Shown here: positions 1 through 64,000 of the stretch, piece by piece
Layout: each line of letters starts with the position of its first letter
Numbering within the stretch: the stretch's first letter is position 1
Assembly: GCF_000382065.1 (NCBI RefSeq)
Contig: NZ_KB907499.1
Coordinates: 171,631 to 235,630, forward strand
Direction of reading: 5' to 3'
Origin: Stenotrophomonas hibiscicola ATCC 19867
GTDB taxonomy: Bacteria; Pseudomonadota; Gammaproteobacteria; Xanthomonadales; Xanthomonadaceae
DNA: 64,000 nucleotides
The notes under the pieces: model-generated
What the model was told of the DNA's origin: nothing
What the model saw: only the letters and a program-made list of their open reading frames with translations
Database searches by the model: none
Translations under genes and position numbers: made by a program

Positions 1-400
1 TGCGGAACCGGCCCTCGGCGTCCTTGGCCGGGAAGTACAGGTAGTAGTGGCCACCGCGGCAGGCGGCATCGGGGGCCCACATCTGTTTCCGCGCCCAGGG
101 CACGTCGCGCACGTGCAGCGCCATGCCGCAATCCATGGCCGCGCTATCGGGCGTATCCATCTTCAGCACATGGTAATCCTGCATGCCGAAATGGCCACCT
201 TCGTCGTCAAATGGCTGGCCACCATCGATGTCGTGCGAGGGATAGATGTACAGGCGCCCCTCGAACACGTGCGCCGAAGGGTCGGCGGTGTAGATGTGGG
301 TCACCAGCGGTTGCGAAATGGCGTGCGCGGTGAGCTGCGCAAGACGGGCTTTGCTGGCCTGGCCGTCTTCGCCGGCATGGAGGTCGATCATGGTTGTCAT
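1..400 (-). CDS. GH43 family glycosidase (3' end outside window)
   Basis: The first 133 codons of a minus-strand gene leaving the left edge of the window. The N-terminus carries the GH43 pattern of an early catalytic-base Asp (THIYTADPSAHVFEGRLYIY), then HDIDG and the MWAPDAA stretch of the five-bladed propeller. This fits GH43 arabinofuranosidases or beta-xylosidases that trim arabinoxylan. No signal peptide is visible, so it is probably cytoplasmic and acts on imported oligosaccharides. Start is ATG at 400 with a second ATG at 391; neither has a strong ribosome-binding site. It lies 7 nt after the stop of the GPH transporter and is the last visible gene of the GH67 operon. The exact specificity cannot be read from a fragment. 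Confidence 0.85.
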   Translation of the reverse strand, partial: MTTMIDLHAGEDGQASKARLAQLTAHAISQPLVTHIYTADPSAHVFEGRLYIYPSHDIDGGQPFDDEGGHFGMQDYHVLKMDTPDSAAMDCGMALHVRDVPWARKQMWAPDAACRGGHYYLYFPAKDAEGRFR

Positions 401-407
401 CTTGGCG

Positions 408-1892
408 TTACGCGGAGGCGTCGGCGGAACGTCGACGCAGGTGGAGGTCCTGCTCGATGCGGGTTTCGGTGCGCTTGTCGATCCTGTAGAAGAACAGCAG
501 CGCCACGGCGAGCAGGAAAGGAAGGGAGCAGTAGACGCTTACGGTCAAGCGGATGCCCTGCACCACGCCCTCAGGCTGTTGCGCCAGTCCTGCCTGGTAG
601 CCGTAGTGGGCAAGGATCGCGGCGACCAGCGCGCCTCCGACGCTGAGGCCGATCTTCAGCCCGCACAACATCGCCGAGAAGATGATCGCCGTTGCCCTTC
701 GATGGTTCTTCCACTCCGAGTAGTCCGCGACGTCGGCGATCATCGCCCACAGCAACGGGATGGTGATGCCATAGCAGAAGCCATGCAGCATGAAGGCTGC
801 GAACGCCACCGCCACCGCCGTCGGGGGGAACAGGTAGAAGGCCAGCAGGAACAGGGTCGAGACAAACAGGGCGCCACCGAAGACATCGCGCTTGCCGAAG
901 CGATCCGCCAGCCGCCGTGATGCGCCGATACCCAGGATCATGCAGAGGATGCCGCACGCGTTGAACAGGCTGAACACCGAGGTGGCCGCATCCTTCGGCC
1001 AGGTGAACGCCGCGAAACCGGCGCTGGCGAGGGCGCCATTCAATGCACGGATCAGGCCGTTGAAGCCAGAGTTTTCCAGGAAGCCGGCCAGCGCCGCTTC
1101 GCTCATGTAGTACTGGAAGTAATAGATGTAGGTGCCGCCTTTCAAGGCCAGGTTGATGAACACCAGCACGGTCAGCGCCAGCATCACCTGCCACGGGCGG
1201 TTGTGCAGCAGGTCCGACAGGTCCTGCACTATGCCGCCGGTCTGCTCGCGCGTCGGCACGATGCGTTCGCGAGTGGTGGCGAACGTGATCAGGAAGAACG
1301 CCGTGCCGATGATGGCGAATGCGGTCATGACTTGCTCGAAGCCGCGCACCCGGTCGCCATCGCCCAGGATCAGCACCATCGGCATCAGCAGCACCTGGAT
1401 GATGAACTGCGCGACCATCACAGCCACGAAGCGGTAGGCCGAGAGGCTGTTGCGCTGGGCCATGCTGCCGGTCAGCACGCCGCTCAGCGCCGAGTACGGC
1501 AGGTTGTTCGCGGCGTAGACGCAGACCAGCAGCGCGTAGGTGGCCAGTGCATAGATCACTTTTCCGCGCTCGCCCAGGTCCGGGGTGCTGAACGCCAGCA
1601 GCGACAGCACGCCGAACGGAATGGCTGTCCACAGGATCCATGGGCGGAAGCGGCCCCAGCGTGTGGACGTGCGGTCCGCCGCGATGCCGATCAACGGCGT
1701 GAACACGAACGCACCCAGCAGGCCCACCACGAAGATGATCGTGGCCGCGGTGGCAGCCGGCAGGCGGTAGACGTCGGTGTAGAAGAACGCCAGGTAGGTG
1801 ATCAGGGTCTGGAAGATCAGGTTGGCGGCGAGATCGCCCAGGCTGTAGCCGAGCTTCTCGCGTACCGATAGCGCGTGTTCAGTGCTTGCCAT
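408..1892 (-). CDS. GPH-family sugar:cation symporter (xyloside/oligoxyloside transporter)
   Basis: A 494-residue polytopic membrane protein of the glycoside-pentoside-hexuronide:cation symporter family (XynP/MelB type). The N-terminus (EKLGYSLGDLAANLIFQ) and the segment DRTSTRWGRFRPWILW are characteristic of the family, and about twelve hydrophobic helices follow. It sits between a GH43 and a GH3 beta-xylosidase, so xylo-oligosaccharides or xylosides are the expected cargo across the inner membrane, coupled to H+ or Na+. Start is ATG at 1892, with AAGGACG upstream. The 59-nt gap to the GH3 gene is the only clear break in an otherwise overlapping operon. The substrate is inferred from the neighbours. 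Confidence 0.9.
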   Translation of the reverse strand: MASTEHALSVREKLGYSLGDLAANLIFQTLITYLAFFYTDVYRLPAATAATIIFVVGLLGAFVFTPLIGIAADRTSTRWGRFRPWILWTAIPFGVLSLLAFSTPDLGERGKVIYALATYALLVCVYAANNLPYSALSGVLTGSMAQRNSLSAYRFVAVMVAQFIIQVLLMPMVLILGDGDRVRGFEQVMTAFAIIGTAFFLITFATTRERIVPTREQTGGIVQDLSDLLHNRPWQVMLALTVLVFINLALKGGTYIYYFQYYMSEAALAGFLENSGFNGLIRALNGALASAGFAAFTWPKDAATSVFSLFNACGILCMILGIGASRRLADRFGKRDVFGGALFVSTLFLLAFYLFPPTAVAVAFAAFMLHGFCYGITIPLLWAMIADVADYSEWKNHRRATAIIFSAMLCGLKIGLSVGGALVAAILAHYGYQAGLAQQPEGVVQGIRLTVSVYCSLPFLLAVALLFFYRIDKRTETRIEQDLHLRRRSADASA

Positions 1893-1951
1893 GCAGCGGA
1901 CGTCCTTGAAAAGGAATCTGGTCGAAGCGGAATCGATGCCGGCGGGGATGA

Positions 1952-4645
1952 TCAGTCATGCGCGGGCACCACGGTGAACCTGCCCTGCGCACGTATATCG
2001 GCACTGGACGCCCCCACCCTGACCTCGTAGGCACCGGGCTGCACCGCGTACGCCGCGCGCGCCTCGTCATAGTGGCGCAGGGCCTGCGCCGCCTCCAGGG
2101 TGAACGTCACCGTGCGGCGTTCGCCCGGAGCCAGCTGGACGCGCTGGAAGCCACGCAGTTCCTGCACGGCGTCGCCGCTGCCAGCGTGCTCGCGCCGCAC
2201 GTACAGCTGCACCACTTCGTCACCGCTGCGCGCGCCCGCGTTGGCCACATCCACCGCCACGCCCAGGCGGCCATCGGCACGGACACTGTCTGCATCGAGG
2301 CGAAGCGTTGCATAATCGAACCACGTATACGACAGACCGTGACCGAACGGATACAGCGGCGTGCCGCGGAAGTAGCGATAGGTGCGGCCCTCCATGGCGT
2401 AGTCGTCGAATGCCGGCATCGCTTCGCCGGCCTTGTAGAACGTGACCGGCAAACGGCCGGCGGGATTGACGTCGCCAAACAGCGCCTGACCGACTGCGGT
2501 GCCGCCGCGTTGCCCGGGGTACCAGCTCATCAGGATCGCCGGTAGATGCGCCTGCGCCCAGTCCACGGCGATGGCCGAGCCACCGGTAAGCACCATCACC
2601 ACCGGCTTGCCGGTGCCGTGCAGGGCCTCCAGCAGGGTGCGCTGCGGCGCGGGCAGCCGCAGGTCGGTACGGTCGCCACCGGCAAAGCCCGGGTAGTTGA
2701 CCGTCATCTCTTCGCCTTCGACATCGCCGGTGAGTCCACCAACGAACACCACCACATCGGCATCGCGTGCGGCATCGAGCGCTTCATCGAACGGTGCCTT
2801 GGCGCCGGGCATGCGCCAGCCCAGGCGCACGCCGGCATCGCGCTGGTCGTCGTAGTACTCCAGCTTCAGCTCATAAGCACGCCCGGCCTGCAGGTCGAGT
2901 TCGACACCCTCGGCATGCAGGCGATCCGTGTTCACCCAGTGATCGATCACGCGCTTGCCGTCCAGATAGAGGCGGTAGCCATCATCGCCGGCCACCTCCA
3001 GCCGGTAGCGACCGGACACGGGCGGCAGCAGTTGGCCGCTCCAGCGGATGCTGAAGCGGTCGTTGGGTATGCCCTGCCCTGGTGCCGCTTCGCCGCGAGC
3101 CAGCAGGTTGTCGGTCGGCGAGCCGCGGTCCCAGCGGAAGCCGATCTGCGCGTCGGTACGCACCAGGGCCGGAGTGCCGGACAAGTCGGGCGTGCGGAAG
3201 TACTCACCGCGCAGGCCGCGCTCGGGCGACTCCGCCGAGGACCGCAGATAGGTCGGCTCGATCAGCGGTGTGGCGCCGGGATCGTCGCGGCCCTCCACCA
3301 GGTCGACGCCGCGGGCATAACGCACTTCAACGCCCTTGGCCGCCTCGCGTATGCCCTGCAGGATCGTCACCGGCGCCGCCGGTGTGCCGAAGTAGTTGCC
3401 GAGCAGTGCCATGGTGTCGTCGGCAGTGGGTCCGACCACGGCAATGCGCTTGATGTCGCGCGACAGTGGAAGGATGCCGTCGTTCTTCAGCAGCACGAGC
3501 GATGCCTGCGCGGCCTTGAGGGCCAGCGCATCATGGGCCGGCGCCTGGTTCAACGAGGCCGGAGTGCGCGCCCAGCGCACCCGCTCCGGCGGATCGAACA
3601 TGCCCAGGCGCATCCGTGCGGTGAACAGGCGGGTCACCGCATCGTCGATCTCCGCCTCGCTGATCAGCCCTTGGCGCACTGCGGCAGGCAGCGTTGCGTA
3701 CTCCTGGCCGCATTCCAGCTCGGTGCCGTTCCTCACCGCCAGCGCCGCAGCGGCTTCGCGCGTGGTGACGATACGGTGGTGCTTCCAGATATCGACGATG
3801 GCCCAGCAGTCCGAGACCACGTAGCCCTTGAAACCCCAGTCGCGTCGAAGCACATCGTGCAGCAGGAAACGGCTGGCACTGGCGGACTCGCCGTACACGC
3901 GGTTGTAGGCGCCCATGACCGCATCCACTTCGCCCTCCTTCACCAGCGCCTCGAACGCCGGCAGGTAGGTGTCATACAGGTCGCGCCGGCTGGGCCGTGC
4001 ATCGAAGTGATGGCGGTCGGCCTCCGGTCCGCTGTGCACGGCCAGATGCTTGGCGGTGGCGTCCAGCTTGCGGTAGACGGGGTCGTCGCCCTGCAGGCCA
4101 CGTACGAAGGCCACGCCCATGCGCGCGGTGAGGTAGGGATCCTCGCCGTAGGTCTCCTGTCCGCGCCCCCAGCGCGGGTCGCGGAAGATGTTGACGTTCG
4201 GCGACCAGAAGGTGAGGCCCTGGTAACGGCCATGCGCGCCTTCGCGGAGGAACTGGTGGTGCTTTGCGCGGGCCTCGTCGCTGATGGTCGTGGCCACCTG
4301 CCCCATCAACGGAACATCGAAGGTCGCGGCCAGGCCGATTGCCTGCGGAAACACCGTGGCCTGCCCTGCCCGTGCGACGCCGTGCAGTCCCTCGTTCCAC
4401 CAGTCGTAGGCGGGTACCCCCAGCCGTTCGATCGCCGGCGCCGCGTTCTGCATCTGCGCGGCCTTCTCTTCCAGCGTCATCTGCGCGACGAGTGCCGCGG
4501 CCCGTTGCTCGAAGCTGGCCGAAACGTCCAGCCAGGGCCGCGGCGCAGCCGCGGACGCGGCGGCAGCCACACAGGTCAGTACGAACAGGGCGATCCCACC
4601 GCGCCAGGTACGGCGGCGGGCCTTGGACGAAATCGACAGCCTCAT
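1952..4645 (-). CDS. GH3 beta-xylosidase with PA14 domain
   Basis: An 897-residue exported glycosidase that removes xylose from the non-reducing end of xylo-oligosaccharides. An N-terminal signal peptide (about residues 1-33) is followed by the GH3 alpha/beta barrel, with WWNEGLHGVARAG typical of bacterial beta-xylosidases. The nucleophile is D279 in VVSDCWAIVDI. A PA14 carbohydrate-binding module (start GLRGEYFRTPDL) is inserted in the second GH3 domain, and a C-terminal Fn3-like domain follows. ATG at 4645 overlaps the TGA of the upstream GH43 gene by four bases (ATGA), implying translational coupling. Beta-glucosidase activity is possible, but the W-N-E-G-L-H motif and the context favour xylosidase. 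Confidence 0.92.
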   Translation of the reverse strand: MRLSISSKARRRTWRGGIALFVLTCVAAAASAAAPRPWLDVSASFEQRAAALVAQMTLEEKAAQMQNAAPAIERLGVPAYDWWNEGLHGVARAGQATVFPQAIGLAATFDVPLMGQVATTISDEARAKHHQFLREGAHGRYQGLTFWSPNVNIFRDPRWGRGQETYGEDPYLTARMGVAFVRGLQGDDPVYRKLDATAKHLAVHSGPEADRHHFDARPSRRDLYDTYLPAFEALVKEGEVDAVMGAYNRVYGESASASRFLLHDVLRRDWGFKGYVVSDCWAIVDIWKHHRIVTTREAAAALAVRNGTELECGQEYATLPAAVRQGLISEAEIDDAVTRLFTARMRLGMFDPPERVRWARTPASLNQAPAHDALALKAAQASLVLLKNDGILPLSRDIKRIAVVGPTADDTMALLGNYFGTPAAPVTILQGIREAAKGVEVRYARGVDLVEGRDDPGATPLIEPTYLRSSAESPERGLRGEYFRTPDLSGTPALVRTDAQIGFRWDRGSPTDNLLARGEAAPGQGIPNDRFSIRWSGQLLPPVSGRYRLEVAGDDGYRLYLDGKRVIDHWVNTDRLHAEGVELDLQAGRAYELKLEYYDDQRDAGVRLGWRMPGAKAPFDEALDAARDADVVVFVGGLTGDVEGEEMTVNYPGFAGGDRTDLRLPAPQRTLLEALHGTGKPVVMVLTGGSAIAVDWAQAHLPAILMSWYPGQRGGTAVGQALFGDVNPAGRLPVTFYKAGEAMPAFDDYAMEGRTYRYFRGTPLYPFGHGLSYTWFDYATLRLDADSVRADGRLGVAVDVANAGARSGDEVVQLYVRREHAGSGDAVQELRGFQRVQLAPGERRTVTFTLEAAQALRHYDEARAAYAVQPGAYEVRVGASSADIRAQGRFTVVPAHD

Positions 4646-6393
4646 TTGCTTCTCCCGTTGCGCTCGTCGCGCGCGAAAGGACCCAGCAGTGCGCCCACGA
4701 AGCCGCCTGCCCGGTCCGTACTCAGAACGGTGCCGTCCACCCCGCCTGCGAGCAGTTGCCAGCCCTGCCCATCGCCGGTGTCGAACGAGAACGCATAGTC
4801 GCCCTCGTTGCCGGCAATCTTCAGGCGCAGTGCTGCAGGCACCGGTACTTCACGGCTGGCCAGCGTCCGCGTGCTGCGGCCACCGTCGCGCGCTTCGAGG
4901 AAGAGCGAGAGGCGCCCCCCGCCAAGGTCACGAACGCCAAGGAAGTACCAGTACGCCTCGCTCTGGAACGCCGCCAGGCCGGCGGCGACTCCGGAAGCTG
5001 GCGGGGTCATCGCGGTGCTCGCCTCGAAGCGCAGATGCTGCTGGCGCCGGCCGAGAAACGCCGGATTGCGCAGCGTGTCCAGATCCTCGGCGAGCGGGTG
5101 CACGGCCAGCATGCCGGGGCGCATGGCCAGGTCGGCCCAGGCATGCCTGGGCACCCGCACGCGCAGCCACTGTGGATCAAGCGTCGGGCCATCAAAATTG
5201 TCGCGCGCTACGAAATTGCCGGTCGAAGGGGCCTGGGATGCCTCGCCCTGCATCCACGCGGGGGCCTTGACCGCATAGGGAATGGCCTGGTCAACCGGCA
5301 GGATCTGCGGCCAGCCATCCTGCCAGCGTACCGGCAACAGGTAGGTCTCGCGCCCGGTGTTGTAGTGCCGCTTCTGGTAGTTGCGGCTGGCCAGGAACAC
5401 CGCCCACCACGAGCCATCCGGGCCTTCGACCAGGTCGGCATGGCCGGCATTGGTGATCGGAAGTGGACGGTCGTCCGGCAGTTCTCGTTGGGTCAGGATC
5501 GGATTGCCCGTATAGGGAACGTAGGGGCCCCACACCGTGCGGCTGCGCAGCACCACCTGCGAATGCTGCGGCCCGGTACCTCCTTCAGCGTCGGACAGGT
5601 AGTACCAGCCCTCCCGCTTGTAGATGTGCGGTCCCTCGATCCAGATGGGATTCTTTGCCGGCTCCACGCCTCCATCAACCAGCACCCGGCGCGGCCCGAC
5701 CGGCCTGAATGCCGCCAGATCGATCTGCTGCATCCAGATGGCGCGGTGCCCGTCGTAGCGCGGCGGGCCGGGCGGTGCATCGTTGTTGACCAGGTATACC
5801 TTGCCGTCATCGTCGAAGAACAGTGACGGGTCGATGCCATCGATGCCGGGCAGCCAGTGCGGATCGGACCACGGACCGGCCGGATCGCGCGCGGTGGCGA
5901 TGAAGTTGCCACCACTGTCGGTGGCGGTGGTGACGACGTAGAAGGTACCGTCGTGGTACTCGATGGTCGGCGCGAAGATGCCGCGCGAGACGCTCAGGCC
6001 GTCGAAATCCAGTTGCGTGGGGCGGTCAATCACATTGCCGATCTGCTTCCAGTGCACCAGGTCGGCACTTTCGAACACCGGAATGCCAGGGAAGTAGGTG
6101 AAGCTGGAATTGACCAGGTAGAACCGGCCGTTCGCGCGCACGACGCTGGGATCGGCATGGAAGCCGGCCAGGACAGGATTGCGGTAGTGGCCGGCCGGCA
6201 GCGGCACTTCAAACGCCTGGTCATTGCCGCGGTACTCGAACCAGTCGAAGTACACCGGGGGAGCATCCGGTGGCGCGCTGGCCCGGGTGGTTGCGGCCGA
6301 CAGCAGGAACAACGCCCCCAGCAGGTGGCGCGCCATCGACCTCAGGCCGGCCCTGTCGCGGGCCACAGGGGATTGCTTGGACAACGTCATCAT
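4642..6393 (-). CDS. GH43 beta-xylosidase/alpha-arabinofuranosidase with C-terminal beta-sandwich
   Basis: A 583-residue exported GH43 enzyme. After a signal peptide ending near TTRASAPPDA, the catalytic triad can be placed at D81 (GFHADPSVV, base), D188 (GIDPSLFFDDDG, pKa modulator) and E253 (WIEGPHIYK, acid). The last ~200 residues form the concanavalin-like X/C2 domain that completes the active-site pocket in beta-xylosidases of this family. I chose ATG at 6393 because it overlaps the upstream stop as ATGA; a second ATG follows at 6390. A longer in-frame extension runs back inside the esterase gene and has no signal peptide at its start. Likely role: release of xylose or arabinose from decorated xylo-oligosaccharides in the periplasm. 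Confidence 0.9.
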   Translation of the reverse strand: MMTLSKQSPVARDRAGLRSMARHLLGALFLLSAATTRASAPPDAPPVYFDWFEYRGNDQAFEVPLPAGHYRNPVLAGFHADPSVVRANGRFYLVNSSFTYFPGIPVFESADLVHWKQIGNVIDRPTQLDFDGLSVSRGIFAPTIEYHDGTFYVVTTATDSGGNFIATARDPAGPWSDPHWLPGIDGIDPSLFFDDDGKVYLVNNDAPPGPPRYDGHRAIWMQQIDLAAFRPVGPRRVLVDGGVEPAKNPIWIEGPHIYKREGWYYLSDAEGGTGPQHSQVVLRSRTVWGPYVPYTGNPILTQRELPDDRPLPITNAGHADLVEGPDGSWWAVFLASRNYQKRHYNTGRETYLLPVRWQDGWPQILPVDQAIPYAVKAPAWMQGEASQAPSTGNFVARDNFDGPTLDPQWLRVRVPRHAWADLAMRPGMLAVHPLAEDLDTLRNPAFLGRRQQHLRFEASTAMTPPASGVAAGLAAFQSEAYWYFLGVRDLGGGRLSLFLEARDGGRSTRTLASREVPVPAALRLKIAGNEGDYAFSFDTGDGQGWQLLAGGVDGTVLSTDRAGGFVGALLGPFARDERNGRSK

Positions 6394-8378
6394 CGTCGGG
6401 CCTCGGCTTCGGCAATGGGAAGTTCGAACGGGCCGGCCGGCGCCCCGCTGCGGTCGCGCAGCGTGCACACCGGGCCATCGGCCCAGCAGTAGCGCACATG
6501 CGTTGCGCGCGTGGACAGCGGGCCGCGCAGCAGGATCCGGCGCGCATCCAGTCCGGCATCGGCGTACTCGCAGTGGCGCGTATGGCCCCTGGCCTCGCAC
6601 AGTTCAAAGCCGATCGGACGCAGTGCGCCGGTCGCGGTGAGCGCGCCTTCGACATCCTCGAACGCAATGGCGACGCCCTTGGGCGTCCGCACGGCGGCGA
6701 CCGCTCGCGGGCCCGACGGTGCCATGCCCTGCTCGCCGTACACCACATGGCGCGCCACGCGCGCCAGGCGGCGCCCGAGCTCCTGCTTGTTCGGCGGATG
6801 GATGTCGTAGGCGTCGCCGATGTCGATGGCAATGGCAAGACCGCTCTGCGCATCCTCGGCCGCGACGCGCCGCTGCGCCTCACGCACCTGCGCCCAGCCG
6901 CTGTCGGCGGGCGCAGCCGGCGGCTGGCCGTAGCCGGCCAGTTGTACCAGCAGCAGTGGCGTGCGCGCACCGAACTGCCGTCGCCAGTCCTCGCGCAGCG
7001 CACGCAACCGCACTGCATAGGCCGCACCATCGCCGGTGTTCGATTCACCTTGATACCAGAGCATGCCGCGCAGCCCGAAGCCCCCGAGTGGTGCGATCAT
7101 TCCGTTGTACAGCGTCGACAGCCCGGTGGCGGCCTGCCAGGGGGCAAACGGCGGCGCCTGTTGGCCCGGCGCAACCCGATACATCCACGGTCCCTGCAGT
7201 GGCACCCGCTCGCCGGTATCGAACTGCAGGCGGTGTGCCGTTGAAGGGCCGGCCAGGCCGCCTTCGCCGTAGGTGTCCAGCACGTTGACCGCAATGCTGT
7301 TGGATCCTGCCTTCAGCAGGCCATGTGGCAACGGATAGCGCCTCTCGCCGGCGCCGTACTGGCTGCCGACGGCGACCCCGTTCACCCAGGTCACGTCCAC
7401 CTCGTCAGCCGATGCCAGCTCCAGGGTCGCGCCGCGTGCAGCCTGTTCAGCGCTCAGCATCACCTGCGTGCGATACCAGACCATGCCGTTGTAGTCGGCA
7501 AGTGCGGGCTCGTTCCACCGCTCCCATGCGCCCAGTGTGGCCGGTGCGCGCGACCATCCGCGGTCATCGGCATCCGCCCGCCATGGTGCGTCACCTGACA
7601 GTGCGCCCTCGCGTGTGGCCCACCAGTGCTGCCAGTAGCGGCCCCAGGCTGCGCGTGCCTCCAGCGGATCACGCGCAGACCGCGCGAGGATATCGAGGGC
7701 CTCATCCAGGCCGCCCTGCCCGCGCAGTGCACCAACGCTGGACCAGGCCTCGATCCGCGAGCCACCCCACGCCGCCTCGATCAGCCCCATCGGCACGTCG
7801 ACCGTGCGCTGCAGTTCGCGCGCGAAGTAGAAGCAGGTGGCGGAGAAATCGCGCACCGCATCAGGCGTTGCCGATGTCCAGGCAGTGCTGTCGTTGAAGG
7901 TCTCCTGTGCCTGCACGGCGGCGTGCTGCGGCACGGTGAACAGCCGGATCCGTGGCATCGTGGCTGCGGCGATCTCGCTGGCTGCGTTGAGCGAGCGCCA
8001 CATCGGCAGCTCCATGTTCGACTGGCCCGAGCACAGCCACACGTCGCCGACCAGCACGTCGCGCGCCATCTCCCGACGCGTCCCAGCGTTTACCTCCAGC
8101 GTGTACGGACCGCCCGCGGCCACCGGGGGCAGCATCGCCTGCCAGCGGCCTGCGGCGTCCGCCCGGCTGCTCACCGCCTGCCCCGCAAACGTCACGGAAA
8201 CCGGCTGCCCGGGGCTTGCGTGCCCCCAGACCGCAATGGGCCGGTCACGCTGCAGGACGGCGTGATCCCTGAACAGCGGATGCAGCAGTCCCGTCGTCTC
8301 CCGCGCCGCGGCCGGCATCGCCACTACTGCCGCAGCCATCATCAACAGCACACACCCGACCGCTCCGAACCTGCTCAT
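6390..8378 (-). CDS. Sialate O-acetylesterase-family esterase (probable xylan acetylesterase)
   Basis: A 662-residue secreted carbohydrate esterase of the SASA (DUF303) SGNH-like family. The signal peptide ends at MPAAARE. The nucleophile is S120 in LCSGQSNMELP, and WYQGESNT marks the second family block; a jelly-roll carbohydrate-binding insertion interrupts the hydrolase domain. Family members remove O-acetyl groups from sialate, but in xylan loci of Xanthomonadaceae and Bacteroidetes they deacetylate acetyl-xylan, and no sialic acid gene is present here. ATGA overlaps at both ends (8375-8378 with GH67, 6390-6393 with GH43) put it firmly in the operon. It presumably deacetylates xylo-oligosaccharides so the glycosidases can proceed. 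Confidence 0.9.
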   Translation of the reverse strand: MSRFGAVGCVLLMMAAAVVAMPAAARETTGLLHPLFRDHAVLQRDRPIAVWGHASPGQPVSVTFAGQAVSSRADAAGRWQAMLPPVAAGGPYTLEVNAGTRREMARDVLVGDVWLCSGQSNMELPMWRSLNAASEIAAATMPRIRLFTVPQHAAVQAQETFNDSTAWTSATPDAVRDFSATCFYFARELQRTVDVPMGLIEAAWGGSRIEAWSSVGALRGQGGLDEALDILARSARDPLEARAAWGRYWQHWWATREGALSGDAPWRADADDRGWSRAPATLGAWERWNEPALADYNGMVWYRTQVMLSAEQAARGATLELASADEVDVTWVNGVAVGSQYGAGERRYPLPHGLLKAGSNSIAVNVLDTYGEGGLAGPSTAHRLQFDTGERVPLQGPWMYRVAPGQQAPPFAPWQAATGLSTLYNGMIAPLGGFGLRGMLWYQGESNTGDGAAYAVRLRALREDWRRQFGARTPLLLVQLAGYGQPPAAPADSGWAQVREAQRRVAAEDAQSGLAIAIDIGDAYDIHPPNKQELGRRLARVARHVVYGEQGMAPSGPRAVAAVRTPKGVAIAFEDVEGALTATGALRPIGFELCEARGHTRHCEYADAGLDARRILLRGPLSTRATHVRYCWADGPVCTLRDRSGAPAGPFELPIAEAEARR

Positions 8379-10549
8379 CGGCCATCCCCCGGTGCGAACG
8401 GAAACTGCAACGCCTGGTAGTACGACAATGGCTGCGGCGGTGGCCGTTCGCCGGCGGGCAATGGCCGTCCGCTGAGCGACTGGAAGTACGCCACGCTGGC
8501 GTCACGCCACCATTGCGCTTCGTCGTGCTGGATCTGCAGGAACGCAGCAACGTGCCGATGCCGCTGCGGATCGATCCGGTCGCTCAGGCCGGCCCAGGTG
8601 TCCTGCATCGACCGCACCTGGCGCACACCCCGCGAATAGCGCCCGACCAGCTCATCCCAGAGCGTCCCGCCCGAGCGCATGCGGTGATCCCACGGCACAT
8701 GATGGAACCACAGCAGCAGCGACTCGGGCACCCGCTCGGGGTCGCCATAGATCTCGGCGACCTGCGGGGCGTACTGGCCTACGGCGTTGCTTCCGCCTGC
8801 GCTGCGATCAAAACCGATGCCCTGGCTATCTGCGCGGTGGTAGTAGACCGACGTCCAGTCCGCACGCGGGCCGCCGTCCACCCAGGGGCCGGGGCCGTAG
8901 TGATGGCCGCGTGCCATGAGGTGATGCAGGCCCAGCGGCGTCATGTAATCCACTGCCGCCTCGCGCGAGTCCATCATCATCCGCACGATCGGGCCGGTCA
9001 CCTGCAGGTCGGGCGAGAACGTCAGCGCTGCCCAGTCTTCGGCAATCGCGCGCGCGGATTGCTGCGGGTTCCAGGCCAGTCGGCCGAAGGCGTACCAGTT
9101 GGCCTGGTCGAAGTGCGAGCCACTCCAGGTACGGTCCATGCCGATGTTGGCGACGCCGGCGATACCGGTGAGTGCGTGGCCCTCCAGCGAACCATCGACC
9201 ACGCGGGCAACCGTGGAGCCTTCGCCACGGGCATGGGTGTCGGCCTGCAGCACTTCTTCGTAGAGCGTTCCCAGGTACACCAGGTGCGTCGCAAAACCCA
9301 GGTACTCCTTGGTGATCTGCAGCTCCATCATCAGCGGCGTGCGCGGCATCGCGCCAAACAAGGGGTGGAACGGCTCGCGCGGCTGGAAGTCGATGGGGCC
9401 GTTCTTCACCTGCACGATCACGTTGGGGCGGAAGGCGCCGTCCAGCCCGACAAACTCGCTGTATGCCTGCTTGGCGCGATCTTCGGGGACCTTGTGCGAA
9501 TACACGAAGGCCCGCCACATCACCACGCCGTTGTAGGGCGCCAGCGCGTCGGCCAGCAGGTTGGCGCCGTCGGCATGGGAACGACCGTAATCCTGCGGGC
9601 CGGGTTGGCCCTCCGAGTTCGCCTTGACCAGGAAGCCGCCGAAATCCGGTATGTGCGCATGGATCTCATCGACCTTGTCGCGCCACCAGCGCCGCACGCC
9701 GGGATCCAACGGGTCAGCCGTCGCCAGGCCGCCGAGCTCGATGGGCGCACTGAAGCGTGCGCTCAGGTAGACCCGGATGCCATAGGCGCGGAACACGTCG
9801 GCCAGCGCGGCGGCCTTGGCCAGATAGGCCGGCGACAGGCTCAGCGCACTGGCGTTGACGTTGTTGAGGACGGTGCCGTTGATGCCGAGCGAAGCGTTGG
9901 CACGGGCGTAGTCGGTGTAGCGCGGGTCACGCCATTGCGGCAACGTCTGCCAGTCCCACAGCGAGCTGCCCGCATAGCCACGCTCGACGTAGCGGTCCAG
10001 GTTGTCCCAATGGTCGAGCACACGCAGTGCGACCCGCGGCGACTCCCGCACGTTCAGCCCCTGCAGCGGCATGCCACGCTGCAACAGGCGCAGCAGGTGG
10101 AACGTGCCATACAGCACGCCGACATCCCGGCGTGCCGCCACCAGCAGCACATCGCGCCCCTCGGTCCGGACCTGCCGGATCAGGAAGCCCTCGTCGCCCA
10201 ACGTCGCGATCTCGTTGCCGAACGCGGCAACCAGCGCCGAAGACTGCGGCGTACCCAGCACCAGGGCATGGTCAGTAGTGATTGCCGTTCGCATTGGCGG
10301 GGCCGTTCCCAGCAATCCAGAAAGGCTCCGCGCAAGCTCGTCGCGGGTGGCGCGCTGCATCGGCGTGCGATCCGGGGCGACCACTTCGGCCAGTTGCCGC
10401 CGGTAATCGGCAGCAACCGTTGCGGCAACCGGCTGGTAGCGCATCCACAGCGCATAGCCATCCTCCGCCCGTGCCCCGCCAGCACAGGCCAGCAACACGA
10501 GCACGGCGCACAGGCGCGTGCCGACAGCACACAACAACGGCGTTAACAT
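8375..10549 (-). CDS. aguA: GH67 alpha-glucuronidase
   Basis: A 724-residue enzyme that removes (4-O-methyl)glucuronic acid from the non-reducing terminal xylose of aldouronic acids made from glucuronoxylan. Family catalytic residues are visible: E313 (KANSEGQPGP, acid), D327 (SHADGANLLA) and E392 (IDFQPREPF) as the paired carboxylates of this inverting family. The N-terminus looks like a signal peptide (hydrophobic to ACAGGARA), suggesting periplasmic location; many GH67 enzymes are intracellular. Start ATG at 10549 was chosen over an upstream in-frame start because AAAGG precedes it at good spacing and the signal peptide begins there. It is the first gene of the leftward xylan operon and is divergent from the LacI regulator. 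Confidence 0.93.
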   Translation of the reverse strand: MLTPLLCAVGTRLCAVLVLLACAGGARAEDGYALWMRYQPVAATVAADYRRQLAEVVAPDRTPMQRATRDELARSLSGLLGTAPPMRTAITTDHALVLGTPQSSALVAAFGNEIATLGDEGFLIRQVRTEGRDVLLVAARRDVGVLYGTFHLLRLLQRGMPLQGLNVRESPRVALRVLDHWDNLDRYVERGYAGSSLWDWQTLPQWRDPRYTDYARANASLGINGTVLNNVNASALSLSPAYLAKAAALADVFRAYGIRVYLSARFSAPIELGGLATADPLDPGVRRWWRDKVDEIHAHIPDFGGFLVKANSEGQPGPQDYGRSHADGANLLADALAPYNGVVMWRAFVYSHKVPEDRAKQAYSEFVGLDGAFRPNVIVQVKNGPIDFQPREPFHPLFGAMPRTPLMMELQITKEYLGFATHLVYLGTLYEEVLQADTHARGEGSTVARVVDGSLEGHALTGIAGVANIGMDRTWSGSHFDQANWYAFGRLAWNPQQSARAIAEDWAALTFSPDLQVTGPIVRMMMDSREAAVDYMTPLGLHHLMARGHHYGPGPWVDGGPRADWTSVYYHRADSQGIGFDRSAGGSNAVGQYAPQVAEIYGDPERVPESLLLWFHHVPWDHRMRSGGTLWDELVGRYSRGVRQVRSMQDTWAGLSDRIDPQRHRHVAAFLQIQHDEAQWWRDASVAYFQSLSGRPLPAGERPPPQPLSYYQALQFPFAPGDGR

Positions 10550-10641
10550 GCGCCTTTGTAGACTACGTCCGGGCCCGGGGCAGCGCATCATCGTCCTTCG
10601 CACCCGCGCGGCAGCGCCACCAAGAACAAAGGGATCGTGCA

Positions 10642-11694
10642 TTGGACAAGCCGAAGAAATCGGTTCGCCGCAGAACCGCAGGCGTGACGATCGACGAGGT
10701 TGCGGCCCTTGCCGGCGTTTCGCCTATGACCGTGTCGCGGGTGATCAACCAGGGCAAGGTGCGCGACGTCACCCGCGAGCGCGTGCTGCGCGCCGTGCGC
10801 GAGCTGGGCTATACGCCCAATCTTGCCGCCAGTTCGCTGGCCGCTGCACAGCACACGCGCATTGCGCTGATCTACACCAACCCCAGCGGCGCCTACCTGC
10901 GCGAACTGCTGGTGGGCCTGCTGCGCGTCGCCTCCAGTTCCGCCATCCAGCTGGTCATCGACTACTGGGACAACCTGGATGCCGAATCCGAACGCAAGGC
11001 GGCGCGTGCGCTCGCCGGACGCGTCGACGGGGTGATCCTGCCGCCGCCCCTGTGCGAATCGCAGGCCGCCGTAAGCGAACTGGTCAAGGCTGGCATTCCA
11101 GTGGTGGCCATCGCATCGGGGCGCCTGAGCGAGGCCCTGTCCTGCGTCCGCATCGACGATTTCAGTGCGGGCAGGGAAATGACCGAGCACCTGCTCCGGC
11201 AGGGACACACCCGCATCGGTTTCATCCGTGGGCGCGATGACCTGAGCGCCAGTGCGCTCCGTTACGACGGCTTCGTCACCGCCCTGCGCGAGGCCGGGCT
11301 TGCGGTGGAGCCTGGCCTGGTCCAACACGGTGACTACACCTACCGGTCCGGCCTGGCTGCCGCCGAAACGCTGTTGTCCCAACGCCGCCCACCGACCGCG
11401 ATTTTCGCCAGCAACGACGACATGGGCGCCGCCGCCATCTCCGTCGCGCACCGGCGCGGGCTGGAAGTGCCGCGCGACCTGTCGGTCGTGGGTTTCGATG
11501 ACACCTCGGCCGCCACCACCGTGTGGCCGGAACTGACCACGATCCACCAGCCCATCGCCTCGATGGCCAACGCGGCCGTCGACATCCTGCTGCGCACCAT
11601 CCGCCGTCCGGCGGCGGACGCAACGGTGCTGCGCGATCATGTGATGCCGCATCGGCTGATCGCACGCGGTTCGGTAGCCGCGCCGCCCCGGTAG
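10642..11694 (+). CDS. xylR: LacI-family transcriptional regulator, XylR-like
   Basis: A 350-residue LacI/GalR repressor. The helix-turn-helix occupies residues 15-35 (VTIDEVAALAGVSPMTVSRV), and a periplasmic-binding-protein-like effector domain follows, with the family segment VVGFDDTSAATTVWPELTTI near the C-terminus. The start is TTG at 10642: AAAGGGA lies about seven bases upstream and the frame opens directly into the HTH. It is divergent from the GH67 operon and convergent with the GH3 lipoprotein gene. The palindromes at 18613 and 25578 match the xyl-box reported for Xanthomonas XylR, so this is the probable repressor of the locus; the effector (xylose or a xylo-oligosaccharide) is inferred. 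Confidence 0.9.
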   Translation: MDKPKKSVRRRTAGVTIDEVAALAGVSPMTVSRVINQGKVRDVTRERVLRAVRELGYTPNLAASSLAAAQHTRIALIYTNPSGAYLRELLVGLLRVASSSAIQLVIDYWDNLDAESERKAARALAGRVDGVILPPPLCESQAAVSELVKAGIPVVAIASGRLSEALSCVRIDDFSAGREMTEHLLRQGHTRIGFIRGRDDLSASALRYDGFVTALREAGLAVEPGLVQHGDYTYRSGLAAAETLLSQRRPPTAIFASNDDMGAAAISVAHRRGLEVPRDLSVVGFDDTSAATTVWPELTTIHQPIASMANAAVDILLRTIRRPAADATVLRDHVMPHRLIARGSVAAPPR

Positions 11695-11713
11695 CGGTAG
11701 CGGTAGCGGTAGC
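11690..11713 (+). repeat. Four tandem GGTAGC hexamers over the regulator stop codon
   Basis: Four exact copies of GGTAGC start three bases before and run past the TAG stop of the LacI gene, in the 26-bp gap to the convergent GH3 gene. The unit equals the GGTAGC half of the xyl-box. Whether this is functional or simple slippage cannot be decided from sequence. Confidence 0.9.
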
Positions 11714-11720
11714 GCAGGCA

Positions 11721-14279
11721 TCATGTACCGCATCCGAGGGTGACCTCGGCTTCGTTCAGTGCGCCCAGCGCGACGCGTGACACGGAGATCGTCATCGCAT
11801 CGCCCGTCACCACTGACCACGGTCGGTCGATCGCGTCCAGCTTGGCGCCCGCCTTGGCCAGGCACTTCAGTGGCACGCCAACACGCTTCCACTGGCCTTG
11901 TGGAAGCGCCGCCAGCGAGGCCCCGATGGCGATGCGTGCCGAGCAGCCCGCGCCGCAACCGACCGACAGCCACGCCTCACCCTGCGGCGCAGCGTCGACC
12001 CGCAGCGTGGTCAGCAGCATCAGGTCGCCGTTGGATTCGCGCTGCAGATCCAGCGCCGTGTGCGACTGCAGTGCAGCGACGGCCTCGCCATTGCCCGACC
12101 AGGCCAGGCGTCGCCCATCCTCCTGCGCCAGATGATCCACGCCGGTGATCTTCAGCCGATCATCGGGCAATGCATCCGGCACGCGGGTCACGGTCAGGCC
12201 CTGGCCTGCGGCCTGCTCAAGGCGCAGCGCCATGCCGGGGCCTGCATCACCGCGGGCGAAGAACACGCCGGTCGCGCCCTCGTTGCCGGTCGCGCCCGAT
12301 GCCTCCGGCAGCGCGGCCAGGTCGCCGTTGTCGGCGTAGGTCAGGCCGAAGCCGAACGCAAACAACGGATCGTAGTCCTTCTGGCCAACGTTGTTGGCGT
12401 ACTGGGTGGCAGTGCGCGGCCAGCTGAAACTGAGCTTGCCCTTGAAATCGTGCTGCACGCGGCCATCGCTTCCGCGCAGCAGTACATCGGCAATGCCGGC
12501 GCCTTCCGAGCCCGGCAGCCATGCAGCCACGAAAGCATCGGCGGCATTGATTTCCCGGTTCACCCAGAGCGGCCGCCCGCTCAGGAAGATCGCGACAACC
12601 GGTATGCCGTCGGCCTTGAGCCGCTTGAGCAGCGCCAGGTCCGTTTCGTTGCCGGGCTTGTAGGCCAGCGTCGGCCGGTCTCCCTGGAACTCGGCATAGG
12701 GGTCTTCGCCAAACACCACCACCGCGACCTCGGGCTTCACTGCATAGCGACCATCGACGGCAAGCACGGCTTCACCACCGGCCGCCCTGGCCTGGCGCGC
12801 GATGCCCTCGTAGATCGTGTCCGCATTGGGGAAGTCCTTGCGGCTGGTGCCGGTGCCCTGCCAGTTGAGCGTCCAGCCGCCGGCCTGCTTGCCGACATCG
12901 TCGGCACCGTCGCCGGCCACGAGGATCCGCTGCTTCGGCGACAGCGGCAGGAGGCCGTTCTGGTTTTTCAGCAGGACCAGCGATTCGCGCACGGCCTGCC
13001 GGGCAACCGCGCGATGTGCCGGCGCGCCGATCAGTGCGAACTGCCCACCAACGGCCCGTGTGGATGGCCTGCCGGCCTCGAACAGCCCAAGGCGGAACTT
13101 GACCCGCAGGATCCGGCGCACCGCATCGTCCAGGCGTTGCGGCGTGATCCGCCCATCCTTCACCGCAGCCAGCGTCGTCTCGTAGAAACCCTTCCAGCTG
13201 TCCGAGGCCATCGCCATGTCCAGGCCCGCGATGATGGTCGCGGGGCAGTCTGTGGCGGTGCAGCCCTTGACCTGTCCATGACCATTCCAGTCACCCACCA
13301 CGAAGCCACCGAAGTTCATGCGGCCCTTGAGTACATCGGTAAGGTAGTGCCGGTGCCCATGCATCTTTTCACCGTTGACGCTGTTGAACGACGCCATCGC
13401 GGTCTGCGCGCCGGCGGCGATTGCCGGCGGATATCCGGCGGCGTGGATGCGCACCAGGTCCGGCTCACTGATGCGGGTGTCGCCCTGGTCCTTGCCGTCG
13501 GTGGTGCCGCCATCACCGAGGAAGTGCTTCACCGAGGCGATCACATGGCGGCCATCGAGGAACTCCGGCGTTCCCACCCTGCCCTGCAATCCCTCCACCA
13601 TGGCGGCGGCATAGCTGGCCACCACGTCCGGCGATTCGGAGTAGCCTTCGTAGGTGCGTCCCCAGCGATCATCCTGGGGTACGGCAACGGTCGGCGCGAA
13701 CGTCCACTCCATGCCGGTGACGCGGGTCTCCAGCGCGGTAATGTCACCGATCTGCCGCAGCAGCGCCGGATTGCGCGTGGCGCCCAGCCCGATGTTGTGC
13801 GGGAACAACGTGGCACCCATGATGTTGCTCTGCCCGTGCACGGCATCAATGCCGAACAGCAGCGGAATGGCCTTGCCGCCTTTCGAGGTGTCCATCGAGG
13901 CGTCGTAGAAGGCGTCGGCCAGCGCCAGCCATTCGGCCGGCGACGCGTCATAGCGGCCACCGGGATCGGAGTTGCCACCGGCCAGGATCGAGCCGAGCCG
14001 GTAGCGGCGCACGTCATCGGGGGTGACGCTGGCGATGTCGCCCTGCACCAGCTGGCCGACCTTTTCCTCCACCGTCATGCCGGCCATCAGGTCGGTGATG
14101 CGCTTCTCCAGCGCCGGGTCCGCAGCCAGGGGCCAGATGACCTCCGGCCAGGGATCCTTGTCGGTGGCTGCGGCGGCGGCAGCCCGGTCCTGGCCGCGGC
14201 AGCCGAGCAATCCCAGCATCAGTGCGGCGACCAGCGCGCCGCTGCGGATTACCAAGGCCTGCGATGTCATGGTGCTCAT
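11721..14279 (-). CDS. GH3 family exo-beta-glycosidase lipoprotein
   Basis: An 852-residue GH3 enzyme of the glucan 1,4-beta-glucosidase / 1,3-1,4-beta-exoglucanase type (ExoP/Cel3A-like). The N-terminus ends in a lipobox (LGLLGC, Cys27), so it is probably anchored to a membrane facing the periplasm or cell surface. The catalytic nucleophile is D330 in FVVGDWNGHG; KHFLGDGGTTDG and the FGFGLTY block are typical. The last ~170 residues form an extra beta-sandwich. ATG at 14279 overlaps the stop of the upstream symporter gene as ATGA. It differs from the 897-residue xylosidase in lacking PA14 and in motif type, so activity on beta-glucans, cello-oligosaccharides or aryl-glycosides is more likely than pure xylosidase activity. 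Confidence 0.88.
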   Translation of the reverse strand: MSTMTSQALVIRSGALVAALMLGLLGCRGQDRAAAAAATDKDPWPEVIWPLAADPALEKRITDLMAGMTVEEKVGQLVQGDIASVTPDDVRRYRLGSILAGGNSDPGGRYDASPAEWLALADAFYDASMDTSKGGKAIPLLFGIDAVHGQSNIMGATLFPHNIGLGATRNPALLRQIGDITALETRVTGMEWTFAPTVAVPQDDRWGRTYEGYSESPDVVASYAAAMVEGLQGRVGTPEFLDGRHVIASVKHFLGDGGTTDGKDQGDTRISEPDLVRIHAAGYPPAIAAGAQTAMASFNSVNGEKMHGHRHYLTDVLKGRMNFGGFVVGDWNGHGQVKGCTATDCPATIIAGLDMAMASDSWKGFYETTLAAVKDGRITPQRLDDAVRRILRVKFRLGLFEAGRPSTRAVGGQFALIGAPAHRAVARQAVRESLVLLKNQNGLLPLSPKQRILVAGDGADDVGKQAGGWTLNWQGTGTSRKDFPNADTIYEGIARQARAAGGEAVLAVDGRYAVKPEVAVVVFGEDPYAEFQGDRPTLAYKPGNETDLALLKRLKADGIPVVAIFLSGRPLWVNREINAADAFVAAWLPGSEGAGIADVLLRGSDGRVQHDFKGKLSFSWPRTATQYANNVGQKDYDPLFAFGFGLTYADNGDLAALPEASGATGNEGATGVFFARGDAGPGMALRLEQAAGQGLTVTRVPDALPDDRLKITGVDHLAQEDGRRLAWSGNGEAVAALQSHTALDLQRESNGDLMLLTTLRVDAAPQGEAWLSVGCGAGCSARIAIGASLAALPQGQWKRVGVPLKCLAKAGAKLDAIDRPWSVVTGDAMTISVSRVALGALNEAEVTLGCGT

Positions 14280-15685
14280 CCTTCCATCTGCTCCAGTTCC
14301 TTGCCCTTGGTCTCGTGCACATGCCGGACCACGAAAATCACCGAGATCACGGCAGCCACCAGGTAGATGCCGTAGGTGGCCGCCAGCCCTGCCGCGGCCA
14401 GCAGCATCGGGAACGTCACCGTGACCACGAAGTTGGAGGTCCACTGCGCCGCGCCGGCGACTGCCAGTGCCGAACCGCGGATCTGGTTCGGGAACATCTC
14501 GCCCAGCATCACCCACATCACCGGCCCCCAGGACAGATTGAAGAACACGACGTAGGCATTGGCCGCCACCAGCGCCAGCGTGCCCATGCGGCCGGGCAGC
14601 TGCAGATGCCCGTCGACCAGCGAACCGCTGGCAAACGCCACCACCACCAGTGCAAGCGACAGCGACATCCCGGCCGAGCCGAACCACAGCAGGGGTTTGC
14701 GGCCGATCCGGTCGATCAGCAGCACGGTGACCACGCAGGCACCGATGCTCAGCGCGCCGGACAGCACGTTGATCAGCAGCGCGTCGTTTTCGGAAAAGCC
14801 GACCGCCTGCCACAGCACGGCGCCGTAATAGAACACCACGTTGATGCCGACCAGCTGCTGGAAGCAGGCCAGCCCGACGCCGACCCAGACAATCGGGCGG
14901 ATCCGCCTTGTCGCCCGGCTCTTCAGGTCGGACAGTCGAGGGCGATGATGGTCGTTGGACAACGAGGCATCGATCTCCTCGAGCGTGGCGCGGGCCTTGT
15001 CGCTGCCCAGCAGCCGGGTCAGCACCCGCAGTGCATCGTCCTTGCGCCGCTTCACCACCAGGTAGCGCGGGCTCTCAGGAATGGTCAGCAACAGCAGCAG
15101 GAACAGCAGCGATGGCGCGGCCTGCATCCAGAACATCCAGCGCCAGGCGGCCTGCCCGCCCCACAGCGGTTCGGTCGACGCGCCCGCTGCGGCCGCCAGC
15201 AGGTAGTTGGACAGGAAGGCAGCGGTGAGGCCGGTGATGATCGCGATCTGCTGCACGGTAGCCAGGCGGCCGCGATAGCGGGCCGGAGCGACCTCGGCAA
15301 TGTAGGCCGGGGAGATCACGCTGGCCGCGCCGACCGCGAATCCACCCACCACCCGCGCGGCAATGAACCAGCCCGACGACACCGCCGCCCCGGCACCGAG
15401 TGCCGACAGCAGGAACATCACTGCCGACAGGATCAGCACGTTGCGACGGCCCAAGCGGTCGGCCAGCCGGCCTGCACTGAACGCGCCCACCGCACAGCCC
15501 AGCAGCATCGACGCGATCTCGAACCCCTGCATCCACTCACCGGACCGGAACGCCTGGTGCAGGCCATCCTGGGTGCCATTGATCACACCGCTGTCGAAGC
15601 CGAACAGAAAACCGCCAATCGTCGCCACCACGCTGATCAGTACGATCAGTCGTGTGTTCTCACCGCTGCCTGCTGCCTGGTTCAT
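14276..15685 (-). CDS. Sugar porter MFS transporter, XylE-like xylose:H+ symporter
   Basis: A 469-residue twelve-helix major facilitator of the sugar porter family. Signatures present: GRLADRLGRRN after helix 2, TIPESPRYL before the central loop, DRIGRKPLL in the second half, and HETKGKELE at the C-terminus. It lies 31 nt downstream of xylA and overlaps the GH3 lipoprotein gene by four bases, so D-xylose (or glucose) uptake across the inner membrane is the likely role. Start ATG at 15685 is preceded by AAGGGGA. The longer upstream frame runs inside xylA and was rejected. Confidence 0.9.
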   Translation of the reverse strand: MNQAAGSGENTRLIVLISVVATIGGFLFGFDSGVINGTQDGLHQAFRSGEWMQGFEIASMLLGCAVGAFSAGRLADRLGRRNVLILSAVMFLLSALGAGAAVSSGWFIAARVVGGFAVGAASVISPAYIAEVAPARYRGRLATVQQIAIITGLTAAFLSNYLLAAAAGASTEPLWGGQAAWRWMFWMQAAPSLLFLLLLLTIPESPRYLVVKRRKDDALRVLTRLLGSDKARATLEEIDASLSNDHHRPRLSDLKSRATRRIRPIVWVGVGLACFQQLVGINVVFYYGAVLWQAVGFSENDALLINVLSGALSIGACVVTVLLIDRIGRKPLLWFGSAGMSLSLALVVVAFASGSLVDGHLQLPGRMGTLALVAANAYVVFFNLSWGPVMWVMLGEMFPNQIRGSALAVAGAAQWTSNFVVTVTFPMLLAAAGLAATYGIYLVAAVISVIFVVRHVHETKGKELEQMEG

Positions 15686-15716
15686 CCCCGTCCCCTTGAG
15701 TGCGCCGTTGCCGCGC

Positions 15717-17051
15717 TCAGCGCAGCAGGTACTGGTTGAGCAGGTTTTCGTAACGCTCCTGCTTGCCGCTGGCCTGGCGCGGTTCGCCGAGGCGGGCGGC
15801 CAGTGCCGCCAGGTCCGGCAGGCTGAGCGTGCCACGCTCGAACTCCTGGCCGGCGCCACTGTCGAAACTTGCGTAGCGCTCCTTGCGCCATTGCTCCCAG
15901 GGAGACTCGGTCAGCAGTGCATGGGCAACCTCCAGGCCGCGTGCGAACGCGTCCATGCCACCAATGTGGGCAATGAACAGATCCTCCAGGTCGGTCGACT
16001 CACGGCGCACCTTCGCATCGAAGTTCAACCCGCCCTCCAGCCCACCCTGGCGCAGCACGACCAGCATCGCGCCCACGGTGTCGTACAGATCGCTGGGGAA
16101 CTGGTCGGTGTCCCAGCCGTTCTGCGCGTTGCCGCGGTTGGCATCGATGCTGCCGAGCAGGCCATGATCGGACGCGACCTGCAGGTCGTGCTCGAAGGTA
16201 TGGCCGGACAACGTGGCGTGGTTGGCCTCGATGTTGAGCTTGAAGTCCTTGTCCAGCCCGTGTTCCTTCAGGAAGCCCACCACCGTGGCACTGTCGAAGT
16301 CGTACTGGTGCTTCATCGGCTCCATCGGCTTGGGCTCGATCAGGAAGTTGCCCTTCAGGCCGATGCTGCGGCCATAGTCGCGGGCCATGGTCAGGAAGCG
16401 TGCGAAGTGCTCGATCTCGCGCTTCATCTGCGTATTGGCCAGCGACGCATAGCCCTCGCGCCCGCCCCAGAACACGTAGTGCTCGCCACCGAGTTCGACC
16501 GTGGCCTCCAAGGCGGCCTTGACCTGCACCGCGGCGCGGGCCACCACGGCGAAATCGGGATTGGTCGATGCACCGTTCATGTAGCGCGGGTGCGAGAACA
16601 GGTTGGCCGTGCCCCACAGCAGCTTGACGCCGGTGGCCTCCTGGCGCGCCTTGGCCAGGCCCACCATGTGCGTGAGGTTCTTCTGGTACTGGCCGATATC
16701 ATCGGCATCCGGCGCCAGGTCGATATCGTGGAAGCACCAGTACGGCACGCCCAGCTTGGTGAAGAACTCGAACGCCGCGTCCACTTTCGCTTCGGCCGTG
16801 GCCAGCGGCGAGCCCGCCTCCCACGGGAACTGCCGGGTACCCGGGCCGAACGGATCGTGCCCGGCATTGCAGAAGGTATGCCAGTAGCACACGGCAAAGC
16901 GCAGATGCTCCTGCATGGTCTTGCCACCGATGACCCGGTTTGCATCGTAGACCTTGAAGGCAAGCGGATTGTCCGAGCCCTTGCCCTCGAACGGAATGCG
17001 GCCGATGCCGGGGAAGTATTCCTTGGCGCCGATGAAGGGCTGCGTGCTCAT
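15717..17051 (-). CDS. xylA: Xylose isomerase
   Basis: A 444-residue cytoplasmic enzyme interconverting D-xylose and D-xylulose with two divalent metals. Diagnostic segments are [13 protein letters not shown], the VFWGGREGY loop, the metal-ligand stretch [17 protein letters not shown], and [17 protein letters not shown]. The length is normal for group II xylose isomerases. Start ATG at 17051 is preceded by AGGAG. It follows xylB by 43 nt and precedes the xylose symporter, forming the core of the pentose pathway that links imported xylose to xylulose-5-phosphate. Confidence 0.97.
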
Positions 17052-17094
17052 GGTGCGTGCTCCTGTCGTTGTACGGGGTGTCGTGGAGGAGCCA

Positions 17095-18588
17095 TCAGCC
17101 GCGCTGCAGCGGCGTGATGGCATCAAGATGACTGAGGAAGCGTGCGTAGGCCCGTGCATAGGCATCGCTGCGGTCCGGATCCGGGCGCGCGGAGAGCGTG
17201 GGATCGACGGTGACGTGCCGTGCGGTGATGTCGCTGATCGAAGTGGCGTTGCCCTGCGATCGGGCGAGCGACCACAGCGCCTGTAGCGCCGCTCCAAACG
17301 CCGCGCCTTCGGCCTGCACCGGGACCTCCACGGGCAGGCCGAACACATCGGCCACCAGTTGACGCCAGGCAGCGCTGTTGCTGCCACCGCCGGTGAGTAC
17401 GATGCGATCAAACTGCATGCCCGCGCGGACGAAGGCGTCGTAGCCGTACCTCAGGCTGTAGGTCGCGCCCTCCATGGCGGCGCGGTAGAGGTGCGCCGGA
17501 GTGAAGTTGGCGGTGTCCAGGCCGGCCAGCACACCCTTGCCGAGCGGCAGGTCCGGCGTACGCTCGCCATTGAGGAAGGGCAGCATCACCAGCCCGCCTG
17601 CTCCCGGTGGCGTCGCGCGCAGGTGCGCATCGCCGTCGCGAGTGCTGAAGCCGAAGGCACGGGCCACCTGTTCGGTCGCCACGGTGCAGTTCATGGTGCA
17701 GATCAGCGGCAGCCATCCTCCCGTGGACGAGCAGAACGCGGCCCAGGCGCCGTCCGCGTCGATCACCGGCGCGCTGGAATAGGCGAACAGCGTTCCAGAC
17801 GTTCCCAGGCTCATCGCCAGGCGTCCTTCGGTGACGCAGCCAGTGCCGATCGCGGCCATCATGTTGTCGCCGCCGCCAACGGCCACCTTCACCGCCGCTG
17901 CAATCCCGAGCGCGGCCGCGGCCTTCGGCGCGATATCAAAGAGGGCGTCGGGTGCGGCGATCGGAGGCAGGCAGGCGGCAAGATCACGATCAGGATCGGT
18001 GGCGCGCAGCAGTTCCTGCGACCAGGTGCGTGTGCGCACGTCCAGCCAGCCGGTTCCGGACGCATCGCCAAGCTCGCAGAACCGCTGCCCGGTCAACACG
18101 AAATTCAGGTAGTCGTGTGGCAGCAGGATGGTCGCCAGCCGCGCATAGGCGTCGGCACGGTGGATCCGGGTCCAGGGCAGCTTGGACGCTGTGTAGCCGG
18201 CCAGGATCGGGTTGCCCGCCAGCGCGATGGTCCGTTGGAATCCTCCCACGGCGTCCATGATCTGGATGCATTCGGCCGAGGTGCTGGTGTCGCACCACAG
18301 CTTGGCCGGCGCCAGTACCTCGCCAGCATCATCAACCGGCACGAACCCATGCTGCTGCCCCGATACCGCCAGTGCGACGATGCGAGCGCGCAGCGAGGGG
18401 TCGATCCTGGCAAAGCAGTCGCGCAGGGCCGACACCCAGTCGGCAGGCGCCTGTTCACGGCTGCCGTCGGCACCGCTGTCCAGCGTGAGCGGCGCGCTGG
18501 TGACGGCGGCCACCGCTTGCGCCTGCGGGTCGTAGACCAGCACCTTCAGGCTCTGCGTCCCTGCATCGATCCCTGCAACCAGACCCAT
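17095..18588 (-). CDS. xylB: Xylulokinase
   Basis: A 497-residue FGGY-family kinase that phosphorylates D-xylulose to xylulose-5-phosphate. The N-terminal phosphate loop ([10 protein letters not shown]), the catalytic-Asp region [13 protein letters not shown] and the adenosine-binding stretch [13 protein letters not shown] are all present. Start ATG at 18588 has GGAGG eight bases upstream. It is the first gene of the xylB-xylA-symporter-GH3 group; a xyl-box lies 25 bp upstream and a terminator closing the previous unit lies beyond that, so transcription probably starts in the 18589-18640 interval under XylR control. Confidence 0.96.
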
Positions 18589-18612
18589 CGAAACCGCCTC
18601 CGATCAACAAAA

Positions 18613-18626
18613 AGGTAGCGCTAACA
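18613..18626 (-). promoter_or_regulatory. xyl-box operator upstream of xylB
   Basis: AGGTAGCGCTAACA is an imperfect 14-bp palindrome that differs by one base from the xyl-box TGGTAGCGCTAACA described for xylose/xylan genes of Xanthomonas. It starts 25 bp upstream of the xylB ATG, placed to block a promoter. It is the expected binding site of the LacI regulator encoded at 10642. Confidence 0.8.
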
Positions 18627-18642
18627 TTCCGTGGACTCAAAA

Positions 18643-18666
18643 AGGGGGCGTGCTGCCCGGCCCCCT
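18643..18666 (-). terminator. Rho-independent terminator after the halogenase gene
   Basis: Read on the minus strand, a 7-bp stem AGGGGGC/GCCCCCT with a 10-base loop is followed directly by a run of T residues. It lies 86 bp past the halogenase stop codon and just before the xylB operator. It therefore separates the receptor/SapC/cupin/halogenase transcript from the xylB-xylA transcript. Confidence 0.8.
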
Positions 18667-18752
18667 CGTTGCCACCGCATGCGTCATCGCCTGCGGTGTT
18701 CCCGCACTGTAACCAGCTGCAGCGGAAAAAGCGTGCTGCAACGCAAAACCTG

Positions 18753-20282
18753 CTATGCGTTTGCTGCCGTCGAACGCCACACGTCAACGCCGGACCTGCA
18801 GTACTGCGCGATGAACTCCGCCTGGGTCGGCATCTGCGCGGCGGCCTGCTGCACCGGCTGCTGGATGCCCTTCAACAGGGTGCGCAGATCGGCGTCGCTC
18901 ACTGCCCGCGCCAGCGGATGCGGCGGGCCTGGCGGAATGCCCTGCCCGAGCAGCACGCTGGTCCAGGACTCGATGCGGAACAGCTCGCCGGGGTCCTGCC
19001 AGGCGTGCGCACGCTCGCGCCACGCCTGCAACCGCTGCTGCAGCGATCCGGGCACGCTCATCTCGCGACACGCCTTCCACATCGGTTCGGTGCGCTGCGT
19101 TGCGTGATAGTGCAGGATGATGAAGTCGCGCACGTGCTCCATTTCCTGGCGGCTGACATCGTTGTACAACTGCACCAGCGACGCACTGATGCCGTCGAAC
19201 GGGAACAACTGGATCAGGCGCACCACCGCGCTGATCGTCAGATGGATGCTGGTCGACTCCAGTGGCTCGATGAAACCGCTGGCCAGCCCGAGCGACACCA
19301 CGTTCCCGTTCCAGGCCTTCAGCCGGCGCCCGCTGCGGAACGGCACGTTCCATGGGTCGCGCAAAGGTGGAGCCCCTGCATCGCGCAGCAGTTTCGCGGC
19401 GGCCTCGTCATCAGACAGATGGCGGCTGTCATACACCAGCCCACAGCCAACGCGGTGCTGCAGCGCGATGTGCCAGCGCCACCCCGCCTCGTGGGCGATC
19501 GCCCGGGTATAGGGCACCGGCGGCGCCACCGCTTCGGTCTGCACCGCCACGGCCCGGTCGCACGGAAGCCATTCGTGCCAGTCCTCGTAGCCGGTGCCCA
19601 GCGCCTGCTCGATCAGCAGGCCACGGAACCCCGTGCAGTCGATGAACAGATCGCCCTCGATCACCTGGCCGTCGTCCAGTACCAGCGCCTGAACCGAGCC
19701 GTCGTGCGCGTGCTGCCTGACCTGGGCGATCCTGCCTTCGATCCGGCGCAGGCCGTTGGCCTCGGCCCTGCCGCGCAGGAACCGCGCATACAGGCTGGCA
19801 TCGAAGTGATACGCATAGCTGGCCTGCGGCTGGGTGTGCAGCGAGAAGCGGTCGCCGCGCGACGCGATGCTCTCCAGGCAGAAGTCGCCCAGGTCCGAGG
19901 GCATGCCGCGGCGCAGGCTGTCCAGCCAGAAGTGATGGAAGGGAGCCGCCCAAGTGCCATGGCCGATGGTGCCGAACGGATGGAAGAAGCGATCCCCGGG
20001 CAGCCGCCAGTTCTCGAACGAGATCGACAGCTTGAAGGTGCCGGCCACCGCGCGCAGGAACTCCTGCTCGTCAATCTGCAGGAAGCGATGAAAGGTGCGG
20101 ATCGGCGGCACGGTGGACTCACCGACGCCGACCGTGCCGATCTGCTCGGACTCGACCAGCGTGATCTGCAGCTGGTCACGGAACTGATGCGCCAGCGCGC
20201 AGCCGGCCAGCCATCCCGCTGTACCCCCACCGGCAATGACCACCTTGCGGATGCGCCCTACAGGCGTGCTCTCGGTATCCAA
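18753..20282 (-). CDS. Tryptophan 7-halogenase-family flavoprotein
   Basis: About 509 residues of the flavin-dependent halogenase family, which uses FADH2, O2 and halide to make an enzyme-bound haloamine. The FAD loop (IAGGGTAGWLAG), catalytic Lys84 (GTFKLSISF), GVGEST and the Glu-containing block EPLESTSIHL are conserved. The fingerprint WxWxIP reads WRWHIA here, with Ala for Pro. The start is uncertain: TTG at 20282 has AGAGGG at ideal spacing, while TTG at 20300 overlaps the cupin stop as TTGA. Homologues beside TonB receptors, SapC and cupin genes are common in Xanthomonas, Caulobacter and Brevundimonas, and some halogenate indole in vitro; their role in sugar use is unknown. It is the last gene of its unit, closed by the terminator at 18643. 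Confidence 0.87.
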   Translation of the reverse strand: MDTESTPVGRIRKVVIAGGGTAGWLAGCALAHQFRDQLQITLVESEQIGTVGVGESTVPPIRTFHRFLQIDEQEFLRAVAGTFKLSISFENWRLPGDRFFHPFGTIGHGTWAAPFHHFWLDSLRRGMPSDLGDFCLESIASRGDRFSLHTQPQASYAYHFDASLYARFLRGRAEANGLRRIEGRIAQVRQHAHDGSVQALVLDDGQVIEGDLFIDCTGFRGLLIEQALGTGYEDWHEWLPCDRAVAVQTEAVAPPVPYTRAIAHEAGWRWHIALQHRVGCGLVYDSRHLSDDEAAAKLLRDAGAPPLRDPWNVPFRSGRRLKAWNGNVVSLGLASGFIEPLESTSIHLTISAVVRLIQLFPFDGISASLVQLYNDVSRQEMEHVRDFIILHYHATQRTEPMWKACREMSVPGSLQQRLQAWRERAHAWQDPGELFRIESWTSVLLGQGIPPGPPHPLARAVSDADLRTLLKGIQQPVQQAAAQMPTQAEFIAQYCRSGVDVWRSTAANA

Positions 20283-20296
20283 CGCGGTGCCCTCTC

Positions 20297-21319
20297 TCAA
20301 CGGTTGAGCCTGCCCAGCAGCATCGCGCGCATGCGGCGGGCGCGCTGCTCGTCGAACGGTGCCAGATCTCCGCGCGCGGCGTCAGGCAGGTGCTGCCCCG
20401 CGCGCTCGCCGGGGCCGAATGCGTAGTAACGGAAGAGCCCTTCCCAGGCCTGCTTCTCACGCGCTGGCAGGTCGCGCACGGACCACATCGCGTGCTGCAG
20501 CGCCGCCAGCGGCGACCCCAGCCAGGCCGGCGAGCTTCGCCACCAGTAGTTCACCAGCACGTTGAACGGCTCCAGGCTGCGTACATGGTGCCACCACATG
20601 CTGGGAATGAAGATCGCATCGCCGGGTCCAAGTACCGCGCTGCGTGCATGCGCCAGCGCCTCGCGGAAACGTGGATGCCGATCGAAGTCGGGGCGCTCGA
20701 AGTCCACCACGCTGACCACCTGTCCGCCCGGCGTGGGATCGAGCGGGCCCGGATAGAGGTTGTCGATCTGGGCGGGCGGGAACAGCGTGAACTCGCGCTG
20801 CCCCACCGCGCAGCAGGCGAGGTTGTCGGGTGTGTCGAAATGGCACGAGGCCGTCACCCGGTTGCCGATCCAGATGCTGGCGGTGGCGTCGATGCCCTGC
20901 TTCGCCAGCCCGGCGTCGTTGGCCTGCGCGAATGCCGGCAGCAGTGCCCGCTCGATCGGCAGCGAGGCCACGTAATAGGTTGGCGGCCGAGGCGCATGCA
21001 GCGTCGTGGCGATCTCTTCCAGCACCTGGGCCAGACCGCCACGCCGCACTTCGAAGTTCAGCCGGGTGAAGTCCGCGCTGTAGAACGGGCGGCCCGCGAT
21101 CTCGGGGCCGCCGAACGAGTACTGGATGGGCGCACCCGCATCGACGCTGCACAGGTACACCATCGCGTCGTGCACGCCGCCCAGTCCGGCCTGGACCAGT
21201 GGCCAACCGCTGGCGATGCCGCGCAGTACGACCGGCTCACCGGCGTCCACCAGGTCAGCCAATGGCAACGCGGCAGGATCGATGCCTTCCAGGATCCGCA
21301 TCGGCAGGCTGGCGTGCAC
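20297..21319 (-). CDS. Cupin-8 (JmjC-like) domain protein
   Basis: A 340-residue cupin-like protein of the Fe(II)/2-oxoglutarate dioxygenase-type fold (Cupin_8, Pass1-related). The metal triad is recognisable: H and D in SCHFDTPDN and a distal H in SMWWHHVRS, with the fold continuing through FNVLVNYWW. Start GTG at 21319 lies three bases after the sapC stop; an in-frame ATG follows at 21301. It is cotranscribed with sapC and the halogenase. A hydroxylase acting on a protein or small molecule is the family expectation; the substrate is unknown. Confidence 0.88.
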   Translation of the reverse strand: MHASLPMRILEGIDPAALPLADLVDAGEPVVLRGIASGWPLVQAGLGGVHDAMVYLCSVDAGAPIQYSFGGPEIAGRPFYSADFTRLNFEVRRGGLAQVLEEIATTLHAPRPPTYYVASLPIERALLPAFAQANDAGLAKQGIDATASIWIGNRVTASCHFDTPDNLACCAVGQREFTLFPPAQIDNLYPGPLDPTPGGQVVSVVDFERPDFDRHPRFREALAHARSAVLGPGDAIFIPSMWWHHVRSLEPFNVLVNYWWRSSPAWLGSPLAALQHAMWSVRDLPAREKQAWEGLFRYYAFGPGERAGQHLPDAARGDLAPFDEQRARRMRAMLLGRLNR

Positions 21320-21322
21320 CGG

Positions 21323-22081
21323 TCAGTTCCTGACCGCCTGCGCGGTGCCGTCCTGGACGCGGAGGCGGCGCTGCTTCTCGGCGATCAGGCGGCGCATGTT
21401 ATGCAGCGAGGCAAGCATCAGGTACGCACCTTCCAGGTAACCGGCGCGGTTCAACGCAGCCAGGCGCGAACTGTCCAGCGCCGCCAGGCGCTCGCGGTCG
21501 ACGCCGTGCAATCCGCTCACGCCCACGCGGTGGTGTGGCGCGATCTGCACGTCGAGCGTGACCGGCTGGATGAGGCCGCAGTCGTCGAGCATCGCGAACA
21601 TTGCGGCCGCGTACGCGCTGCCCTCGTGGATGCCGCGCAGCACGCCGGCGATGTGGTCCAGGTAGGGCGTGTTGCCGCCCTGCGGCAGGAACACCGGCTC
21701 ACCGGCGCCGGCGGTGACGCGCGGATGGTCCAGGTCCACGTGCATCACCGCATCCTGGGTGAGCAGGCCATCCACGTAGTGCTCCTGGAACCCGATCAGG
21801 AACGGACCTTTGGCGGCCGCACCAGGCAGGTAGGAGGCATTCCAGCGCCCGTCCTGCAGGAACAGGTTCTCGTGTTGTTCGAAACCCAGCAGGGCCACGG
21901 ACTGCCACGCTTCTGTCCCGCTTTCCCTGCGCAGGAAGATCGGATACTCACGCTGCAGTTCAGCGAACTCGCTGGGATAGGCCGGCACCATGCCCACCGC
22001 ATCGCCGAACTGCGGCCCGAATCCGGTGGCGACCTTCAGGTCCCGATGCGCGATGTTGTTGAGCATTTCGTAGCGGGCCAT
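21323..22081 (-). CDS. SapC family protein
   Basis: A 252-residue protein resembling Campylobacter SapC (S-layer-associated) and its many homologues beside TonB receptors in Xanthomonadales and Caulobacterales. Family features are the N-terminal LNNIAHRDLKV, the EFAELQREYPIFLR segment and GFEQHENLFLQDGRW. There is no signal peptide. The start is ATG at 22081, since the upstream extension runs through the hairpin at 22154-22192. The biochemical role is unknown; the genomic association with receptor, cupin and halogenase is the main clue. Confidence 0.88.
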   Translation of the reverse strand: MARYEMLNNIAHRDLKVATGFGPQFGDAVGMVPAYPSEFAELQREYPIFLRRESGTEAWQSVALLGFEQHENLFLQDGRWNASYLPGAAAKGPFLIGFQEHYVDGLLTQDAVMHVDLDHPRVTAGAGEPVFLPQGGNTPYLDHIAGVLRGIHEGSAYAAAMFAMLDDCGLIQPVTLDVQIAPHHRVGVSGLHGVDRERLAALDSSRLAALNRAGYLEGAYLMLASLHNMRRLIAEKQRRLRVQDGTAQAVRN

Positions 22082-22153
22082 CACGGTATCCAGTCCAATG
22101 CGGGTTGCTGGCCGGCAGGGTAGCGCAGGCTCGACAGGTGCGGCGACACCGTC

Positions 22154-22192
22154 CCGGCACGGCACCGCTGGCGGGCAGCGGTGCCGTGCCGG
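22154..22192 (-). other. Perfect 17-bp intergenic hairpin between receptor and sapC
   Basis: CCGGCACGGCACCGCTG and its exact reverse complement are separated by 5 bases, in the 129-bp gap between the receptor stop and the sapC start. No T-run follows on the minus strand, so it is probably a processing, stability or partial attenuation element rather than a full terminator. Confidence 0.85.
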
Positions 22193-22210
22193 ACGCATCG
22201 GCAACCAGGT

Positions 22211-25200
22211 TCAGAACTTGTAGCGGACGCCCAGCATGTAGCGCGGGCTCTGGTCTGCCAGCTTGACGATCATCTGCGACGTGCGCGAGCGCCACCGCAC
22301 ATCCTCACCGGTCAGGTTGATCGCCTCCAGGCTGAAGGACCAGTGGTCATCGAGCGCGTAGTTGACGCTGAGATCCCACTGCTCGTACGGCTCCACATAG
22401 TACGGATTGCGGCTGGAGCCCTGGTTGGCCAGGATCAGGTACTGATCGCGCCAGTTCCATGCCAGTCGCACCGACCACCCGTACTTCTCGTACATCAGCA
22501 TGGCGTTGGCGGTGTCGCTCAGGCCGGTGAGCGAGAACTGGTCGATACCCGGATCGCCGCCGTTGTTGTAGCCGACATCACCTTTCACCACCGTGTAGTT
22601 GGCCAGTACGCCGAACCCGGTGTCACCGAAGAAGTACTGCCCGCCCAGCTCCCAGCCGTGCAGCTTGGACTTGTTCTGGTTGATCGGGCGATTGACGTTG
22701 AACTGGTACAGCGGATCGTTGGCCTGCCCATACAGATCGTAGGCCGCTTCGGTGGCCAGAACCTGCGCATCGGTTCCGTTGTAGGCGCCCAGGCCGGCAG
22801 GATTGTTGCGCAGCAACGCCAGTGCGGTGAACAGCGAGGTGTCGTTGGCCGAGCAGGCGGCCGCGTTGGCCGGCCCGACCTGGGCGACGCAGGCGCCGCT
22901 GGTCAGGAAGTCCAACGCCGCCCGTGCATCCGGCCCGGAGGTGGGGTCGGTGAGGCCGTACAGGCTTTCCTGGACGACGGTGTTGCCGATGAAGTTGCTG
23001 ACCGACTTGTTCCAGTAGGTCAATGACACATAGCTGGCATCGGCGAAGTACCACTCCAGCCCCAGGTCGAGGTTGTCCGATTCCAGCGGCTTCAGGCTCG
23101 GGTTCTGGGAATTGCCGCTGGCGCGCGAGGAGGGATCGATCAGCACCGAGCCGAACGGCTGCTGGGCCCCGGGTCCTGCATAGAGATTGCCGTACGGCGC
23201 GCGGGCGATGCTTTTGCCAAACGACACACGGCCCTTCAGTTCCTCGGTGAGGTCGATGCTGAAATCGAGGTTGGGCAGGATGTAGCTGTACCGCGCCTTC
23301 TCCGTGAAGGGCTGCTGCTCATCGGACAGCACGATGCGGAAATCGTTGTTGGCCTGCCACTCGATGGATTCGGGAACGGCAATGACCGAGGTCGACACCA
23401 CGTCGGTGGTTTCATAGCGCACGCCCAGGCGGGTGTTGGTGCGCATGCCGCCCAGTTCCCCGTCCAGTTCCACCTGGAAGTACGCCGCCTTGGTCTTCTC
23501 TTCCACGAAGTTGTCGGCCGCGCGTTGCGGATTCACGCCCAGGCCGACGCCGTACTCGCCAGATGCCCATTGCGCGAGCTGTCCGGCATTGCCGCGCCAG
23601 GCCGGCCAGCTGTTGGCACTGTAGTCGTCGAACAGGCCGACGATGCTGACCGGCTGCAGCAGGTCCATCAGGCCTGCGGCGGTATCCCGGTCCACGTTGG
23701 CCACGCCCCAGTCACCCAGGGTGGAGTAGGCCTCGGCGGCCTGGATGCGGTGGGTGGTGGACTTGTTGGTGTCCACGCCGAACTGGAAGCGGCCGTGGTC
23801 GAAGTTCCATTCGCCATCGACGCGCGCCTGCTTGATCTCGCTGATCTGGGTCTGCGCGTTGACGCGCAGCACCTGCGTGCCAACCTCGCCTTCCTGGAAG
23901 CCCGGGTTGACCACGCCATTGGTCCCGGCGACCGCATCGGCGGTGCTGGGATACCAGACCTGGGTGCCAACCGGCAGGCCATTGTTGAAGTTCAATTCCT
24001 GCACCCAGGAGCCGCCACAATGCGGGCCACGGGTGCAGTTGTTGGTGCCGGCGATGCTCATGAAGATCGAACCACCGCCGGTCAGCGGATCATTCGGGCG
24101 GCTCTCGTTCTTCGAGTTGTGCGCATCGAAGCTGAGCTTGAAGCGGTCGCTGACATTCCAGACGGCGTTGAAGCCCAGCGAGCCCAGCTTGTACTCCTGC
24201 ATGCTGCGCTGCTGTTCCAGGCCGAAATCCTTGGTGCCGGCGATTTCACGGATGTATACCGGCGTCGCGACGGCGCCACTGGTGTCGAACTCGACGTTGG
24301 TGTAGTTGCTGTTCTGCAGCCACATGCCCTGCTCGCCGCGATTCTCGGTGATTTCGTTGGTCGAGTAGGTGTAATCCACGGTCAGGGTCAGGCTGTCCGT
24401 TGGTGCGAACTGCAGCACGGCCTGGCCGTTGACGCGTTCGCGTTCGAATTCGGAGAACGCGTAGCGCAGGTCGTTGGGCCGCGCGTAAAGCTGGCCGACG
24501 GCCGGGGCATTGACCACGGTCGGGTTGCCCGGCATCGACCCTGTCCACGGCTGCACGTTCCAGTAGTTCTCCGTGGCCTGCACCGAGCCACCCTTGCGCT
24601 TCTGCTGGCTCGCGCTGAGGCTGACGCCAAAGGTCTTTTCCGGATTGCTGTAGCTGAAGATGCCCGACAGCTCCGGTGTCAGGTCATTGTCGAACGGCTG
24701 GCTCTGGTCGGAGACCAGCTTCGCCCCGGCGTTGGCCACGATGCCGGCGTGATCGAGCGGGCGCGAGGTCAGGATATTGATCGTCGCGCCGATGCCACCG
24801 CTGGGCACCTGTGCCTGGCTGGTCTTGTAGACCTCGATGCCATTGATGGCCTCGGCGGCCAGTTGCGCGAAATTGAAGGCGCGGGTGCCGCCGTCGACAC
24901 CGCCGATGGCCACCTGTCCGGAGGCACCGAACGCGTCCGCGCCCGGCATCTGCCGACCGTTGAGCGTGACCATGTTGAACTGCGGACCGAAGCCACGCGC
25001 GGTCACCTGCGCGCCCTCGCCGTCACGGCGCTCGATGGAGATGCCGGTGATGCGCTGCAACGACTCGGCAAGATTGGTATCGGGGAACTTGCCGATGTCC
25101 TCGGCACTGATCGCGTCGACCACGCCCGCCGAGTCGCGCTTGATGTCCATGGCCTGGCTCAGGCTGTTGCGTATGCCCGTGACCTGCACTGCATCAAGCT

Positions 25201-25339
25201 GGGTGGGTTGCGACTGGCTCTGCGGCTGCGGCCCGGTCGCCGGTGCGGCGTCCTGCGCAAAGGCGGGATTGATGACCAGGGCACCACCCACGAAGGTGAA
25301 CATGGCCCGGGACCGGAACTTCGCCAACGCGCGGCTCAT
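22211..25339 (-). CDS. TonB-dependent receptor, xylan/xylo-oligosaccharide type
   Basis: A 1042-residue outer-membrane active transporter. A signal peptide ending near NPAFAQD is followed by a Gln/Pro-rich linker and the plug domain (VQVTGIRNSLSQAMDIKRDS, DTNLAESLQRITGISIERRDGEG). A 22-stranded barrel follows and the protein ends in a terminal-Phe beta-signal (GVRYKF). This is the TonB receptor subtype common in carbohydrate-utilisation loci of Xanthomonas. Start ATG at 25339 opens directly into the signal peptide; the longer upstream frame shows no such signal. A perfect xyl-box lies about 240 bp upstream. It is expected to import xylan-derived oligosaccharides into the periplasm for the GH67/GH43/GH3/esterase set. 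Confidence 0.93.
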   Translation of the reverse strand: MSRALAKFRSRAMFTFVGGALVINPAFAQDAAPATGPQPQSQSQPTQLDAVQVTGIRNSLSQAMDIKRDSAGVVDAISAEDIGKFPDTNLAESLQRITGISIERRDGEGAQVTARGFGPQFNMVTLNGRQMPGADAFGASGQVAIGGVDGGTRAFNFAQLAAEAINGIEVYKTSQAQVPSGGIGATINILTSRPLDHAGIVANAGAKLVSDQSQPFDNDLTPELSGIFSYSNPEKTFGVSLSASQQKRKGGSVQATENYWNVQPWTGSMPGNPTVVNAPAVGQLYARPNDLRYAFSEFERERVNGQAVLQFAPTDSLTLTVDYTYSTNEITENRGEQGMWLQNSNYTNVEFDTSGAVATPVYIREIAGTKDFGLEQQRSMQEYKLGSLGFNAVWNVSDRFKLSFDAHNSKNESRPNDPLTGGGSIFMSIAGTNNCTRGPHCGGSWVQELNFNNGLPVGTQVWYPSTADAVAGTNGVVNPGFQEGEVGTQVLRVNAQTQISEIKQARVDGEWNFDHGRFQFGVDTNKSTTHRIQAAEAYSTLGDWGVANVDRDTAAGLMDLLQPVSIVGLFDDYSANSWPAWRGNAGQLAQWASGEYGVGLGVNPQRAADNFVEEKTKAAYFQVELDGELGGMRTNTRLGVRYETTDVVSTSVIAVPESIEWQANNDFRIVLSDEQQPFTEKARYSYILPNLDFSIDLTEELKGRVSFGKSIARAPYGNLYAGPGAQQPFGSVLIDPSSRASGNSQNPSLKPLESDNLDLGLEWYFADASYVSLTYWNKSVSNFIGNTVVQESLYGLTDPTSGPDARAALDFLTSGACVAQVGPANAAACSANDTSLFTALALLRNNPAGLGAYNGTDAQVLATEAAYDLYGQANDPLYQFNVNRPINQNKSKLHGWELGGQYFFGDTGFGVLANYTVVKGDVGYNNGGDPGIDQFSLTGLSDTANAMLMYEKYGWSVRLAWNWRDQYLILANQGSSRNPYYVEPYEQWDLSVNYALDDHWSFSLEAINLTGEDVRWRSRTSQMIVKLADQSPRYMLGVRYKF

Positions 25340-25577
25340 GAACCGGACCTCGGGCCCGGGGTGCCACGGAAACTGCAGGTGCTCATGAAAGTCCCCTCTG
25401 ACATACGATCGAATGGATGTACCGCCCCCTCCCAGGGGCACGCACGGGCGTGGCCCGCATTCCAAACCGAACAGCACGGGTGCTCGGGCACGCCGCGACT
25501 TACACTTGCTTTTCAAGCCTGCCAGGACAAACACGCGGCAAAGAAGGCAGCCCCTGGACCTTGGATCCCCGTCCGAC

Positions 25578-25591
25578 TGGTAGCGCTACCA
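25578..25591. promoter_or_regulatory. Perfect xyl-box palindrome in the receptor/FAS1 divergent region
   Basis: TGGTAGCGCTACCA is a perfect 14-bp palindrome matching the Xanthomonas xyl-box core. It lies in the 421-bp gap between the receptor (starts 25339, leftward) and the FAS1 gene (starts 25761, rightward) and could control either. Apart from this site and the hairpin at 25721, I see no gene in the gap. Confidence 0.85.
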
Positions 25592-25720
25592 TAGCGTTGC
25601 AGCGGAGAGTAATCATCCCGGTTCGCGCTTGTCACCATGCAGCGCAGCAAACCAGCAGCGCGCGGCACAGCTCATGACCCGGCTGCTGCTGCATCCGGTC
25701 AGGCTCACCCGACGTAGGAA

Positions 25721-25745
25721 GGATGCCCGCACTTGCGGGTCATCC
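25721..25745 (+). promoter_or_regulatory. Hairpin in the 5' leader of the FAS1 gene
   Basis: GGATGCCCGC, loop ACTT, then GCGGGTCATCC forms a 10-bp stem with one bulged T. It ends 15 bases before the GTG start and just before the AAAGGA ribosome-binding site, so it could tune initiation. No known riboswitch is recognised. Confidence 0.5.
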
Positions 25746-25760
25746 AGAAAGGAACGCACC

Positions 25761-26318
25761 GTGAACGCTCTTCAGCGCATCGCCGCCGCAGTCTGCTTCG
25801 CCCTACTCGTTTCGTCCGGCTCCTCAGTTTTCGCCGCCAACGCCGTCATCGTGGGCGGGGCAGAGATGTACCCCACCAGGACCATCGTCGAGAACGCCGT
25901 CAATTCCAAGGATCACACAACCCTCGTTGCAGCGGTCAAAGCAGCCGACCTGGTCGACACCCTCAACGGCGCCGGGCCCTTCACTGTTTTCGCGCCCACC
26001 AATGCGGCCTTCGAAAAATTGCCTGCAGGCACTGTCGATACGCTGGTGAAGCCGGAAAACAAGGCACAGCTGACCCGGATCCTGACCTACCACGTCGTCC
26101 CGGGCAGCTACAGTTCGGCGCAGCTTCTGGCCGATGCCCGCAAGCACGGCGGCAAGGCCACCCTCAAGACCGTGCAGGGTGAGCCTCTCACCGTGGCGCT
26201 CCACGATGGCAAGCTCTGGATCATCGACGCAAAGGGTGGCAAGGCAGGCATCAGCACTGCAGATGTCAGCCAGTCCAACGGCGTCATCCACGTGGTCGAC
26301 ACCGTGCTGATGCCCTAG
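25761..26318 (+). CDS. Fasciclin (FAS1) domain secreted protein
   Basis: A 185-residue exported protein made of a signal peptide (to VFAANA) and a single FAS1 domain. Both conserved FAS1 boxes are present: H1-like GPFTVFAPTNAAFEKLP and H2-like GVIHVVDTVLMP, with the YHVVPG core between. FAS1 proteins mediate adhesion or bind matrix polymers. Start is GTG at 25761 with AAAGGA seven bases upstream; no in-frame ATG gives an intact signal peptide. It is divergent from the xylan receptor, shares the intergenic xyl-box region, and is followed by a strong hairpin at 26332. Confidence 0.9.
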   Translation: MNALQRIAAAVCFALLVSSGSSVFAANAVIVGGAEMYPTRTIVENAVNSKDHTTLVAAVKAADLVDTLNGAGPFTVFAPTNAAFEKLPAGTVDTLVKPENKAQLTRILTYHVVPGSYSSAQLLADARKHGGKATLKTVQGEPLTVALHDGKLWIIDAKGGKAGISTADVSQSNGVIHVVDTVLMP

Positions 26319-26331
26319 TATGCGGCCTCAT

Positions 26332-26361
26332 GCAACGGGCATCCGGCGCGATGCCCGTTGC
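26332..26361 (+). terminator. Hairpin after the FAS1 gene, probable terminator
   Basis: A perfect 12-bp stem (GCAACGGGCATC / GATGCCCGTTGC) with a 6-base loop begins 14 bp after the FAS1 stop. No T-run follows, so termination may depend on Rho or be partial. Confidence 0.6.
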
Positions 26362-26417
26362 CCGGACCGGTCATGCCGCCGTCAACATGCGGATGCGCGG
26401 CCGGCATGGCGCAGTGG

Positions 26418-26630
26418 CTACCACACCGGTCCCAGCAGCTTCGTCACTTCGGCCTCCAGTTTCTGCGCGGCCTCGTCCTGGGAGGCGACCTTGATGCACA
26501 ACCCCGACTGTGCCGGTCCCGGCACCAGCTGGTAGCGGTTGATGGTGCCGCCACCTTCACCGTCCAGCGCTACCCGCGCCACTACCGTTCGGCCATTGGC
26601 GTGGAAGGTCCAGTCCTGATAATCAAACAT
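26418..26630 (-). CDS. Hypothetical protein, 70 residues
   Basis: A small ORF starting MFDYQDWTFHANGRTVVARV and ending KLLGPVW, with no signal peptide or membrane segment. The composition is balanced and soluble-like, unlike the Arg-rich antisense frames common in this GC-rich DNA. The ribosome-binding site is weak. It stands alone between the FAS1 and serine hydrolase genes. I do not recognise a family. Confidence 0.55.
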   Translation of the reverse strand: MFDYQDWTFHANGRTVVARVALDGEGGGTINRYQLVPGPAQSGLCIKVASQDEAAQKLEAEVTKLLGPVW

Positions 26631-26736
26631 GCTTCAGTAGGTGTGCGGCCAAGATGTCATCCCACTTTAGGCGGCACGCCAGTGAAGAACGCTCCAGGAA
26701 GATGTTCAGCGCGCGTGGACATGATGGCGACAGGGC

Positions 26737-27942
26737 CTATTGCAGTGTCCGCGCCAACTGCAGGACATCGGCGAAGAAGGAGGGATAGTCGTCCTGTGGA
26801 GCGCTGTGGCTCTCGCGCCGGTGGATCAGGCGCACTGCGACGACACGCTGTTCCGGAATGATCATCATGTATTGGCCCAGGTAGCCGTTGGCGGCGAAGC
26901 CGACGGCCGGCCCCCGTGTGATGTCGTAGAGATCGGCAAGCTTCAGCCCTCGCCCGGAGATTTGGCTGCCGTAACGCTGCGACCAGTCCGCGCCCAACTG
27001 ATCGGCAAGGAAGGCCACCAGCGCGCTGCGGCTTTCGAATGCACGCCCTGCACTGGCCTGCAGTGCGCGCTGCACGTCGTCGTCCACCCTCCTTTGCACC
27101 AGCAGATCCTGTAGCCGGGGCTTGAGCTGGTAGCGTTCCCAGGCCGGTACCCGCCACCATAGCAGCCCAACATCTGGCGCACGGGCGCTTTCGGTCGTCA
27201 TCAACGCGACCGACTGCTCACTCAGGAGACGTTTGCCATCCGGCGCCACGCCTCTGTCCAGCAACAGTTGCCCGATGGCGGCAAGATCGGCCGCGCGCAG
27301 GGACAGCCCGGCCATGCCCAGCGGGGTGCCTGCCTCATCCTTCATCCAGGTGTAGTGGGCAATGCCCAGGGGCTTGAACAGGCGCGCGTCCACATAGGCA
27401 TCCAGCGGCTCGCCTGCCAGGCGCTCGACAATACCGGGCAGCAGGTTGGTGGCCTTGTTGTTGTAGGAGAACACGGTACCCGGGGCATCGCTCAGCTCGG
27501 CGGCCAGTGCCAGCCTGACCAGGTCCTGGGCCCCTTCCAGCTCTTCGCCCGCGTTCGCCACGTTCTGCAGGCCCGAGGTATGGTCCAGCAGCATGCGCAC
27601 GGTAATGGCGCGCTTCCTGCCCTGATTCCATTCGGGATAGATCTGGCTGACCGGCGTATCGATCGAAGCCAGCTTTCCTTCGTCCAGCAGCAACGCAATG
27701 GCCAGCGCGACGACCGACTTGGTGGCCGACATCAGGTGAACCGATTCCTGCCCCGCGGCGGGCTTCAGCTCAAGCAGCGTTTCCCGGTCGTGCATCACCA
27801 GGACCGCATCGGAATGCGCGGCGCGCGCGTTGCGCTCGATCGCGGCAAGGGCTTCGGCACGCGTCGCCGCTTGGGTGGGCCCGGCGATGCCAAACACCAG
27901 GGCCAGGGCGCAGGACAACCAGCAGGATCTTGGCATCGCCAT
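26737..27942 (-). CDS. Serine hydrolase of the class C beta-lactamase/esterase superfamily
   Basis: A 401-residue exported protein with a signal peptide ending at GPTQAAT. The beta-lactamase superfamily catalytic motifs are S72-A-T-K75 and Y160-N-N. This family includes class C beta-lactamases, DD-peptidases and esterases; the sequence is not a recognisable AmpC. The start is ATG at 27942 with GGACGAG before it; a second ATG lies two codons in. A striking palindrome of the BlaI/CopY operator type ends 20 bp upstream, suggesting repressor control. Peptidoglycan-related or esterase activity is possible. Confidence 0.85.
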   Translation of the reverse strand: MAMPRSCWLSCALALVFGIAGPTQAATRAEALAAIERNARAAHSDAVLVMHDRETLLELKPAAGQESVHLMSATKSVVALAIALLLDEGKLASIDTPVSQIYPEWNQGRKRAITVRMLLDHTSGLQNVANAGEELEGAQDLVRLALAAELSDAPGTVFSYNNKATNLLPGIVERLAGEPLDAYVDARLFKPLGIAHYTWMKDEAGTPLGMAGLSLRAADLAAIGQLLLDRGVAPDGKRLLSEQSVALMTTESARAPDVGLLWWRVPAWERYQLKPRLQDLLVQRRVDDDVQRALQASAGRAFESRSALVAFLADQLGADWSQRYGSQISGRGLKLADLYDITRGPAVGFAANGYLGQYMMIIPEQRVVAVRLIHRRESHSAPQDDYPSFFADVLQLARTLQ

Positions 27943-27961
27943 CTCGTCCAATGAGCGTGTG

Positions 27962-27993
27962 TGCAGTTTGACTACATGTGTAGTCAAACTGCA
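27962..27993 (-). promoter_or_regulatory. 32-bp perfect inverted repeat, BlaI/CopY-like operator
   Basis: Arms TGCAGTTTGACTACA and TGTAGTCAAACTGCA flank a 2-bp TG centre, so the core reads TACA-TG-TGTA. BlaI, MecI and CopY repressors bind TACA-N2-TGTA-like cores. It lies 20 bp upstream of the serine hydrolase start and carries TTGACT on both strands, which could act as a -35 element. No BlaI or BlaR1 gene is in the window. Confidence 0.8.
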
Positions 27994-28212
27994 GTGCCTG
28001 AAGTCATGCCGCGCTTGAGTGCTGAAGGTGGGCTGGGCGCCGCCCCGGCCCACCTGCAGCGCGGTCGACTGCAGCGGTCGCCATGCCGCGCCGCACGGTA
28101 TGATGCGGCGACCCGGAACCTGCGATGATTGCAGCGGCCGCCCATCCGCTGATCGCGCGCGCCAGGACCCCCTGCGCCGGGGTCGCTGCCGGTGCCGCTG
28201 AAGCCCCACTCC

Positions 28213-29460
28213 ATGCTCGCCCCCCAAGCCCCCCTCGTGATCTGGGCAGCGGTCGCCGTTGCCACCATCGGCCTGCTGTTCCGTCCTTTCCGCATCCCCG
28301 AATATGTGTGGGCGTTGTGCGCTGCCGCCCTCTTGCCGTTGCTGGGCGCGGTGTCGCTGCACACCGCATGGGGCGCGGTGGCCGAAGGCCGCGACGTCTA
28401 CCTCTTCCTGGTCGGCATGATGATGCTGGCCGAACTGGCGCGGCGCGAAGGCCTGTTCGATTGGGTGGCGTTGTACGCGGTCCGGCATGCGGGCGGATCC
28501 GGGCGACGCCTGTTCGACCTGGTATTCCTGGTCGGCACGCTGGTGACGGTGTTCCTGTCCAACGATGCAACGGCCGTGGTGCTGACCCCGGCGGTCTACG
28601 CCGCCTGCAAGGCGGCGCGCGCCAATCCCCTGCCCTACCTGTTCGTCTGTGCATTCATCGCCAATGCGGCCAGCTTCGTGCTGCCCATTTCCAATCCGGC
28701 CAACCTGGTGGTGTACGGCCAGCACATGCCGCCGCTGCTGCAGTGGCTGGCGCAGTTCGCGCTGCCGTCGGCGGCGGCGATCGGTGCCACCTACCTGGTC
28801 CTGCGCTGGGTGCACCGGCGCGAGATCGCCCAGCCGCTGGTGGCCGCGCCGGCGCATCGCCCGCTGACCGACGGCGGCCGGCTGAGCGCACTGGGCGTGC
28901 TGTTCACCGGCACCGTGTTGCTGGTCACGTCCGCCTTGAACGGGCCATTGGGCCTGACCACGTTCTGCGCGGGCACGCTGAGTGTGGCGGTGGTGGCGAT
29001 CCGTCAGCGGCGCAGCCCGCTGCCACTGCTGCGCCACGTGTCCTGGGGCGTGCTGCCGCTGGTGGCGGGACTGTTCGTGCTGGTGGAAGCGGTGGCGCAG
29101 ACCGGTGTCATCCAGAGCGCGGCCAGCGCACTGCAGGCCGTGGCGCAGGCATCTCCCCGCCAGGCCAGCTGGCTGGCCGGTGGCGCGGCCGCGCTGCTGA
29201 GCAACGTGGCCAACAATCTGCCGATCGGCCTGGCCGCCGGTTCGCTGGGCCAGATGGCTGAACTGCCCGCACAGACCCGTGCCGCACTGCTGATCGGCGT
29301 GGACCTGGGCCCGAACCTGTCGGTGACCGGCTCGCTGGCCACGATGCTGTGGCTGGTGGCGCTGCGTCGCGAAGGCGAGCATGTCAGCGCGCTCGACTTC
29401 CTGCGCGTCGGCGCGCTGGTGATGTCGCCTGCACTCATCGCTGCGTTGTTGCTGCTGTGA
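28213..29460 (+). CDS. ArsB/NhaD-superfamily anion permease
   Basis: A 415-residue membrane protein with about eleven hydrophobic segments, resembling ArsB arsenite efflux permeases in the ion transporter superfamily. Shared features are EGRDVYLFLVGMMMLAELAR, FLSNDATAVVLTPAVYAA and, in the second half, LLSNVANNLPIGLAAGSL with GVDLGPNLSVTGSLATMLWL. An upstream GTG at 28192 is an alternative start. No arsR, arsC or acr3 accompanies it, so arsenite is only the family expectation; a different oxyanion or an organic anion is possible. Confidence 0.85.
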   Translation: MLAPQAPLVIWAAVAVATIGLLFRPFRIPEYVWALCAAALLPLLGAVSLHTAWGAVAEGRDVYLFLVGMMMLAELARREGLFDWVALYAVRHAGGSGRRLFDLVFLVGTLVTVFLSNDATAVVLTPAVYAACKAARANPLPYLFVCAFIANAASFVLPISNPANLVVYGQHMPPLLQWLAQFALPSAAAIGATYLVLRWVHRREIAQPLVAAPAHRPLTDGGRLSALGVLFTGTVLLVTSALNGPLGLTTFCAGTLSVAVVAIRQRRSPLPLLRHVSWGVLPLVAGLFVLVEAVAQTGVIQSAASALQAVAQASPRQASWLAGGAAALLSNVANNLPIGLAAGSLGQMAELPAQTRAALLIGVDLGPNLSVTGSLATMLWLVALRREGEHVSALDFLRVGALVMSPALIAALLLL

Positions 29461-29485
29461 CCAGAATGCAGGCGGCGGCCCGGCC

Positions 29486-30916
29486 CTAGAAGGCCAACTG
29501 CAGACGGGTATTGAAGGTGGTGCCTTCATCCCTGCCCGCAGCACTGCCGCTGCGGTGGCGGGTCTGCCAGCGCACGGCTTCGAACATCACCCGGCTGAAA
29601 TCGTTGAGGTACCAGTTCGCGCCCAGTGTCCACGCGTGGCCGGTACCACCACTGGGCAGTTCGGCATAGTCCACGTCCTCATAGCGGCCCTTCAGCTCCC
29701 ACGCGCCACTGCCGCCGCGCGTCACCGGATCGGCCACCTTTACCTTGCCCCACGTGCCGTTGCCCGAGTAGGACGGCAGCGCGCCCGCCAGGAACCAGCC
29801 AGCGGAGATCGCCCACGCCTCGTGGTCGCGATCATAGCGCCCGCCGGCATCGGCCCCGCGCAGGCTTCGCGTACCCCACTCGCCGGTTGCCCACGCCGGG
29901 CCGAAGAAGCCGGCCAGTTCCGCACCGTAGGCGGTGCTGCGCTCGGCGCCCACCAGCGTGCCCGGTGTGATCCTGACCAAATCGTTGAAATGCCCCGCGA
30001 TGGCCGAACTGCGCACCACGCCGGTGGCCCCGGCGGGAATCTCCTCGTGGAAGGCCCATGCGCCCAGATGCACCGTGGCGTCGGCAGTGTCCAGCGGATT
30101 CCAGTGGACGCGGGTGGCCCAGGTCTGGCTGTCGTTGTCGGTGCCGGCGTTGTTGAGGTCGTTGCCGGCTACCGACAGGCTGGCATGCCAGCCCTTTCCA
30201 TACACCCGCTCGGTGAGCCCGACACCGAACAGGCCGCGCTGCGGCAGCATCAGCGTGCCGACCACGTTGCGGTCCTGGAACGGCGTGTTGGACGTGCTGC
30301 TGGAGCCGTCGATACCCCGGTCATTGAGGCGGTTGCCCACGGTCAGGTCGGCCGGCAGCCCGAACAGGCGGTGGTCCACGGTGGCGTAGACCGACTTCCA
30401 CGCCACCGCGTTGTCCGCGAAGTCACCTTCCACCGCCCAGCCGAGGATACCGTAGCGGCCTTCGGCGCCCAGCCGCACCGAGCGGATCTCGGTACCGGCG
30501 ATGTTGCGGTCACTCACTGAGGATCCGTCGGTGCTGGATGCGTCGACGAACAGGCGTCCGCGCGGACGGAACGCCACGGCGCCATCGGCACTGCTGAACT
30601 CCGGCGCACCCTTGGCCCAGGAGACCTTCGGCAGCCTGGACTGGCTGGTTTCGAGTGCGGCCACCCGCGTTTCCAGCGCAGGCGGGGGCGGCGTTGACGG
30701 TGCGCTCGCACTGCCCTGCCCGCCCTCGACGGCGCGGAGGCGTGCTTCCAGTTGCTGGATCTGCAGTGCCTGCTGCTGCACCAGGCGTGACAGCTCAGCC
30801 TGGCTCAGCGGCGCGGGCAGCGAGGACGTGGACTGTGCGCCAGCATGGCCGCTGGCCAACAGCAGGCCGAGCGCGACCGGCAGCGCTGCCAGCGGCAGCA
30901 CGGTGGAAGGGTTCAT
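29486..30916 (-). CDS. OprP/OprO-like outer-membrane porin
   Basis: A 476-residue porin with a signal peptide (to GHAGAQ), a short predicted coiled coil at residues ~43-66 (VQQQALQIQQLEARLRAVEG) that would trimerise the N-terminus, and a beta-barrel of the phosphate-selective porin O/P family ending in aromatic Phe. GGAGAGAG precedes the ATG at 30916. It lies 134 bp after an SsuABC-type importer and in the same direction, so it probably lets the importer's anionic substrate through the outer membrane; a phosphate role is not supported by the context. Confidence 0.88.
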   Translation of the reverse strand: MNPSTVLPLAALPVALGLLLASGHAGAQSTSSLPAPLSQAELSRLVQQQALQIQQLEARLRAVEGGQGSASAPSTPPPPALETRVAALETSQSRLPKVSWAKGAPEFSSADGAVAFRPRGRLFVDASSTDGSSVSDRNIAGTEIRSVRLGAEGRYGILGWAVEGDFADNAVAWKSVYATVDHRLFGLPADLTVGNRLNDRGIDGSSSTSNTPFQDRNVVGTLMLPQRGLFGVGLTERVYGKGWHASLSVAGNDLNNAGTDNDSQTWATRVHWNPLDTADATVHLGAWAFHEEIPAGATGVVRSSAIAGHFNDLVRITPGTLVGAERSTAYGAELAGFFGPAWATGEWGTRSLRGADAGGRYDRDHEAWAISAGWFLAGALPSYSGNGTWGKVKVADPVTRGGSGAWELKGRYEDVDYAELPSGGTGHAWTLGANWYLNDFSRVMFEAVRWQTRHRSGSAAGRDEGTTFNTRLQLAF

Positions 30917-31050
30917 GGGCTCTCTCTCCGGCCAGCCGGCCCCCTGGCCCGGCGCTGGCCTGTTGCGGTGGTGCGGGGGAAGATCGGGGTAGGAAGCGCA
31001 CGCCGCCGGATCGGCCCGGCGGCGCGGCAGGCGGGCTCAGCCCGTCCGGG

Positions 31051-31827
31051 TCAGCTGGTGGCCTGTGCCTGGGCGTTGGGACGCCAGGTGATCAGCTTGT
31101 TCTCGACCACGTCCAGCAGCGCGTCGATGACCAGCACGAAGGCGGCCAGGATGATGATGCCGGCGAACACACCCACAGCGTTGAAGTTGCCTTCTGCCTG
31201 CGCGATCAGGTAGCCCAGGCCCGCCGAGGCGCCGAGGTATTCGCCGATGATCGCACCGACCACGGCAAAGCCGACCGAAGTACGCAGCGAAGACAGGATC
31301 CAGCTCGCCGCTGCGGGGAAGTAGACATGGCGCAGCAGGTCACTGCGGCTCGCCCCCAGGATGCGGGCATTGGCCAGCACCACCGGATTCACCTCGCGCA
31401 CGCCCTGCATGGCATTGAAGAACGTGGTGAAGAACACCAGCGTGACCGCCAGCGCCACCTTCGACCACAGCCCCAGGCCCAGCCACAGCACGAAAATCGG
31501 CGCCAGCACCACGCGCGGAATCGCGTTGAAGCCCTTGATGAAGGGATCGAGGATGCGTGCCGAGCGGCGGCTCAGGCCGAGCCAGACGCCGCCGGCCACA
31601 CCCAGGCCGGTGCCGATGATGTAGCCCAGCGCGGTTTCGGTCAGCGTGATGTAGACATGCTGATAGAACGACGTATCGGACAGCCAGGTCCAGGCCTGCT
31701 GCACGATGGCGGTTGGCGATGGGAAGAAGAACGGATCGATCACGCCCAGCGCGATGCCGCCTTCCCAGCCACCGAACACGGCGACCACCAGCGCGAGCTG
31801 GATGAACTTGTCAGTCTTGGCGTGCAT
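31051..31827 (-). CDS. ABC transporter permease, SsuC/TauC family
   Basis: A 258-residue inner-membrane permease with six predicted helices and the cytoplasmic EAA-like loop (ARILGASRSDLLRHVYFPAA) that docks to the ATPase. Sequence type matches nitrate/sulfonate/taurine/bicarbonate importers. ATG at 31827 overlaps the end of the ATPase gene by 17 bases. It is third in the binding protein, ATPase, permease order. Substrate inferred to be a small organic or sulfonated anion. Confidence 0.92.
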   Translation of the reverse strand: MHAKTDKFIQLALVVAVFGGWEGGIALGVIDPFFFPSPTAIVQQAWTWLSDTSFYQHVYITLTETALGYIIGTGLGVAGGVWLGLSRRSARILDPFIKGFNAIPRVVLAPIFVLWLGLGLWSKVALAVTLVFFTTFFNAMQGVREVNPVVLANARILGASRSDLLRHVYFPAAASWILSSLRTSVGFAVVGAIIGEYLGASAGLGYLIAQAEGNFNAVGVFAGIIILAAFVLVIDALLDVVENKLITWRPNAQAQATS

Positions 31828-32644
31828 AGCTCTTCTCCACTTCGCCGCGCAGGCAGGCCCAGATGTCGCGGTACAGGTCGGTGAAACGGTCATCCAGCTT
31901 GATTTCGGCCACGTTCCTCGGCCGTTCCAGATCCACATCGAAACTGCGCACCACGCGGCTGGCCGGGCCGGAGGACAGCACCACCACGCGGTCGCCCAAG
32001 GCGATCGCTTCTTCCAGGTCGTGGGTGATCAGGATCACCGAGCGCCGGTCCTCCTGCCACAGGCGCAGCAGCTCGTTCTGCATCAGGTGCCGGGTATGGA
32101 TGTCCAGCGCCGAGAACGGTTCATCCATCAGGATCACCTTCGGCTCGACGATCAACGCCTGGGCCATCTGCACGCGCTTGCGCTGGCCACCGGACAGCTG
32201 GTGCGGGTAGCGATGCTCGAAGCCGGCCAGGCCGACCTTGGCCAGCCAAGCGTTGGCCTTGGCCTTGCGTTCGGCCTCGGGCACACCACGGAAGCGCAGG
32301 CCGAGTTCAACATTCTGGTACGCGGTCTTCCACGGGAGCAGCGCGTCCTGCTGGAACAGGTAGCCGACCGACTCCTGCACGCCGCTGACGGCACGGCCAT
32401 CGATGCTGACCTGGCCCGACGACGGCTTCAGCAGGCCCGCCACGGAATTGAGGATGGTGCTCTTGCCGCAGCCGGTCGGCCCGACGATGGCAAGGAACTC
32501 GCCGTCACCCACCTGGATGTCGACATCGCGTACGGCGGTGAATTCGCCGAAGGACATGGTCACCTTGTTGATGGCGACCATGGTCTGTGCAGGCTCCAGC
32601 TGCGGCGCGCCATTGAACTGGCGCACGGTGGCATTGAGGGCCAT
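31811..32644 (-). CDS. ABC transporter ATP-binding protein, SsuB/TauB family
   Basis: A 277-residue ATPase. Walker A is at residues 55-62 (GPTGCGKS), the signature LSGGQ at 150-154, Walker B VILMDEP at 170-176 and the H-loop at ITHDLEEA. It couples ATP hydrolysis to import by the adjacent permease. It lies 13 bp downstream of the binding-protein gene. Confidence 0.95.
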   Translation of the reverse strand: MALNATVRQFNGAPQLEPAQTMVAINKVTMSFGEFTAVRDVDIQVGDGEFLAIVGPTGCGKSTILNSVAGLLKPSSGQVSIDGRAVSGVQESVGYLFQQDALLPWKTAYQNVELGLRFRGVPEAERKAKANAWLAKVGLAGFEHRYPHQLSGGQRKRVQMAQALIVEPKVILMDEPFSALDIHTRHLMQNELLRLWQEDRRSVILITHDLEEAIALGDRVVVLSSGPASRVVRSFDVDLERPRNVAEIKLDDRFTDLYRDIWACLRGEVEKSYARQD

Positions 32645-32657
32645 GGGTTACCTCCGC

Positions 32658-33719
32658 TTACGGTTGGGCAGCCGGCGCCGCAGCGTTGGCACGCTCGACG
32701 AAGGCATTGGTGTAGGTCCGGGACAGATCGATATCGGCCTTGGCGACATCCGTGTTGAACTCACGCAGCACCTTCAGCGGTGTTTCCAGATCGGCAGGCG
32801 TGAAGTGACCGTCCCGGGTGAAGATCGCGCGCGCGTTCTCCACCGCGCGGGCATAGGTGGCGCGGTCACCGGAGACGTAGCTGTCCGGCAGCGCAGCGAC
32901 GATGTCTTCAGCACTGTTGTCGGCGATGAACTTCAAGGCCATCTGCTCGGCGCGGGCGATCTTCTCGGCCGCTTCGGGGCGCTTGTCCAGGAAGGTCTGG
33001 TTGGCGTACATCACCGAGGTCGGGTACAGACCGCCATAGACTTGGCGGGCGCCGTCGTCGCTGCGCGCGTCGAGGAGGATCCTGCCGACCTTGCGCTCGG
33101 TGATCAGGGTGGCGGCGGGATCATAGTTGACCAGCAGGTCGATCTTGCCCTGCTCCAGCGCGGCCACTGCTGCGGCGCCCGAGCCGACCCCGATCAATGA
33201 GATGCTGTCGGCCGGAATATCGTGCTGGGCGAGGAAGTGACGGACGAAGAAGTCGGACGAGGAGCCCGGTGCGGTGATCCCGACCTTCTGGCCCTTGATG
33301 GTCTCCGGGCGCGCCGGATCGAAGGTGGCATCCTCGCGGCCGGCCATCACCAGGCCGGAGTTGCGCGAGAGCAGTACGAAGGCCACCACGTCCTTGCCCT
33401 TGGCCTGCATCTGGATGGTGTGGTCGTAGAAGCCGACGGCTACGTCGGTGGAATTGGCCACCAGCGCCTGCAGCACCTTGGAGCCGCCCTGGGCGAAGTT
33501 CTCGGTCTTCACCTGCAGGCCGACGTCCTTGAAGTAGCCCTTGGCGTCGGCAATGAAGAACGGCAGGTTGTTGAGGTTGTAGGAGCCGACGCTGATGCGC
33601 ACCGGTGCGTTGTCGCTGCTGCCGGCGGCCGCGCCTTCCACGCGCCCGCTGTTGCTGCATCCGGCCGCGGCCAGCCCGGCCACGCACAGCGCGGCCATCA
33701 AGAACTGCTTGTACATCAT
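32658..33719 (-). CDS. SsuA/THI5-like ABC substrate-binding lipoprotein
   Basis: A 353-residue periplasmic binding protein with a lipoprotein signal (LAAAGC, Cys21), so it is membrane-tethered. The NMT1/THI5-like fold is indicated by LPFFIADAKGYFKDVGLQV, the EALVAN-like ALVANSTDVAVG and KVGITAPGSSSDFFVR. Family ligands include sulfonates, taurine, nitrate, thiamine precursors and aromatic acids such as phthalate. It is the first importer gene, 72 bp after the GalD-like gene, with a hairpin between. Confidence 0.92.
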   Translation of the reverse strand: MMYKQFLMAALCVAGLAAAGCSNSGRVEGAAAGSSDNAPVRISVGSYNLNNLPFFIADAKGYFKDVGLQVKTENFAQGGSKVLQALVANSTDVAVGFYDHTIQMQAKGKDVVAFVLLSRNSGLVMAGREDATFDPARPETIKGQKVGITAPGSSSDFFVRHFLAQHDIPADSISLIGVGSGAAAVAALEQGKIDLLVNYDPAATLITERKVGRILLDARSDDGARQVYGGLYPTSVMYANQTFLDKRPEAAEKIARAEQMALKFIADNSAEDIVAALPDSYVSGDRATYARAVENARAIFTRDGHFTPADLETPLKVLREFNTDVAKADIDLSRTYTNAFVERANAAAPAAQP

Positions 33720-33753
33720 CCCTCCCAGGAGTGAAGCATCTACGTTGTAATGG

Positions 33754-33779
33754 CGGGCATGCGCGTCTACGCAGGCCCG
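33754..33779 (-). other. Hairpin between the isomerase and binding-protein genes
   Basis: CGGGCATGCG, loop CGTCTA, CGCAGGCCCG: a 10-position stem with one A/G mismatch in the 72-bp gap. There is no T-run. It may stabilise the highly expressed binding-protein message or lower readthrough. Confidence 0.45.
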
Positions 33780-33791
33780 TCCGGGTTCAGA

Positions 33792-34913
33792 TCATGCCGC
33801 TGACGTCCATTGGCGGGCTTGGGTGGCACTGGCCGTGGCGGGCGCGGGCGAAGTCGCGTACACGCGCCCCTCGAACAAGCGGCGTGCGGTGCGGACCACG
33901 CTGGCAATCACCGGCGAATCGCCCGAGCTGCGACTGAGGCCCACCTCCAGGGCCCCACTCGGATGTTCGAGGGTAATGCTGCCGGGAACGGACCGGCATC
34001 CGACCAAAGTGTGGGCCAGCGTGCCCGGCGTGACGGCGGCGGTGGCCAGGCCGACCGCGCCGGTAATGGCCAGTGCGGTGTGGCATTGGTGCGGCATGAA
34101 ATAGCGCACCTGCAGATCGCCGCCCTGTTGCGGCGCCGACAGCAGCACCGGCTTGGGAATGACCTTGTTGCCGGCGTCGGCGATGCCCATGCGGGCGCCC
34201 GCCTCGATGCGCAGCGCTTCCAGCCGGCGCATGAACGCCGCGTCCGCGTTCAGTTCGGCGGGCGAGGCATCACCGCGCACGCCCAGATCTTCGGCACGCA
34301 CCAGCATCATCGGCATGGCGCAGTCCACCAGGCTGGCCGGCACGCCATTGATGGTTTCCTGCGCATGCCCGCTGGGCAGCAGCTTGCCGGTGCGGGCGCC
34401 TGCCGCATCAAGGAAGGACAGCCTGACCGGCGCGGCTGAGCCCGGCGCGCCGGCAATGCGCGTATCACCGCGGTAGGCCACATTGCCGCCCGGCGTTTCC
34501 ACCGTGGCGATGATCAACTTGCCGGTGTTGACGTTGTGGATGCGCACTTCGGTCTGCGGATCCTGCGCCTGCACCAGCCCACGCTCGATGGCATACGGGC
34601 CTACGGCCGCCAGCATGTTGCCGCAGTTGGGCGAGGTATCCACCACTTGCTGCTCGACCCGTACCTGGGCGAACAGGTAGTCGACATCGGCGTCCGGGCG
34701 GCTGGAGCGGTCGATGATCGCCACCTTGCTGGTCAGCGCGTTGCCACCGCCGATGCCGTCGATCTGCAGCGGATGTCCCGAGCCCATCACTTCCAGCAGC
34801 AGGCGATCGCGTTCGGCGGTGTCCGCCGGCAGGTCGCTGGCCAGGAAGAACGGGCCCTTGGAGGTGCCGCCGCGCATGAGCACGCAGGGAATGCTGAGCA
34901 GATCGTTGGACAT
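33792..34913 (-). CDS. GalD/PrpF-family isomerase (4-oxalomesaconate tautomerase-like)
   Basis: A 373-residue protein of the PrpF/GalD family, a diaminopimelate-epimerase-like two-domain fold that tautomerises or isomerises unsaturated tricarboxylates such as 4-oxalomesaconate or methylaconitate. Family blocks are CVLMRGGTSKGPFF near the N-terminus, QIDGIGGGNALTSKVAII, DTSPNCGNMLAAVGPYA (with the catalytic Cys) and PHQCHTALAITGA. The start is ATG at 34913. It is divergent from a LysR gene and upstream of an ABC importer. No gallate, protocatechuate or methylcitrate genes are nearby, so the real substrate is open. Confidence 0.88.
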   Translation of the reverse strand: MSNDLLSIPCVLMRGGTSKGPFFLASDLPADTAERDRLLLEVMGSGHPLQIDGIGGGNALTSKVAIIDRSSRPDADVDYLFAQVRVEQQVVDTSPNCGNMLAAVGPYAIERGLVQAQDPQTEVRIHNVNTGKLIIATVETPGGNVAYRGDTRIAGAPGSAAPVRLSFLDAAGARTGKLLPSGHAQETINGVPASLVDCAMPMMLVRAEDLGVRGDASPAELNADAAFMRRLEALRIEAGARMGIADAGNKVIPKPVLLSAPQQGGDLQVRYFMPHQCHTALAITGAVGLATAAVTPGTLAHTLVGCRSVPGSITLEHPSGALEVGLSRSSGDSPVIASVVRTARRLFEGRVYATSPAPATASATQARQWTSAA

Positions 34914-35011
34914 ACGTGTGCTAGATTGATGCGTATCGGGGATGAATGACCCCTCTGTGATTCGATACTGGCATGACCCCAATTGATCTGTGAATTGCTG
35001 ATTTTTGGATG

Positions 35012-35034
35012 ATTGATACCTGATGAGCATCAAT
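35012..35034 (+). promoter_or_regulatory. LysR-type dyad over the LysR start codon
   Basis: ATTGAT-N11-ATCAAT, a 6-bp interrupted dyad with the T-N11-A spacing typical of LysR boxes, overlaps the LysR start codon at 35023. It lies in the divergent promoter region with the GalD-like gene and may serve autoregulation. Confidence 0.45.
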
Positions 35035-35925
35035 TGCGAAATCCTCGATCTGCGTGCGTTCCTGCTGGTGTCGGAGACACGCAGCTTTCATCGGGCCGCG
35101 GAAATCCTTCACGTCTCCCAGCCCGCACTCAGCCGCCGGATCCAGAAACTGGAGCAGGCGGTGGGCTCGCCGCTGCTGGAGCGCACCACGCGCAGCGTCA
35201 GTACCACCGCCGTCGGCGAGAACCTGCTGCCACTGGTGCGCCGCATGCTGGAGGAATTCGATGGATCACTGTTCTCGCTGCGCGGCCGCGAAGACACCCG
35301 CGGCGCGACAGTGACCATCGCCTGCCTGCCGACGGCGGCGTTCTACTTCCTGCCCAGCGTGATGGCGCGTTTCCACGAAGCGCACCCGAACGTTCGCTTC
35401 CGCATTCTGGATATCCCGGCCACGGAGGGTCTGCAGGCAGTGGAACGTGGCGAAGTCGAGTTCGGCATCAACTTCATGGGCGCCAACGATCCGAATCTCG
35501 ACTTCGACGTGCTGGCTGAGGACCCCTTCGTCCTCGCCTGCCGGCGCGATCATCCGCTGGCCCGCAAGCGCAAAGTGGAATGGGCTGATCTGGCCGAGCA
35601 CCAGCTGATCACCGTGCATCGCACCAGCGGCAACCGCACGCTGCTGGACGGCGCGCTGGCGCGCGAGAACCTCAAGTTGAGCTGGCACTACGAAGTGACC
35701 CACCTGTCGACGTCACTGGGCATGGTCGAGGCGGGCATCGGCGTGTCGGTGCTACCGAAGATGGCCACGCCAGATGGGGATCACCCCACCCTGGTGACTC
35801 GCGCGATCGGCAACCCGGTGGTGTCGCGCACGATCGGCATCGTCCGCCGCCGCGGCGCCCTGCTCTCGCCCACGGCGGAGCGATTCCTGCAGATGCTGAT
35901 GAGCCAGTGGCGTGGGGAGGCGTGA
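35023..35925 (+). CDS. LysR-family transcriptional regulator
   Basis: A 300-residue LysR protein with an N-terminal winged helix (FLLVSETRSFHRAAEILHVSQPALSRRIQKLE) and a co-inducer-binding domain of two lobes. It is divergent from the GalD-like/ABC/porin operon with a 109-bp gap, which is the normal arrangement for LysR control of that operon. The inducer would presumably be the transported compound or its metabolite. Confidence 0.93.
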   Translation: MSINCEILDLRAFLLVSETRSFHRAAEILHVSQPALSRRIQKLEQAVGSPLLERTTRSVSTTAVGENLLPLVRRMLEEFDGSLFSLRGREDTRGATVTIACLPTAAFYFLPSVMARFHEAHPNVRFRILDIPATEGLQAVERGEVEFGINFMGANDPNLDFDVLAEDPFVLACRRDHPLARKRKVEWADLAEHQLITVHRTSGNRTLLDGALARENLKLSWHYEVTHLSTSLGMVEAGIGVSVLPKMATPDGDHPTLVTRAIGNPVVSRTIGIVRRRGALLSPTAERFLQMLMSQWRGEA

Positions 35926-35986
35926 GCAGTCCCGCAGTTCACGCACCCATCCGTTCCGGCACACTGGGCGCTGACAGGGTCGCCCT

Positions 35987-36367
35987 TCATGACGAGGCCG
36001 CGAAGATCGACGCAATACCTGCAAGCGATCCCACGGCCACCCATGAGAGCGTGGCGAATGCAGTCAGCAGTACCTTGCGGTGGACGGCCTGCGCTTCGTT
36101 CTGGGCCTCCGACCGTCGCGCATAGGGCCTGGAGAAACCCAGCAGTTCGCCGGTGACAGTCAACACCCCCATCAGGATCAGTGCGGTCACGCAGAAGCCG
36201 AACATGGAGCCTATGAAGGCCAAATGGCGGGTGTCGCCGATAGCCGGCTGAGTCCCGGCCAGGGCTTCCACAAGTTGCCCCGTCCACCGTGCGGGCAGCC
36301 AGGCCAGGGCTGCGACAATGCCGAAGTGACTGGCCACGTTGATCCAGAACCAGGATGTGGTCTTCAT
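35987..36367 (-). CDS. Small integral membrane protein
   Basis: A 126-residue protein with three predicted membrane helices (around residues 8-25, 50-70 and 98-120) and a basic loop between the second and third. Start is ATG at 36367 (MKTTSWFWINVASHFG). The family is not recognised. It is convergent with the LysR gene and downstream of the SMAG palindrome. Confidence 0.7.
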   Translation of the reverse strand: MKTTSWFWINVASHFGIVAALAWLPARWTGQLVEALAGTQPAIGDTRHLAFIGSMFGFCVTALILMGVLTVTGELLGFSRPYARRSEAQNEAQAVHRKVLLTAFATLSWVAVGSLAGIASIFAASS

Positions 36368-36445
36368 CACGTCAGCGATTCCGGTGTTGGCCAGTGGCGG
36401 GCATCGTGACGCCTGCGCCAGCCCCGCGCAACGCTGCATGGGGAA

Positions 36446-36467
36446 GCCGGCCAGCGGCCGGCACTAC
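36446..36467 (-). repeat. SMAG-type GTAG palindromic repeat
   Basis: Read on the minus strand this is GTAG followed by TGCCGGCC-GCT-GGCCGGC: a GTAG head with an 8-bp hairpin, the structure reported for SMAG elements, a REP-like family numerous in Stenotrophomonas maltophilia. It lies between two membrane protein genes. Confidence 0.8.
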
Positions 36468-36475
36468 CAGGTCAA

Positions 36476-37003
36476 TCAGCCTGGGGTTTCCAGTCCCTTG
36501 CCTGCCGCATCCACCCTCAGCGAGGCCAGGTACCGGGCGTACTTGCCGACGAAGATGCCAGTGAACCCGCCTGTCAGCAGCAGGTAGGCGGCACTGAAAC
36601 CGGCATGGGCGGTCAGCGACGGCGACACCGCAAATGCGGCTTCGAAGCCGTACTTCACCAGGAAGGTGACCAGCAGCAGCGGCAGCAGGCTGAAGTCCGC
36701 GCTGCGCCAGAGCTTGCCGGTGCTGCGATCCAGCGTCAGCTTCAATCGATTCAGCAGCAGCCAGGCAAGTGCCGCGCCCGTTGCGATGCCGGCCAGCCAC
36801 TCGCTCCAGGCGGCCAGCGACGCGCCGAAGCGATGACTGATCGACCACGCGCCCCAGACTGCGAACAGCGCGGGCACGATCGCCAGTTTGTGCAGCGAGG
36901 TTTCTGCAGGCTTCATGGCGGCAATGCCACGGGTGACCAGGAAGGCCAGGAGCAGCCAGACCCAGACCGGCGTCTGCGAGGCGAGTTGCTGGAGCATGTT
37001 CAT
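36476..37003 (-). CDS. Conserved integral membrane protein
   Basis: A 175-residue protein with five or six predicted transmembrane helices (first at TPVWVWLLLAFLVTRGIAAM, last at YLLLTGGFTGIFVGKYARYL), resembling uncharacterised proteobacterial membrane proteins. Start ATG at 37003 has AAGGGGA nine bases upstream. It is divergent from a serine hydrolase gene across a 234-bp gap that holds two palindromes with a CAGCTG core. The function is unknown. Confidence 0.8.
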   Translation of the reverse strand: MNMLQQLASQTPVWVWLLLAFLVTRGIAAMKPAETSLHKLAIVPALFAVWGAWSISHRFGASLAAWSEWLAGIATGAALAWLLLNRLKLTLDRSTGKLWRSADFSLLPLLLVTFLVKYGFEAAFAVSPSLTAHAGFSAAYLLLTGGFTGIFVGKYARYLASLRVDAAGKGLETPG

Positions 37004-37093
37004 GAGCGGTCCCCTTGATGAGTGGTGGCTGAGTGGTGGCGAGGTGCCCTCGCATTGGCTCTCACTATTCGCTTCCGCCCGGGTTGCAGCCAG

Positions 37094-37105
37094 TGACAGC
37101 TGTCA
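37094..37105. promoter_or_regulatory. Palindrome TGACAGCTGTCA in a divergent promoter region
   Basis: A perfect 12-bp palindrome between the membrane protein (leftward) and serine hydrolase (rightward) genes. A second, nearly perfect 18-bp palindrome with the same CAGCTG centre (CCCCGGCAGCTGTCGGGG) lies at 37140-37157. They may be operator sites; no cognate regulator is identified. Confidence 0.4.
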
Positions 37106-37237
37106 GCCATCGCGGATGACCCGCCGGCATGCTGCGCGTCCCCGGCAGCTGTCGGGGTGGATTCACCCGGTGCACCCTGCGCGGGCCGGCCCTCAGTCCG
37201 CGCTACCATCACCACGACGCCGCTGCGAGCCACGTGC

Positions 37238-38389
37238 ATGTACCACGACCCTGTTCGACGTCGCCTGTGTGCGGCGCTGCTGGCCACTGGCTTCGGCCTG
37301 TCAGCACCATCGGCGCTGGCGAGCCGGGCGACGTTGGCGGGATGCGGTTCGCTGACCGCATTGCTGCAGGCCGAACGGCAGCCTGGCATGGCGGCCGTTC
37401 TGGTCGATCACGGGCGCATTGCCGCGCTGTGCACGACCGGGCGGCTCAATGACACCCGGCCTGCACCGATTGATCGCCATACCGTGTTCGAACTGGGGTC
37501 GATCACCAAGCTGTTCACGGCCCTGCTGATTTTCCGGCTCCAGCAGCGGCATCTGCTCGACGTCACCGCGCCCATCGGCCAGTACGTGGAAGGGTTGCCT
37601 TCCGCATGGGCATCCACTTCGCTGCTGCAGCTGCTGAGCCATACCTCAGGCATTCCCAACTATCTGAATGAAGAAAATTTCCTGCGGTTGATGCCGACGA
37701 ATCCAGCCCCCAGTGAATTGCTCGCAGAGGTGGCCGAGCGGCCGCTGGCGTTTGCGCCCGGTGCGCGGCACGCCTATTCCAATACGAACTACATCCTGCT
37801 CGGCCTGGCCATAGAGCATGCAACCGGCATGGACTACTGGCGGGTTCTGCAGGAGGAGATACTGTCGCCGCTGGGCATGCGCGATGCGGGACCGCGTCGT
37901 GCAGACGATCGGCGCCGGATTGCCCAGGGGCATCTGTTCCAGGATGGCCACTGGCGCGCACCACCGCCCACTGCTCCGGGCTCGGCATGGGCCGCCGGCG
38001 GCCTGCTCGCCAGCATCGACGACATGGCGCGCTTTGCTGTGGCGCTGGACCAGCATCGACTGTTGCCCGAGGCGGCCCTGAAGCGGATGTGGTGCGACAC
38101 ACTCCTCGCCAATGGCAGCAAGGCGGGCTGGGGGGCCGGCTGGGAAGTTTCCGATGGCGGAAAGGTAGTCGGCCATGGCGGCGGGACCGCAGGCTTTACC
38201 GGGTATCTCCGGCACCGTCCCACCGATCGAAGAACGCTCGTCGTACTGATCAATCGCGCCGGAGACATCAACCCGCAGGGCATTGCAGAGCGCCTCGACC
38301 TGGGCATGCGTCGCTGCAATGGGAGGCTTTCCAGGCCGGCGCCTTCGCTGGATCAACCCGGCACCCGGACAACGCGATCCATGCCATGA
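37238..38389 (+). CDS. Serine hydrolase, beta-lactamase class C fold
   Basis: A 383-residue exported protein (signal peptide to PSALASR) with all three motifs of the class C/DD-peptidase superfamily: S88-I-T-K91, Y180-S-N182 and HGGGTAGF in the KTG position. The core HTSGIPNYL is typical of EstB/AmpH-like members. The start is ATG at 37238. Function is probably as an esterase, D-aminopeptidase or peptidoglycan-related hydrolase; true beta-lactamase activity cannot be claimed. Confidence 0.85.
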   Translation: MYHDPVRRRLCAALLATGFGLSAPSALASRATLAGCGSLTALLQAERQPGMAAVLVDHGRIAALCTTGRLNDTRPAPIDRHTVFELGSITKLFTALLIFRLQQRHLLDVTAPIGQYVEGLPSAWASTSLLQLLSHTSGIPNYLNEENFLRLMPTNPAPSELLAEVAERPLAFAPGARHAYSNTNYILLGLAIEHATGMDYWRVLQEEILSPLGMRDAGPRRADDRRRIAQGHLFQDGHWRAPPPTAPGSAWAAGGLLASIDDMARFAVALDQHRLLPEAALKRMWCDTLLANGSKAGWGAGWEVSDGGKVVGHGGGTAGFTGYLRHRPTDRRTLVVLINRAGDINPQGIAERLDLGMRRCNGRLSRPAPSLDQPGTRTTRSMP

Positions 38390-38395
38390 CGCAGA

Positions 38396-39268
38396 TCATC
38401 GGCGCTGGCTGATGGAAATGCGCCGCCGGTACTGCGCCACCCACTCCAGCGACGGCGCAACACCGCCGAACGGGAAGAAATGCGGGCTGACCTGGCCATG
38501 GGCGCGGGTCAGCCCCTTCACCAGGCGATCGACGAAAACCTCCGGCCCCGCCGTTCCGAGCAGCCGGCCGATCGAGATGCCATACTGGGCGAGCATCGAT
38601 GCACTGGCGCCTACGCCACACATCGCCGCATAACGCAGCAAGCGGGCGATGCTGGCCGGACCCGGCACGCCGACCAGCACCGGAACGCTGATGCCGCGCG
38701 CGCGCAGTGCATCCAGCCAGGCCAGCACGGCATCGGCATCGAAGGCGAACTGGGTGACGATCACAGGCGCCATGCGGCGCGCTTCGATGGCCCGGCACTT
38801 GCGTTCGAGTACCTGCCAGCGAGCGTCGCCGCTCATCGCCGGATGGCCTTCCGGATGCCCGCCGATACCTACGACCTTGATGCCGAAACGCTCAAGACGC
38901 CCGGTCTCGATGATCGAAGCACTGTCGGCAAACGGCCCGGCAGGCGTGGCGAGGTCACCGGCGATCAGCAGGCAGCGCTCCACCCCGGCTTCGCTGGTGG
39001 CGCGCTCCAGGAAGCGTTCAAGCGCTGTGCGTGACCCGATGCGCCGCGCGGAGAGATGCGGCATCGGCTCGAATCCGAGCGCGCGCACGGTGCGCACGGC
39101 GGCCAGGCGGGCGTCGTCATCCTCGCTGGCCAGCCAGGGAATGGAGATGACCGTACCGCGCGGGATCCGATCCGCCTCGGCGCGCAGCGCGGGCATGGCC
39201 TTCGCGCTGACTTCCAGTGAAAAGGCGTTGATGAAGGCTTCCGCGCGCGCTGAGGTACCGACCGGCAT
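38396..39268 (-). CDS. Methylenetetrahydrofolate reductase (MetF)-like protein
   Basis: A 290-residue TIM-barrel protein of the MetF superfamily. Recognisable blocks are the N-terminal FSLEVS (MetF FEFFPP position), AGDLATPAGPF (the RGD/Asp position for flavin), GIGGHPEGHP (GYPExHP) and the C-terminal VPVLVGVPGPAS and HFFPFGG. The normal TYGA segment after strand 2 is replaced by SIPWLAS, so it is divergent from housekeeping MetF. Its ATG at 39268 shares one base with the metR stop (TGATG), so it is coupled to metR. It may supply or process one-carbon units for the adjacent MesD system; whether it reduces methylene-THF is untested. Confidence 0.82.
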   Translation of the reverse strand: MPVGTSARAEAFINAFSLEVSAKAMPALRAEADRIPRGTVISIPWLASEDDDARLAAVRTVRALGFEPMPHLSARRIGSRTALERFLERATSEAGVERCLLIAGDLATPAGPFADSASIIETGRLERFGIKVVGIGGHPEGHPAMSGDARWQVLERKCRAIEARRMAPVIVTQFAFDADAVLAWLDALRARGISVPVLVGVPGPASIARLLRYAAMCGVGASASMLAQYGISIGRLLGTAGPEVFVDRLVKGLTRAHGQVSPHFFPFGGVAPSLEWVAQYRRRISISQRR

Positions 39269-40182
39269 CAGCGCGCCTCGCGTGCATTGCCGGCAAGCGG
39301 CGAGCTGTTGCGGGCCAGTTCGATGAAGGCCTGCAGGTAGTCGATACCGGTATCGGCCTCGCGCGCGCCGAGATAGATCTGCTTGGGGATGCCCTTGGCG
39401 CCCAGGCGCACGGGCACCACGTCCATGCGCGCGGCGTACTCTTCCACCAGCCAGCGCGGCATTGCAGCCACGCCGCGGCCGCTGGCCACCATCTGCATCA
39501 TGATGTCGGTGGTTTCGATGGCCTTGTGGCGCCGCGGCGTGATGCCGGCCGGCAGCAGGAACTGGTTGTAGATGTCCAGGCGCTCGAACGGCACCGGATA
39601 ACTGATCAGCACTTCCTGGCCGAGCTGGCGCGGTTTTACGTGGTCCACCTTGGCCAGGGCATGGTTCCCGGCCACCACCAGCACCTGTTCGTAGTCGAAC
39701 ACGGGAATGAACTTCAGGCCCGGCTTCAGCAGCGGGTCGGGGGTAACCAGCAGGTCGATCTCGTAGCCGAACAATGCGCCGATACCGCCGAACTGGAACT
39801 TCTGCTTGACGTCCACATCCACGTCCGGCCATGCCGCCAGGTAGGGCGAGACAATCTTCAGCAGCCACTGGTAGCAGGGATGGCACTCCATGCCGATGCG
39901 CAACGCGCCACGCTCGCCCTGCGCGAACTGGCGCAGGCGCTCCTCGGCCAGGTCCAGCTGCGGCAGCACCCGGTTGGCCACTGCCAGCAGGTACTGTCCG
40001 GCCTGGGTCAGCCGCAGGCTGCGACCCTCACGCAGCCAGACCTCGGTACCCAGCTGCTGCTCCAGCTTCTTCATGCTGTGGCTGAGCGCCGACTGGGTCA
40101 GGTTGAGCACGCCGGCGGCGGCGGTGAGCGAGCCCTGCTGCTCGACCTGCTGCACGATGCTGAGGTGGATGCGCTCCAGCAT
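39268..40182 (-). CDS. metR: LysR-family regulator MetR
   Basis: A 304-residue LysR protein closely matching MetR: the HTH SLTAAAGVLNLTQSALSHSMKK, the effector-domain start IGMECHPCYQWL and VFDYEQVLVVAGNHALAK correspond to known MetR blocks. MetR activates methionine genes with homocysteine as co-effector. Start ATG at 40182; a GTG at 40197 is an alternative. It is divergent from the FMN reductase-mesX-mesD operon and coupled to the MetF-like gene, so it presumably controls both sides. Confidence 0.92.
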   Translation of the reverse strand: MLERIHLSIVQQVEQQGSLTAAAGVLNLTQSALSHSMKKLEQQLGTEVWLREGRSLRLTQAGQYLLAVANRVLPQLDLAEERLRQFAQGERGALRIGMECHPCYQWLLKIVSPYLAAWPDVDVDVKQKFQFGGIGALFGYEIDLLVTPDPLLKPGLKFIPVFDYEQVLVVAGNHALAKVDHVKPRQLGQEVLISYPVPFERLDIYNQFLLPAGITPRRHKAIETTDIMMQMVASGRGVAAMPRWLVEEYAARMDVVPVRLGAKGIPKQIYLGAREADTGIDYLQAFIELARNSSPLAGNAREAR

Positions 40183-40227
40183 GACGATGAATCTCACTCA
40201 TGGATAGGTGAAGTAATACCATTTTAC

Positions 40228-40245
40228 GTCATGGAAAGGCATGAC
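40228..40245 (+). promoter_or_regulatory. Inverted repeat in the metR/FMN reductase promoter region
   Basis: GTCATG-GAAAGG-CATGAC is a perfect 6-bp dyad 12 bp before the FMN reductase ATG. TGAATCTCACTCA on the plus strand, at the metR start, and TGAAGTAATACC nearby loosely resemble MetR TGAA-N5-TTCA sites. This 75-bp gap is the only space for shared MetR control. Confidence 0.45.
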
Positions 40246-40257
40246 TAGGATCGGGTC

Positions 40258-40845
40258 ATGCCTTCATCCCACCGCCCTCTCCGTATCGTCGCCGTGTCCG
40301 GGGGGCTGCAGCGCCCCTCGCGGGCCACCCTCCTGGCCGAGCATCTGCTGGGCGTGATCGGCAACGACGTCCATTGCGAACACCATCTGATCGAGCTCGG
40401 CGAGCTCGCCCCGCAGCTGGCCGGCGCCCTGTGCCGCTCACAATTGCCCGAGGCTGTCGAGCGCCAGCTGCTTGCCGTCGAGCACGCCGATGTCCTCGTG
40501 GTGAGCACACCGGTCTATCGCGGCTCGTACACCGGGCTGTTCAAGCATTTCTTCGACTTCATCCACCAGGATGCGCTGGTCGACACCCCCATCCTGCTGG
40601 CCGCGACCGGCGGCAGCGAGCGCCATGCGCTGGTGATCGACCACCAGCTGCGGCCGCTCTTCAGCTTCTTCCAGGCCCGCACCTTGCCGCTGGGCGTCTA
40701 TGCCACCGACCGCGATTTCGCCGACGGCCGCGTGCACAACGAACCGCTGATCGAGCGCGCTCGACTGGCGGTCCACCGAGCCATGCCACTGCTGGCCCTG
40801 GCCCGCCAGCCCGTCGCCGCCCTCGAGGCTGCCGCAGCACCCTGA
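40258..40845 (+). CDS. NAD(P)H-dependent FMN reductase (SsuE/MsuE-like)
   Basis: A 195-residue flavodoxin-fold reductase. The phosphate-binding loop is VSGGLQRPSRATLLAEH and the isoalloxazine-contact region is VSTPVYRGSYTGLFKHFFDF, as in SsuE/MsuE. These enzymes supply FMNH2 to two-component monooxygenases. Here no SsuD- or MsuD-type monooxygenase follows; instead mesX starts 57 nt downstream, so the reduced flavin may serve the oxygen-dependent MesX/MesD methionine synthesis. This partnership is inferred from gene order. Confidence 0.9.
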   Translation: MPSSHRPLRIVAVSGGLQRPSRATLLAEHLLGVIGNDVHCEHHLIELGELAPQLAGALCRSQLPEAVERQLLAVEHADVLVVSTPVYRGSYTGLFKHFFDFIHQDALVDTPILLAATGGSERHALVIDHQLRPLFSFFQARTLPLGVYATDRDFADGRVHNEPLIERARLAVHRAMPLLALARQPVAALEAAAAP

Positions 40846-40902
40846 ATGCCGGATGCGCTCGCCCCGCATCCGGATGTCACCCCGCATCACGGAACGCCGC
40901 CC

Positions 40903-41880
40903 ATGACGAACGACACCTTCACCTTCAGCATCACGCGCATCCCCTTCAACGAGGACTACCAGCCCGCCGAGGGCACGCGCATCACCACCAATTTCGCCAA
41001 TCTGGCGCGCGGCGCTTCCCGGCGGGAAAACCTGCGCAACACCCTCAGCATGATCAACAACCGCTTCAACGACCTGGCGCACTGGGACAACCCGAGCGCC
41101 GATCGTTATGCCGTCGAGCTGGACATCATCTCGGTGGAGATGCACATCGACGGCGCCGACGGCAACGATCCGTTTCCGTTGATCGAGGTGCTGCAACCGA
41201 CCATCGTCGACACGCGGACCGGCGCGCGTATCGAAGGCATCGTCGGCAACAATTTCTCGTCCTACGTGCGTGATTACGATTTCAGCGTGGTGCTGCCGGC
41301 CAGCAACGAGGGCAAGGCCACCTTCGGCATTCCGGAAGGCTTTGGCGACCTGCACGGCAAGCTGTTCAAGCACTTCCTTGGATCGGACGCCTACCGCGCC
41401 AGCTTCCGCAAGGGGCCGGTGATCTGCATCAGCGTCTCCAGCAGCAGGACCTACCACCGCACCGAGAATCATCACCCCATCCTGGGCGTGGAGTACCGGC
41501 AGGGCGAGTTCTCCGCCACCGACCACTACTTCGACAAGATGGGCCTGCAGGTACGTTACTTCATGCCGCCGGGCAGCGTCGCGCCGCTGGCGTTCTACTT
41601 CCAGGGCGACCTGCTGGGCGACTACTCGAACCTGGAGCTGATCGGCACCATCAGCACGATGGAAGCGTTCCAGAAAATCTACCGCCCGGAGATCTACAAC
41701 GCCAATTCCGTGGCCGGCAAGGTCTACCAGCCCAGCCTGAAGCACCAGGATTACTCGTCCACCCGCATCGTCTACGACCGCGAAGAGCGCAGCCAGCTGG
41801 CGGTCAAGCAGGGCCGGTTCACCGAAGAGCACTTCATCAAGCCGTACCGCGCCGTGCTTGAGCAGTGGGCTGCGCGCTGA
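40903..41880 (+). CDS. mesX: MesX (DUF1852), partner of the MesD methionine synthase
   Basis: A 325-residue DUF1852 protein. Members are encoded beside MesD and, from genetic studies of folate-independent methionine synthases, are needed with oxygen for MesD function; their chemistry is unknown. Visible features are FTFSITRIPFNEDY at the N-terminus, NLRNTLSMINNRFNDL, and conserved Glu/His-rich TENHHPILGVEY with TDHYFDKMGLQVRYFMPPGS, which could hold a metal or flavin. I chose ATG at 40903, where homology-like sequence begins; an ATG at 40846 abuts the FMN reductase stop. The protein has no signal peptide and is probably cytosolic. Confidence 0.88.
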   Translation: MTNDTFTFSITRIPFNEDYQPAEGTRITTNFANLARGASRRENLRNTLSMINNRFNDLAHWDNPSADRYAVELDIISVEMHIDGADGNDPFPLIEVLQPTIVDTRTGARIEGIVGNNFSSYVRDYDFSVVLPASNEGKATFGIPEGFGDLHGKLFKHFLGSDAYRASFRKGPVICISVSSSRTYHRTENHHPILGVEYRQGEFSATDHYFDKMGLQVRYFMPPGSVAPLAFYFQGDLLGDYSNLELIGTISTMEAFQKIYRPEIYNANSVAGKVYQPSLKHQDYSSTRIVYDREERSQLAVKQGRFTEEHFIKPYRAVLEQWAAR

Positions 41881-41922
41881 TCCATCGATTTCCCCTTCGC
41901 ATACCAGGACAACCCGACACCG

Positions 41923-42951
41923 ATGAAGAAACTGCTCCCCACCTCCACCGCCGGCAGCCTGCCCAAGCCGTCCTGGCTGGCAGAACCCGAAAAGCTCTGG
42001 TCGCCCTGGAAGCTGCAGGACGAAGGCCTGGCTGAAGGCAAGCAGGATGCGCTGCGCCTGTCGCTGCAGGAACAGCAACACGCGGGCATCGACATCGTCA
42101 GCGACGGTGAGCAGACCCGGCAGCACTTCGTCACTACCTTCATCGAGCATCTCAGCGGCGTTGACTTCGAAAAGCGCGAAACCGTGCGCATCCGTAACCG
42201 CTACGATGCCAGCGTGCCCACCGTGGTCGGCGCCGTGAGCCGTCCGAAGCCGGTGTTCGTGGAGGATGCGAAGTTCCTGCGCCGCCAGACTGCGCAGCCG
42301 ATCAAGTGGGCGCTGCCCGGCCCGATGACGATGATCGACACGCTGTACGACGCCCACTACAGGAGCCGGGAGAAGCTGGCCTGGGAGTTCGCGAAGATCC
42401 TCAACGAGGAAGCGAAGGAGCTGGAAGCGGCCGGCGTGGACATCATCCAGTTCGATGAGCCGGCCTTCAATGTGTTCTTCGACGAAGTGAACGACTGGGG
42501 CGTGGCCGCCCTGGAGCGCGCGATCGAAGGGCTGACGTGCGAGACAGCCGTGCACATCTGCTACGGTTACGGGATCAAGGCCAACACCGACTGGAAGCAG
42601 ACGCTGGGATCGGAATGGCGCCAGTACGAGGAATCGTTCCCGAAACTGCAGGCCTCCAGCCTCGACATCATTTCGCTGGAATGCCATAACTCGCACGTGC
42701 CGATCGACCTGATCGAGCTGGTCCGTGGCAAGAAGGTGATGGTAGGCGCGATCGACGTGGCCTCGAGCGCGGTGGAAACACCGGAAGAAGTGGCCGACAC
42801 CCTGCGCAGGGCGCTGCAGTTCGTGGATGCCGACAAGCTTTACCCCAGCACCAACTGCGGCATGGCGCCGCTGGCCCGCACCGTGGCCAGGGGCAAGCTG
42901 CGCGCGCTCAGCGAAGGGGCCAGGATCGTGCGTGAGGAGCTTTCGGCGTAG
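41923..42951 (+). CDS. mesD: Methionine synthase MesD (MetE C-terminal-domain type)
   Basis: A 342-residue protein equal to the catalytic C-terminal domain of cobalamin-independent methionine synthase, without the N-terminal folate-binding domain of MetE. Zinc/homocysteine-site residues are visible: H211 and C213 (HICYGYG), C312 (STNCGMAP), and the D/E pair in IDIVSDGEQTR and IIQFDEPAFN. It transfers a methyl group to homocysteine; with MesX it works without folate or B12 but needs oxygen, and the methyl donor is unknown. It is the last gene of the operon, 42 bp after mesX, and its end overlaps a convergent small gene. Confidence 0.9.
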   Translation: MKKLLPTSTAGSLPKPSWLAEPEKLWSPWKLQDEGLAEGKQDALRLSLQEQQHAGIDIVSDGEQTRQHFVTTFIEHLSGVDFEKRETVRIRNRYDASVPTVVGAVSRPKPVFVEDAKFLRRQTAQPIKWALPGPMTMIDTLYDAHYRSREKLAWEFAKILNEEAKELEAAGVDIIQFDEPAFNVFFDEVNDWGVAALERAIEGLTCETAVHICYGYGIKANTDWKQTLGSEWRQYEESFPKLQASSLDIISLECHNSHVPIDLIELVRGKKVMVGAIDVASSAVETPEEVADTLRRALQFVDADKLYPSTNCGMAPLARTVARGKLRALSEGARIVREELSA

Positions 42952-43444
42952 CGTTTGCCAGGGCTGTGGGCGTCCTGCCGGGTACCGACCACGCCTGACA
43001 CGTTAACTGCCCCAAGGGCCTTGCAGGCTGCCGCGGTGCGAGCGCCTGCTTGATGCGTGCCACCTCCCCTGTCCCGGCCTCGGCCAGGCGGCGCGCCTGC
43101 TGGCGCTGCTCCCGTGTGAGCGGCGGCGGCCGCGCCGCGCCTGCCGAAGGCGCGGCGCCCACGAGACAGGCGACCGCGTCGCGCAGCCGCAACCGGGGGC
43201 AAAGCCGAGCCGCGCACCAGCGCTCGGCATAGCGCCGGGCTTGCCGCGCATTCACCGCGTGCACCACCTTGGCCGGGGACATCCTGCGTGCATCCAGGTA
43301 CACCTGGAAGCCGAGCACTGCGTGCGGGACGATGCTGGCCACGATGCGGCCGCTCCACCATAGATCCCAGCGCTCACCGCGTTGCACCCAGCCGGAGGAC
43401 GCGGGGACTGCCGGGAGACCGCGAAGATCGGAGAAGGAATGCAT
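42908..43444 (-). CDS. Hypothetical protein, 178 residues
   Basis: Starts at ATG 43444 (MHSFSDLRGLPAVPASSGWV) and ends convergently inside the last 44 bp of mesD. The first half looks like a real folded domain (GWVQRGERWDLWWSGRIVASIVPHAVLG then RQARRYAERWCAARL); the second half is basic and Ala/Arg-rich. There is no signal peptide. The family is not recognised; the overlap with mesD makes the C-terminal part less certain. Confidence 0.6.
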   Translation of the reverse strand: MHSFSDLRGLPAVPASSGWVQRGERWDLWWSGRIVASIVPHAVLGFQVYLDARRMSPAKVVHAVNARQARRYAERWCAARLCPRLRLRDAVACLVGAAPSAGAARPPPLTREQRQQARRLAEAGTGEVARIKQALAPRQPARPLGQLTCQAWSVPGRTPTALANATPKAPHARSWPLR

Positions 43445-43691
43445 GCAGGAAGGATACGGGCTGCCGTCGCAGGGGATGAGATTCGAAAGGGCACGTAGCC
43501 GCGGCCGTGAATCGTTCAATGGAAACGCAACGGTGCAGTATGATCGCTGCCCTCTCGGCACCGGCATGCATCATTGGCATGACACATCACCGGCGATCAC
43601 CCGCCGGCATGCTCAACGATGCAACAGCCATTACCCCCGGCGCTGGCCAGGTCGCGGCACGCAGACGCTCGGCCGGTGTCCGCTCCGTCGT

Positions 43692-44435
43692 TCAGATCCG
43701 CGTCGTGGCCAGGAACCGTTCACGATCCTGCTGCGTGCGCCGGCGGATCTCCTCCAGCGCCTGGCTTTCGGTCGCCTGCAGCATGGCTTCGAACAGGCGC
43801 TGGAAGTGATGGCGCATCGCATTGCGTGCGGCCACCGGATCACGCGCACGCAGGGCTTCGAAGATGGCCATGTGCTCGTCGGCACGGCTGGCGCCATCAT
43901 CGTGGCAGACCCGGGCATAGACCTCGGTCACCCGCGGCAGTTCGCTGCGCATGCGCCAGATCTGCTGCACGAAAAATTCCACCACCGGATTGCCGGAAAG
44001 CCGTGCGATGGCCAGGTGGAAACGGCGGTCGTACTCGCCGGCTTCGGCGTCGCTCAGGTCGCGACGGCACAGCGCTTCGGCCAACGACTGCAATTCGGCA
44101 ATGCCGGCATCATCCAGATTGCTGGCAGCCAGCGCGGCAGCCTCGGCTTCGAATACCGCGCGGGCAGCGGTGAGGTCGAAGGCGCTGACATCCGGCAGCC
44201 CGCCGGACGCCTGCGTCGGGCGCGGCTTCACATGCACGCCCGAACCGATGCGGATGGCGATCCAGCCCTGTGCTTCCAGTGCGATCTCGGCTTCGCGGAT
44301 GGTGACCCGGCTGACACCGAACCGTTCGGCCAGTTCACGCTCGCCCGGCAGCCGCGAGCCCGGCGGAAATTCGCCGTCCTCGATCAGCTTGCGGAGCTTG
44401 GCAGCGATGGTCTGGTAAAGGCGGTTGGCGGACAT
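43692..44435 (-). CDS. GntR-family regulator, FadR subfamily
   Basis: A 247-residue regulator: N-terminal winged helix (LRKLIEDGEFPPGSRLPGERELAERFGVSRVTIREAEIALE) and C-terminal all-helical FCD domain with metal/ligand His and Asp residues (EYDRRFHLAIARLSGNP). It lies 102 bp downstream of the alginate TonB receptor on the same strand. Regulators of this type control uronate and alginate loci with KDG or KDPG-like effectors, so it probably represses this locus through the paired ATACCA-type sites at 47504-47554. Confidence 0.9.
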   Translation of the reverse strand: MSANRLYQTIAAKLRKLIEDGEFPPGSRLPGERELAERFGVSRVTIREAEIALEAQGWIAIRIGSGVHVKPRPTQASGGLPDVSAFDLTAARAVFEAEAAALAASNLDDAGIAELQSLAEALCRRDLSDAEAGEYDRRFHLAIARLSGNPVVEFFVQQIWRMRSELPRVTEVYARVCHDDGASRADEHMAIFEALRARDPVAARNAMRHHFQRLFEAMLQATESQALEEIRRRTQQDRERFLATTRI

Positions 44436-44508
44436 GCGGCTGACCCTTGGCGATTCCCTCCGGGTCCCTGCCCTGCCACCGCGGCCGGCAAGGGTCCGGT
44501 TGGAGCGA

Positions 44509-44531
44509 CGGCGCGACCACTGGCCGCGCCG
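44509..44531 (-). other. Hairpin between the alginate receptor and gntR
   Basis: CGGCGCG, 9-base loop, CGCGCCG: a 7-bp stem starting 7 bp after the receptor stop. There is no T-run on the minus strand; it could allow partial readthrough into gntR. Confidence 0.45.
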
Positions 44532-44537
44532 CCCTGT

Positions 44538-47429
44538 TCAGAACTTGTATCGTACACCGAAATACGCACGCCGCCCGTAGGTCACCACTTCGCGGAAGTT
44601 CCCATAAAGCGGCTGGTAGGCCACGCGCGGCTCGTTGGTCAGGTTCATCAGCTCCAGCGACAGCGACAACTGCTTGTTCACCCGGTAGCGCAGGCGCAGG
44701 TCCACGCTGGTGTTGTCATCATAGTAGCGGTTCTGCTGCGCGGTGTTGCCGGTGAAGTCCTGGTAGTAGTGCGAGCGGAACTTGCCGATGGCCTGGATGT
44801 TGAAGCGCCCGACGTCCCAGTAGATCGAGCCGGACAGGACGTGCCGCGAGAAGCCGCTGAGACCCGCCGGCGGCACGATCGCCGGAATGATCGTGCCATC
44901 ACTGGCCAGCTGCTCGCCCAGTCGTGAGTCCTGGGTCCGGTAGTCGGCATCGGCGTAGTTGTAGCTGACCTTGAAGCCCAGCCCGTCGAACGGCTTGGGC
45001 AGGTACGACAGTCGATGGGTGGCGGTCAGCTCGAAGCCGGTCAGCGTGCTGTCCTCGTCGGTGGTTACCTGCTGCCGCACCGGCACAGTCACGCTCTGGC
45101 CGTCGATGGTGTAGGTCTCCGGCACCAGCGCGGTGGCGGTGCCGCCGTTGAACTGCTTCCAGTACACCGCGCCGGCCAGCATCGTGTCCGGGTTCGGGTA
45201 CCACTCCAGTGACAGGTCGCCGTTCCAGGACATCAGCGGCTGTGCCGCCGGGTTGCCACTGGCGCTGATGTCATCCAGCGCATCGGCCAGGTTGCCGTAG
45301 GTGGCATCACTGCTCACGTTGATGGTGCGCCCCGCACCCAGCGCGGCGATGTCCGGCCGTGACATCGCGCGGTACGCACCGACCCGCAGCAACACGTCCG
45401 GGCGCAGTTCGAAGGCCGCGTTGAGGCTGGGCAGCAGCTTGTCGTTGCCCGCCTTGAACACCTGCGTGCTGTACTCGCCGGTGGGTTGCAGGCGGATCGT
45501 CCCGTCACCGTTGTCCTCGATACGCAGGCCGGTACGCACGCCTTCGGAGCGAACATCGGTCTTGACCCAGCGCAGGCCGAGGTTGCCGGTCACCGGCAAA
45601 CCGAACAGGCTGCTGCTGAACTCACCCAGCAGATAGAGCGCGCGTGTCTTCTCGGTGATATCGACATTGTTCGGATCCTGGAAACCCGGATCCAGCCCGC
45701 TGTCGAGGCTGCCACGGAACGACTGGTACAGGCAGTTCGGATCGAAGTACGCCCACGAGGAGATCGTGTTGCCGCTGGCGGCATCCATGAAGTCATCCTG
45801 GGGGAATGGTGCACGGCAGGCCTGGTTGGCAGCGATGATCTTCGCCTTGTCGGCCGCCACGCGCTGGTCGTAGTCGGTTACCAGGGTGTTGTCGCGCAGG
45901 CGGTAGTCGGCCTGGCTGGCGCGCACGCCGCCCTTGATGCGGGTGAAGAAACCGGACTCGGGCATGAAACTGGCATCGAAGCGGCCGGCCTTGATCTTGT
46001 GGTCATTCTCCGTTGCGCTTGAGGTCACCCGCGCCGCCCCGGTGTAGGCGTCCCAGTTGGTGGGGTCGAAGTTCGGCGCCAGCGCGACACTGGGCACTTC
46101 GCCGTGCCAGTCCCAGTCATAGTCCACGTAGCCGGTGGCACCACTGCTGATGCCGGGCACGGCGGCATTGTTGACGTCGCGCTGGTTCGCGCGCAGGCGG
46201 GTCATGCGCTCGCTATCGAGGCGATTGGTATGCGAGTACGAAAGATCGGTGGACAGCTCCCAGGCCGGGGTCGGTCGCAGGATCAGGTTCAGGCCACCCC
46301 CGGTGTATTCCTCGCCACGCCAGTAGCGGTTGGAGGTGGAGTCGATCGAGGTGCTGCCATGCAGGTGGCGCACGATGCCCTCTGCGTCCACGTCGCGCTG
46401 GGTGATGCCGCGACGTGCGTTGGACAGGCTCAGATCGCTGCGGTTCTCGTACCAGTTGCGCTCGGTGTGTTCGAAGTCGAGATTCACTTCAACCACGTCA
46501 TTGGGCCGCCACTGCAGTGCAGCGAACTCGCTCTGGCGGTCGTTGCGCTCCTGCTTGAGCCGGTAGATGCGGCTGCTGGGCACCAGGTAGTAAGGTGCGC
46601 CGTTGGCGATGGCCTGCGCGGACACTTCATTGCAGTTGGCATTGCCCACGTTCTGCGTGCCATCGCAGGCATACCAGGTGGAACCGCTGGTGATGCTCTC
46701 TTCCGGATCGGTGCCGTCCAGGCGCTGGAAACCCAGCGAAATGCCCAGCTTCTGCCCGTTGCCGAACTCGAACTGGTCGATGTAGCTGGCGGTGCCGCGG
46801 TAGCCGATGCCGTCGTCGTCGCGATACTTCTTGTCATACTCGGCCCAGCTGCCACGCAGATCGATCTGCGCCGCCCGCTTGCCGTACTCCAGTGGGCGCA
46901 CTGTTTCCAGGCCGATGGTGCCGGCCACGCCGCCTTCGATGATGTCGGCGCGCTGGGTCTTGTAGATGGCGACCGTATTGATCAGCTCGGCGGGGAACAT
47001 GTTGAAGTTCACCGAGCGGTCGCCACTGCCGTTGGTGATCTCGCGGCCATTGAAGTTGGTGCTGCTGAGGAAGGCGCCCAGGCCACGGATGGAGATTTCC
47101 GAGGCCCCGGTCTTGTCGCGGGTCGAGGCGGCGCCGGTCAGGGTCTCGATCGCGTCGGCCAGCGAGGGCGCCGGCAGGTCGCCGATGTCATCGGCCGAGA
47201 GCACATCGGCAATGACCGTGTCGTCGCGCTTCTTGTTGATCGAACTCTGCATCGATTCGCGGATGCCGGTGACCTGCACCTGGTCCAGCGTGGTGGGATC
47301 CTGCCCTGCTGCCTCCTTGCTGGATTGCGCCTGGGCCGTGGGCAGGCCCGCCAGCACGGCGAGCAGCGCCACGATCAGGGGTGTGGGGGACAACGAGATG
47401 CTGTGCACTGCTCCGGCGGGTCGCCGCAT
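44538..47429 (-). CDS. TonB-dependent receptor, alginate/oligouronate type
   Basis: A 963-residue outer-membrane receptor with a signal peptide (to GLPTAQAQ), plug domain (VQVTGIRESMQSSINKKRDD, LADAIETLTGAASTRDKTG, IEGGVAGTIGLETVRPLEYG) and barrel ending in the Phe-terminated GVRYKF. Start ATG at 47429 is preceded by an excellent AGGAGG. It is divergent from the PL6/PL17 lyase operon, with shared operator sites between, so alginate oligosaccharides are the likely ligand. It is unlike the xylan receptor in its plug and loops. Confidence 0.93.
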   Translation of the reverse strand: MRRPAGAVHSISLSPTPLIVALLAVLAGLPTAQAQSSKEAAGQDPTTLDQVQVTGIRESMQSSINKKRDDTVIADVLSADDIGDLPAPSLADAIETLTGAASTRDKTGASEISIRGLGAFLSSTNFNGREITNGSGDRSVNFNMFPAELINTVAIYKTQRADIIEGGVAGTIGLETVRPLEYGKRAAQIDLRGSWAEYDKKYRDDDGIGYRGTASYIDQFEFGNGQKLGISLGFQRLDGTDPEESITSGSTWYACDGTQNVGNANCNEVSAQAIANGAPYYLVPSSRIYRLKQERNDRQSEFAALQWRPNDVVEVNLDFEHTERNWYENRSDLSLSNARRGITQRDVDAEGIVRHLHGSTSIDSTSNRYWRGEEYTGGGLNLILRPTPAWELSTDLSYSHTNRLDSERMTRLRANQRDVNNAAVPGISSGATGYVDYDWDWHGEVPSVALAPNFDPTNWDAYTGAARVTSSATENDHKIKAGRFDASFMPESGFFTRIKGGVRASQADYRLRDNTLVTDYDQRVAADKAKIIAANQACRAPFPQDDFMDAASGNTISSWAYFDPNCLYQSFRGSLDSGLDPGFQDPNNVDITEKTRALYLLGEFSSSLFGLPVTGNLGLRWVKTDVRSEGVRTGLRIEDNGDGTIRLQPTGEYSTQVFKAGNDKLLPSLNAAFELRPDVLLRVGAYRAMSRPDIAALGAGRTINVSSDATYGNLADALDDISASGNPAAQPLMSWNGDLSLEWYPNPDTMLAGAVYWKQFNGGTATALVPETYTIDGQSVTVPVRQQVTTDEDSTLTGFELTATHRLSYLPKPFDGLGFKVSYNYADADYRTQDSRLGEQLASDGTIIPAIVPPAGLSGFSRHVLSGSIYWDVGRFNIQAIGKFRSHYYQDFTGNTAQQNRYYDDNTSVDLRLRYRVNKQLSLSLELMNLTNEPRVAYQPLYGNFREVVTYGRRAYFGVRYKF

Positions 47430-47503
47430 GGTTTCCTCCTCCCAAAGGATCGCCTGCATGCCAGGCGTGGGACGCAGCTTCGGCACGGCGACATGAAAAT
47501 GTC

Positions 47504-47554
47504 AACCAATTGGTATGTGAATGTTCAAATGCCTTTGATCCATACCAGTTGATC
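47504..47554. promoter_or_regulatory. Paired inverted ATACCA-type operator sites, likely GntR-bound
   Basis: AACCAATTGGTAT (47504-47516) and ATACCAGTTGATC (47542-47554) are inverted copies of an ATACCARTTGRT motif; the first also holds the perfect palindrome ACCAATTGGT. FadR-type GntR proteins bind short TGGT/ACCA palindromes. The sites lie between the divergent receptor and PL6 genes and are the best candidate operators of the locus. Confidence 0.65.
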
Positions 47555-47670
47555 GCAATTTAATGTGCTTCTGCAGCATGACTTTGCGCGAAAGCTGGCT
47601 TACAACAGACCCGAAAGTGGTATGCAGACCCACCCTGAAACGACGGCCGGGCCGTCCCTGGAAGGATTTC

Positions 47671-49110
47671 ATGCGCATTCACTCGCTGGCACGTCACCCG
47701 TCCAACTATCCATCACTGTTTTGCCTGGCCACTGGTCTGGTCATGTGCCTGACCACTTCAGCGGCAAGTGCTACCAGCTGGCTCGTCCACGATGTCGCTG
47801 AGTTCACTACCGCCGCCTCGGCGCTGCAGCCCGGCGATGAGATCGTGTTGGCTGACGGCATCTGGACCGACGCCCGGTTGCTGCTGAAGGGCCAGGGCAC
47901 GGCAGCCGCGCCGATCACGCTGCGCGCGCAGACCGCCGGCAAGGTCGTCTTCAGCGGGCGCTCGGACCTGCGCCTGGCAGGGAGCTACCTGCAGGTGTCC
48001 AACCTGGTGTTCCGCAACGGCTACGCACCGGGTGATGCGGTGGTGGCATTCCGCGAATCGAGCAAGGCCGTCGCCAGCAACAGCCGCGTCACCGGCCTGG
48101 TGATCGACGACTACACCAACCCCGATGCCAGCGACCAGGACTACTGGGTTTCCTTCTATGGCAGCCACAACCGCCTCGATCACAGCCAGCTGCGCGGCAA
48201 GACCAATGCCGGGCCGACCGTGGTGGTGGTGCGCGATGCCACCCAGGGCCTGGACAACCAGCACCGCATCGACCACAACTGGTTCGGCCCACGCCCAGCG
48301 CTGGGCGTCAACGGCGGTGAAACGATTCGCGTCGGCACCAGTGACATCTCACTGAGCAATTCCAACAGCACGGTGGAGAACAACTGGTTCGAAGGCTGCG
48401 ACGGCGAGACCGAAATCGTCTCCAACAAGTCTGGCGGCAATACCTTCCGCGGCAACGTGTTCTATCGTTCGGCCGGAGCACTGACCCTGCGCCACGGCAA
48501 TGGCAACCGGGTGATCGACAATGTCTTCCTCGGCGATGACAAGGCCGGCACCGGCGGCGTACGCATCATCAACGCCGACCAGACCGTCAGCAACAACTAC
48601 TTTGAACGGCTGGCCGGGTCCAGCAACCGTTCGGCACTGGCGGTGATGGATGCGCAGGCCAATCCGCCGCTGTCCGGCTATGCGCCGGTGGTGAATGCCA
48701 CGATCAGCGGCAACACCTTCGTGGACGTGGCGAAGATCAGTTTCGGCGTCGGCCATGATGAGGCGAAGGGCATCGTGGTGGCCGCCAGCAACAGCCGCTT
48801 CACCGGCAACCTGATCGTCAACCGCACCAGCAGGAACCCGCCCAATGCCGCCAGTTCGCTGGCCGGTATCGACTTCAGTGGCAACGTGCAGTCGCCGGCA
48901 GCCAGCACTGTGTTCCCGGGAGGCGTAGAGAGCCGTGGTGTCAGCCTGCAGCAGGCTGATAGCGGATTGTGGGTTGCCACGCCTGCCCTGCCCGCCGTGG
49001 GTGCCGATCCTGCGCTGGCGATGACCGCGCGCGAGGCGACCGGCGTTGCCTGGTATCCCAAGGTGGGCGAAGTTGCCCTGTCACGCACCCGCAATGGAGT
49101 TGATCGATGA
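47671..49110 (+). CDS. PL6 alginate lyase (poly-mannuronate lyase family)
   Basis: A 479-residue secreted right-handed beta-helix lyase that cleaves alginate by beta-elimination. After a signal peptide ending at TSAASAT, repeated beta-helix coils lead to the PL6 catalytic pair: K253 (NKSGGNTF) and R274 (LTLRHGNGN), three residues offset from the Lys250/Arg271 of chondroitinase B. The acidic calcium/neutraliser segment CDGETEIVS precedes them. Start ATG at 47671 has GGAAGGA upstream. It overlaps PL17 by ATGA. Preference for mannuronate or MG blocks cannot be read from sequence. Confidence 0.93.
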   Translation: MRIHSLARHPSNYPSLFCLATGLVMCLTTSAASATSWLVHDVAEFTTAASALQPGDEIVLADGIWTDARLLLKGQGTAAAPITLRAQTAGKVVFSGRSDLRLAGSYLQVSNLVFRNGYAPGDAVVAFRESSKAVASNSRVTGLVIDDYTNPDASDQDYWVSFYGSHNRLDHSQLRGKTNAGPTVVVVRDATQGLDNQHRIDHNWFGPRPALGVNGGETIRVGTSDISLSNSNSTVENNWFEGCDGETEIVSNKSGGNTFRGNVFYRSAGALTLRHGNGNRVIDNVFLGDDKAGTGGVRIINADQTVSNNYFERLAGSSNRSALAVMDAQANPPLSGYAPVVNATISGNTFVDVAKISFGVGHDEAKGIVVAASNSRFTGNLIVNRTSRNPPNAASSLAGIDFSGNVQSPAASTVFPGGVESRGVSLQQADSGLWVATPALPAVGADPALAMTAREATGVAWYPKVGEVALSRTRNGVDR

Positions 49111-51335
49111 GGTTGCAGCCGCTGTTCGTTTCCCTGGCTTTGGCCGCCCCCTTCGCCCTGCTGCCGAGCGCATCGCTGTTCGCAGCCCCCACTGCCGCCG
49201 TGCGACAGGCCGAGGCCGCGCCGGTGCTGGTCACCGCCGCACAGTGGCAGCAGATGGCCAGCGAAGGCCGCCGCTACCCGTGGTTTTCCAAGGAGCAGGC
49301 GCGCACCGAGGCGACGCTGAAGAAGATGATGAAAGCCGGTATCGACGTGCCGGTACCCAAGGACAAGGGCGGCGGGCGCACCCATGAACAGCACAAGCGC
49401 AACTACCAGGCGCTGCTGGCGGCGGGCACGCTGTACCGGCTGACCGGCGACAGGGCCTACGTGGACTATGCGCGCGACATGCTGCTGCAGTATGCCCAGC
49501 TCTACCCGACGCTGGGCCCGCACCCGGAAGGCCGTGGGCAGATCCCCGGGCGCGTGTTCTGGCAGGTGCTCAACGATTCGGTATGGCTGGTCAACGCCAT
49601 CCAGGGCTACGACGCGATCCGCGACGCGCTGTCCGCCAGCGACCGCAACACCATCGAATCGAAGGTGTTCCGGCCAATGGCCGAGTTCCTCGTCAGCGAG
49701 CCGAAGAACTACGACCAGATCCACAACCACGCCACCTGGGCGGTGGCCGCCACCGGCATGACCGGCTACGTGCTGCGCGACCCTGAGCTGGTGGAGAAAT
49801 CCCTGCGCGGCAGTCGGAAGGACGATCAATTCGGCTTTCTTCGGCAGATCGACCTGCTGTTCTCGCCCGATGGTTACTACGAGGAAGGCCCATACTACCA
49901 GCGCTATGCACTGGCGCCGTTCCTGCTGTTCGCCAATGCCATAGAACGCAACGAACCTCAGCGGAAGATCTTCGCGCGCCGTGACGGCGTGCTGTTGAAG
50001 GCCGTGGATGTGCTGGTGCAGTCCAGCTACAACGGCTTGTTCTTCCCGATCAACGACGCCATCCTGGACAAAGGCATCGACACCGAAGAGCTGGTGGCCG
50101 GCATCGGCATCGCCTATGCGCGTACCGGTGATGACCGCCTGCTGTCCGTGGCCCAGCAACAGAAGCGCCTGCTGCTTTCGCCCGAAGGGCTGGAGGTGGC
50201 GCAGGCGCTGGCGGCGAACAAGGCCAAGCCTTTCGACTACAGGCCGATGCTGCTGCGCGACGGCCCTGACGGCGACCGCGGCGGCTTGGCCATTCTGCGC
50301 ATGAACGGCGAGCGCGGCCAGGCGCTGGTGCAGAAGGACACCATGCAGGGCATGGGCCACGGCCACTTCGACAAGCTCAACTGGTTGTTCTACGACAACG
50401 GCAACCCAGTGGTGACCGACTACGGCGCGGCCCGCTTCCTCAACGTGGAAGCCAAGCGCGGCGGCATCTACCTGGCCGAGAACCGCAGCTGGGCCAAGCA
50501 GACCGTGGCCCACAACACCCTGGTGGTGGACGAGCAGAGCCACTTCAAGGGCGACTGGAAGCGCGGCGAGGAGCATGCCCCGCAGGTGCGCTTCTTCCAG
50601 GCCGATGCCGATACCCAGGTCGCCTCGGCAACCATGCGCGATGCGTATCCAGGCGTGATCTTCACCCGCACCCAGGCGCTGCTGCGCCACCCCGACCTGG
50701 GTCTGCCAGTGGTGCTGGATCTGTTGCAGGTACACGGTAACAAGGCCGCGCGCTACGACCTGCCGCTGCACTTCAACGGTCACATCGTCACCACCGGCTT
50801 CGAGGCCGAACACTTCCCCGCCCAGCGCCCGGTGCTGGGCAAGGACAACGGCTACCAGCACCTGTGGCTGGATGCACGCAGCAAACCCGGCAGCGAACCG
50901 CGTTCGCTGGCCTGGCTGCTGGACGGCCGCTTCTACACCTACCGCTTCGGCAGCAGCGCACCCGCGCAGGCGCTGCTGGTGGAAAGCGGTGCCAACGACC
51001 CGGAATTCAACCTGCGCCGCGAACCGGCCCTGCTGCAGCGCGTGGAAGGCCAGAAGGACGTGACCTTCTTCAGCGTGCTGGAGCCGCACGGCGAGTACAA
51101 CGGCACCGCCGAGTACGTGCACGGCGCAGACAGCCGCATCAAGGACATCGTGCGCACCCGTGGCAGCGATGCCGAGGTGATCGAACTGCGCCTTGCCAGT
51201 GGAGCCCGCATCGCGCTGGGCGTGGCCGATGACAGCAGCGCCAAGGGCGAGCACAGCGTGACCGTCGACGGCCATGCCTACGGCTGGAGCGGCAGCCACG
51301 CGCGCATGGACCGCAGCAAGGATGACGCGAAATGA
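49107..51335 (+). CDS. PL17 exolytic oligoalginate lyase (heparinase II/III fold)
   Basis: A 742-residue lyase: signal peptide, N-terminal alpha/alpha toroid and C-terminal antiparallel beta-sheet domain. Expected PL17 residues are seen: N207-H208 (IHNHATW), the Tyr-rich loop YYEEGPYYQRY with the catalytic Tyr, and a further His in GMGHGHFDKLNW. It degrades alginate oligomers exolytically to 4-deoxy-L-erythro-5-hexoseulose uronate (DEH). A PL17 enzyme of S. maltophilia (Smlt2602) is a known close type. It has ATGA overlaps with the PL6 gene before and the MFS gene after. Confidence 0.95.
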   Translation: MRLQPLFVSLALAAPFALLPSASLFAAPTAAVRQAEAAPVLVTAAQWQQMASEGRRYPWFSKEQARTEATLKKMMKAGIDVPVPKDKGGGRTHEQHKRNYQALLAAGTLYRLTGDRAYVDYARDMLLQYAQLYPTLGPHPEGRGQIPGRVFWQVLNDSVWLVNAIQGYDAIRDALSASDRNTIESKVFRPMAEFLVSEPKNYDQIHNHATWAVAATGMTGYVLRDPELVEKSLRGSRKDDQFGFLRQIDLLFSPDGYYEEGPYYQRYALAPFLLFANAIERNEPQRKIFARRDGVLLKAVDVLVQSSYNGLFFPINDAILDKGIDTEELVAGIGIAYARTGDDRLLSVAQQQKRLLLSPEGLEVAQALAANKAKPFDYRPMLLRDGPDGDRGGLAILRMNGERGQALVQKDTMQGMGHGHFDKLNWLFYDNGNPVVTDYGAARFLNVEAKRGGIYLAENRSWAKQTVAHNTLVVDEQSHFKGDWKRGEEHAPQVRFFQADADTQVASATMRDAYPGVIFTRTQALLRHPDLGLPVVLDLLQVHGNKAARYDLPLHFNGHIVTTGFEAEHFPAQRPVLGKDNGYQHLWLDARSKPGSEPRSLAWLLDGRFYTYRFGSSAPAQALLVESGANDPEFNLRREPALLQRVEGQKDVTFFSVLEPHGEYNGTAEYVHGADSRIKDIVRTRGSDAEVIELRLASGARIALGVADDSSAKGEHSVTVDGHAYGWSGSHARMDRSKDDAK

Positions 51336-52636
51336 ACGGCCCTGCGGTGGTGGCCAACCTGCGCAAGGTGCCGGTGCGTTCAACAGTGCGCTGGCTGATC
51401 GTGGGCCTGATCGCCGTGGCTACGGTCATCAACTACATCGACCGCAACGCACTGGCGGTGATGTGGCCGGAAATCGCCAGGGAAGTGGGCGCAACCAAGG
51501 ATGACTACGCGCTGCTGGTGACGGTGTTCATGCTGTTCTATGCCGCCGGCCAGTTCCTGTTCGGGCGCCTGTTCGACATGATCGGAACGCGCCTGGGTTT
51601 CGCTCTGTCGATCAGCGTGTGGTCGATCTCCATCGCCCTGCATTCGGTCACCCATTCGATGCTGTCCTTCAGCCTGGTGCGGGCGATGCTCGGCATCAGC
51701 GAGGCCGGTGCCTGGCCAGGCGCGGTCAAGGCCAATGCCGAGTGGTTCCCGGCACGCGAGCGCGCACTGGCGCAGGGCGTGTTCAACGCAGGTGCGTCGA
51801 TCGGCGCGATTGTCTCCGCACCGGCCATCGCCGGCCTGTACCTGTGGCTGGGCTGGCGCGGCACCTTCGTGCTGGTCGGTGCGATCGGCTTCCTGTGGCT
51901 GCTGCCATGGCTGTTTGTCTACCGCGCCGGGCCGGACAAGCATCCGTGGGTGAGCGATGCCGAGCGCCGGTTGATCCAGGAAGACCAGGCCGGGCAGCAG
52001 GCAGAGGTGGCACCGAAGGCCAGCGTTCGTGAGCTGCTGGCCCACCGGCAGAGCTGGGGCATGCTCGCCTGCCGCTTCCTGCTGGACCCGATCTGGTGGT
52101 TGTTCGTGTCCTGGCTGCCGATCTACCTGGCCGAAACCTTCGGCTTCGACATCAAGCAGATCGGCCTGTTCGCCTGGGTGCCGTTCGTTGGCGCGATGCT
52201 GGGCAGCCTCAGCGGCGGTTGGCTGTCCGGGCGGATGATCCGCGCCGGGCACAGCGTGGACCGCGCCCGCAAGCTGGCCATCACGCTGGGCTGCGTGATC
52301 ATGGCCCCTGCCCTGCTGGCTGCCGTGCTGGCCAACCAGCCGCTGCTGGCGGTGCTGGCGATCGCTGCCGTGCTGTTCGGCTTCCAGGTGGCCATCGGCA
52401 ACATCCAGACCCTGCCGGGCGACCTGTTCGACGGCCGCTCGGTGGGCACGCTGGCGGGCCTCGGTGGCCTCGCGGCCGTGGCCGGCACCTTGATCACCAC
52501 CTGGCTGGTGCCAGTGCTGACCCGCCATTCCTACGCTCCGATCTTCATCCTCGTTGCCGCGCTGGTGCCGCTGTCGCTGGCCGCGCTGTGGTGGTGGACC
52601 GGTCCTATCCAGAAGCTCGACCGCCGCGCCGGTTGA
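51332..52636 (+). CDS. MFS transporter, ACS/hexuronate (ExuT-like) family
   Basis: A 434-residue twelve-helix transporter of the anion:cation symporter family. Signatures are NYIDRNALAVMWPEIAREVG in helix 1, GRLFDMIGTRLGF after helix 2 and the helix-4 region MLGISEAGAWPGAVKANAEWFP. ExuT-like members carry hexuronates by H+ symport. Its position between oligoalginate lyase and DEH reductase indicates import of DEH across the inner membrane. ATG at 51332 overlaps the PL17 stop. Confidence 0.92.
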   Translation: MNGPAVVANLRKVPVRSTVRWLIVGLIAVATVINYIDRNALAVMWPEIAREVGATKDDYALLVTVFMLFYAAGQFLFGRLFDMIGTRLGFALSISVWSISIALHSVTHSMLSFSLVRAMLGISEAGAWPGAVKANAEWFPARERALAQGVFNAGASIGAIVSAPAIAGLYLWLGWRGTFVLVGAIGFLWLLPWLFVYRAGPDKHPWVSDAERRLIQEDQAGQQAEVAPKASVRELLAHRQSWGMLACRFLLDPIWWLFVSWLPIYLAETFGFDIKQIGLFAWVPFVGAMLGSLSGGWLSGRMIRAGHSVDRARKLAITLGCVIMAPALLAAVLANQPLLAVLAIAAVLFGFQVAIGNIQTLPGDLFDGRSVGTLAGLGGLAAVAGTLITTWLVPVLTRHSYAPIFILVAALVPLSLAALWWWTGPIQKLDRRAG

Positions 52637-52696
52637 GCCTGGGTCTCCTTCTTTTCCAAGTACATCCATTCCCCCGCAAACCAAGGAGTTTTCCGC

Positions 52697-53449
52697 ATGT
52701 CGTTCCAGGACAAGGTGGCCATTGTCACCGGCGGTGGCCGCGATATCGGTCGCGCCGTTTCGATCAAACTGGCTGCCGCCGGTGCACGCGTCTGCATCAA
52801 CTACGCCAATGATGAAGCCAGTGCCCAGGAAACGCTGGCGCAGATCCAGGCGGCCGGTGGCCAGGCCATCGTGCATCGCGCCGACGTCACCGATGCCGCT
52901 GCCGTTGCCGGCCTGGTCGCTGCAGCACAGACCGCGTTCGGTGAGCGCATCGACCTGCTGGTGAACGTGGCCGGTGGCATGGTGCAGCGTCGCCCGCTGG
53001 CCGAGATCGACCCGGCGTTCTTCCACACGGTGATGGACCTCAACATCACCTCAACCTATCTCACCACGCACGCGGTGGTGCCGCACATGCGCGAAGGCGC
53101 GGCCATCGTCAATTTCGCCTCGCAGGCCGGTCGTGATGGCGGCGGCCCAGGCGCATCGATCTACGCCACCGCCAAGGCGGCGGTGATGACCTTCACCCGC
53201 GCCATGGCCAAGGAGCTGGGGCCGAAGGGTATCCGGGTGAACGCACTGTGCTGCGGCATGATCGCCACCCGCTTCCACGACGAGTTCACCAAGCCGGAAG
53301 TGCGCACGGCCGTTGCCGGCGCCACCCCGCTGCGCCGCCAGGGTGCGCCGGACGAAGCCGCTGACGCTGCTGTATTCCTGGCCTCGGATGCGGCGGCGTT
53401 CATCACCGGTGCGAATCTGGACGTCAACGGCGGCACCTACTTCTCCTGA
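52697..53449 (+). CDS. SDR-family DEH reductase
   Basis: A 250-residue short-chain dehydrogenase. The cofactor loop is TGGGRDIG (residues 11-18), the NAG motif reads NVAGG, and the catalytic Ser and YATAK follow. Acidic and neutral residues after strand 2 (YANDEASAQE) do not settle NADH or NADPH preference. In alginate loci this enzyme reduces DEH to 2-keto-3-deoxygluconate, and kdgK downstream uses that product. It lies 60 bp after the MFS gene. Confidence 0.9.
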   Translation: MSFQDKVAIVTGGGRDIGRAVSIKLAAAGARVCINYANDEASAQETLAQIQAAGGQAIVHRADVTDAAAVAGLVAAAQTAFGERIDLLVNVAGGMVQRRPLAEIDPAFFHTVMDLNITSTYLTTHAVVPHMREGAAIVNFASQAGRDGGGPGASIYATAKAAVMTFTRAMAKELGPKGIRVNALCCGMIATRFHDEFTKPEVRTAVAGATPLRRQGAPDEAADAAVFLASDAAAFITGANLDVNGGTYFS

Positions 53450-53463
53450 CTGGAATCCTGCCC

Positions 53464-54651
53464 ATGCAGCGCTGGACACTTCTGTTTTCATTGACGCTCT
53501 GCTCCGCCATGACGGCGCCCGCTGCGTGGGCCGCACCCGTGTGGGTCACTGCCTGGACGGCCGCGCCCGCGCCCGACCGCAAGGACGGAACGTCCGATGC
53601 GCCGGTTCAGTTCGCCGCGCAGACCGTGCGCCAGGACATGCGTGTCGGCAGCCGTGGCGATGCGCTGCGGCTGCGCATCAGCAACGAGCTCGGCACGGCG
53701 CCGCTGCGGGTCGAGGACCTGCGCGTGGGAGTGAAGAACGGCAAGGCCGCACCGCTGCCGGTAACGGTGGATGGCCGCGCGGTCATCGAGGTGCCGGTCG
53801 GAGCCGCGCTGCTGAGCGACCCGGTGCGGATGCCGGTGGCAGCGCTGCAGGAGATCAGCGTGAGTGCCTATTTCCCGCAGCCCACCCGCCCCGCCGTGCG
53901 CCGCACCGAGCTGCGGGTCGCAGATGGCAGGCAGACAGCCGTCGCCGACAGCGTGCGGCTGAGCTACCAGCAGAACGTGTTCTCGGCAGTGATGGTGCAG
54001 CGTGATGATCGTCCCCAGGTAATCGTGGCGCTGGGCGATTCCATCACGGAAGGCGCCACCGCACGTCGCGGCACCTTCAACCAGTGGCCGGAGCGATTGG
54101 CGCAGCGCCTGCAGCAGGCCTGCCCGAACCGGTTCGTGGTACTCAACCAGGGCATCAGCGGCAACAAACTGCTTGACCATGGCCGCAGCCACAGTGCGCT
54201 GTCTCGATTGGATCGCGATGTGATCGCCGTGGCCGATGCCGATCAGGTGATCCTGTTCGAAGGCATCAATGACATCCGCCACGGCGGTGGCGCGCAGCCG
54301 CTGCCTGGACGCAGTGCGGCGGACATGCTGCTGGGCTATCAACAGGTCGCGGCGCGGCTGCATGCGCACGGCATCCGCGCTTGGCTGGGTACGTTGACCC
54401 CGTTCGGCGGTTCCGAGCGCTACGAGCCCGTGTCCGCCGCCACCCGCACCACGATCAACCAGTGGGCACGCGGCGGCAACAGCGGCTTCGATGGCATCAT
54501 CGATTTCGATGCCGTGCTGCGTGACCCGAAGGCAGCCGAATCGCTGCCCAACGAGATCACCCGCGACCATCTGCACCCCAACGACGAAGGCTACCGGCGC
54601 ATGGCCGATGCCATCGATCTGCGCATGCTGGGCTGCACTACCCCCGAGTGA
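53464..54651 (+). CDS. Secreted SGNH/GDSL hydrolase, possible alginate O-acetylesterase
   Basis: A 395-residue exported esterase: signal peptide (to AAWAAP), a ~150-residue N-terminal beta-rich domain, then an SGNH hydrolase with GDSITEG (nucleophile Ser), the Gly and Asn blocks NQGISGNK and FEGINDIRH, and the Asp-His pair DHLHPNDEGY. Bacterial alginates are O-acetylated on mannuronate and acetyl groups hinder lyases, so a deacetylase fits between DEH reductase and KDG kinase. The specificity is inferred; other acyl or glycan esters are possible. Confidence 0.87.
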   Translation: MQRWTLLFSLTLCSAMTAPAAWAAPVWVTAWTAAPAPDRKDGTSDAPVQFAAQTVRQDMRVGSRGDALRLRISNELGTAPLRVEDLRVGVKNGKAAPLPVTVDGRAVIEVPVGAALLSDPVRMPVAALQEISVSAYFPQPTRPAVRRTELRVADGRQTAVADSVRLSYQQNVFSAVMVQRDDRPQVIVALGDSITEGATARRGTFNQWPERLAQRLQQACPNRFVVLNQGISGNKLLDHGRSHSALSRLDRDVIAVADADQVILFEGINDIRHGGGAQPLPGRSAADMLLGYQQVAARLHAHGIRAWLGTLTPFGGSERYEPVSAATRTTINQWARGGNSGFDGIIDFDAVLRDPKAAESLPNEITRDHLHPNDEGYRRMADAIDLRMLGCTTPE

Positions 54652-54661
54652 GAGAGAACCG

Positions 54662-55681
54662 ATGAGCCACGTCGTTTGTTTCGGTGAGTTGCTGCTGCGC
54701 CTGGGCGCGCCCGGTCGTGAACTGCTGCTGCAGACGCCGCAGCTGCAGGTTCATGTGGGAGGTGCCGAGGCCAATGTGGCGGTCTCGCTGGCCAGCCTGG
54801 GCCACGATGTGCAGATGGCCAGCACTGTGCCCGGCAACGCGCTAGGCCGGCATGCCGTGGCCGAGCTGCGGCGGCATGGCGTGGGCGTGGCCGCCGTGCG
54901 TGAAGTGGCGGGTGACCGCATGGGCCTGTACTTCCTGGCGACCGGTGCGGTGCAGCGCGCCAGTGAAGTGGTGTATGACCGGGCCGGTTCTGCATTCGCA
55001 AACAGCAATGCCAGTGACCATGCGTGGCCCGCCCTGCTGTCCGGCGCGCACCTGTTGCATGTCTCGGGCGTGAGTCCGGCGCTGGGCGCCAACGTGGCCG
55101 AGTCGGTGCTGGGTGCCATCCGTGCGGCTCGCGCGGCCGGCGTCCAGGTGTCCTTCGACGGCAATTATCGTCCCTCACTGTGGCGACGCTGGGATGGCGA
55201 CGCAGCGGCGATCCTGCGCGAGGTCTTCGCCGAGGCCGACATTGTCTTTGCCGATCATCGGGACATCGAACTGGTGCTGGGGCTGCACTTCCCGCAGGAC
55301 GATGCGGTCGCCCGAACCGAGGACGCTGCGGCCGCTGCCTTTTCCGCGTTCCCGCACCTGCGGTGGCTGGCCTGCACCCAGCGCGAGGTGATCAGCGCCG
55401 ACCATCACGTGCTCGGCGCGCTGCTGCTGGGGCGCGATGGAACCCGCGCGCAGGCCGCTCCGAGGCCGCTGCCCGGCATCGTTGATCGCGTCGGCGGTGG
55501 CGATGCCTTTGCCGCCGGCATCCTGCACGGATTGCTGTCCGGGCTAGACGCAGAAAGCACCGTGCGCTTCGGACTGGCCGCGGGCGCGTTGAAGCACGCC
55601 ATTCCCGGCGACTTCAGCCCGGTAGCGGAGGCGCAGGTGCTGGCTCTGCTGGGCAATGCAGGCGCGGATGTCCGGCGCTGA
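54662..55681 (+). CDS. kdgK: 2-keto-3-deoxygluconate kinase
   Basis: A 339-residue PfkB-family sugar kinase. GGAEANVAVSLASLG near the N-terminus and RVGGGDAFAAGI with the catalytic Asp in the anion hole are the PfkB signatures; the length matches KdgK. It phosphorylates 2-keto-3-deoxygluconate to KDPG for Entner-Doudoroff cleavage by an aldolase not present in the window. It begins 10 bp after the SGNH gene and ends the alginate operon, facing a convergent protease gene 10 bp away. Confidence 0.92.
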   Translation: MSHVVCFGELLLRLGAPGRELLLQTPQLQVHVGGAEANVAVSLASLGHDVQMASTVPGNALGRHAVAELRRHGVGVAAVREVAGDRMGLYFLATGAVQRASEVVYDRAGSAFANSNASDHAWPALLSGAHLLHVSGVSPALGANVAESVLGAIRAARAAGVQVSFDGNYRPSLWRRWDGDAAAILREVFAEADIVFADHRDIELVLGLHFPQDDAVARTEDAAAAAFSAFPHLRWLACTQREVISADHHVLGALLLGRDGTRAQAAPRPLPGIVDRVGGGDAFAAGILHGLLSGLDAESTVRFGLAAGALKHAIPGDFSPVAEAQVLALLGNAGADVRR

Positions 55682-55691
55682 GCGCGCGTGA

Positions 55692-56585
55692 TCACTCCGC
55701 CGGCGCGGTGACGAAGCGACGATTGGGGCGCAGATAGATGCTGCCGGAACGGGCATCCAGCAGGATATTGAACTGCTGCAGTACTTCGCTGCCAAGCGTG
55801 CCGTCGCCCGTGGAGCCTTCATCATCGACAGTGATCGAGGCTTTCTGCCCTTTCAGTTGCAGGGTCGAAATGCTGGCCTCGGGCACACGCACATCCACCG
55901 CGCGGATCTTCCGGCCCGCGCTGCCGCTGAACTGTGATGTTCCAAGTCGTTCCGGAAACGCTTCCTGCAGGCGGTGGGCGCTGCCGAAGGCGTAGGACAG
56001 GTCGATGTTGCCGTTGCTGCCGGTGTCCAGGGTAAGCCAGGGTGCGAAAGTGCTGCTGCCGTTGCCGAGCGTGACCTGGATGGCTGGGATATTGTCGATC
56101 CAGCGCACGTTGGCCCGGATATACCCCGCAAGGTCGGGAACATCGTCGTGCACGCGCAGCAGGCTGCGGTCGTAGTCGATCTCCAGCACCTTGCCCTGGA
56201 AGAAGGTCCAGCCCAGTACTGCATCGAAGGGGCGCCCCGTGTAGTCGATCACCACGGCCCCCATCGGTCGCTGCACGCCGCCGATTTGCACGGCGTTGTG
56301 CGTGCTGTAGTCGAGAAGCGTGACGCCATCGGAACCGGTGTTCTCACTCTGGTCGTCAATGACCAGCTTCGCGTCCTGCTGGATGTGCCTGGCAACGGCC
56401 ATGGCCGACGCGCCTGTATCGACGAGAAAGCGCAGTGGTCGCGAGCCGTTGATCGTACCCTCCACGTAGATCCGGTGATCCTTGCCCAGCTCGAAGGGTA
56501 CTTCGGTGACCGCAGCACCTGCTGCGAAAGGCACCAGCATGATCAACATCGCGCATTGAAGCGCAGTACGAGGCAGTTCGCACAT
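55692..56585 (-). CDS. Exported retropepsin-like aspartyl protease, two-lobed
   Basis: A 297-residue exported protein with a signal peptide and two DTG active-site motifs, D56 (FLVDTGASAMA) and D187 (LTLDTGSNGN), each followed by the Leu-Gly segment of a pepsin-like lobe (AVLGWTFF, GTLGSEVLQQFNILLD). Two DTG lobes in one chain give a monomeric active site, unlike one-lobe dimeric retropepsins. AAGGAG precedes ATG at 56585. Substrate unknown; the signal sequence places it in the periplasm or envelope. Confidence 0.85.
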   Translation of the reverse strand: MCELPRTALQCAMLIMLVPFAAGAAVTEVPFELGKDHRIYVEGTINGSRPLRFLVDTGASAMAVARHIQQDAKLVIDDQSENTGSDGVTLLDYSTHNAVQIGGVQRPMGAVVIDYTGRPFDAVLGWTFFQGKVLEIDYDRSLLRVHDDVPDLAGYIRANVRWIDNIPAIQVTLGNGSSTFAPWLTLDTGSNGNIDLSYAFGSAHRLQEAFPERLGTSQFSGSAGRKIRAVDVRVPEASISTLQLKGQKASITVDDEGSTGDGTLGSEVLQQFNILLDARSGSIYLRPNRRFVTAPAE

Positions 56586-56711
56586 CCGAGGGCTCCTTCG
56601 TTCAGTAGAGCTGCAGCAGCGGTTGCCGGGCTCATTGCGGGTTGGATGCAGCTGCCGGTGGAAAGGTTTAATGTGCCGGAACTGCTTCACCGGTACGCCA
56701 CCAGGACGGGA

Positions 56712-58163
56712 TCATCGTCCGGAGATCCACGCCTCAAGTGCTGCGGTGTCCCGCATGTCGCCGGTATAGCGATGCTCGGGCACGTGCGGTTCGTTCGAAC
56801 CACGCACCCGCCCCCGGAACACCTTCATCGGCACTGAAATCCTGGCCAGCCCGCTTGGCAGCCGCTCTGGCCGCACGTCCATGTAGAGACTGTCGGCCGA
56901 TGTCTCGACGCCCACCTGCACCGCGCCCAACCGCTTCCACAGGTCCAGCGCATCCAGGCAGGCCGAACCACAGGCGGCATCAGCCACGATCACCACCCTG
57001 CCCTTGCGCAGCGGTGCGGCCGGGCCTGAGGTTGGTGCTGTATCTGCGCTGGCCTCGGACGGCTCGCGCCACAACGCCTCACCCCGGCCGCGTGCCTGTG
57101 CCATGCCCGCCGTCACCGACTCCAGCATGCGACGCAGCTCTGGCGACGCGTCGGGCGCCTGCACCAGCTTCTGCAGGAAGCTGCGCAACTGGGCGATGTT
57201 GGCCTCGGAGGTCCGCCACTCCACCCAGCTGGGGTCGGGCAGCACGTCCACGGCGGCCCGGCCCCAGATCAATCGCGCCAGTTCGATGCTCCATTGCGAA
57301 GCTCCGCCGCTGTTGCCACGCACGTCCAGCACCACCGACGGTGCCTGCTGCAGTGCTTCGGCTTTCGGAGCAAGCTGCTCAAGCAGGGCGGTCAGTTCCT
57401 TGAAGTTCTGCTCCGTGGGGTCGGCATTGAAGCTGCTGGTGGTGATCCAGTAGCCGCCATCGGGCATGATGCGCCAGCCGTTCGCCGGGCGGAAGCTGCG
57501 CCGGGTGTCGGCCAGACGCTCCTTGCGCTGTGCCGCCTGCAGTGGCTGCCACTGCAGTGCGTAGGATTTTTCGTGTCCATCCACCTGGAAAACGCAGGTG
57601 CGCAGCGTGGGCACGAACGGATTGCCCTGATCCAGCAGCACTTCGCCACCGCCGTGGATGCGGCTGGCCTGCAGGTTCCAGCGCCCGCTGAAGTCCCCGA
57701 TCCGGCGCGCAGCCAGCGTCTGTGCATCGATGCCATCACAGGACAGCAATCGCGCCCCAAGTGGCGGATGGCCATGGCCACCATCCACGGTCATGACCAA
57801 CTGCGCATCGCCGTCGAAACCGGTCAGGAACCCGGGCCACTGCGTTGGAACATCGGGAGCGTCGGCAAGCGCGTTGAGGCTGACATGCCCATCGTTGAAG
57901 AACGCCGCATAGCCTTTCATCGCCCACCAGTAGCCCTGGTAGTTGGTGACCCGACCTGCACGCGAACGTGCAAGCGCCTGGGCCTCGTCGAGCTGCGCGC
58001 CGAACCCGGGATTCCGCAGATCCACTGCGCCCGGATGACTGCCACGCAGGGCGGCGTCGGCAGCGTCCAGATCCTTCAACAGCGTGTCCGGCCAATCGAT
58101 CGGCGCACCTTTCGCGGTGGGTGCCGCGAGCACCGCACCGAGCAGCAGCCATGCAATGACCAT
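56712..58163 (-). CDS. Exported S41-family peptidase
   Basis: A 483-residue protein with a signal peptide (to APTAKGA). The S41 core is present: DVRGNSGG (D280 region) and the nucleophile Ser400 in CGSACLDALDLW, with a Gly-rich oxyanion turn before it. There is no clear PDZ domain; the N-terminal third is family-typical of tricorn/IRBP-like S41 proteins. It lies 126 bp upstream of the aspartyl protease gene on the same strand. The start ATG 58163 opens the signal peptide; an earlier start at 58187 lacks it. Confidence 0.87.
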   Translation of the reverse strand: MVIAWLLLGAVLAAPTAKGAPIDWPDTLLKDLDAADAALRGSHPGAVDLRNPGFGAQLDEAQALARSRAGRVTNYQGYWWAMKGYAAFFNDGHVSLNALADAPDVPTQWPGFLTGFDGDAQLVMTVDGGHGHPPLGARLLSCDGIDAQTLAARRIGDFSGRWNLQASRIHGGGEVLLDQGNPFVPTLRTCVFQVDGHEKSYALQWQPLQAAQRKERLADTRRSFRPANGWRIMPDGGYWITTSSFNADPTEQNFKELTALLEQLAPKAEALQQAPSVVLDVRGNSGGASQWSIELARLIWGRAAVDVLPDPSWVEWRTSEANIAQLRSFLQKLVQAPDASPELRRMLESVTAGMAQARGRGEALWREPSEASADTAPTSGPAAPLRKGRVVIVADAACGSACLDALDLWKRLGAVQVGVETSADSLYMDVRPERLPSGLARISVPMKVFRGRVRGSNEPHVPEHRYTGDMRDTAALEAWISGR

Positions 58164-58250
58164 GGATTCATCCGTTTGCCGGGACAAACACGAGTCTCGC
58201 AGTTTTCCGGCCCGGTGTACCGCGCCCGCCGCAACGGGCGCGGCCGCACA

Positions 58251-59825
58251 TCAATGCAGCGGCACTTTCAGCACCGACGGCGCATTGGCTGGCGAGGTGA
58301 AGGTCACCGCCCCACCCAGCTGGCTGATGCCCGCATAGCGCAGGTCCACGGTATCGACCACCAAGGTCAGGCGGCTGCCGGCTGGAAGGTTCCAGCTGCT
58401 CGCTTCCAGCCGCAGGTCGAGCGTTTTCGCCTGGCCCGGCGTGGCACCGCGCAAGGTGTACGGCTTGTGGCTGATCAACTGACCATTGCCCAGCACATCC
58501 TCGGCGTACAGGTAGGCGTACAGCGTGGTGTTGGCACGGCTGGGCGTGACCGTCAGGCGCACTTCCGGCGCACCGTCCAGGCGTTTGGCGCTCCACTGGA
58601 TCGGCCCCTGCCAGACACCGGCGGCACTGCGGCCAACAAACGGTACGTAGGCACCCGGCGGCAGGTTGATCATCTGCAGCGCGCCGGAGGCCATCGCCAC
58701 GCCGGAATTGGCCGCAGTCAGCAAACCGCTGCCGATGCGGTAGTTCCAGCCGGTGCCGCCACCGTGCTCGGCCAGGCCGCCGGTCGGCAGCAGCAAACCA
58801 GAGGGTGCGGTCAGGCCGTAGCTGACCGCACCCTTGCTGGTCGCCTGCCAGTCCGGGTAACTGCTCCAGCTGCCCTTCTGTGACTTCAGCTGCACCGCCG
58901 GCTGGCGGTCGATGCCGTTGGCCACTGCCTTCAGATAGTGATCGAACCAGTCACCCACCTGGTCATAGACTTCGTTGGGAATGCCCAGTGCACCGAGCGC
59001 TTCGTTGAGCGCGTGGTCACCGTGGCGCAGCTGCAGCTGCTTCGGGCCTTTCAGCCGGTTGAAGAAATCAACCAGCTGGCCCGGCGGGAACAGGCTGTCG
59101 TTGAAGGCGTTGGCCAGGAACACCGCCGGCTGGTTGGCGTTGATCTCGTCGATGCTGGCCGCGGGACTGCGCTGCGCCGCCACCGGCAACAGCGAATCCA
59201 CCGCGCCCTGGTAGTTGCCCGCCAGAACATTGCGGTTGATCGTGGCCAGCTCCGCGCCAGGGCGTCCGGTCACCAGGCCGGCCGCAACCAGCAGTGCGAT
59301 GCCCTGCGCGCTCGGGGTGTCGTTGCTGTACAGCGACGCCTGCAGATCGGCCCAGCCACTGAGCGCGGCCACGGCCTTGATGCGCGGATCGCGTGCCGCC
59401 GCCAGCAGGCTCGTGCCCGCACCGTAGGAGATGCCCGAAACGCCGATCCGGTCCGGGTCAGCGCGGGTGTTGTCCAGCGCCCAGTCGATCAGCGCGCTGA
59501 CATCCTCCACCGTGGAGGGCCCGGCGATGTCGATGCTGCCGCCGGATTCCCAGAAGCCACGCGAGCTGTAGCTGATCACCACATAGCCGCGCTGTGCCAG
59601 CGACTGCGCCACCCCCACGTACTCCACGCTGGGCACCGCCCAGCTGCTGGGCATCACCAGCAGCGGATAGCGCCCGCCGCCCGCATCCTGCGGTTCGATG
59701 ACGAAGGCCCCGAGAGGCGTTCCATCCCAGCCGGCAATGGTGCGATGGGTGGTCTTGACCGTCGCGGCCCAGGCAGTGGGCGCCAGGCCGGTCAGCAGGA
59801 TCAACAGCAGCAATACCTTGCGCAT
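58251..59825 (-). CDS. Exported CocE/S15-like alpha/beta hydrolase
   Basis: A 524-residue secreted hydrolase: signal peptide (to PTAWAA), an S15/CocE-type alpha/beta domain with Ser133 in GVSGISYGAG and Asp/His candidates in ANAFNDSLFPP and LRHGDHALN, then a C-terminal jelly-roll (from about residue 370) like X-Pro dipeptidyl-peptidases and cocaine esterase. GGGGAGAG precedes the ATG at 59825. Acyl ester or X-Pro-peptide hydrolysis is plausible. Confidence 0.87.
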   Translation of the reverse strand: MRKVLLLLILLTGLAPTAWAATVKTTHRTIAGWDGTPLGAFVIEPQDAGGGRYPLLVMPSSWAVPSVEYVGVAQSLAQRGYVVISYSSRGFWESGGSIDIAGPSTVEDVSALIDWALDNTRADPDRIGVSGISYGAGTSLLAAARDPRIKAVAALSGWADLQASLYSNDTPSAQGIALLVAAGLVTGRPGAELATINRNVLAGNYQGAVDSLLPVAAQRSPAASIDEINANQPAVFLANAFNDSLFPPGQLVDFFNRLKGPKQLQLRHGDHALNEALGALGIPNEVYDQVGDWFDHYLKAVANGIDRQPAVQLKSQKGSWSSYPDWQATSKGAVSYGLTAPSGLLLPTGGLAEHGGGTGWNYRIGSGLLTAANSGVAMASGALQMINLPPGAYVPFVGRSAAGVWQGPIQWSAKRLDGAPEVRLTVTPSRANTTLYAYLYAEDVLGNGQLISHKPYTLRGATPGQAKTLDLRLEASSWNLPAGSRLTLVVDTVDLRYAGISQLGGAVTFTSPANAPSVLKVPLH

Positions 59826-59944
59826 CGTCGTCTCTCCCCGTCGGTGGTGGTGCAACGGGTTGGACCGTACCAGTGCGAATGGTGAGTGGCACCTTGCGAC
59901 GCAGCATGACGTTTGCTGCACGCTCGCAGCGCTTGTTGGCTGAA

Positions 59945-59967
59945 CAGGGGGCGCTGCACGCCCCCTG
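59945..59967 (-). terminator. Terminator-like hairpin after the adhesin gene
   Basis: CAGGGGGCG, loop CTGCA, CGCCCCCTG: a perfect 9-bp GC stem starting 13 bp after the adhesin stop. No clear T-run follows on the minus strand. Confidence 0.6.
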
Positions 59968-59979
59968 CCCTGCATTGCC

Positions 59980-61161
59980 TTACAGGTCTACGCCGAAGCC
60001 CATGCCGGCAGACCTCTCGCCATTGCTGAAGGCACCACCCAGCGAGAAGGAAGCACGCTCGCCGATCCGTTTACCGTATCCGATCGACAGCGCCTGCTCG
60101 CCACCCTGGAAGCCGGCACCCACCGCAATGCGACCGCGCGGGCTCTGTGAGCCGGCGGCGTTGATGGCCATGTTCAACATCGCCGAGCTCATCGCGCCCA
60201 TGCGGTCGATCCGCTGGTCCTGATGACGCAGGCGGCGTTCCATCTCCTGCTTCAGCCCGTTGTTGTCCAGCGCGAACTGCGCCAGGCGCTGGTCGGTGTA
60301 GGCATTGGCCGTCGTCACCGCCTGCGCGGACTTCGTATCGGTATAGGAGTTGGCCGAGGAGAGCGTGGTTGCGCTACTGGCATCGGTATAGGCCTTTGAG
60401 GTCGTCACTGCCGCGGCGCTGCTCGCGTCGGTGTAGGCGTTGACGGAGTTGATGGTCGCCGTGGCCCGCGCATCGGCATAGCTGTTGGCCGAAGTCAGCG
60501 TATTGGCGTTGGCGGTATTCATCTGATTGAGGTTCACCGCATCGGTGCCCTGCGTGGCGGCGGCCACGTTGGTCAACTGGCGTTCGTTGCCGGCGCTGCC
60601 TACCGATACCGAGTTGGCACGGTCGGCGACGGAGCCATTGCCCAGTGCAACGCTGTCGTTTGCAGAAGCGATGGCACCATTGCCCACGGCACTGCTGTTG
60701 TTGCCACTGGCTTCGGACAAGCTGCCGAGCGCGGTGCTGTTTTCGCCCGTGGCGTTGCTGCCAGCGCCTGACGCGGTGGAGAACGAGCCCGTTGCGGAGC
60801 TGCCCGAGCCACTGGCACTGCTGAAGTCACCACTGGCGGTGGCGCTGTCGCCGATCGCCGCACTGTTGGCGCCGGAGGCGGAAGCACCTACGCCCACGGC
60901 GGCGCTCTGGTCGCCGGAGGCGCTGCTGGCTGCGCCGATCGCCGTACTGCCGGTGCCGCTGGCACTGGCGCCGGTTCCGACGGCCGCCGATAGATCACCG
61001 CTGGCATCGGCACCACTGCCGCACGCCAGCGAGGCGGCACCACCGGCGCTGGCGCCACCGTTGGACACGCCGCCGAAGCCATCGTCCAGCTGGCAGGTAT
61101 CACCGGCCCACGCCGGTGCGGTTGCCATGGCCAGTGCCACGGCAAGGATGTGCTTGTGCAT
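59980..61161 (-). CDS. YadA-like trimeric autotransporter adhesin
   Basis: A 393-residue type Vc autotransporter. The signal peptide (to TAPAWAG) is followed by about nine left-handed beta-roll head repeats of ~14 residues (ASASGTGSTAIGAASS type) at residues ~30-175, a neck near VGSAGNERQLTNVAAATQGTDA, a short stalk with repeated NAYTDASSA-like units, and the C-terminal YadA anchor (GRIAVGAGFQGGEQALSIGYGK to FGVDL). It is short for the family. ATG at 61161 opens the signal peptide; 61188 is an alternative. Adhesion or biofilm is the usual role. Confidence 0.92.
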   Translation of the reverse strand: MHKHILAVALAMATAPAWAGDTCQLDDGFGGVSNGGASAGGAASLACGSGADASGDLSAAVGTGASASGTGSTAIGAASSASGDQSAAVGVGASASGANSAAIGDSATASGDFSSASGSGSSATGSFSTASGAGSNATGENSTALGSLSEASGNNSSAVGNGAIASANDSVALGNGSVADRANSVSVGSAGNERQLTNVAAATQGTDAVNLNQMNTANANTLTSANSYADARATATINSVNAYTDASSAAAVTTSKAYTDASSATTLSSANSYTDTKSAQAVTTANAYTDQRLAQFALDNNGLKQEMERRLRHQDQRIDRMGAMSSAMLNMAINAAGSQSPRGRIAVGAGFQGGEQALSIGYGKRIGERASFSLGGAFSNGERSAGMGFGVDL

Positions 61162-61227
61162 CGTCTTCACGGTACCCCCGAGGTCCATCAGGAAGGGTTC
61201 CCGGCAAGCGCCGGAAACGGTGGGAAA

Positions 61228-61255
61228 CCGGCCGCCCCTGCACAGGGGCGGCCGG
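61228..61255 (-). terminator. Terminator hairpin after the subtilisin-like gene
   Basis: A perfect 13-bp stem (CCGGCCGCCCCTG / CAGGGGCGGCCGG) with a 2-base spacer, 15 bp after the protease stop, followed on the minus strand by TTTCCC. It separates the protease from the adhesin gene. Confidence 0.7.
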
Positions 61256-61270
61256 GATGCTGCTGGCGCC

Positions 61271-64000
61271 TTACGGCGTTACGGTCAAGGCGACACGGAC
61301 AGCAGTCTTCGGCGTGCTCGGGTCATTGCTGCCGACACAGACGAAGCCCGAATAGCTGCCCGGCGCGAGGCCGCTGGCATTGATCTGCACCTGCGTGCTC
61401 TGGCTGCCGCCTGCGGAGATGCGGCCCAGGGCACGGGTCGGTGTGCCGATCCAGCCGGCGCCGCACGCATTGCTTCCGCCCAGCCCATAGGCCAGCCCAG
61501 GCGCGCCGGCGGTGGCGGACCAGGCACCGCTGCCATCGGGATTGATGATCGCGCTGCGGTACACGCTGTCGCCGCTGGTGGCGTTGAACCAGAACCAGCT
61601 GGTAGCCAGCGGCGCGCGCACCGAGACCACCAGCCAGTAGCGGCCTGCCGGCAGGTTCACGTTCTGGCCTGCAGCGGCCAGGTCAAGGTTGATGGTGGCA
61701 AGCGTGGCCGACGTTCTTACGCCCGGACCGCTGACGGTGGAGGTGTAGCTCCACAGCGCCAGCTGGGGGCTCGATTCCGGATTGCCCTCCGGATTGCCGC
61801 CAACATCCCGGTAGATCGACCAGTTGATGTTGGTCGAAGTTGCCAGCGAGCCACCGTTGACGAAGCCGTCAGCGACGATGCGGGTAATGCCGGTGGCCTC
61901 GCCCAGAGTGAAGTCATCGGCACCAAGCTGTGCACGTGCACCCACTGTCGCCGCATCGGTGAAGCGCGTCGAGCGACGGCCATTGGCGTTGTTTGGCGCC
62001 TGCGCTACCAGCATGCGGGTGCCCACTCCGGAATTGTCGATCTGCCATTCCAGCGGTGAGCCGCCGGTATTGGCGATCTGCAGGTTCACCGTTCCACTGC
62101 CACCGGCCGGCAGGGTCAGCGAGTTCGTCGGCGGCGTGGCGGCGATCTGCGGCGGCGGCACCGACACGGCGATCGGCAGGCGCAGCAGCGGCTGGCTGGT
62201 ATCACCGCCCTGCGGTGAGAGGGTGAGCCTGGCAAAGCGCCAGCTGCCATCGTTCGGTACCGAACCGGTGGTGACGATGACCCGCACCGACTTGCTTTCA
62301 CCCGGCGCCAGGGTAAACACCGATGGCGAGACAACCGCGGTCAGGCCCTGCACCTTCGCCGTCCACGTCTGCCGGGTCGGCAGCACATTGCGGAACACGC
62401 GGGTGAAGCTGCAGCTGTCCGCGCAGCTGCGCTTGCCGAGGCTGGCGATGTTGAGCGACGACACTTCACCCCCATTGGCTGGATTGGCGGCCAGGAAGTT
62501 GGTCTTGGTCTCGTTGAGCACCAGCCCTGCGCGCAGTGCCTGGTCCACCTGGATGCGTCCAGCGCCCATCGCGAATGCGTCGGCCGGTGTGACGCCATCT
62601 TCCTTCAGCACCTCCTGCCGCGCGGTCATCATCAACGCCGAGCGTGTCTCCTGCACGGTCCAGTCAGGACGCGCCTGGCGCAGGAGCGCGGCGGCACCGG
62701 CGTGATGTGGTGATGCCATCGAGGTGCCGTCCATCAGGCCGACGGCGTTCTCCGAGCCGGTCACCTCATTGCCTGCGATCACGGCCAGCACACGTACACC
62801 CGGGGCGGTCACGTCCGGCTTGACCAGATCAAAGATCCCGGCCGGGCCGCGCGAACTGAAGTCGCCCAGCACATCCGGCGTATTGCTGATCTTGCTGGCC
62901 GGATAGGCAATGCCGGCGGTTGCGTTGTTGCCAACGCTCGACGCAAAGGTCCGCAGTGCATTGGCGTCCGACTGGTCGATGGCGAAGGCGGGAATGGTCG
63001 CCCCGGCCACGTTGGGCAGGATGGGGACCGGCTGGTTGTTGCCGATCAGCACGGCGATCGCACCCGCTGCAGCGGCGTTGTTGACCTTGTCGCTGAAGTT
63101 GCACGAGCCACGGCGGATCACCGCAACGGCGCCCTGGAAGGTATTGGCCGGGAACGGCGCGCACCCATCGTTGGCACTGTCGATGCCTGCACTGACACGC
63201 AGCGGCGTGGTTGCAGGAATCGGCGTTGCGAACGGCACGCCGCCCGAGCCTTCGGTCAGCAGGATGGCAGTGAGCGCCGGCGGCACGCTGCCGGGGCCGC
63301 TGACCGCAGCGAACAGCACGATGTCGCCGCGGCCATGCGTGGCCGCCGCAGTGCTGCCGGTCCAGGGTTCCAGATGGCCCATCGTGTTCGGACCTGGGCC
63401 GGAGTTGCCGGCCGAAGTGGCCACGTAGATGCCGGCATCGGATGCGTTGAGGAACGCCAGCGAGACCGCCTCTCCCCACGGCGCGGTGCCACCGGCAATG
63501 GAGTAATTGATGACGTCGACCACGCCATCGGCGAGGGCCTGGTTGACCGCTGCCAGCGTCGAGGTGTTCGGGCAGAAGCCGCGCCCGGTGGAGACCTCGG
63601 TGTAGCAGGCGTCGTAGGCGATGATGTTGGCGCGCGGCGCAACACCGGAAATGTGGATCTGGTTGCCACGGTAGGACGCAGTGTGCGGGTTGCCGGCGGC
63701 GGTGGAAGCGGTATGGCTGCCATGACCGTTGGTGTCACCAAATCCAGGCTCCTCGCGTACGTCCGCAACGCCACACTGGTTGCCCGGCGCACCGCAGACG
63801 AAGTCGTAGCCGCCGATCAGCTTGCTGTTGCAGCGACCTTCGTCGATGCCGCCCGGCGCGCAGGTGCCGAGGTAGTTGCCTGCGCCCAGCGGATTGACGT
63901 GCTCGTAACCATCTTCGGCGCGGGCGGTGAAGGCCGGGCTGCCGAAGTTGATGCCCGAGTCGATGACGCCGACCACCACACCTTCGCCACGGAACGGCGC
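61271..64000 (-). CDS. Subtilisin-like S8 serine protease (5' end outside window)
   Basis: At least 909 residues, cut at its N-terminus by the right window edge. The catalytic triad is complete: Asp in GVIDSGI (about 63960), His in TNGHGSHTAS (about 63725) and Ser in DGTSMASPHHAG (about 62715). A protease-associated (PA) domain is inserted between His and Ser (NTFQGAVAVIRRGSCNFSDK). After the protease, the long C-terminal part holds beta-sandwich domains (LTLSPQGG, TLPAGGSGTVNLQIANTGG) ending in a BACON/Fn3-like module. Secretion and substrate degradation are expected; signal and propeptide lie outside the window. Confidence 0.93.
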   Translation of the reverse strand, partial: APFRGEGVVVGVIDSGINFGSPAFTARAEDGYEHVNPLGAGNYLGTCAPGGIDEGRCNSKLIGGYDFVCGAPGNQCGVADVREEPGFGDTNGHGSHTASTAAGNPHTASYRGNQIHISGVAPRANIIAYDACYTEVSTGRGFCPNTSTLAAVNQALADGVVDVINYSIAGGTAPWGEAVSLAFLNASDAGIYVATSAGNSGPGPNTMGHLEPWTGSTAAATHGRGDIVLFAAVSGPGSVPPALTAILLTEGSGGVPFATPIPATTPLRVSAGIDSANDGCAPFPANTFQGAVAVIRRGSCNFSDKVNNAAAAGAIAVLIGNNQPVPILPNVAGATIPAFAIDQSDANALRTFASSVGNNATAGIAYPASKISNTPDVLGDFSSRGPAGIFDLVKPDVTAPGVRVLAVIAGNEVTGSENAVGLMDGTSMASPHHAGAAALLRQARPDWTVQETRSALMMTARQEVLKEDGVTPADAFAMGAGRIQVDQALRAGLVLNETKTNFLAANPANGGEVSSLNIASLGKRSCADSCSFTRVFRNVLPTRQTWTAKVQGLTAVVSPSVFTLAPGESKSVRVIVTTGSVPNDGSWRFARLTLSPQGGDTSQPLLRLPIAVSVPPPQIAATPPTNSLTLPAGGSGTVNLQIANTGGSPLEWQIDNSGVGTRMLVAQAPNNANGRRSTRFTDAATVGARAQLGADDFTLGEATGITRIVADGFVNGGSLATSTNINWSIYRDVGGNPEGNPESSPQLALWSYTSTVSGPGVRTSATLATINLDLAAAGQNVNLPAGRYWLVVSVRAPLATSWFWFNATSGDSVYRSAIINPDGSGAWSATAGAPGLAYGLGGSNACGAGWIGTPTRALGRISAGGSQSTQVQINASGLAPGSYSGFVCVGSNDPSTPKTAVRVALTVTP

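Follow-up and report, generated by a model that had tools for sequence, protein, structure and literature searches.

The locus raises the question of what an FMN reductase gene does at the head of a mesX-mesD operon, and whether the genes that run divergently from this operon have a share in the same function. We examined it in the window, i.e. the whole stretch of 64,000 nucleotides that was analysed. Three genes lie head to tail on the + strand: the operon's first gene encodes an MsuE-type NAD(P)H:FMN reductase (40258-40845; TIGR03566, PF03358) and is followed after 57 bp by mesX (DUF1852; 40903-41880; PF08908), which encodes a putative oxygenase, and this after 42 bp by mesD (41923-42951; NF006589), which encodes a methionine synthase without the folate domain. 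A gene for a metR-like LysR regulator (39268-40197, - strand) is divergent from the three, and next to it, with a 4 bp overlap, comes an MTHFR-like gene (38396-39271, - strand; PF02219). The reductase scored 248.6 bits with the NCBIfam MsuE model TIGR03566 (cut-off 212.5) and 94 bits with Pfam PF03358, while it stayed below the cut-off of the SsuE model TIGR03567 (94.8 vs 164.05 bits); the initial annotation had called it SsuE/MsuE-like, and only the MsuE part of that name stands. MesX, with a start codon picked from the family alignment, reached 603.9 bits with Pfam PF08908, "Putative oxygenase MesX" (gathering cut-off 25), and MesD, adjoining mesX, reached 699.4 bits with NCBIfam NF006589 (cut-off 392). 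For the metR-like product, the MetR model NF011950 was the top one of 53 models, at 223.1 bits and below its cut-off of 382. The FMN reductase, mesX, mesD and the divergent metR-like gene are thus all in the place where they had been annotated, according to Pfam and NCBIfam scores. The annotated absence of a flavin monooxygenase was also confirmed within the 13 ORFs at 33.8-47.5 kb that were scanned with Pfam (2 of the 13 without a family match).

Judged by its genes, the locus is the Stenotrophomonas form of a known O2-dependent, B12-free methionine synthesis. In the available part of Price et al. (2021, PMC7857596), MesD requires MesX and O2, and not MetF, according to work with the Sphingomonas koreensis genes, and E. 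coli metE or metF mutants are rescued by mesX plus mesD in air only. O2-dependent, MetF-independent synthesis is therefore demonstrated with the S. koreensis genes and predicted at the Stenotrophomonas locus. The same part of the paper places MesD/MesX often near a putative flavin reductase, predicts that MesX uses flavin, and reports MesD as the apparent sole methionine synthase in 85 proteomes, 69% of which seem to be without MetF. The proposal of the initial annotation, that MesX uses reduced flavin and O2, is thus the hypothesis published in 2021 (PMC7857596), and what follows is support for an existing hypothesis and not a new one; the cross-genome test of the association between the reductase and mesXD is new here. 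No later biochemical work on MesX was found among the matches listed, in a search for which subscription literature was mostly out of reach. The host genome carries metH and, elsewhere, a canonical metF (290.3 bits); no metE was found in it, mesD being the sole PF01717 match.

We compared two collections of loci, the 80 nearest named loci kept from 589 confirmed relatives (nearest set), which leans towards the host genome because it is made of nearest loci, and all 44 genomes with MesX among 398 evenly drawn Pseudomonadota genomes, host genome included (broad sample). We scored a reductase when it was on the same strand and its start fell in the interval from 1.5 kb upstream to 4.5 kb downstream of that of mesX. 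While mesD followed mesX in 124 out of 124 loci (80/80 and 44/44, respectively), a reductase accompanied mesXD in 62 of the 80 nearest loci (23 MsuE-type and 39 PF01613-type) and in 6 of the 44 broad-sample genomes (4 MsuE-type, three of them Stenotrophomonas, and 2 PF01613-type), leaving 38 genomes where it was absent, with a few contigs that stop so close to mesX that the lack of a neighbour there proves nothing. When the 44 genomes were searched as a whole with Pfam for PF01613 or PF03358, the matches listed gave the same six cases; one genome (G374) had an extra PF03358 gene about 3 kb from mesX on the opposite strand. Among 10 plasmid loci, opened from 209 matching plasmid records, 4 had an annotated reductase and 6 had none. 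The expectation that the reductase stays beside mesX/mesD across genomes thus agrees with the nearest relatives and fails as a general rule, given the broad Pseudomonadota sample. Still, the host genome of 4.42 Mb holds 8 PF03358 and 2 PF01613 genes, and with 10 reductase genes per 4.4 Mb the association, which yet recurs in several lineages, is probably far above chance.

The reductases beside mesXD were of three kinds, MsuE, HsaB-like and RutF-like, drawn from two unrelated Pfam families, the flavodoxin-like PF03358 and PF01613. The MsuE type scores over its cut-off, and the names HsaB and RutF are the best NCBIfam matches below cut-off. Out of 43 clustered PF01613 proteins, 30 belonged to the HsaB-like group, where the L107 member shares just 28% identity with its reference, and 13 to the RutF-like group, where the L080 member is not adjacent and lies at a distance of 7.5 kb. 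The split was made by comparison with two references that are 28% identical to each other. All three kinds resemble families that supply reduced flavin to two-component monooxygenases. We then placed adjacency on a MesX tree, built by a quick method under LG+G4, that covers 133 of 134 loci (all but L050); plasmid loci carry the labels given by their annotation. The minimum number of adjacency changes was 5 for MsuE, 16 for PF01613 and 21 for all three states, versus means of 25.7, 36.4 and 58.3 changes, respectively, with shuffled labels, and the branches starred at ≥95% force 3 (MsuE) and 7 (PF01613) changes. With at least 5 and at least 16 label changes, respectively, reductase adjacency was gained or lost repeatedly, while the MsuE type may have few origins, since 27 of its 28 rows on the tree share one clade. 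The reductases are thus best described as labile partners of mesXD, which fits a diffusible reduced flavin and the sufficiency of mesX plus mesD in E. coli. The mesXD system would profit from a source of reduced flavin, for which any reductase would probably do, so that E. coli would need none added.

The intergenic region between the metR-like gene and the reductase points to MetR control of reductase-mesX-mesD. Taking TGAAN5TTCA as the MetR box consensus, we found a MetR-box-like site with 1 mismatch, TGAATCTCACTCA, at 40188-40200 and, 21 bp further downstream at 40209-40226, another conserved element, TGAAGTAATACCATTTTA (neither assigned to a strand). A site with at most one mismatch was present in 24 out of 24 metR-reductase intergenic regions, versus 5.1% of shuffles, which is to be read as conservation and not as 24 independent cases because many of the loci are close relatives. 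Those 24 regions come from the 26 loci of the two collections with an upstream reductase, the other two (L044 and L054) being without a metR-like match there. In 23 of the 24 regions, the three best matches included a TGAA-like/ACCA element 21 bp beyond the first site. The metR-like gene more probably starts at the ATG at 40182, because the GTG at 40197 would place the operator-like site within the gene. No riboswitch was detected at the Stenotrophomonas locus (window positions 36000-46000, E up to 1). Cobalamin riboswitches lie directly upstream of some alphaproteobacterial mesX genes; in a test of 8 named loci they were found at two (L077 and L107) and, under strict filters, upstream of mesX in 2 of the 44 broad-sample genomes (G277 and G371). 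In Acinetobacter baumannii, the available part of one report gives repression by B12 of the DUF1852 gene (log2 -8.33) and of the flavin reductase ABUW_3196 (log2 -2.52; PMC12892962).

The closest match of the window's MesX was a Stenotrophomonas maltophilia protein, 95% identical. Across an alignment of 234 sequences, C175, H151 and H191 are invariant: C175 is the one invariant cysteine, and H151 and H191 are the sole invariant histidines of the window's MesX, with invariant acidic residues besides. A first structural model was poor (18 sequences, pLDDT 69.5) and gave no fold match; a second one, with 101 sequences, was good and matched no solved fold convincingly. A MesX profile search of PDB sequences recovered no oxygenase relative. 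Two weak PDB matches of MesX (E 0.014 and 0.57) were both poxvirus proteins and were taken as chance.

We favour, with a probability of roughly 0.55, the reading of the locus as a MetR-controlled, B12- and folate-independent MesX/MesD module, in which the MsuE-type reductase feeds FMNH2 to MesX as the oxygenase half and MesD methylates homocysteine. In particular, we infer that the reductase would use NAD(P)H to form reduced FMN, which would diffuse to MesX; that MesX, serving as the oxygenase in a two-component flavin system, would with O2 free a methyl group from a central metabolite, possibly parking it on C175; and that MesD would hand this group to homocysteine. The dedicated reductase would be an optional booster, because other cellular reductases could substitute for it. 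The reductase distribution partly supports and partly weakens the flavin hypothesis. The use of reduced flavin and O2 by MesX, as initially annotated, gains from the three reductase kinds that recur at mesXD and from the joint repression of mesX and a flavin reductase by B12 in A. baumannii, and it loses from the 38 of 44 genomes with no reductase at the locus, from an E. coli in which mesXD alone suffice and from a MesX structure with no convincing fold match.

One alternative is MesX as a metal-dependent oxygenase without flavin, with ligands among H151, H191, E197 and other invariant acids, where the reductase would keep the metal reduced or serve elsewhere. The two sole invariant histidines alongside invariant acids in 234 sequences, the lack of a convincing fold match and the many broad-sample loci without a reductase (38/44) all suit such an enzyme, but three kinds of reductase that resemble those of two-component flavin monooxygenases would not be expected to recur beside it, and we regard it as unlikely. 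The same 38 loci would agree with a reductase that is a bystander, co-regulated with methionine or sulfur genes and serving another flavin enzyme, e.g. a sulfonate monooxygenase; MsuE functions in methanesulfonate use, and the reductase scores as MsuE. However, unrelated reductases recur at mesXD, and one sits between mesX and mesD in the order mesX-reductase-mesD (L122), which makes a bystander improbable in our judgement.

A further alternative concerns the MTHFR-like gene only, which lies within the region covered by the initial annotation and is not mentioned there. Its product scored 43.5 bits with PF02219 and 39.7 bits with the canonical MetF model, NCBIfam TIGR00676, far under the cut-off of 293.7, while it matched PDB 7xg9/7xlf with 224.7 bits (E 1.8e-65), other MTHFR structures reaching at most 46.2 bits. 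We take 7xg9 to be the MTHFR of Sphingobium SYK-6. The plasmid relatives of the product are 40-55% identical to it, and an aminomethyltransferase (GcvT-like) family gene was adjacent or two genes off in 6 out of 6 annotated plasmid MTHFR loci opened (101 records matched and 40 were listed; eight were opened, two of them without annotation). The available text of PMC13001107, citing Yu et al. 2025, describes an MTHFR subfamily (Sphingobium SYK-6) that prefers 5-methyl-THF oxidation and works with a LigM-type demethylase; in SYK-6, LigM is annotated as an aminomethyltransferase-family protein and the ligM locus tag precedes that of metF (PMC12997858, in the part available). By sequence, the MTHFR-like product belongs with these demethylase-coupled, 5-methyl-THF-oxidising MTHFRs, and it may work in the oxidising direction. 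In a tblastn search with 4 aminomethyltransferase-family queries (E 1e-5), neither the 134 mesX loci nor the window gave a tetrahydrofolate-dependent demethylase, therefore the enzyme would have another use here. It could instead be a forward enzyme that makes 5-methyl-THF for MetH under MetR, the mesXD neighbourhood being an ordinary methionine regulon, and we give this a little less than an even chance. 5-methyl-THF has a use because the genome carries metH and a canonical metF, metR controls metF in E. coli, and the missing demethylase suits a forward enzyme. On the other hand, the sequence groups with MTHFRs that adjoin aminomethyltransferase-family genes in all six annotated plasmid loci opened, and that subfamily is said to prefer the reverse reaction (PMC13001107, available text).

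Counted as related loci and not as independent events, an MTHFR-family gene was found within 5 kb of mesX in 24 of the 80 nearest loci, 5 of the 44 broad-sample genomes and 1 of the 10 plasmid loci, in two subfamilies. The type of the Stenotrophomonas locus was present at 18 of the 23 MsuE-reductase loci and at one PF01613 locus of the nearest set, and in 3 Stenotrophomonas of the broad sample; the PF02219+PF12225 type was present at 5 of the 39 PF01613 loci (nearest set), at 2 of the 38 reductase-less ones (broad sample) and on one plasmid. The 18 reductase-less loci of the nearest set had no MTHFR-family gene within 5 kb. QueH is a B12-independent epoxyqueuosine reductase, and queH was within 5 kb of mesX in 11/80, 1/44 and 1/10 loci, respectively (two Pfam-checked), again among related loci, and anywhere in the genome in 15 of the 44 broad-sample genomes. 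In two Xanthomonas loci (L043 and L049), metR, queH and the MTHFR gene make up the divergent unit, in this order. The host genome has queG as well as a queH at another place, where a cobalamin riboswitch precedes the start of the queH domain by 228 bp; two other Stenotrophomonas genomes show the same arrangement. MTHFR and queH are thus recurrent neighbours of mesXD in some lineages and rare in the broad sample. Such neighbours were unreported in Price et al. and in the literature on DUF1852, MesX and QueH with cobalamin, which is weak evidence as subscription journals were mostly outside the search, and the available text of Price et al. 2021 makes no mention of QueH, queuosine, riboswitch or methylcitrate. 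A methylcitrate-cycle link was dropped for this locus, because NCBIfam names the window's PrpF-family gene 4-oxalomesaconate tautomerase (501.8 bits, cut-off 440; PrpF 222.8 bits, cut-off 440.55); PEP-mutase/methylisocitrate-lyase family genes were near mesXD in 6 of 134 loci.

Tentatively, and with more doubt than belief, we propose that mesXD could be the core of a B12-sparing island, in which an adjoining 5-methyl-THF-oxidising MTHFR would relieve a methylfolate trap and which two MTHFR subfamilies and QueH would have joined in several lineages. When B12 is short, MetH would be idle and the 5-methyl-THF made by MetF would pile up, because MetH stops without B12 and MesD uses no folate; methylfolate trapping in bacteria has been reported (PMC5070874, in the part available). 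The MTHFR-like enzyme, from the same MetR promoter region, would return 5-methyl-THF to methylene-THF. With MetF seemingly missing in 69% of the 85 MesD-only proteomes, as given in the available part of PMC7857596, the trap would there be avoided by another road.

The MesXD pathway provides B12-free methionine in aerobic bacteria, opportunistic pathogens among them. The recurrence of three reductase kinds strengthens the case for testing the flavin hypothesis, and redundancy among reductases could explain why knocking one out may have no visible effect. That mesXD keeps company with MTHFR and QueH in some lineages is a more surprising element than the reductase: it suggests that a folate-independent methionine synthase may bring its own folate problem, where the MTHFR may drain the 5-methyl-THF that an idle MetH leaves unused, and the neighbours of mesXD hint at a broader set of functions for growth without B12.

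MsuD/MsuE, HpaB/HpaC and HsaA/HsaB are partner pairs of two-component flavin monooxygenases. The mesXD loci are like these systems in that reductases resembling their subunits adjoin mesXD, and differ from them in MesX, with no oxygenase relative in the PDB profile search and no convincing fold match. The likeness to the demethylase-coupled MTHFR of SYK-6 (Yu et al. 2025) lies in the plasmid relatives of the MTHFR-like protein, which adjoin aminomethyltransferase-family genes; the difference is that no such demethylase was found at the 134 mesX loci or within the Stenotrophomonas window. Finally, the locus shares with the MesX/MesD systems of Price et al. 2021 (Sphingomonas koreensis and Acinetobacter baylyi) the adjoining mesX and mesD of the same families, a flavin reductase reported nearby and a MetH also in the genome. 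In four Acinetobacter loci (L065, L101, L161 and L168) a RutF-like reductase lies downstream of mesD, while the Stenotrophomonas locus has an MsuE-type reductase upstream of mesX, plus the divergent metR-like and MTHFR-like genes.

To the left of the mesXD genes of the window, a PrpF-family gene (33792-35033, minus strand), assigned as a 4-oxalomesaconate tautomerase by NCBIfam, and a LysR regulator gene (35023-35925, plus strand) form a divergent pair with a small overlap. Nearer to mesXD, a gene for a serine hydrolase of the Beta-lactamase family (PF00144; 37157-38389, plus strand) is convergent with the MTHFR-like gene. Downstream of mesD, the minus strand carries an unknown ORF (219 aa), a GntR/FCD regulator and a TonB-dependent receptor (42908-47486).

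Among the 134 mesX loci, genes of the TauE/SafE transporter family were found close to mesXD in 13 loci, and genes of the PEP-mutase/methylisocitrate-lyase family in 6. The MTHFR-family neighbour of mesX was split in two pieces in one locus (L119) and present as a fragment in another (L042). An Acinetobacter locus (L101) showed a match to C4 antisense RNA at 10888-10973, downstream of the mesXD-reductase genes.

One genome of the broad Pseudomonadota sample (G082) contained, at a distance from its intact mesX, two MesX fragments (C1:2175963-2176446), one of them with an internal stop. On the Pantoea piersonii plasmid NZ_CP115896.1 (238496-240232) a two-piece mesX match lay across an annotated IS1 transposase. 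The contig of locus L087, whose record title is Bacillus subtilis SK6B4, is probably mislabelled or a contamination, because its MesX is nearly identical in sequence to that of Pseudochrobactrum (L089).

Finally, the window's own genome encodes both queG and queH; at C7:93924-94904, its queH domain is located 228 bp past a cobalamin riboswitch, and the same riboswitch-queH spacing was observed in two other Stenotrophomonas genomes (G094 and G391).
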